From positions 1-21,103 of the IMG/VR virus record IMGVR_UViG_3300035228_000190: a DNA stretch of 21,103 nucleotides; one strand, 5' to 3'. The translations under genes were made by a program, and so were the position numbers. The notes under the pieces were generated by a model that was not told where the DNA came from, did no database searches, and saw only the letters and a program-made list of their open reading frames with translations. Shown piece by piece: positions 1 to 21,103 of the stretch. Origin of the DNA: a virus. Position 1 is the first letter of the stretch; each line of letters opens with the position of its first letter.

Positions 1-436
1 TTCCATTAATTACAAATGTACTATTTGCAATTATAGCACCAGTGGCAGTAATACTTCCTGTTGACACAATATTGCCAACAACATTGACATTACCCAGAAC
101 ATTTGTAGTAGTTGCAAGTACATTAAACTCTGGAATATTGCCATATGATGCTTCAAGAGTCATCATTGCTGTGGATACACCATCACAATGAAACCCCACA
201 TAGTTTGCCTGATTATTAAAAAGATAAACACCTAAGTCAAGGTTCTTAAAGCTGTAGTCACCAGGAACAGTAGTATGCCATGTCCCCTCTAGAGCAGCAG
301 TTTCATAGTTATAATTCTCAGATGCGTACTGAGGACCAGCAAAGGTTCCAAAGTTTTCAAATTTAAAAGGTAATGTTCCTTCTTTGCCTCCCTCTGGATA
401 AGTAAATAAACCCTTCCAATTTGTAAAATCTAACAT
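1..436 (-). CDS. Tail-fibre or adhesin-like virion protein, 3' end outside window
   Basis: The reading frame opens at an ATG at 436 and stays open to the window edge, giving 145 residues of N-terminus. The protein starts MLDFTNWKGLFTYPEGG and contains PFKFENFGTFAGPQYAS. Further on come short beta-prone segments with alternating Val, Asn, Gly and Thr (VLGNVNVVGNIVSTGSITATG). Such strings are typical of beta-helical phage fibre shafts. The ATG shares one base with the stop of the upstream gene (TGATG), so translation is probably coupled. It is the last visible member of the hub, needle and fibre transcription unit. I infer a virion structural or fibre role from composition and position; no catalytic motif is visible and the C-terminal part is missing. 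Confidence 0.7.
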   Translation of the reverse strand, partial: MLDFTNWKGLFTYPEGGKEGTLPFKFENFGTFAGPQYASENYNYETAALEGTWHTTVPGDYSFKNLDLGVYLFNNQANYVGFHCDGVSTAMMTLEASYGNIPEFNVLATTTNVLGNVNVVGNIVSTGSITATGAIIANSTFVING

Positions 437-1116
437 CAAACATTAACCTCTGTTATTAGTTTTTCTACGTCTTTTCTTTCTGCAAACACATGATAATGAC
501 AGTGAATTGGCATACCAGGTTTTGCCTGGACAACTACTTCATTATTTGTTGCTCTCTTCAGTACAAGACCCTGGTCAGAACCAACTGGTGTCAGTGATAC
601 TGTAATTGTTCTGGGATCTACCAATTCTCTCCACACATCTGGCAATTTTATAGTGTCATTATTTCTAAGAACACCTCTCACATACACTGCATTCTCTGGT
701 CCTTCCAGACAAGCATAGATTAAATTTGTGTTTGGTAGTGTTGGGTGTGGTATAGCAAAGTTCTTAACCTTTGCCATAAGTACTTCTGTATAGATTACTT
801 TACTCTTAATTACCCTAACTGTCAATAGTAAATCAACTTTTAGAAAACTTTTGATTCTTGCAAATGTTGTGGCAAATAATGCATAGAATGGTGAGGGCAA
901 CATCTCTGGATTGCCAGTCTGACCAACCATCACTGACCCCATCTCAAATGGGTTGCCTTTGCCAGCAACACCAGGAAACTGTGAAGGATCTCCAACTAAC
1001 TCTGGACCTTGGATATATGCAGATCCTCTGACCTTTGTGGGACCACGACCTAAGATATCAGGCTTTCCTCCACCACATTGAAATTGCCCCCCTGCTGTTA
1101 CATCTGTTGCGTTCAT
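436..1116 (-). CDS. Cyanophage virion structural protein with C-terminal fibre-type beta domain
   Basis: This 226-aa protein has two parts. The N-terminal half (about 1-115) is rich in Gly and Pro and includes GSAYIQGPELVGDPSQFPGV, a style I associate with cyanomyovirus tail structural proteins. The C-terminal half (about 116-226) begins AKVKNFAIPHPTLPN, then has CLEGPENAVYVRG and HCHYHVFAE. The pattern 'K-F-x-I-x-HPT ... CLEGPE-x-x-VYxRG' recurs in many phage tail fibres as a beta domain of unknown activity. The start is backed by AGAGGAGAATT just before the ATG; this ribosome site overlaps the stop region of the needle gene upstream. It is probably a distal tail or baseplate-tip component. 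Host receptor binding is possible but not shown by the sequence. Confidence 0.7.
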   Translation of the reverse strand: MNATDVTAGGQFQCGGGKPDILGRGPTKVRGSAYIQGPELVGDPSQFPGVAGKGNPFEMGSVMVGQTGNPEMLPSPFYALFATTFARIKSFLKVDLLLTVRVIKSKVIYTEVLMAKVKNFAIPHPTLPNTNLIYACLEGPENAVYVRGVLRNNDTIKLPDVWRELVDPRTITVSLTPVGSDQGLVLKRATNNEVVVQAKPGMPIHCHYHVFAERKDVEKLITEVNV

Positions 1117-1125
1117 AATTCTCCT

Positions 1126-1719
1126 CTAAAGTTCTGCTTTAATTCTTTCTACATGACTAGATCCACCCTTGGGACCAAGACTTGTTTTTGCAGTGGCTGC
1201 AGCGTCAGCGCAAGACATGAAACCCCCATATAGATTTAGCACAGTTTTTCCAGTGACATCTACAGTCTTTTCTGATACAATCTTCACTTGAACTGGTGCA
1301 TTAATATCTATCATCTGGTCAGAATTAAGAATAATCTTTTCAGTTGCTGTGACGTTCACATTACCTCTAGTATTAGATCCACCAGTAGCAGTAATTTCAA
1401 CATCAAGACCTTCAATTCTTACCTTACCACTTGGTGCTCTCAATACCAGGTCGCCACTGACTGCCTCAACATAGACACCAGGGATACCTTTACCAACATT
1501 GTCACCTGCTTTGATTTGACATGAACCAGGTGCTCTGATGATTGTTCCATTCTTTCTATGGTCCTTCCCTGTAGCACACAACTCAATATAATGCTTCCAA
1601 TTCTTAAAATTTCTGATAAGAACAGCATCAATCTGCCTATCAGATGTTAGGTGGCCAAATTTAATCTCTCCATCTATTGTGCCATATCTAATTCTATAAG
1701 GATTGACTGGATCTGACAT
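1126..1719 (-). CDS. Beta-helix needle protein resembling the C-terminal domain of gp5
   Basis: This 197-aa protein has a compact N-terminus (about 1-75, with FKNWKHYIELCATGKDHRKN). From about residue 80 to 165 it shows short alternating beta strands: VEAVSGDLVLRAPSGKVRIEG, then VNVTATEKIILN, and MIDINAPVQVKIVSEKTVDV. This resembles the triple-stranded beta-helix needle formed by the C-terminus of T4 gp5 and by VgrG spikes. Its ATG shares one base with the stop of the gp5-like gene (TAATG), which suggests coupled synthesis in similar amounts. I infer that it forms the membrane-piercing tip below the gp5-like OB domain, as a separate polypeptide. An alternative is a small adaptor that sits on the spike. 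Confidence 0.6.
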   Translation of the reverse strand: MSDPVNPYRIRYGTIDGEIKFGHLTSDRQIDAVLIRNFKNWKHYIELCATGKDHRKNGTIIRAPGSCQIKAGDNVGKGIPGVYVEAVSGDLVLRAPSGKVRIEGLDVEITATGGSNTRGNVNVTATEKIILNSDQMIDINAPVQVKIVSEKTVDVTGKTVLNLYGGFMSCADAAATAKTSLGPKGGSSHVERIKAEL

Positions 1720-4700
1720 TAAAAGTTACCTACACAATCTATTACTTGAACTACCTTCTCAGGATCTTCAAATTCTATCTCCCTATCTATACAATGTTTT
1801 GGCAAAAGTACTGCATTATATCCATTGTCTGAATCAATAGTAATAGTAGGAAGTTCTTTGAATCCTTCACCAGATTTAATTACATTAACACCAATGATTC
1901 TACCAAACTTATCAACTCTAAGAGTTGCTTCTGCTCCTCTGTCTGGTGTAATGATAACAGGATCATTTGGTTCATATCCAAATCCAGGTGACTGAACAAT
2001 AATGTCACAAAGATAAAGAAGAATAGAATAAGCAACAGCATCATCAGCAAATGCGCCAGCATCTTCTACCAAATAGGGTGTAGTAAAGCACCCTGGTTTA
2101 CTGACAGTATAAGGTGATCCACCATTAATACGTTCACCACCACCTTGTTCATCATTAGTTTCAGTAACCACAAATGTTCCTGGTGGAAGTTCAACTGTGT
2201 CTCCAGCCTCTACACAGAAATAATTACCTGCTGGGATTGGTGTTTCAATTCTACCATCTGATTTTACCACAATAGTATCACCAGGATTTGACCAAGTTCT
2301 ACCATCACCACCCTTACTTCCATCAGGACCAGAAATAAAACCACCACCAGACTGAATCACAATCACATCAACAATACCAATATCACCAACAGGTACTGGT
2401 GCAGGTACTAAAATATTTGGAAGATTTGGAACACCAACAACTGGAATAGGAGCAGCAACACCAGGACCATCAGGTGGTGATACTGGATCTAATCTATACA
2501 AACAAGTGTTATTCTTTACATTCCTAAACTTACCTTCTGCTGCAGTAACAACCAAGTCAAGATAATCTCCATCAGATACCCACTTAGTTTCTACTTCTTG
2601 TGCAGTTACTGGTACTGGTTCAGATAATTGTCTTGCGTCAAGAGCATTGAAAACACCATTTTGATCAAATCCATTACCAAAATCATCATCATATCTAATT
2701 CTCTGTTGGACTTGAGTTGGAAGTGGACCACTATCCTCAATAATAAATCCAAAATCATCAGAATTTCCACTAAAGGTTACAGGATATCTGTTACCTGCTC
2801 TAAATGTTCCTGTAACATATTGAAGACCAGTTGTATCCCCAGCTGATCTTGTCAAAACTATGGGAGCACCATCTGTAGCTACTGTTATAGACTGTGTATA
2901 TCCTGCTCTATTGGATCTATCATCCCATTCCCAAGAGAAATCAATCTCAACTACATCATTTCCACCTACCAAATAGACAAGACTATTTCCATTTCTTAAG
3001 AAAATTCCTCCTGGTGGAATCTCCTCTGCACCTGTTGCATCAACAGTTTCGTTTGCTTTAAAAGCATCATCTAATCTTACAGTAGATCCACCAGCATCAA
3101 TTCTTAATGGGTTAGGACAAGGAGTTCCATCAGGCAAAAATCCTTGGACCAAATAATCTTTACCAGGAACAACACATTCAATGTAACTAGTTCCCCCATC
3201 ATTCTCTCCACCACTAACATCATCACCTGTGTAATCCCATCCAGTAATAAATGATGGATCAGAATCAACTAATCTGAAAGTAAATGTATTAGAAAGAACA
3301 GCAGACCTTGTAACTGTAAACTCTTTGTCTAAGCACTCAGGAGGTTGTTCCTTTCCAAATCCAGTAGGACCTACACCATAGATTGGCGATGAATCACCAA
3401 CAGGTCCAAGAGGAACAGGAGAAAGAGAATTGGGACCATTAGCAGGGAAAGGATAGTTCTGTGGACCAAATGGACCTAACCCAATATTGGGTGGTGCTAG
3501 TGCAGGGGTTCCTCCTCCAGTTCCGCCAATAGGTGTTCCATCAGTAGGTATTCTACCAAAGACTGGTCTCAATACTGTACCATTACCTTTACCACATATA
3601 TCAGTAACTTCTGCTCTAACACTTTCATTATATCCTGCACCAAAGCTGACCATATCAACTCCAATGACATCACCAGCAGCACCAATCACTAAGTTGCCAG
3701 CTGCTCCTTTGCCATTACTACCAAAGAACTCTAAGATAGGTGCCCCACACAGCACCTCTCTGACATTACATCCATCTCCTAAATTGAAAAGTTGATCTAA
3801 ATCAACATCAGTGACCATATCAAGGTTGTCAAGTGCTTGCAAACCTAAATTTTGAGTCTCTTGGAACAATCCTTTTGCTCTATCTGTAATGGAAGTCAAA
3901 TCTCCTTTACTAATTAGACTTCCACCTGAAATAATATTCCAATCATTAATTTCTGAGCACTCTGGTCTATCATCACAAGACAGGAATGAAATAAGTTGAT
4001 CAATCATTCCTAATACATCTCCACCTAAATCAAGAGCGCCCTCACCAATATCAACAGCGCCAGAGATCATACTAGACAGACCAGCAAACATTCCTTCAAT
4101 GATACCACCCAGGGTTCCAAAGATTCCACCAATAAAGTTATCAACAAAACACTTAGAAACATTGATGACTCTATCAACAGCATCTTTGAGGAACTTAACC
4201 ATCAATTGAACCAATTGACCCATTATCTTCCTAAAGAAGCAAGCAATAGTATCAAGAATAGTGCTTGATGTTTTCTCTACGAGAGATCTCTCATTGGGAA
4301 ATGCAAGGTCATAAGCAAACTTAAGTGCTTGATTTGTCTTATTCTCTACAAACTTTTCAATCTCAGCATAAACTACCTTAAGACCACCTGCAATCTGTTC
4401 AGCATACTCCTCAAGTTTCTTATTGATCCATTCTTCCTTCTCTGCCAGATCTTGAAGGGCACCCTTTTCAAAATCGTATAGTCCTTTTTTTGCTGACTCT
4501 ACATCTCTAATAAGATTTCTAATGGACTGTTGTATTTTACCAACAGGAAGAGGTTCACAAGTTTTAGGTTGTGCTAGTGCAGCATTACTCTCATCTGCTT
4601 GATCTTCATCTAACTTTGATATTGTTACGTCTTCAATACCTGTTTTCTCTTTACCATTTATCTTTGAACCCGCTTCTTTTGAATTTCCAGTACCAGATTT

Positions 4701-5183
4701 GCCTTGAGACAATGGTGCTGCACCTGCAGGAACAGGTTGATTAGGTGGCAATCCTCTATATGGAACAAACCCAGAAGAAGAAACATTCTTCATCACTGCC
4801 TGATAGTCATTGTATCCAATACAACCCATAATAACAGGTTGCTGACCTTCTTCTCCGTCTAAAAAGAAACCATAGACAAAAGTCCCTTGTACTATATTGG
4901 ATGTCTGACTAAAAGATCCCCCACCACCAGAAGTGACAGGATACATGAGAGTTGCCCAAGGCAAATCGCTATCAGGCAACTCATCTTTGTCAGCAGTATG
5001 GTATCCCATAATGCGAACTTTATATCTCTCACCATAACCCTTATATTTTTCGTTACCAGTTCCTCCCACATTTGTATCTGGGAGATTTTCTTGCCACTCT
5101 TTAGCAGGAGCAACCTGACCAATCCACCACTGGAATCCGTCTCTTCCTACAAAATGATTCTGAAATAGTCCTTGTTCTATCAT
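1719..5183 (-). CDS. gp5: gp5-like baseplate hub protein, very long and without lysozyme domain
   Basis: The 1154-aa protein begins with a gp5/VgrG-type OB-fold region (about 1-150: FQWWIGQVAP, GERYKVRIMGYH, FVYGFFLDGEEGQQPVIMG). Known T4 gp5 follows its OB domain with a lysozyme domain and a needle; neither is visible here. Residues about 215-430 are helical and partly hydrophobic (KKLEEYAEQIAGGLKVVYAE, FIGGIFGTLGGIIEGMFAGL). A Gly/Pro-rich linker follows (about 550-625), then several beta modules. A loose motif 'G-x-I-x-x-V-x-V-x-x-x-G-x-G-(Y/F)' recurs near residues 501-520, 929-951 and 1090-1115. The ATG directly follows the stop of the gp27-like gene. The role as central hub trimer is inferred from the OB region and the gp27 neighbour; the function of the long C-terminal extension is unknown. 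Confidence 0.8.
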   Translation of the reverse strand: MIEQGLFQNHFVGRDGFQWWIGQVAPAKEWQENLPDTNVGGTGNEKYKGYGERYKVRIMGYHTADKDELPDSDLPWATLMYPVTSGGGGSFSQTSNIVQGTFVYGFFLDGEEGQQPVIMGCIGYNDYQAVMKNVSSSGFVPYRGLPPNQPVPAGAAPLSQGKSGTGNSKEAGSKINGKEKTGIEDVTISKLDEDQADESNAALAQPKTCEPLPVGKIQQSIRNLIRDVESAKKGLYDFEKGALQDLAEKEEWINKKLEEYAEQIAGGLKVVYAEIEKFVENKTNQALKFAYDLAFPNERSLVEKTSSTILDTIACFFRKIMGQLVQLMVKFLKDAVDRVINVSKCFVDNFIGGIFGTLGGIIEGMFAGLSSMISGAVDIGEGALDLGGDVLGMIDQLISFLSCDDRPECSEINDWNIISGGSLISKGDLTSITDRAKGLFQETQNLGLQALDNLDMVTDVDLDQLFNLGDGCNVREVLCGAPILEFFGSNGKGAAGNLVIGAAGDVIGVDMVSFGAGYNESVRAEVTDICGKGNGTVLRPVFGRIPTDGTPIGGTGGGTPALAPPNIGLGPFGPQNYPFPANGPNSLSPVPLGPVGDSSPIYGVGPTGFGKEQPPECLDKEFTVTRSAVLSNTFTFRLVDSDPSFITGWDYTGDDVSGGENDGGTSYIECVVPGKDYLVQGFLPDGTPCPNPLRIDAGGSTVRLDDAFKANETVDATGAEEIPPGGIFLRNGNSLVYLVGGNDVVEIDFSWEWDDRSNRAGYTQSITVATDGAPIVLTRSAGDTTGLQYVTGTFRAGNRYPVTFSGNSDDFGFIIEDSGPLPTQVQQRIRYDDDFGNGFDQNGVFNALDARQLSEPVPVTAQEVETKWVSDGDYLDLVVTAAEGKFRNVKNNTCLYRLDPVSPPDGPGVAAPIPVVGVPNLPNILVPAPVPVGDIGIVDVIVIQSGGGFISGPDGSKGGDGRTWSNPGDTIVVKSDGRIETPIPAGNYFCVEAGDTVELPPGTFVVTETNDEQGGGERINGGSPYTVSKPGCFTTPYLVEDAGAFADDAVAYSILLYLCDIIVQSPGFGYEPNDPVIITPDRGAEATLRVDKFGRIIGVNVIKSGEGFKELPTITIDSDNGYNAVLLPKHCIDREIEFEDPEKVVQVIDCVGNF

Positions 5184-6524
5184 TTATTTAATCTTTACAC
5201 CGTAAGAATCTCTAATCAATCCAAGGCTTGTAAATGTATCTGATGGCGTTACTCTATGACAAACATGTGCCACTAGATAGTCCCCACTGGTTTTTTTATT
5301 TATATCCTTTCCTGAACCAGTATTACCTCTAACCTGAGGGAAATCACATCTTATCACATCACCTGCTTTAATACTAAAATCTCCTTTAATTGTAACATTG
5401 GTCTGGATAGTAAACAACTGATTATATCTCATAATAGATTGAACCATTGTTCCTTCTGCATCAAAGTTTGCTTTAGTGGGATCTTCCTTCCATGCTTTAA
5501 GTTGTTCTTCTGCAGTATCTCCAGGAGAATTATAACCCACATCCCTAACAGCACTCATTAGTCTAGTTGGAGATGCTGTGAATTGTTTTGCTACCAAGTT
5601 ACCACTCTCTTCACTTTGCTTACCAGCAGTTGTGATCTTATTTTTCTGATTTTCAATACCATACTGTGTTACTTTATAATTAAATGATACAGGATCATAG
5701 AAAATAGTTCTGTTATTATAAGCACCAAGAGTAAGGTTTTGACCTAGATCAATATCAGTATCAATAGTATAGTTTATGATACTAGCATCATATCCTTCTG
5801 GAACTCCTGTAGTATCACTAAATGCATATTTTTTTTCAGATTTCTGCTTAAATAGACCATCAATGGACTTGAAATGAATAGTATCACGTGTCTGATAAAA
5901 CAGGTAACCTGCTGCACCATTTAATGTATTACCACCACTTCCACCACTTGCTGATACTTGTGGAACAGATTTAGATGCTAACCAAGTGCAAACATAATAT
6001 GGTTTTCTATCATTACCAAAGAAATTATAGTTAAGACTAGTGGTGTCTATATCAAGTTTAGAATCTGTTTGCAAAACATCCTTAAGAATTGAAGATACAT
6101 GAGTTGAGATAGGTGCTTCCTTATATCTCTTCACAACTCTTACCTGATCATTAGCAAAGTATTCACGTGATGTTAGATCAAGAAAGTAAACATCCTTTTG
6201 TGTTCCAGGTATAGCATTTCTTACCCTATTAACATATAAACCATCCCCAAATTTTAAAGTATTATCATAATTATCTTCCATCTTGATATCAATTCTCTCT
6301 CCACCTCTGATTGGTAGGTTATCTAAAAGACCATCAATAGCACCACCCTTTGTATTGCCAGTCTCCACCACAGTAACAGTTGCTGTAACATGATTAGACA
6401 AAACACTTTCATAGTATGAGAACTCTGTTACTGCAGCAGACATATCTACAGTCTCTCCATCATTAGATTGAATAGAGAACTGTAGAATATTAGCGGGTTC
6501 TGATGCTGAGTTATGTTTTGCCAT
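5184..6524 (-). CDS. gp27: gp27-like baseplate hub protein
   Basis: This 446-aa protein is a little longer than T4 gp27 (391 aa). It starts with a beta-rich domain (ILQFSIQSNDGETVDMSAAV, SNHVTATVTVVETGN) and has the hub-type sequence YFLDLTSREYFANDQVRV near residues 115-135. It ends in another beta-rich part (IRCDFPQVRG, GDYLVAHVCHRVTPSDTFTS). In T4, gp27 trimers join the tail tube to gp5 and form the channel torus. Here the gene lies directly before the gp5-like gene, as expected for a partner made in equal amount. Its ATG overlaps the stop of the upstream gene by one base (TAATG). The assignment rests on fold-level resemblance and gene order more than on a signature motif. Confidence 0.8.
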   Translation of the reverse strand: MAKHNSASEPANILQFSIQSNDGETVDMSAAVTEFSYYESVLSNHVTATVTVVETGNTKGGAIDGLLDNLPIRGGERIDIKMEDNYDNTLKFGDGLYVNRVRNAIPGTQKDVYFLDLTSREYFANDQVRVVKRYKEAPISTHVSSILKDVLQTDSKLDIDTTSLNYNFFGNDRKPYYVCTWLASKSVPQVSASGGSGGNTLNGAAGYLFYQTRDTIHFKSIDGLFKQKSEKKYAFSDTTGVPEGYDASIINYTIDTDIDLGQNLTLGAYNNRTIFYDPVSFNYKVTQYGIENQKNKITTAGKQSEESGNLVAKQFTASPTRLMSAVRDVGYNSPGDTAEEQLKAWKEDPTKANFDAEGTMVQSIMRYNQLFTIQTNVTIKGDFSIKAGDVIRCDFPQVRGNTGSGKDINKKTSGDYLVAHVCHRVTPSDTFTSLGLIRDSYGVKIK

Positions 6525-8713
6525 TAACCTTGCTTGTATAGGAATCCCATCAACTTGGATTTGTAATAACTATTTACCAAAGATCTGGTAGACCCACCCA
6601 TCACTGTAACACCACCAGAACTACCACCCATCATAGGAGATTCTTGACCCCCTCCTACTGGATATGGAACACTCACTGTCTGAGATCCACCACCCTCATA
6701 GGATGCTCTTGATGCAACAGAGGAAGACTGTGCTATAGGAGATACTGTAGGCGAAACCTGAGTGCCTGTCAACTCTCCAGCGTCTAATTTTCTAAAGTAT
6801 TCATCTTTCTCTGCTTGTGATGCATTTTCTCCTGGTATCTGATCCATAGGAACAGTCAGTGGTTTATTGATAGGAGTAACTTGTGGAGCAGAAGTAGACC
6901 CACTCAGATCAAGTGACTTTGCTGCGTTCATATATTTGGCAGCATTTCCATCCTTATACGCCCCCCATGCAGCAAAACCTTGAGAATCAAAGATTGCTTT
7001 TGCTGCTCTAGCATTAGTTATCGGATTAAAGAGATCTTCATTGGAGCTAAGACCAAGTTGACGTCTTCTCTCAACACCAATCTCATCAATCATGTTAATC
7101 TGCCATAGACCATATGAGTTATCTCCTGTTGCCCTGTTATCATTATGTGCTCTGTTGTTAAATGTAGATTCACCACCAGCAATTGCAGCCATGGTCTTTG
7201 CTTGCTCTTTAGTAAATCCCGCTTGCATGGCATACCCTGCCATCTTTTTCAACTTTGCATTAACATCTGCACCCATATCAATAGGACCAGTTCCATTTGC
7301 TTGAGTCACTGCATCAGGATTCATTCTAGGGTCATCTTTCATTATCTCAGCAGTTGCGTCTTGTTGTTCTTTTAGTTTTTGTTTCATCTGCTTTTCTGTT
7401 ATCCCTGAATCACCAAGAGGACTCAGACCTTGGCCTGTTAACTTATTTGCAAAATCACTGTAAAGTTTTTTAGCAAAGAAGTCTCCCAGACCTGCACCTA
7501 CAAAACCACCAATTGCTGTGCCAAGAAATGGAATGGGAATGAGACCTGTTCCAATTGCTGCACCAATAGAGAATCCAAGAGAACCACCAATGGCACCAAC
7601 AATTGCTCTATCAAGTGTCTCTCCCATTGCCAAATCAATACCAATAGCAATAAGTGAACCAACTAATGGTATTCCTCTAATACCTTTTGAGAATTTAGAT
7701 AATCTTGTAGCACCAGACTTTCCAAATTTCTTTATTGCTGCTAAAGAAGGGTTAGTAGCAGATCTCAATGCACTCTTTGTTGCAGCATTAGTTGCAACTC
7801 TTGTTCCTGATTTTGCTACACTTTTTGCTCCACTTTTTGCTGCACTTTTTGCTGCACTTTTTGCTCCAGATGTAGCAGCAGTCTTCACTGCCTGATGCAT
7901 TTTCTTGGCAAAGTTGAATATGCCTAAACCTAAGTTCTTTAATCCCTTACCAACAAATTTTCCGATACCAGTAATTCCTTTCTTTAAACCTCCACCAAGT
8001 TTTTTAAGAAGCGGCGTGAATACTTTTGCTACAGTTCTTGTTGCTGCTGATATAGGTTTGTTTAATGCTATCAATCCCCACCTAAGGAGGTTCATCTTAT
8101 TGTCAAATGATTCTCCAAACTCAGTAAAGAAACTCTTGATTGACTCAAAATTCTTTAAAAATAGTACAGCAAGACCACCCATCAAAGTATTGAGTAAGAA
8201 GTTAAAAATATTAAACTTCTTTGCTGCTCCAAGAATAGATCCACCAATAGCACCAGACCTAGAACTACCACCTTCTAAAGTTGCTTCTCTACCTTCTCTC
8301 TTTGCTTTTTGTGCTGCCTTGTCTTTGTTTTTAGATTCCTTTTTCTTTTGATTATACTGCCCTTTGAATGCCTTATCCAAAGAGGAAGTAAGTCCAACAA
8401 TATTATCAAGTTGTTGAGTTAATTTTTCATAACTTACATTACTACCATCAGAAGATACTTCTGCCTTAGGTACACCTGATGATCCTCCTGAAGAAGAAAC
8501 ACCACCTGCATATTTTTGAATTGGTTTTACTTTTGCTTTAGTTGAAGACTCTGTAGATGATCCTTTCTTTACAAGAGATCCACCTTTCTTCTTATCCTTA
8601 CCTTTGCCAGTAACAAAATCCTTTGCAGTTGATGCTGCTTTCTTTTTTACTACGCTCTTTGTAGTATTTGAGAGCAGACCTTTTGCTGCACCTAATAGTA
8701 GAGGTAAAGCCAT
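6524..8713 (-). CDS. Tape-measure-like virion protein with lysozyme/transglycosylase-like domain
   Basis: The 729-aa protein has a Lys/Ser-rich N-terminus (about 1-135). A hydrophobic segment around 165-185 contains LLNTLMGGLAVLFLKNF. A basic amphipathic stretch follows (about 215-330) with Ala-Lys-Ser repeats, then glycine-rich membrane-like segments (about 345-410: GAIGGSLGFSIGAAIGTGL, AIGGFVGAGLGDFF). Residues about 485-600 look like a lysozyme/SLT domain: MAAIAGGESTFNN with likely catalytic Glu515, then NSYGLWQINM, NARAAKAIFDSQGF and WGAYKDG. I infer a tail-lumen protein that is ejected, inserts in the envelope and cuts peptidoglycan. It replaces the lysozyme missing from the gp5-like protein. 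T4 has gp29, the tape measure, in this part of the cluster. The C-terminal 100 residues are Ser/Gly/Pro-rich. Confidence 0.75.
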   Translation of the reverse strand: MALPLLLGAAKGLLSNTTKSVVKKKAASTAKDFVTGKGKDKKKGGSLVKKGSSTESSTKAKVKPIQKYAGGVSSSGGSSGVPKAEVSSDGSNVSYEKLTQQLDNIVGLTSSLDKAFKGQYNQKKKESKNKDKAAQKAKREGREATLEGGSSRSGAIGGSILGAAKKFNIFNFLLNTLMGGLAVLFLKNFESIKSFFTEFGESFDNKMNLLRWGLIALNKPISAATRTVAKVFTPLLKKLGGGLKKGITGIGKFVGKGLKNLGLGIFNFAKKMHQAVKTAATSGAKSAAKSAAKSGAKSVAKSGTRVATNAATKSALRSATNPSLAAIKKFGKSGATRLSKFSKGIRGIPLVGSLIAIGIDLAMGETLDRAIVGAIGGSLGFSIGAAIGTGLIPIPFLGTAIGGFVGAGLGDFFAKKLYSDFANKLTGQGLSPLGDSGITEKQMKQKLKEQQDATAEIMKDDPRMNPDAVTQANGTGPIDMGADVNAKLKKMAGYAMQAGFTKEQAKTMAAIAGGESTFNNRAHNDNRATGDNSYGLWQINMIDEIGVERRRQLGLSSNEDLFNPITNARAAKAIFDSQGFAAWGAYKDGNAAKYMNAAKSLDLSGSTSAPQVTPINKPLTVPMDQIPGENASQAEKDEYFRKLDAGELTGTQVSPTVSPIAQSSSVASRASYEGGGSQTVSVPYPVGGGQESPMMGGSSGGVTVMGGSTRSLVNSYYKSKLMGFLYKQG
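7819..7866. repeat. Four tandem 12-bp repeats coding for Ala-Lys-Ser motifs
   Basis: Four consecutive 12-bp units match CACTTTTTGCTS on the plus strand, with only the last base varying. A degenerate unit lies just before them. On the coding (minus) strand they encode the repeated Ala-Lys-Ser-(Ala/Gly) run of the tape-measure-like protein. The unit is a multiple of three, so slippage would change protein length without breaking the frame. Confidence 0.85.
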
Positions 8714-8716
8714 ATC

Positions 8717-10765
8717 TTATCCTACTATGTTATAGATTGATTTAACTACCATCATCTCAAAGTTGTTACCATCAACAGCAGAGAATCCAGGAACCTTTGA
8801 TTGATTAGCACCAGAGTTAGACAATGATTGTCCATTCTTACCCTGTCCTGCAGGAACCAACACCACATTTATTTGTGTATCACCAGCTCCTGCAGGTATA
8901 TTGATTTGCATAGGACTACTTTTGGTATTTGCTACCTTAGCAGGTCCTCTCATATCTTTAGTATCATCGCTTCTTTGAGTTCCAGAACTAGTTCCCCCAA
9001 ACCTTGCAACTAATGCATTTACATCTTTTTGGAGTTGTCTTGATTGTTGAAAGTCCCTTGAATTTATAGCACCACTACCAAATTGTGACCAAGGTATATC
9101 AAATGCTTTACCAGCATAGTGATATGATGTATCAGCGTGTTTTCCTTTAGTGGTAGATCCAATTTCATACTTACGTCCTGAAGGACTTTCACCTGCTGCT
9201 AATGCATTTTGCACTGAAATACGAAGGTTCTCAGAAGAGAAAGCATAGTGATCATGTGCGTTTGATGCAGTTCCATGATCTGCTCTGTATCCTCTTCTCC
9301 CAGGTTCTCCATGAAGATGTTCAACAATACCACCACCCTGCATAGCCATAATCTGACCACCACCAGATGCCATCTGAACCTTACCCATCTTAGGTCTGTT
9401 GGTTCCTCCAGCAGCAGCATTAGCAGCAAGTAGATTATCTCTACCATACATATCTCCTGCCTTATTGCTCATCACAACTTCACCAGGAGAGAGTGCCACA
9501 AGTTGCGTATCAGGTCCAGCACCTGTTATTTGTATTCCAGTATTACCTTCTACCTTACCACCACCATCCATAGTTGGTGCAGTGAAAGTTACTGGTCCAC
9601 CTTGATTGGGAGGTTGTCCAGCAAGTGGTATAGGTTGGATTTGCATCAATGGAATCAGTGGTATTCTGGGAAGAGTAATTCCACCACCACCAAATATAGA
9701 AAGAGCATTATTAATTTGCTTCTCCATATCCCCAATAGCTGTGTTTATAGCATTGAGAGCCTGATTAATAGGCATTATGACATTATCATATATCAATGTG
9801 ATAAGACTATTGAGAAGACCAATGATGCCATTGATCAACCCTTTCCACATCTTATCAAAGTTGCCAGCAGGGTCTTGTAAGAATTTAAGTAACCATACAA
9901 AGGCACCACCCATCAGCGTTTGTATAACGAAGTTCTTAATGAAATCAAAGATACCCATTGCTGGTTTCATTATCTTCTCAGCCATTCCTTTTATCTTAGA
10001 GGACTTCCCTTCTTCTAGTACTGCCTCTCTTGCTGTTCTCTTTGTCTTCTGCTTATCTTTATCTGCTTTAGTTGCTTGCTTCTTCTCTAACTGCAGTTGC
10101 TTAGATAAAGTTTCAAGTATTCCTTCAAGATTCTTTTCAATAGTTGTAAGACTTGGCGCTAAAACATTCTTGATGAACTCCATTGTCTCATCAATCTTTT
10201 CTTCTCCTACCTCGTCTTCAACTTCTTCTAATCCTTCCTCCACTTTCTTATCTAAACCAGGAGGGAGCGCCTTGAGATTCTTACCTGGTGAGGTAGCGAT
10301 ATCACTAGCAGCATTGAAGAAACTATCTTTATTAACTTTCTTTTTCTTAACTGTAAATCTGCCAGTCTTTGTCTTTACTCTTTTATATTCATCAGTCAGT
10401 AATTCTGTTTCTTCTGTGGGAATTTTGCTGTCTGCCATCCTAGCAGCCATCATCTTCTCTTTTAGAAGAGTTTTATATGTACCATAGTCAATATCATTTA
10501 CATCTTGTTGACCTAAGAGAGTCAGTATTCTCTCATCAACTTCTTCAGAAACTAACTCTTCTTCTGTATCATCTACTTTAGGAATAATTGCAAGGGCAGA
10601 AGAATCTTCAGATTCATCAGAGGATGCATTTTGAATAGAATCAATCAGTGCGTCTAAACCTGCTGGAACATCCTCAGATTTCTTGGCGTCTTGAAGTTCC
10701 TTGATGAGCTTTTCAGCAGCAGCCTTCTTACCAGATGGACCTTTTCTTTGGATTCTCCTAGCCAT
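8717..10765 (-). CDS. Tape-measure/hub-associated virion protein with M15-peptidase-like motif
   Basis: The 682-aa protein starts with a charged, probably coiled-coil N-terminus (about 1-245, rich in Lys and Glu). A hydrophobic region at about 265-350 includes FVIQTLMGGAFVWLLKFL. A Gly/Pro-rich centre follows (about 375-480), with LSPGEVVMSNKAGDMYGRDN, a string common in phage tail-length proteins. The C-terminal domain (about 480-600) has the His-rich EHLHGEPGRRGYRADHG and NAHDHYAFS, then SYHYAGKAFDIPW. The last fits S-x-H-x-x-G-x-A-x-D of M15 D,D-peptidases (Ser547, His549, Gly552, Ala554, Asp556). The usual second His-x-His near the end of that fold is not obvious, so activity is uncertain. 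Position after gp51 and before the gp27-like hub suggests a tail-core protein. Its ATG overlaps the end of gp51 by 8 bases. Confidence 0.7.
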   Translation of the reverse strand: MARRIQRKGPSGKKAAAEKLIKELQDAKKSEDVPAGLDALIDSIQNASSDESEDSSALAIIPKVDDTEEELVSEEVDERILTLLGQQDVNDIDYGTYKTLLKEKMMAARMADSKIPTEETELLTDEYKRVKTKTGRFTVKKKKVNKDSFFNAASDIATSPGKNLKALPPGLDKKVEEGLEEVEDEVGEEKIDETMEFIKNVLAPSLTTIEKNLEGILETLSKQLQLEKKQATKADKDKQKTKRTAREAVLEEGKSSKIKGMAEKIMKPAMGIFDFIKNFVIQTLMGGAFVWLLKFLQDPAGNFDKMWKGLINGIIGLLNSLITLIYDNVIMPINQALNAINTAIGDMEKQINNALSIFGGGGITLPRIPLIPLMQIQPIPLAGQPPNQGGPVTFTAPTMDGGGKVEGNTGIQITGAGPDTQLVALSPGEVVMSNKAGDMYGRDNLLAANAAAGGTNRPKMGKVQMASGGGQIMAMQGGGIVEHLHGEPGRRGYRADHGTASNAHDHYAFSSENLRISVQNALAAGESPSGRKYEIGSTTKGKHADTSYHYAGKAFDIPWSQFGSGAINSRDFQQSRQLQKDVNALVARFGGTSSGTQRSDDTKDMRGPAKVANTKSSPMQINIPAGAGDTQINVVLVPAGQGKNGQSLSNSGANQSKVPGFSAVDGNNFEMMVVKSIYNIVG

Positions 10766-10934
10766 TCCTTGCCTTCATTTTTTGCTCTTCATCTTCTAGG
10801 TGTTGTTGTAGAAGATTTACATAAACATCTCTCTCCCAAGGGATAAGATTTTCAATCTCAGTTAATGAATATTTATGGTACTGCATCAGGGCAAAATTGA
10901 GTTTATAATATCCCTCAAGATCCATATGGATCAT
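10758..10934 (-). CDS. gp51: gp51-like baseplate hub assembly catalyst
   Basis: This 58-residue gene begins at the ATG at 10934, two bases after the gp26 stop. A second in-frame ATG at 10925 is an alternative start and would give 55 residues. The protein contains KLNFALMQYHKYSLTEIENL, then PWERDVYVNLLQQHLEDEEQ. This pattern ('hub of M-Q-x-H-K-Y-S ... P-W-E-R-D-x-Y') is shared by small proteins of T4-like phages and resembles gp51. In T4, gp51 is needed for hub assembly but is not known as a virion part. The order gp26, gp51, then hub genes matches T4. The protein is all-helical by eye. The call is supported by both sequence style and position. Confidence 0.75.
   Translation of the reverse strand: MIHMDLEGYYKLNFALMQYHKYSLTEIENLIPWERDVYVNLLQQHLEDEEQKMKARNG
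10870..10877 (-). promoter_or_regulatory. Possible late promoter octamer inside gp51
   Basis: Read on the minus strand this is CATAAATA, one base from the T4 late consensus TATAAATA. It lies about 105 bases before the ATG of the 682-aa tail protein. It could be a secondary late start for the large hub genes, but it lies within coding sequence and such octamers are common in AT-rich DNA. Confidence 0.25.
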
Positions 10935-10936
10935 GC

Positions 10937-11656
10937 CTATGCGAAAAAACTTGATAGTCCCTCAAGCACTACTTCACTTTTCTTCTTTGTTGTGGGGTTA
11001 GTAACCTTAACTGTATGTGAAAGTTTAGGCATAGTGTTAAAGAACTTCTCAATCTCTTTGAACTGAAGAGAATTCATCTGTCCAAGAAAATCTGTTACTT
11101 CTTCTTTAGAAAAATCTGCAGTTGCCCAAACATCATCCTCACTATAAATCTTATCAATACATGTACCAATTAATTCAAATGATTGATCAACATTTGATTG
11201 ATTATTAAAGTCAAAGTTGTTTTTAATAAACTGATCTAATGAAGGATATTTCATCTCCATCATCAATGTCTCATCAAGTTTAATTTGTTTTGTATGAGTT
11301 TCATCCTCAATAACTTTGATATCATCAAGATTAATCTTGATTGGAATCTCAGTAGTGCCATCATCAGGTGCAATGATATTCAATTCAACTTCTTCTCCAA
11401 CAGACTTACCTCTAATATTTAAAAAGAGATACTCAATATCAAAAGTGGGAAGTGTCTCTACCTTAACCCCCTTAGTTAAAATACAACTCTTGATTACTGC
11501 AGTCATTGCATTTGTAATCTGTTTTGTGTCTTCACTCTCTAAGGCAAGGACCAATAACTTCTCTTCCTTTACTAGGAATGGCCTATACTTAATTGACTTT
11601 TTTGTAGAAGGCAGTTCCAACTCATAAATTGGAGTAGCAATTGTTGGTAAGGGCAT
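10937..11656 (-). CDS. gp26: gp26-like baseplate hub subunit
   Basis: The 239-aa protein begins MPLPTIATPIYELELPSTKK, followed by YRPFLVKEEKLLVLALESED. This start is characteristic of the T4-type baseplate protein family that includes gp26 (208 aa in T4). The middle holds beta strands (EVELNIIAPDDGTTEIPIKI) and the C-terminus is helical (FLGQMNSLQFKEIEKFFNTM). It is expected to join the hub during baseplate assembly, together with gp51 encoded directly downstream. A candidate late promoter lies 29-36 bases before the ATG, and AGG about 7 bases upstream may serve as a weak ribosome site. It appears to head the minus-strand hub operon. Confidence 0.85.
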   Translation of the reverse strand: MPLPTIATPIYELELPSTKKSIKYRPFLVKEEKLLVLALESEDTKQITNAMTAVIKSCILTKGVKVETLPTFDIEYLFLNIRGKSVGEEVELNIIAPDDGTTEIPIKINLDDIKVIEDETHTKQIKLDETLMMEMKYPSLDQFIKNNFDFNNQSNVDQSFELIGTCIDKIYSEDDVWATADFSKEEVTDFLGQMNSLQFKEIEKFFNTMPKLSHTVKVTNPTTKKKSEVVLEGLSSFFA

Positions 11657-11684
11657 AACAACCTAATGATTATTTCAGTGTGAA

Positions 11685-11692
11685 TATTTATC
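11685..11692 (-). promoter_or_regulatory. Late promoter octamer upstream of gp26
   Basis: On the minus strand this reads GATAAATA, seven of eight bases of the T4 late promoter. It sits in the short gap just after the stop of the gp54-like gene. By analogy with T4 spacing, transcription would start near 11679, about 23 bases before the gp26 ATG. Placement in one of the few non-coding gaps of this strand makes it credible. Confidence 0.55.
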
Positions 11693-11693
11693 T

Positions 11694-12512
11694 CTACTGT
11701 AGAAAGGTAGGAATTTTAGGAAGATCAAGTCCCAGATCAATACCAGAATTAAAGTCAACACTAGATGCTATGGGATCCCTCCAAAAATCTTGATTAAAAT
11801 TAAAACTAGATTCATCAAAAGTGGATATATTGAGAGGATTATTTATACCAGTTTCAAAGGGTATTGGTGTTGAATTATTTGGATCATATGGGTTCTTAAT
11901 ACCAGATGCCTTAGTCAATGTATACCTCACATAAGAGAATGAAACAGTGACCTTAAGTATATCACTAGCAGAATAAGAAACTGGTATTGCATTCATTGCG
12001 ATTGGAAATGCATCAATGAAATTATAATACAATGCCTTATTAGAGGCATCCTTCTCAAATTTAGAGACATAGATACTTGTCTTATAACTTTTTGGATAAG
12101 ACATTCTGTATCCAGCACTAACATTATTGTAACCATTATAAGATCTTCCTCCCTGTCCCATACCAGAGATGAAATCAATCCATCCATCAAAAAATTCTAT
12201 CACATTATAATTCTTATCAACATAGAACGTCATGTCTATATTATTATCATATATCCTTCTATAAGCCATCTTCTCAGACACACCCATATAGTCTGAAGTA
12301 ACATCATGAGTTGCTAAAGAACTACCAGGAAGTGTTGTATCACTACATAGGAGATCAATATCTCTACCATGCTTCTGATACACACCTCCCATTGCTTTAT
12401 CAACAGCACTAGGTGGTTGAATTTTCACCTGATAGACTGAGGTTTGAGCAAGATTCATGATCCTGCTCTTCAATTCTGAAGTACCTATACTATTTGGTTT
12501 TGGTCCTGCCAT
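11694..12512 (-). CDS. gp54: Tail-tube-fold protein, probable gp54 baseplate-tube junction protein
   Basis: The 272-aa protein has NLAQTSVYQVKIQPPSAVDK near the start, then HDVTSDYMGVSEKMAYRRIYD, NIDMTFYVDKNYNVIEFFDG and KVTVSFSYVRYTLTK near residue 200. A beta-rich core ending in 'SFSYVRYTL' is typical of the gp19/gp54 tail-tube fold. The major tube protein gp19 is usually encoded beside the sheath gene, and that is not the context here. The neighbours gp26, gp48 and gp53 fit gp54 (320 aa in T4), the initiator that seats the first tube ring on the baseplate. A paralogous tube protein cannot be excluded. The gene is divergent from gp4, with only 31 bases between the two ATGs. Confidence 0.65.
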   Translation of the reverse strand: MAGPKPNSIGTSELKSRIMNLAQTSVYQVKIQPPSAVDKAMGGVYQKHGRDIDLLCSDTTLPGSSLATHDVTSDYMGVSEKMAYRRIYDNNIDMTFYVDKNYNVIEFFDGWIDFISGMGQGGRSYNGYNNVSAGYRMSYPKSYKTSIYVSKFEKDASNKALYYNFIDAFPIAMNAIPVSYSASDILKVTVSFSYVRYTLTKASGIKNPYDPNNSTPIPFETGINNPLNISTFDESSFNFNQDFWRDPIASSVDFNSGIDLGLDLPKIPTFLQ

Positions 12513-12513
12513 C

Positions 12514-12521
12514 TATAAATA
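12514..12521 (+). promoter_or_regulatory. Late promoter, exact T4 consensus
   Basis: TATAAATA matches the T4 late promoter exactly and lies in the 31-bp gap between the divergent gp54-like and gp4 genes. Expected transcription would begin near 12527, about 17 bases before the gp4 ATG. It faces the plus-strand island (gp4, unknown, gp48, gp53). No matching octamer is seen in the gap for the opposite direction. Confidence 0.7.
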
Positions 12522-12543
12522 GGCGTGATTACTATTACTATGT

Positions 12544-13026
12544 ATGGCGGCAGCTATAAAGTCAGTCTATAAACCGACTTATCCTGAAAAATATCAGGGT
12601 GACTCTAACAATATAGTATGTCGTTCCTCTTGGGAGCGCATCTTTTGTAAGTGGTGTGATCATAATAATAATATCTTGAAGTGGGCTAGTGAAGAGTTTT
12701 CAATCCCATATGTATCACCTAAGGATGGAAGGGTTCATAGATATTATCCTGACTATCTGATTGAAGTTAAAGAAACTAGTGGCAAAATTAAAAAATATAT
12801 CGTTGAAGTAAAACCAAAGAGGCAAACTCTTGAACCAAAGAAACCCTCTAGGACAACTAAGACATACATCAATGAAGTGACTACCTATGCAGTCAATCAG
12901 GCTAAATGGGGCGCTGCTAGAGAGTTTGCTATTGATAATGGTGTTGAGTTTATGATAATCACAGAAGACCAATTAGGTATCAAACCATATGGAACAGGAA
13001 GAGTATCTAAAAAACGACACAAATAG
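12544..13026 (+). CDS. gp4: gp4-like head completion protein with PD-(D/E)XK nuclease-like core
   Basis: The 160-aa protein has the gp4-family opening YKPTYPEKYQGD, then CRSSWERIFCKWCDHN and HRYYPDYLIEVKE. It later has KKYIVEVKPK, followed by PKKPSRTTKTYINEV. T4 gp4 (about 150 aa) acts in completing DNA-filled heads before tail joining. The visible residues Glu31, Asp70, Glu88 and Lys90 fit a PD-(D/E)XK or TnsA-like nuclease arrangement (PDYLIEV ... VEVK), which suggests DNA-end trimming or binding. That activity is inferred. The ATG at 12544 is the only good start; there is no clear Shine-Dalgarno within normal distance. The 3' end overlaps the next gene by 38 bases. Confidence 0.85.
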   Translation: MAAAIKSVYKPTYPEKYQGDSNNIVCRSSWERIFCKWCDHNNNILKWASEEFSIPYVSPKDGRVHRYYPDYLIEVKETSGKIKKYIVEVKPKRQTLEPKKPSRTTKTYINEVTTYAVNQAKWGAAREFAIDNGVEFMIITEDQLGIKPYGTGRVSKKRHK

Positions 13027-13381
13027 ATTAGAGTATGTGGTTGATGACATTATCAATGAACTAACTCCTGATGATAGGATGCTTGCGTTGTTAGGTGCTC
13101 TGCCTGAAGTTGAGGTTGTTCCTGATGTTGGTAGATATTATACCTTCATCTATACTCCCAAGACACCTAGGATTCAATATGATGAGTTCCCTTTAATTGC
13201 TTGTATTGATGTCTTAGAGTGGGGATTCAAAGGCATCAACTATCATTGGGCAGCAACAGGTCAAAACCCATTCAGAAATTATACATGGGATGAAGTTCAA
13301 AGCAATCTACACGTCATCTACCCACTTGAACTAAATGATGCCAGGTCAATTCCATATCAAAATTTCAAGATAAATACTTAA
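12989..13381 (+). CDS. Conserved-looking virion or assembly protein, unknown
   Basis: This 130-aa frame starts at 12989 inside the end of gp4 and runs nearly to gp48. A downstream ATG at 13079 (residue 31) is an alternative start. The core reads GRYYTFIYTPKTPRIQYDEF, then PLIACIDVLEWGFKGINYHW and NPFRNYTWDEVQ. The pattern 'Y-x-F-x-Y-x-P-K ... Y-D-x-F-P-L-I ... G-F-x-G-x-N-x-H' resembles small proteins found near structural genes of many contractile phages, for which I know no function. It has no membrane segment or signal peptide. Its place between gp4 and gp48 suggests a role in late assembly. The 38-base overlap with gp4 implies coupled translation if the upstream start is used. Confidence 0.7.
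   Translation: MEQEEYLKNDTNRLEYVVDDIINELTPDDRMLALLGALPEVEVVPDVGRYYTFIYTPKTPRIQYDEFPLIACIDVLEWGFKGINYHWAATGQNPFRNYTWDEVQSNLHVIYPLELNDARSIPYQNFKINT
13369..13376 (+). promoter_or_regulatory. Late promoter octamer upstream of gp48
   Basis: GATAAATA differs from the T4 late consensus at one base and ends 15 bases before the gp48 ATG. It lies at the very end of the preceding gene. Transcription from it would leave a leader of only about 10 bases. Confidence 0.45.
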
Positions 13382-13391
13382 AAATATTCTG

Positions 13392-14843
13392 ATGGCTCAG
13401 ATAACCACTAAAACATCATTTTATGGTGTCCCTACAAAACTATTAGTTAATACTAATACTGGTCAGGCAGAAGTATTTCTTGATGGAGCCTTCTTTGGTG
13501 ACACCAAAGTAGCAGAAGTTGGCGCTAATAATGATTGGAAAATAACTAATCTTTCCAAACTAACAAAGAATTTAAACAATAACCGTTCATTGGAAGGTAA
13601 ATCTAGTCTACCAGATACTGAAGTAAATAAAATATTCTACTCACAAAAATATGGAGCTAGACAATATAATAACCAAAGAGCAGCTGTTTTTAAAAACCCA
13701 AAAAATTATGATACTGGTCTAACTGGAGAACAAATAAAAACCAGGCAAACAGAGTTTTTTACTCTCAAAATCCCAGGAGCAGTAGATCCAATAACTGGAA
13801 ATAAGATTTCTAATGATGGTAAGCAGACAGTTATAGCAAATCCAGACAATACCCCAGATCCAGCACCACTACCAGCACCAGCAGCACCAGCAGCACCAGG
13901 TTCACCAGGTTCAGAGAATCCAGGGTCCCCTGCATCTCCTGCAAATCCTACAGCATTAGGACCTAAAGTTGCACCTTCAACACTAAGATATCCTACAGGA
14001 AAACCACCTGATGGATTCCCATTTGATTTTATACAAATAACATCATACAAATATGTAGCATCTAGTCTTGATTATATCAGCAGTCAAAATAAGGTAGGTG
14101 GAGGTGTAGGAAGTAGATATGCCACAGAAGATCCTATTACCACTGTCAGTTTGCCTATGCAACCAAATCTATCTGAATCTCATTCAGTTGGTTGGGGAGG
14201 AGATTCTTTAGATCCAATCAAAGCAATGTTAGCTAATGCATCAATGGGAGCAATAAAGGATATAAGTAGTATTAAAAACATACAAAATCAAATAGGGAAA
14301 TTAGGTAACAATATTTCGGAATTGGGTAGTGATCCTGCTACAATATCATTCATAGCAGCATACTTTGCAGGACAGGCAGTTGGTGCAAACATCACAGGAA
14401 GAACTACTGGTCAAGTGATCAATCCTAATATGGAATTGCTGTTCAATGGTCCTACATTAAGAACATTTAATTTTCAGTTCAGACTCACACCAAGAGATGA
14501 TGGTGAAGCAAAAGTGATCAGACAAATTATCAAATCTTTTAAAGCAAATATGGCTGTACAAAGATCTACATCCAATCTCTTTCTGATGGCTCCAAATATA
14601 TTCAAACTTAAATACATTTCAGCAGATGGAAGTACTGCCACACAACAACACCCCTTCTTAAATAAGTTTAAGCCTTGTGCTATGACTGCATTCAATGTGA
14701 ACTACACACCTGATGGTTCTTATATGACCTTTGAAAACAAATCTCTTACATCATATGATATAAGTATGGCTTTCAGTGAACTTGAGCCTATCTATCAAGA
14801 TGATCACACTACAGATTACAACTCTAACGATATGGGATTCTAA
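13392..14843 (+). CDS. gp48: gp48-like baseplate tail-tube cap protein
   Basis: The 483-aa protein is longer than T4 gp48 (364 aa). The N-terminus (1-150) is variable and polar. Residues about 154-190 form a Pro/Ala/Gly/Ser-rich linker. The C-terminal two thirds carries the conserved-looking part: DGFPFDFIQITSYKYVASSL, NPNMELLFNGPTLRTFNFQF with RLTPRD, and FNVNYTPDGSYMTFENKSL. A motif of 'N-x-x-x-x-L-F-x-G-P-x-x-R-x-F-x-F-x-F' is typical of gp48 proteins of T4-like phages. In T4 gp48 sits on the hub and, with gp54, starts tube polymerisation. Here it lies three bases before gp53. Confidence 0.8.
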   Translation: MAQITTKTSFYGVPTKLLVNTNTGQAEVFLDGAFFGDTKVAEVGANNDWKITNLSKLTKNLNNNRSLEGKSSLPDTEVNKIFYSQKYGARQYNNQRAAVFKNPKNYDTGLTGEQIKTRQTEFFTLKIPGAVDPITGNKISNDGKQTVIANPDNTPDPAPLPAPAAPAAPGSPGSENPGSPASPANPTALGPKVAPSTLRYPTGKPPDGFPFDFIQITSYKYVASSLDYISSQNKVGGGVGSRYATEDPITTVSLPMQPNLSESHSVGWGGDSLDPIKAMLANASMGAIKDISSIKNIQNQIGKLGNNISELGSDPATISFIAAYFAGQAVGANITGRTTGQVINPNMELLFNGPTLRTFNFQFRLTPRDDGEAKVIRQIIKSFKANMAVQRSTSNLFLMAPNIFKLKYISADGSTATQQHPFLNKFKPCAMTAFNVNYTPDGSYMTFENKSLTSYDISMAFSELEPIYQDDHTTDYNSNDMGF

Positions 14844-14845
14844 CA

Positions 14846-15514
14846 ATGTCACTACCTTACTTCAGATATCTTCCTAACATTGATTATGTGAGTCGCTTAC
14901 CAGACTCTAAGTATATTGGTGACTATGTTCAGGTAAAGAATCTTTTTAGAAGAGCAAAGATTAATCCTGAACTCTTTCAAAATATCAACTTCTTTACTAA
15001 GTATACTATTATTGGTAATGAGAGACCAGACAATGTTGCTTATACCTTATATGATAACCCATACTTAGATTGGTTAGTTCTTCTTGCTAACAACATTATC
15101 AATGTAGAAGAAGAGTGGCCATTAACTCAGCAATCTTTCTTCAACTATATGTTGAGTAAGTATGGATCAGAGACTGCTTTCAATGAACCACATCATTATG
15201 AAACTTCAGAAGTAAAGGATAGTAATGGCAGGGTTGTTATGAAAAAAGGTCTTGAAGTTCCTGATGGTTACTCTATCACATACTTTGATAGTGGTAATAA
15301 TCAATTAGTGACTAATAATAACATATCTATAGTAGTCACAAACTATGATTATGAAGATAAGATTCAAGATAGTAAAAGAAATATCTTTGTGGTGAAAGGT
15401 CAATATCTTTCTCAGATAATCAATGATCTAGAAGATGGTCTTCTCTATAAGAGTGGCAGTTCTCAATATATTTCTGAGAATATCGCAAAAGCAGATAATA
15501 TTAGACTCTACTAA
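14846..15514 (+). CDS. gp53: gp53-like baseplate wedge protein
   Basis: The 222-aa protein (T4 gp53: 196 aa) opens with PYFRYLPNIDYVSRL. It then shows RPDNVAYTLYDNPYLDWLVL with LANNIINVEEEWPLTQQSFF and LSKYGSE. The sequence 'P-x-x-x-A-x-x-x-Y-x-N-P-x-L-x-W-x-x-L-x-x-N' is the recognisable gp53 core. In T4 gp53 completes the wedge and links wedges around the hub. The C-terminus is more variable here. The gene ends the plus-strand island and is followed by a G/C-rich hairpin. Confidence 0.85.
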   Translation: MSLPYFRYLPNIDYVSRLPDSKYIGDYVQVKNLFRRAKINPELFQNINFFTKYTIIGNERPDNVAYTLYDNPYLDWLVLLANNIINVEEEWPLTQQSFFNYMLSKYGSETAFNEPHHYETSEVKDSNGRVVMKKGLEVPDGYSITYFDSGNNQLVTNNNISIVVTNYDYEDKIQDSKRNIFVVKGQYLSQIINDLEDGLLYKSGSSQYISENIAKADNIRLY

Positions 15515-15521
15515 TAGACAT

Positions 15522-15551
15522 AAAGAAGGGGGGAAACATCCCCCCCTTTCT
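15522..15551. terminator. G6/C6 hairpin between convergent genes
   Basis: A run of six G (15528-15533) pairs with the C run at 15540-15546 across a short AAACAT loop, flanked by A-rich and T-rich sequence. It lies between the stops of gp53 (plus) and the 60-aa gene (minus), and could end transcription from both sides. Confidence 0.75.
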
Positions 15552-15553
15552 AA

Positions 15554-15736
15554 TTATTGAAGAATCCTCCTACAAACTCTCTTACATGAGGCTTGATTTT
15601 CATCGCATTCAATAAGACAGTTATAATAATCGTTGATTAGATTAGATTCCTCAAGGGTCCTATCAAGAGTATGACTCAAACTATCAACTTCTTGCCTCCA
15701 TCCTTCTAATTGGTTGTGTGAAATTAAGTTGTGCAT
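15554..15736 (-). CDS. 60-aa protein with paired CX3C motifs
   Basis: The gene has a strong ribosome site (GGAGG, 4 bases before the ATG) and its own terminator region. The protein is helical: LEGWRQEVDSLSHTLDRTLE, then SNLINDYYNCLIECDENQ and CKRVCRRIL. Four cysteines at 40, 44, 51 and 55 form C-x3-C-x6-C-x3-C, a pattern that fits a helical hairpin closed by two disulphides or a metal site. I do not know its function. It sits alone between two terminators, separate from the baseplate and replication blocks. A gene this short would be doubtful on length alone, but the ribosome site and ordered cysteines argue that it is real. Confidence 0.7.
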   Translation of the reverse strand: MHNLISHNQLEGWRQEVDSLSHTLDRTLEESNLINDYYNCLIECDENQASCKRVCRRILQ

Positions 15737-15888
15737 TTTACCTCCACAAATAACTTAGACATCATATAGATGTGATCTTTATGAACCTCCATAATTCTAG
15801 TGTATCTATACAGATTTAGAGCATTTTTCAATTGTGTTGAAATAAAAATTTATGCCTACTTATTAATACCTATGAACTTAATGGGGAC
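15737..15888 (-). other. Non-coding leader of the 60-aa gene
   Basis: About 150 bases without a convincing gene lie between the gp32 terminator and the 60-aa gene. They are AT-rich and contain the ribosome site of that gene at the left end and one weak promoter-like octamer at 15803-15810. I see no tRNA or clear RNA fold. Confidence 0.5.
15803..15810 (-). promoter_or_regulatory. Possible promoter for the 60-aa gene
   Basis: On the minus strand this reads TATAGATA, one base from the late consensus. A TTGAAA lies 15 bases upstream, which is short for a sigma70 spacer. Either reading would give a leader of about 60-70 bases. Confidence 0.3.
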
Positions 15889-15922
15889 AAAAAAAATGGT
15901 GGGAAAAAATTCCCACCATTTT
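15889..15922 (-). terminator. Intrinsic terminator of gp32
   Basis: A perfect 13-bp inverted repeat (left arm 15893-15905, right arm 15910-15922) has a 4-base loop. In the minus-strand transcript it is followed by a run of eight U (15896-15889), overlapping the outer A-U pairs. It begins 23 bases after the gp32 stop. The near-perfect A/T symmetry means it could also act on the plus strand. Confidence 0.9.
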
Positions 15923-15944
15923 GAAACTAAAAGTTGATTTTCCC

Positions 15945-16889
15945 TCAACTATCTGCTAGTTTAGCAAAGTAACTCATAGGATCGTCATCTTCGTCAACAG
16001 AAGGACTAGGTGTACTGTCTTTAGCAGCTGCTTTTGACTGTTGATATGAGGACTCAAGCTTGCGCATGACGTCTTCTTCACTAACTGTCTTTTGCTCTGT
16101 TGCTGCATAGTTGTCGTACTCTGTTTCTTCTTGTGTGCTATTACGAATATTCTTATTGCCTAAGACATAATCCATACGCTTCTTCAAGTCTTCATAAGAC
16201 TTAAATTGGTCAGCAGCAGTAAAGGCAGACAGAGAATACTGCTTCTTCCAGATTGCTTCCATAGCATCATCATCAGTCAAGACTGGACCAACAGCAGCAA
16301 ATTCACTAGAATCATAATTCCAATAACCTGCAACCTTCTTCAACTTCAGCTTGAAGTTAGCACCTTGCCAGAAGTCAAAGGGATTAATAGGAGTCTCATC
16401 CTCAAACTCAGGTTGCATAGCCTCCATGATCTTATCAAAGATCTTCTTACCAAACTTATAGAGGAATACTCCACCCTCATTCTGAGGATTAGCAGGATCC
16501 TTTACAACATAGATGTTTGCATAGAAGGAAAGTTTACGTTTCTGCTTACGAACAGTGTCCTTATCTCCATCATTACCAGTATTCCACAGTTCCCTATTGA
16601 GTTCTCCAACAGGGTCCTTACCACCAATAGTAGTAAGAGAATTCTCAATGTACCATCCACCAGGACCCTGGAAGGCATGAGAGAACAGTTTTACCCAAGG
16701 GAGATCTTCTCCATCAGGTGCAGGAAGAAAACGAATAACTGCATATCCATTGCCAGACTTATCCATCTCTGGCTTCCAGAGGCGCTCATCAGCACCACCT
16801 GCCTTGTTATTCATCTTGTCAGCTTCTTTAACTAGTTTACTAGTCAAAGCGCCCAAAGAACTTTGCTTTTTAAGGTCTGAAAAACCCAT
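15945..16889 (-). CDS. gp32: gp32-like single-stranded DNA-binding protein
   Basis: The 314-aa protein (T4 gp32: 301 aa) has a basic N-terminus (KKQSSLGALTSKLVKEADK) like the cooperativity domain of gp32. The OB core includes YAVIRFLPAPDGEDLPWVKL, then FSHAFQGPGGWYIENSLTTI and KRKLSFYANIYVVKDPANPQ. The acidic C-terminus (VDEDDDPMSYFAKLADS) fits the partner-binding tail. The core coats single-stranded DNA and organises replication, recombination and repair. No cysteine is present in the whole protein, so the His-Cys3 zinc site of T4 gp32 is absent. It has its own promoter-like sequence and a hairpin that holds the ribosome site, and ends at a perfect terminator. Confidence 0.93.
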   Translation of the reverse strand: MGFSDLKKQSSLGALTSKLVKEADKMNNKAGGADERLWKPEMDKSGNGYAVIRFLPAPDGEDLPWVKLFSHAFQGPGGWYIENSLTTIGGKDPVGELNRELWNTGNDGDKDTVRKQKRKLSFYANIYVVKDPANPQNEGGVFLYKFGKKIFDKIMEAMQPEFEDETPINPFDFWQGANFKLKLKKVAGYWNYDSSEFAAVGPVLTDDDAMEAIWKKQYSLSAFTAADQFKSYEDLKKRMDYVLGNKNIRNSTQEETEYDNYAATEQKTVSEEDVMRKLESSYQQSKAAAKDSTPSPSVDEDDDPMSYFAKLADS

Positions 16890-16893
16890 TTGT

Positions 16894-16906
16894 TATACTC
16901 CGTATA
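16894..16906 (-). promoter_or_regulatory. Small hairpin presenting the gp32 ribosome site
   Basis: In the minus-strand mRNA the sequence TATAC-GGA-GTATA forms a 5-bp stem with a GGA loop. The ribosome site GGAG thus lies in or next to the loop, about 8 bases before the ATG. It may tune gp32 translation or be a target for autoregulation. Confidence 0.45.
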
Positions 16907-16967
16907 GGTTGTATTTGGCTTGTGTCCTTTAGCTTTAGTGAGGGTCAGGCAGCCTCTTGACATACTA

Positions 16968-16996
16968 AGAATAGATCATGATCAATGATTTGTCAA
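16968..16996 (-). promoter_or_regulatory. Sigma70-type promoter for gp32
   Basis: On the minus strand TTGACA (16996-16991) and TATTCT (16973-16968) are separated by exactly 17 bases. The -35 box overlaps the stop codon of the DUF1825-like gene. The spacer contains the 10-bp palindrome GATCATGATC. Transcription would start near 16961 and give a leader of about 72 bases. Confidence 0.6.
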
Positions 16997-17328
16997 GCAG
17001 AATCTCTGATGGACTTCTTCATGTTATCTATGATGTTAGACATATTAGAAAAAACATATCCTAGATCTACATCATGTGGGAATCCTAGTTGTCTAGCAGA
17101 AGCAATGATACTATCCTTCATTTGTTTTGCTTCTGGATCATCTGATAGACTCATTCTAGTATATAATATCTGCTGCTTCCTCAATAACTCTTCTAGCATT
17201 TCTACATGCTCTATCTTATTCTCATTACTCATAGAAGCAAAGGTGAATACTGTATTATAAACCTTCTCTTGTAGATCAGAAATTTCTTTTAATTCTTTCT
17301 GAACAAATTGTGATTGAAAGAAACTCAT
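16993..17328 (-). CDS. DUF1825-like protein in the gp59-gp32 operon
   Basis: The 111-aa protein begins MSFFQSQFVQKELKEISDLQ, continues NKIEHVEMLEELLRKQQILY with TRMSLSDDPEAKQMKDS, and ends VFSNMSNIIDNMKKS. The opening 'M-x-F-F-x-S-x-x-V-Q-x-E-x-K' and the helical run with R/K-Q-x-I-L-Y-x-R-x-x-L-S-D-D resemble the DUF1825 family of cyanobacteria. That family has no established function. The ATG overlaps the gp59 stop by 4 bases (ATGA). It appears all-helical with no cysteine or enzyme motif. Position between gp59 and gp32 suggests a part in replication or host takeover; this is inference. Confidence 0.75.
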   Translation of the reverse strand: MSFFQSQFVQKELKEISDLQEKVYNTVFTFASMSNENKIEHVEMLEELLRKQQILYTRMSLSDDPEAKQMKDSIIASARQLGFPHDVDLGYVFSNMSNIIDNMKKSIRDSA

Positions 17329-17936
17329 GATTCTCCACAGATTACTTGCTTCAAAATTTTCTTGTAACGAAACACATCCACTGATATGAATGCATCATAT
17401 TTATTTATCCTCATGGATAAAAATTTCCATACAGGATCATCAAGTCTAACATCAAAATCAGATTTAAATCCAATAATTTTATTAAGTATGACCATTGTCT
17501 CAAGTGAAACAGTCTTTGCCAGGTGCTCTTTGATGATAGATGGATGCTTTGTTCCTATTATCTCAAACATACCATCAAAACTCTTATCATCAAATGCATT
17601 CTCTATCTCTGTTTTAAACGTATAAGCAAGTGATTGTAACCTCTTTTTCCAGTCTGTGTAATTCTGTTCTCCATTCTTGACGATTTCTCCAATCCACAAT
17701 GATTGAGGATCATCACAAGAAACGAAATTAGAAACAAAGAACTCAATAACTTCCGTATCATCTTTCTGTCTACTTAATTTTTCAAAAAAGAATCTGTCAC
17801 GTCTTTTATAAAAAGAATCAAGAGAAGCCCTAGACTTCCCACCATACTTATGGTAGTCATAGCTTTCCCTTGTGAAATGATTTTTTAATCCTAGATAGGA
17901 TTTATAACACTCAAAGGGATTCACTTTTGATATCAT
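17325..17936 (-). CDS. gp59: gp59-like loader of the replicative helicase
   Basis: The 203-aa protein (T4 gp59: 217 aa) opens NPFECYKSYLGLKNHFTR with ESYDYHKYGGKSRASLDS, then YKRRDRFFFEKLSRQ and FFVSNFVSCDDPQSLWIG. The start 'Y-x-x-Y-L-x-x-K-x-H-F-x-x-x-x-Y-D-Y-x-K-Y-x-G-K' is a clear gp59 signature. In T4 it binds forked DNA and gp32 and loads gp41 helicase. The many aromatic and basic residues fit DNA binding. The order gp33, gp59, gp32 is that of T4, apart from the inserted DUF1825-like gene that follows it with an ATGA overlap. Confidence 0.92.
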   Translation of the reverse strand: MISKVNPFECYKSYLGLKNHFTRESYDYHKYGGKSRASLDSFYKRRDRFFFEKLSRQKDDTEVIEFFVSNFVSCDDPQSLWIGEIVKNGEQNYTDWKKRLQSLAYTFKTEIENAFDDKSFDGMFEIIGTKHPSIIKEHLAKTVSLETMVILNKIIGFKSDFDVRLDDPVWKFLSMRINKYDAFISVDVFRYKKILKQVICGES

Positions 17937-17953
17937 CTAATTGGGTTGTCACA

Positions 17954-18223
17954 TCACAGAGGTAGTTTAGCATGTGATGTTCTCTTCAGCAAGTTCAATT
18001 CCATTGCCTCACACTTCAGTTTTTCCTTCAGTGGTTTAGAAATCAACTTAGGAATTGACTCCATCTCAACATTATTTTTCTCACAAAAATGCACAATAGC
18101 ATCAATATAACTCATGCCATTATTTTTGTGAGCAATAGATTCAATCTCTTCTGTAAATTTACGAGAGCAGTAAAACTTGCTTTCTAAAATTTTGTCAATA
18201 CTGTTCTCTTCAGGTTGGGGCAT
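17954..18223 (-). CDS. gp33: gp33-like late transcription co-activator
   Basis: With the start chosen at 18223 the protein has 89 residues (T4 gp33: 112). It contains NNGMSYIDAIVHFCEKNNVE, then SKPLKEKLKCEAMELNLLKR. T4 gp33 has a similar core, G-M-S-Y-(L/I)-x-A followed by a helix and a C-terminal E-A-x-x-x-N-L-L. I prefer 18223 over the upstream in-frame ATG at 18328 because AGGA lies just before it and the overlap with the exonuclease gene falls to 14 bases. gp33 bridges the host RNA polymerase and the sliding clamp for late promoters. The C-terminal tail here (SHAKLPL) is short and not acidic. Confidence 0.8.
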   Translation of the reverse strand: MPQPEENSIDKILESKFYCSRKFTEEIESIAHKNNGMSYIDAIVHFCEKNNVEMESIPKLISKPLKEKLKCEAMELNLLKRTSHAKLPL

Positions 18224-18884
18224 ATTCCTGTAGTTTGAATTCAACAAACTCTCTAATATATTTTGAGAGTAAATTGATGTACTTTCTTTTGTCGTACTCT
18301 TCATAAATTTCAACCTCGCCATTTTCACATGACATAATAATTACAAACTTCTTTACCATTATACCAGTCATCTCATATAACATGCAAGCATATGCTGCAC
18401 ATTGTACAAAATGAGAGTCAATCCACTTTCTAGGTTTTGGTTTCTTTGCTGTCTTGAAGTCAATAACAGCAAGTTCTCCATCATATTCAGCAATGCAATC
18501 AACACTACCAGCAACACCTAGTTCATAACTAAACAAAGATTGTTCAATAGCATGGATATTTCCTATCTTATCTAGATCACTCTTAGCTTGCTTGAAAAGA
18601 TACTCTGATAATGGTTGAACAGGAGGAAGCTTCCTATTCTTTAAGTAGCATTCAGCAAGGGTATGCATATCAGTGCCCCTACTTGTTGCTTGTTTAGTAA
18701 CTTTGTTTGCTTCCTCATTACCAACCTTTGCTCTCCATGATCTGAAGACTTCACGATTGTAGTGACTAATGACTGAGGTAATAGATACTAACTTCTTACC
18801 ATCAGGTGTATCATAATATCTAACTCCATCAATCATCTCCCTGGAGAGAGATGGATAATCAATTTCAATATGGTTAAAAATCAT
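18210..18884 (-). CDS. PD-(D/E)XK exonuclease, RecB/MGME1-like
   Basis: The 224-aa protein has the motif order of RecB-family single-strand exonucleases. It has SRGTDMHTLAE (motif with His74), Glu114, GVAGSVDCIAEYDGELAVID with Asp129 and Asp142, Lys144 in DFKTAKK, and FVQCAAYACMLYE as the Q-x-x-x-Y helix. No cysteine cluster of Cas4 type is evident. Cyanomyoviruses commonly carry such an exonuclease next to replication genes. Likely roles are recombination, DNA end processing or breakdown of host DNA. The ATG overlaps the phoH stop by 4 bases (ATGA). The catalytic set is complete, so activity is likely. Confidence 0.85.
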   Translation of the reverse strand: MIFNHIEIDYPSLSREMIDGVRYYDTPDGKKLVSITSVISHYNREVFRSWRAKVGNEEANKVTKQATSRGTDMHTLAECYLKNRKLPPVQPLSEYLFKQAKSDLDKIGNIHAIEQSLFSYELGVAGSVDCIAEYDGELAVIDFKTAKKPKPRKWIDSHFVQCAAYACMLYEMTGIMVKKFVIIMSCENGEVEIYEEYDKRKYINLLSKYIREFVEFKLQEYAPT

Positions 18885-19645
18885 AAACCTAATTCATGTT
18901 TAGCAATAATGTATTCTTTCACAAGACCACTTCTACAAATGTCTTCTGCTTCAAATTCTACCATACTAAAGGAAGGCATGTTCTTTAGGATGCGAATGAA
19001 ATCAACAATACCATTCCTCTCTGCTGTCTTAATCAAATCAGACTGAGTAGCATCACCACAGAACATAAGTCTAGAGTTCTCACCAACCCTGGTAATCATA
19101 GAGTCCAATTCATGGAAGTTTAAATTCTGAAACTCATCAACAATAATAATAGCATTGTCAAATGTAGTTCCTCTTATAAAAGAGGTGCTCCAAAAACTTA
19201 CAGTTCCCTGTGCTTTAAGATTAGCATACAGCATCTCAAAGGCATTATCATCAGGCATCTCAAACATATACTTTACCATATTCTTATAAGGAATCTGGTA
19301 GAGAGATGATTTGTCTTCATGGTCACCAGGGAGGAAACCAATTTCTCTGGTTGCTACAAGAGACCTAACAATGTAGATCTTCTCATAGGGTGTCTTAGGA
19401 TCTAAGACATCTAGAAGGGCATTGTAGAGGGTAATAAAGGTCTTACCTGTACCAGCACAACCATAGGCAACCATATTTTGGTCTTTGTTGTACTCTTCAA
19501 AGAATAACTCTTGATTTTCAGTAAGTGGTTCAATCTTCTTGATGTAATCAAGATTGATTGGTTTCTTCCTTTTCATCACTCTGTTACTCATACCAAATGG
19601 TACTGGGTTGCTACTTCCGATTCCTGACTTACTTTTTCTAGGCAT
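18881..19645 (-). CDS. phoH: PhoH-like P-loop ATPase
   Basis: The start at the ATG at 19645 gives 254 residues; a TTG at 19654 could add three. The Walker A motif is GCAGTGKT (62-69) and Walker B is AIIIVDEFQNL (Asp170, Glu171). Other parts are typical of PhoH: PLTENQELFFEEYNKDQNMV, IVRSLVATREIGFLPGD and MFCGDATQSDL. The family belongs to the helicase-like P-loop group and is a frequent cyanophage gene. Although linked with the phosphate regulon in bacteria, its function in phage is unproven; an RNA or DNA helicase-type role is plausible. Here it is coupled to the exonuclease gene by an ATGA overlap. Confidence 0.92.
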   Translation of the reverse strand: MPRKSKSGIGSSNPVPFGMSNRVMKRKKPINLDYIKKIEPLTENQELFFEEYNKDQNMVAYGCAGTGKTFITLYNALLDVLDPKTPYEKIYIVRSLVATREIGFLPGDHEDKSSLYQIPYKNMVKYMFEMPDDNAFEMLYANLKAQGTVSFWSTSFIRGTTFDNAIIIVDEFQNLNFHELDSMITRVGENSRLMFCGDATQSDLIKTAERNGIVDFIRILKNMPSFSMVEFEAEDICRSGLVKEYIIAKHELGL

Positions 19646-19650
19646 ACTTA

Positions 19651-19902
19651 TCAATCATAGTGTTTGAGGGTTGCCCCTGGTGCTGTCTTAGCTTTTGAGA
19701 TTACATCTTTCCATCCTGGGTATTTGGTATAAAGTTTACCAAATGTTTCTCCCATCTCTATCCCAAGTTTAGGAGAATTTTCAGGAGTATAATACCTTTC
19801 CCAATCAGAATTGTCCTCAATCCACTGATCCCAATCATGAATGCTCATGACTATTTCTTTAGTCTCACCAGTTTCCTTATGTTTAATAGGGTACGTTGCC
19901 AT
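19651..19902 (-). CDS. Small unknown protein, FmdB-like without cysteines
   Basis: The 83-aa protein reads ATYPIKHKETGETKEIVMSI, HDWDQWIEDNSDWERYYTPE, and ends PGWKDVISKAKTAPGATLKH. The layout (short beta hairpin, D-x-W helix, then a C-terminal 'G-x-x-x-V-x-x-K-A-K') resembles small marine-phage proteins related to FmdB zinc ribbons, but it has no cysteine for metal binding. I do not know its function. The ribosome site GAGGTGAT lies just before the ATG. It falls between thyX and phoH in one transcription unit. Confidence 0.7.
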   Translation of the reverse strand: MATYPIKHKETGETKEIVMSIHDWDQWIEDNSDWERYYTPENSPKLGIEMGETFGKLYTKYPGWKDVISKAKTAPGATLKHYD

Positions 19903-19927
19903 ACATCACCTCACACTGTTTTTATAT

Positions 19928-20563
19928 TTAGACCCAATCTAGAGCAGCACCAATAGTAGGAAACTGTTCTGAAAAGATTTTCTTACACTGATTAGCAATG
20001 TCCATATGCTCTTTCTGTGTCCCATTAGCAGACCTCAGATCAATGTAATGCATCCAAGATCGTAGTGATCCTGACATATACATTTTTGTAGGGACTGCCA
20101 AAGGCAACACCATACGAGCACACTCCTTTGCCACACCTCTTTCCAGCATCTGTTTATACAATGCCATAGAAGAATCAAATAAAGTCTGCATCTGCAGCTC
20201 AAGATTTTGTACTTCAAAAGCATCAAGATCATTAATAGAATTCTGTCTATTCTTTGTATCTTGACGACGTAGTTCTGGTAGAGGAATCTCACTATTAAGG
20301 AGAGAAGAGTCTGCATAGCGTTGTGAGAACTCTTGAAAAGTAAATGACCTATGTCGTAGTACCTGAGCTGCAATTGCTCTGGTAGTTTCAATCTCTAGAG
20401 TCATAAATGCCTGCTCAAAAATACTCCAATGCTTATGCTTAATACAGTACTTTAGTAGACCATTAAAAGAATCATTACCTTGATTGGAAGGATTGCTCAC
20501 TCTAGCGCAATATGCAATATGCTTCTCTGCATCTGGAGTAACTGATAGTAATTCTACTTTCAT
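19928..20563 (-). CDS. thyX: Flavin-dependent thymidylate synthase ThyX
   Basis: The 211-aa protein carries the ThyX signature RHRSFTFQEFSQRY: Arg70-His71-Arg72 followed by seven residues and Ser80. Other typical parts are AYCARVSNP near 20, KHWSIFEQAFMTLEIE near 45-60, and CARMVLPLAVPTKMYMSGSL. The enzyme makes dTMP from dUMP with FAD, NADPH and methylenetetrahydrofolate, supplying DNA precursors to a fast-replicating phage. The length is close to that of other phage ThyX proteins. The ATG overlaps the preceding small gene by 4 bases (ATGA). All visible motif residues are intact, so it should be active. Confidence 0.95.
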   Translation of the reverse strand: MKVELLSVTPDAEKHIAYCARVSNPSNQGNDSFNGLLKYCIKHKHWSIFEQAFMTLEIETTRAIAAQVLRHRSFTFQEFSQRYADSSLLNSEIPLPELRRQDTKNRQNSINDLDAFEVQNLELQMQTLFDSSMALYKQMLERGVAKECARMVLPLAVPTKMYMSGSLRSWMHYIDLRSANGTQKEHMDIANQCKKIFSEQFPTIGAALDWV

Positions 20564-20730
20564 TTCTTTTCCTGTTTCCTAACCTTTTTTACTTCTTTGA
20601 GTTCATCCTTAATCATCTGATAGGCATCTTCAGGTGATAGTTTCTTTGCCATTTCCATAGCAGTGATGATTTCTACTCTTGTTCCGAAGTGCTTGAGTGC
20701 TTCTTCAAAACAATTTAGTTCTTCATACAT
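20560..20730 (-). CDS. 56-aa unknown protein upstream of thyX
   Basis: The frame starts at the ATG at 20730 and ends with a TGA that overlaps the thyX ATG (ATGA). It reads MYEELNCFEEALKHFGTRVE, then IITAMEMAKKLSPEDAYQMI and ends in a Lys-rich tail. The first part is acidic and helical. Its start overlaps the stop of the previous gene by 8 bases. Tight packing on both sides supports a real gene. I cannot assign a function. Confidence 0.65.
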   Translation of the reverse strand: MYEELNCFEEALKHFGTRVEIITAMEMAKKLSPEDAYQMIKDELKEVKKVRKQEKK

Positions 20731-20923
20731 TCTTATCTTTTTTAAAAGTATCTAATAGATCAAAGACTTCTTCTGATTGTTTTACAACATCAATCTGATG
20801 AATAAGACCTGCAATCTCCTTACAAATGAATGGTTTTTCAGTACGAGCAGCAAATGCAAGGGCATTCCTTAGACTTGATGTCGCATCATCCAAACTTTCA
20901 TTTACACTTTCACTTAATGCCAT
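20723..20923 (-). CDS. 66-aa unknown helical protein
   Basis: I place the start at the ATG at 20923, because AAAGGAG lies 7 bases upstream; an ATG at 20959 would add 12 residues but has no such site. The protein reads MALSESVNESLDDATSSLRN, then ALAFAARTEKPFICKEIAGL and VFDLLDTFKKD. It looks all-helical. It overlaps both neighbours by a few bases (14 upstream, 8 downstream). No function can be assigned. Confidence 0.7.
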   Translation of the reverse strand: MALSESVNESLDDATSSLRNALAFAARTEKPFICKEIAGLIHQIDVVKQSEEVFDLLDTFKKDKNV

Positions 20924-21103
20924 TTTTATCTCCTTTAAAATATGCTTCAAAGTATGCAACTATCCCAGAGGATGTTTTGTTCCCTTGAGAGACCCAAGTA
21001 TCAGCACACTCATAGATATCTTTTGTAAAATAGTTTTGCTCTTCTATTCTAGCACTTCCGTATTTATTAAGCAATATGCTGAGACATTTCTCTCTGTTCC
21101 TTA
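20910..21103 (-). CDS. Unknown protein, 5' end outside window
   Basis: The frame is open from the window edge to a TGA at 20912-20910, giving the last 63 residues. They read REKCLSILLNKYGSARIEEQ, NYFTKDIYECADTWVSQGNK and SSGIVAYFEAYFKGDKNGIK. It resembles small helical proteins common among cyanomyoviruses, of unknown function. The start is not visible. It overlaps the next gene by 14 bases. Confidence 0.6.
   Translation of the reverse strand, partial: RNREKCLSILLNKYGSARIEEQNYFTKDIYECADTWVSQGNKTSSGIVAYFEAYFKGDKNGIK

Follow-up and report, generated by a model that had tools for sequence, protein, structure and literature searches.

The window, that is, the whole 21,103-base stretch that makes up IMGVR_UViG_3300035228_000190, comes from a T4-like cyanophage whose gp53, gp32, phoH-like, thyX and baseplate genes match those of Synechococcus phages. 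On its minus strand, positions 15554–15736 form an ORF with an ATG start that encodes a 60-aa protein, the translation of which carries four cysteines in the arrangement C40-x3-C44-x6-C51-x3-C55. A ribosome-binding site, GGAGG (15741–15745, minus strand), lies 4 nt before the ATG. Further upstream on the same strand, we read a second GGAGG (15786–15790), which is also apparent in the leader alignment, and a promoter-like TATAGATA ... TAGAAT (15794–15810), recognised from motif counts in the leaders of relatives. The gene is convergent with gp53, encoding a baseplate wedge protein (14846–15514, plus strand), and is followed by a terminator-like hairpin (15526–15548, minus strand) whose plus-direction version would serve gp53. 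Upstream of the gene, another terminator-like hairpin (15893–15922, minus strand) follows gp32, which encodes the ssDNA-binding protein (15945–16889, minus strand). Our hairpin scan returned nine terminator-like rows between 14500 and 17000, compared with 1.5 in shuffled sequence, and the nine are overlapping versions of these two sites.

When re-read, the sequence bore out the ORF, the four cysteines, the ribosome site and the flanking terminators that an earlier, sequence-only reading of this DNA had described. That reading had also placed the gene at the joint of the structural and replication blocks, which is accurate for the window, where it separates gp53 from gp32, but does not hold as a general rule because relatives of the gene sit elsewhere. 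The order gp53, 60-aa gene, gp32 is also found in ACG-2014d, with one extra small gene. Elsewhere in the window, the first listed start of a frame resembling the late transcription factor gp33 (17954–18328, minus strand) overlaps an exonuclease gene by more than 100 nt; as the profile covers only residues 47–124 of this frame, its true start is probably internal.

The 60-aa protein matches PHROG_665 along its whole length (E 4.7e-26, profile positions 1–56 of 56). This family is equivalent to T4-GC 363 in GenBank notes and to gp134 of Synechococcus phage Syn9, the feature that lies under the match, and is catalogued without a function. Thus, while the gene had previously been said to belong to no named family, it does fall within numbered ones, neither of which has a named function, and on the profile match the window gene is an ordinary PHROG_665 / T4-GC 363 member. 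We found no report on the function of this family in the literature, and a Pfam search of the protein returned no match. Weak matches to phrog_19023, phrog_28452 and phrog_6270 were also obtained; a search with phrog_28452 gave no match in 19 phage records and none in the controls, and is therefore uninformative. By contrast, PHROG_665 gave one significant match in each of the same number of phage records searched (19/19), two of which had a second match at chance level (E 0.02–0.04). In a control at E ≤ 1, PHROG_665 matched 2 of 14 unrelated genomes, which we take as chance at that limit.

The sequence-only reading had called for a search for homologues, and these were identified by tblastn (E ≤ 10) in 359 phage records out of 50,697; by name, 289 are Synechococcus, 47 Cyanophage, 16 Prochlorococcus and 7 Marine. 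For scale, gp32 was found in 377 Synechococcus and 61 Cyanophage records, so that the 60-aa gene is present in approximately 336 of 438 records under those two names, a comparison of record totals by name in which records are not paired individually. Two peptide patterns further identified five relatives in genome contigs, all within metagenome-assembled genomes (MAGs) of bacterial or archaeal, non-cyanobacterial title. As at least three of the five carry cyanophage marker genes, we read all five as contigs of phages that were probably binned into the MAGs. A more diverged host relative could have escaped the two patterns. For S-TIM4 and S-MbCM7, the nearby listed feature lies in another frame or on the other strand and is not the family gene. 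In KJ019095, an ACG-2014f isolate, the family gene occurs at two places owing to a tandem duplication (854–7745 of locus L101) that includes psbA and psbD.

Selection on the gene is purifying, with pN/pS values of 0.02–0.25 against ten relatives and a median of 0.15 over 202 pairs. Among 60 records sampled, 15 carry no annotation of the gene where the match lies, as in P-SSM2, S-PRM1, Bellamy and P-SSM3, which could be taken to indicate a chance ORF or an annotation artefact. Given these pN/pS values, the conservation of the leader and terminator, and the occurrence of the gene in 359 records, the probability of this reading is close to nil and we rejected it.

The lone position of the gene between terminators, noted previously for the window, proved to be general in the family. 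A terminator-like hairpin lies within 130 nt after the stop codon in 193 of 207 homologous loci, compared with 3 of 207 shuffled sequences and 2 of 185 control stretches taken 1 kb downstream, and an upstream terminator at -250 to -60 was found in 87 of 193 relatives. The genomic surroundings are more varied. Using marker genes, we located 45 of 313 copies between gp46 and a peptidase gene, 60 where gp23 is followed by gp3, GC49 or 2OG, 50 with thyX as the nearest downstream marker, and 18, including that of the window, between gp32 and gp53. The remaining copies lie beside cytosine methyltransferase, psbA, psbD, talC or purN, or, in 28 of the 313, have no marker, and in total there are at least six distinct settings. 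One significant copy in each of the 19 records searched, purifying selection, the number of settings and the frequency of the downstream terminator together indicate that the gene behaves as an autonomous cassette. The family gene carries its own terminator and occupies varied sites in related genomes, with a promoter-like box as its putative promoter.

This box and other elements of the leader were counted in 243 distinct leaders, 211 of which have a Shine-Dalgarno (SD)-like motif at -18 to -4. A strict form of the box, TA[AGC]ATA[AG]T-N1-5-AGA[AG]T, is present in 110 leaders versus 0.14 in shuffles, and a looser form, TA[AGC]ATA, in 167 versus 41 in shuffles. The window copy, TATAGATACACTAGAAT, lacks [AG]T after the first box and so meets only the looser motif. 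The late promoter of cyanophages is given as NATAAATA in PMC2984593, where middle expression is attributed, tentatively, to early and late promoters that overlap.

The second GGAGG of the window corresponds to a feature that is widespread in the family, in that 208 of the 243 distinct leaders have an upstream SD-like site with an ATG or GTG 38–70 nt before the main start. In 137 leaders a stop occurs at codon 2 or 3 in the frame of this upstream start, in contrast to 5 and 20 in the other two frames, and 30 codon variants are represented. More than half of the distinct leaders (137/243; e.g. loci L021, L064, L067 and L088) therefore contain a start-stop mini-ORF of one or two codons. The bias persists among 100 dissimilar leaders, where 84 have an upstream start and stops number 53 in frame versus 3 and 8 in the other frames. 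Other genes in the same loci have an upstream start in 75 of 345 distinct regions and an in-frame stop in only 8, five of which precede uvsY. An in-frame stop within two codons follows 2 of 2 psbA and 5 of 15 uvsY upstream starts, which are small numbers. Counting against the mini-ORF, 71 of the 208 leaders with an upstream start have longer upstream frames, some of which overlap the main start. In the window, triplet 15780–15782 reads ATA and thus cannot serve as the upstream start; the lineage to which the window belongs is without an upstream ATG, and another locus (L001) has one that opens a frame of six codons. Single-sequence folds of representative leaders revealed no common RNA structure, the alignment-wide consensus fold was empty, and Rfam gave no match in the window.

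We then considered the cysteines, whose variation among homologues would have counted against the sequence-only reading. The protein set comprised 313 loci and the window (itself one of the loci retrieved, L102), giving 210 distinct proteins, 209 of which are at least 45 aa long. Since the retrieval patterns partly contained cysteines, the counts favour cysteine keepers: all four are kept in 193 of the 209 distinct homologues, C2 and C3 are jointly absent from 15, and one (L186) is truncated where its contig stops. The count includes 21 loci translated from tblastn matches, for which no exact pattern was needed; 20 of these have four cysteines and one (P-RSM1) has two. No such variation was seen for C1 and C4, which are constant in all 208 complete distinct homologues, but C2 and C3 do vary in part. 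No complete distinct homologue has lost a single cysteine from a pair, and the 80 nearest viral-contig relatives all have four. In the two-cysteine forms, C2/C3 are replaced by S/A, A or E/D, or L/G. The tree is weakly resolved; on it the two-cysteine forms call for three changes, but a single origin is not rejected (p-AU 0.82), and the joint loss may be a single event. The spacing between the cysteine pairs is 6 residues in 126 distinct proteins, 7 in 59, 9 in 7, 5 in 1 and 8 in 1. C1 and C4 are 13–16 residues apart, and there is no CXXC motif. In an alignment of 84 rows, M1, H2, N3, Q9, Y37, C40 and C55 are invariant.

With these 84 rows, AlphaFold2 predicted helices at residues 7–43 and 48–59 (mean pLDDT 90, pTM 0.59), in agreement with the helical hairpin proposed from the sequence. 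The four-residue turn suggests that the two predicted helices pack in an antiparallel fashion. The cysteine spacing is symmetric (40+55 = 44+51), as it would be if C1-C4 and C2-C3 pairs bridged two antiparallel helices, and the hairpin is probably locked by its cysteine pairs, with this nested pairing the one that we infer. Searches for relatives were largely negative. PDB sequences gave three weak matches (E 0.76–1.4) with no hairpinin among them, Foldseek against the PDB gave a best E of 2.1 and thus no significant relative, and VIA-align gave a best Z of 4.6, with none at 5 or above. Against viral models, the best Foldseek match was A0A8S0HWD0 (54 aa, 47% identity, E 1.8e-3), which presumably belongs to the same family. 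The structure and sequence searches provided no relative with a known partner and no functional lead.

The conservation of all four cysteines in most members, together with the conserved N-terminal Met-His, could also be explained by a small zinc- or copper-binding protein with the twin CX3C motif as ligands. In 15 of 209 distinct members, however, C2 and C3 are missing and the rest are retained, and fold resemblance to a metal protein is weak (zinc resistance protein 3lay, Foldseek E 6.2). That C2 and C3 are lost together, in combination with the confidently predicted hairpin, favours nested disulphides over a four-cysteine metal site, which we regard as very improbable. Scarcely more probable, in our view, is a thiol-disulphide carrier in which C1 and C4 would do the exchanging and reducing power would be handed on to an enzyme of the phage or host. 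The constancy of C1 and C4 would suit such a carrier, as would some loci where the closest marker to one side is a glutaredoxin gene, but glutaredoxin is mostly 0.3–2.7 kb away in the examples listed, Foldseek found no resemblance to thioredoxin-fold proteins, CXXC is lacking, and the C1-C4 distance is that of a staple.

The 60-aa protein has no evident signal peptide and is probably cytosolic. In the light, a disulphide would be easily reduced in the cyanobacterial cytosol, which counts against a hairpin stapled by disulphides. Disulphides are natural outside the cell, and the main rival to our interpretation is a minor virion or assembly protein that is made late, reduced in the cell, and stapled by its disulphides when oxidised in the particle or after lysis. 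The late-type promoter box in many leaders and the settings inside blocks of head or tail genes (gp23|X|gp3, gp53|X|gp32) are consistent with this, and 41 proteins are listed as detected in the S-SM1 virion in PMC3037559, 18 of them newly found and hypothetical. The S-SM1 copy of the family gene, on the other hand, is annotated merely as hypothetical, and other settings are regions of metabolic or nucleotide genes (psbA, psbD, talC, thyX, purN), whereas virion genes usually cluster together. We consider a virion role unlikely.

The mechanism that we consider best is a protein-protein interaction module that responds to redox state and is directed at a partner from the host or the phage, and we believe it to have about an even chance of being correct. 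Here, the gene would be a one-gene transcription cassette of T4-like cyanophages, composed of the promoter-like box, leader, ORF and terminator. Its small product has three parts. The conserved peptide MHNLxSxNQL at the N terminus is joined by a linker, the length of which varies, to the predicted C-terminal antiparallel helical hairpin; this would be closed by nested disulphides, with C1-C4 always kept and C2-C3 dispensable. The N-terminal peptide and a face of the hairpin would dock on a host (or phage) partner in middle or late infection. If the module needed a closed C1-C4 bond for its stability or activity, the partner would be held according to the redox state of the cell. A host-directed role, as originally suggested for this gene, is plausible. 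The fuller version, in which a redox-stapled hairpin cassette engages a conserved cyanobacterial target from many genome positions with its output tuned by the start-stop or two-codon minigene, is rather unlikely to be right in its entirety.

The family gene is found in many T4-like cyanophages, is under strong selection and forms its own transcription unit wherever a terminator is found, and so it likely matters in infection. The hosts concerned are the most abundant marine photosynthesisers, and the gene has no assigned function and is often unannotated. Because the inner cysteines go missing together, the proposed structure is a testable claim, and the start-stop mini-ORF, found through frame-specific stops and with its 30 codon variants, offers a natural test bed for translation control by minigenes. 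If the fuller version above is borne out, minigenes of this kind would serve generally in phage leaders to control translation, and selection would maintain their reading frame rather than their sequence.

The proposed cassette resembles phage morons, which are likewise single genes with their own promoter-like start and terminator at varied sites. The term moron comes from temperate phages, whereas the gene described here is widely kept in lytic T4-like phages, among other genes at many positions. The protein itself shares its cysteine motif, found in the window protein and 193 of 209 relatives, with the alpha-hairpinins, which are plant defence peptides whose scaffold is also that of scorpion kappa-hefutoxins. 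These are described as having a C-X3-C-Xn-C-X3-C motif, two antiparallel helices and Cys1-Cys4 and Cys2-Cys3 pairs (PMC7191063). The phage protein likewise has a two-helix hairpin, by prediction, and putatively the same pairing, but alpha-hairpinins are secreted and come from other organisms, we claim no sequence relation, and the phage protein differs in its long first helix and its conserved N-terminal peptide. The twin-CX3C helical hairpin is also common to CHCH and small-Tim mitochondrial proteins, although neither mitochondrial-type match was significant (Cox6b profile, E 1.4; TIM22-complex chain 6lo8_H, Z 3.6), there is no mitochondrial import route for the phage protein, and its x6 loop is short.

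CP12, the gene for which is reported in cyanophages (PMC3037559), is similarly a small redox-sensitive protein with four cysteines, whose two disulphides are described as stabilising its structure under oxidising conditions (PMC9406205). In CP12 the cysteines pair within each end, 7–8 residues apart, and there is an AWD_VEEL core (PMC9406205), whereas the phage pairs would bridge two helices. Membership of the CP12 family was rejected, as both this core and the CxxxPxxxxC C-terminal pair are absent from the 60-residue sequence. Finally, the family leaders resemble that of axe-txe, where a two-codon minigene precedes the regulated gene and is reported to act on downstream translation (PMC8708949). 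That is a different gene in a different organism, and the phage family often has one-codon start-stop forms, for which a regulatory effect is putative. A minigene of this type is missing from the window leader, its start lost to ATA, but is present in 137 of the 243 distinct leaders of the family.
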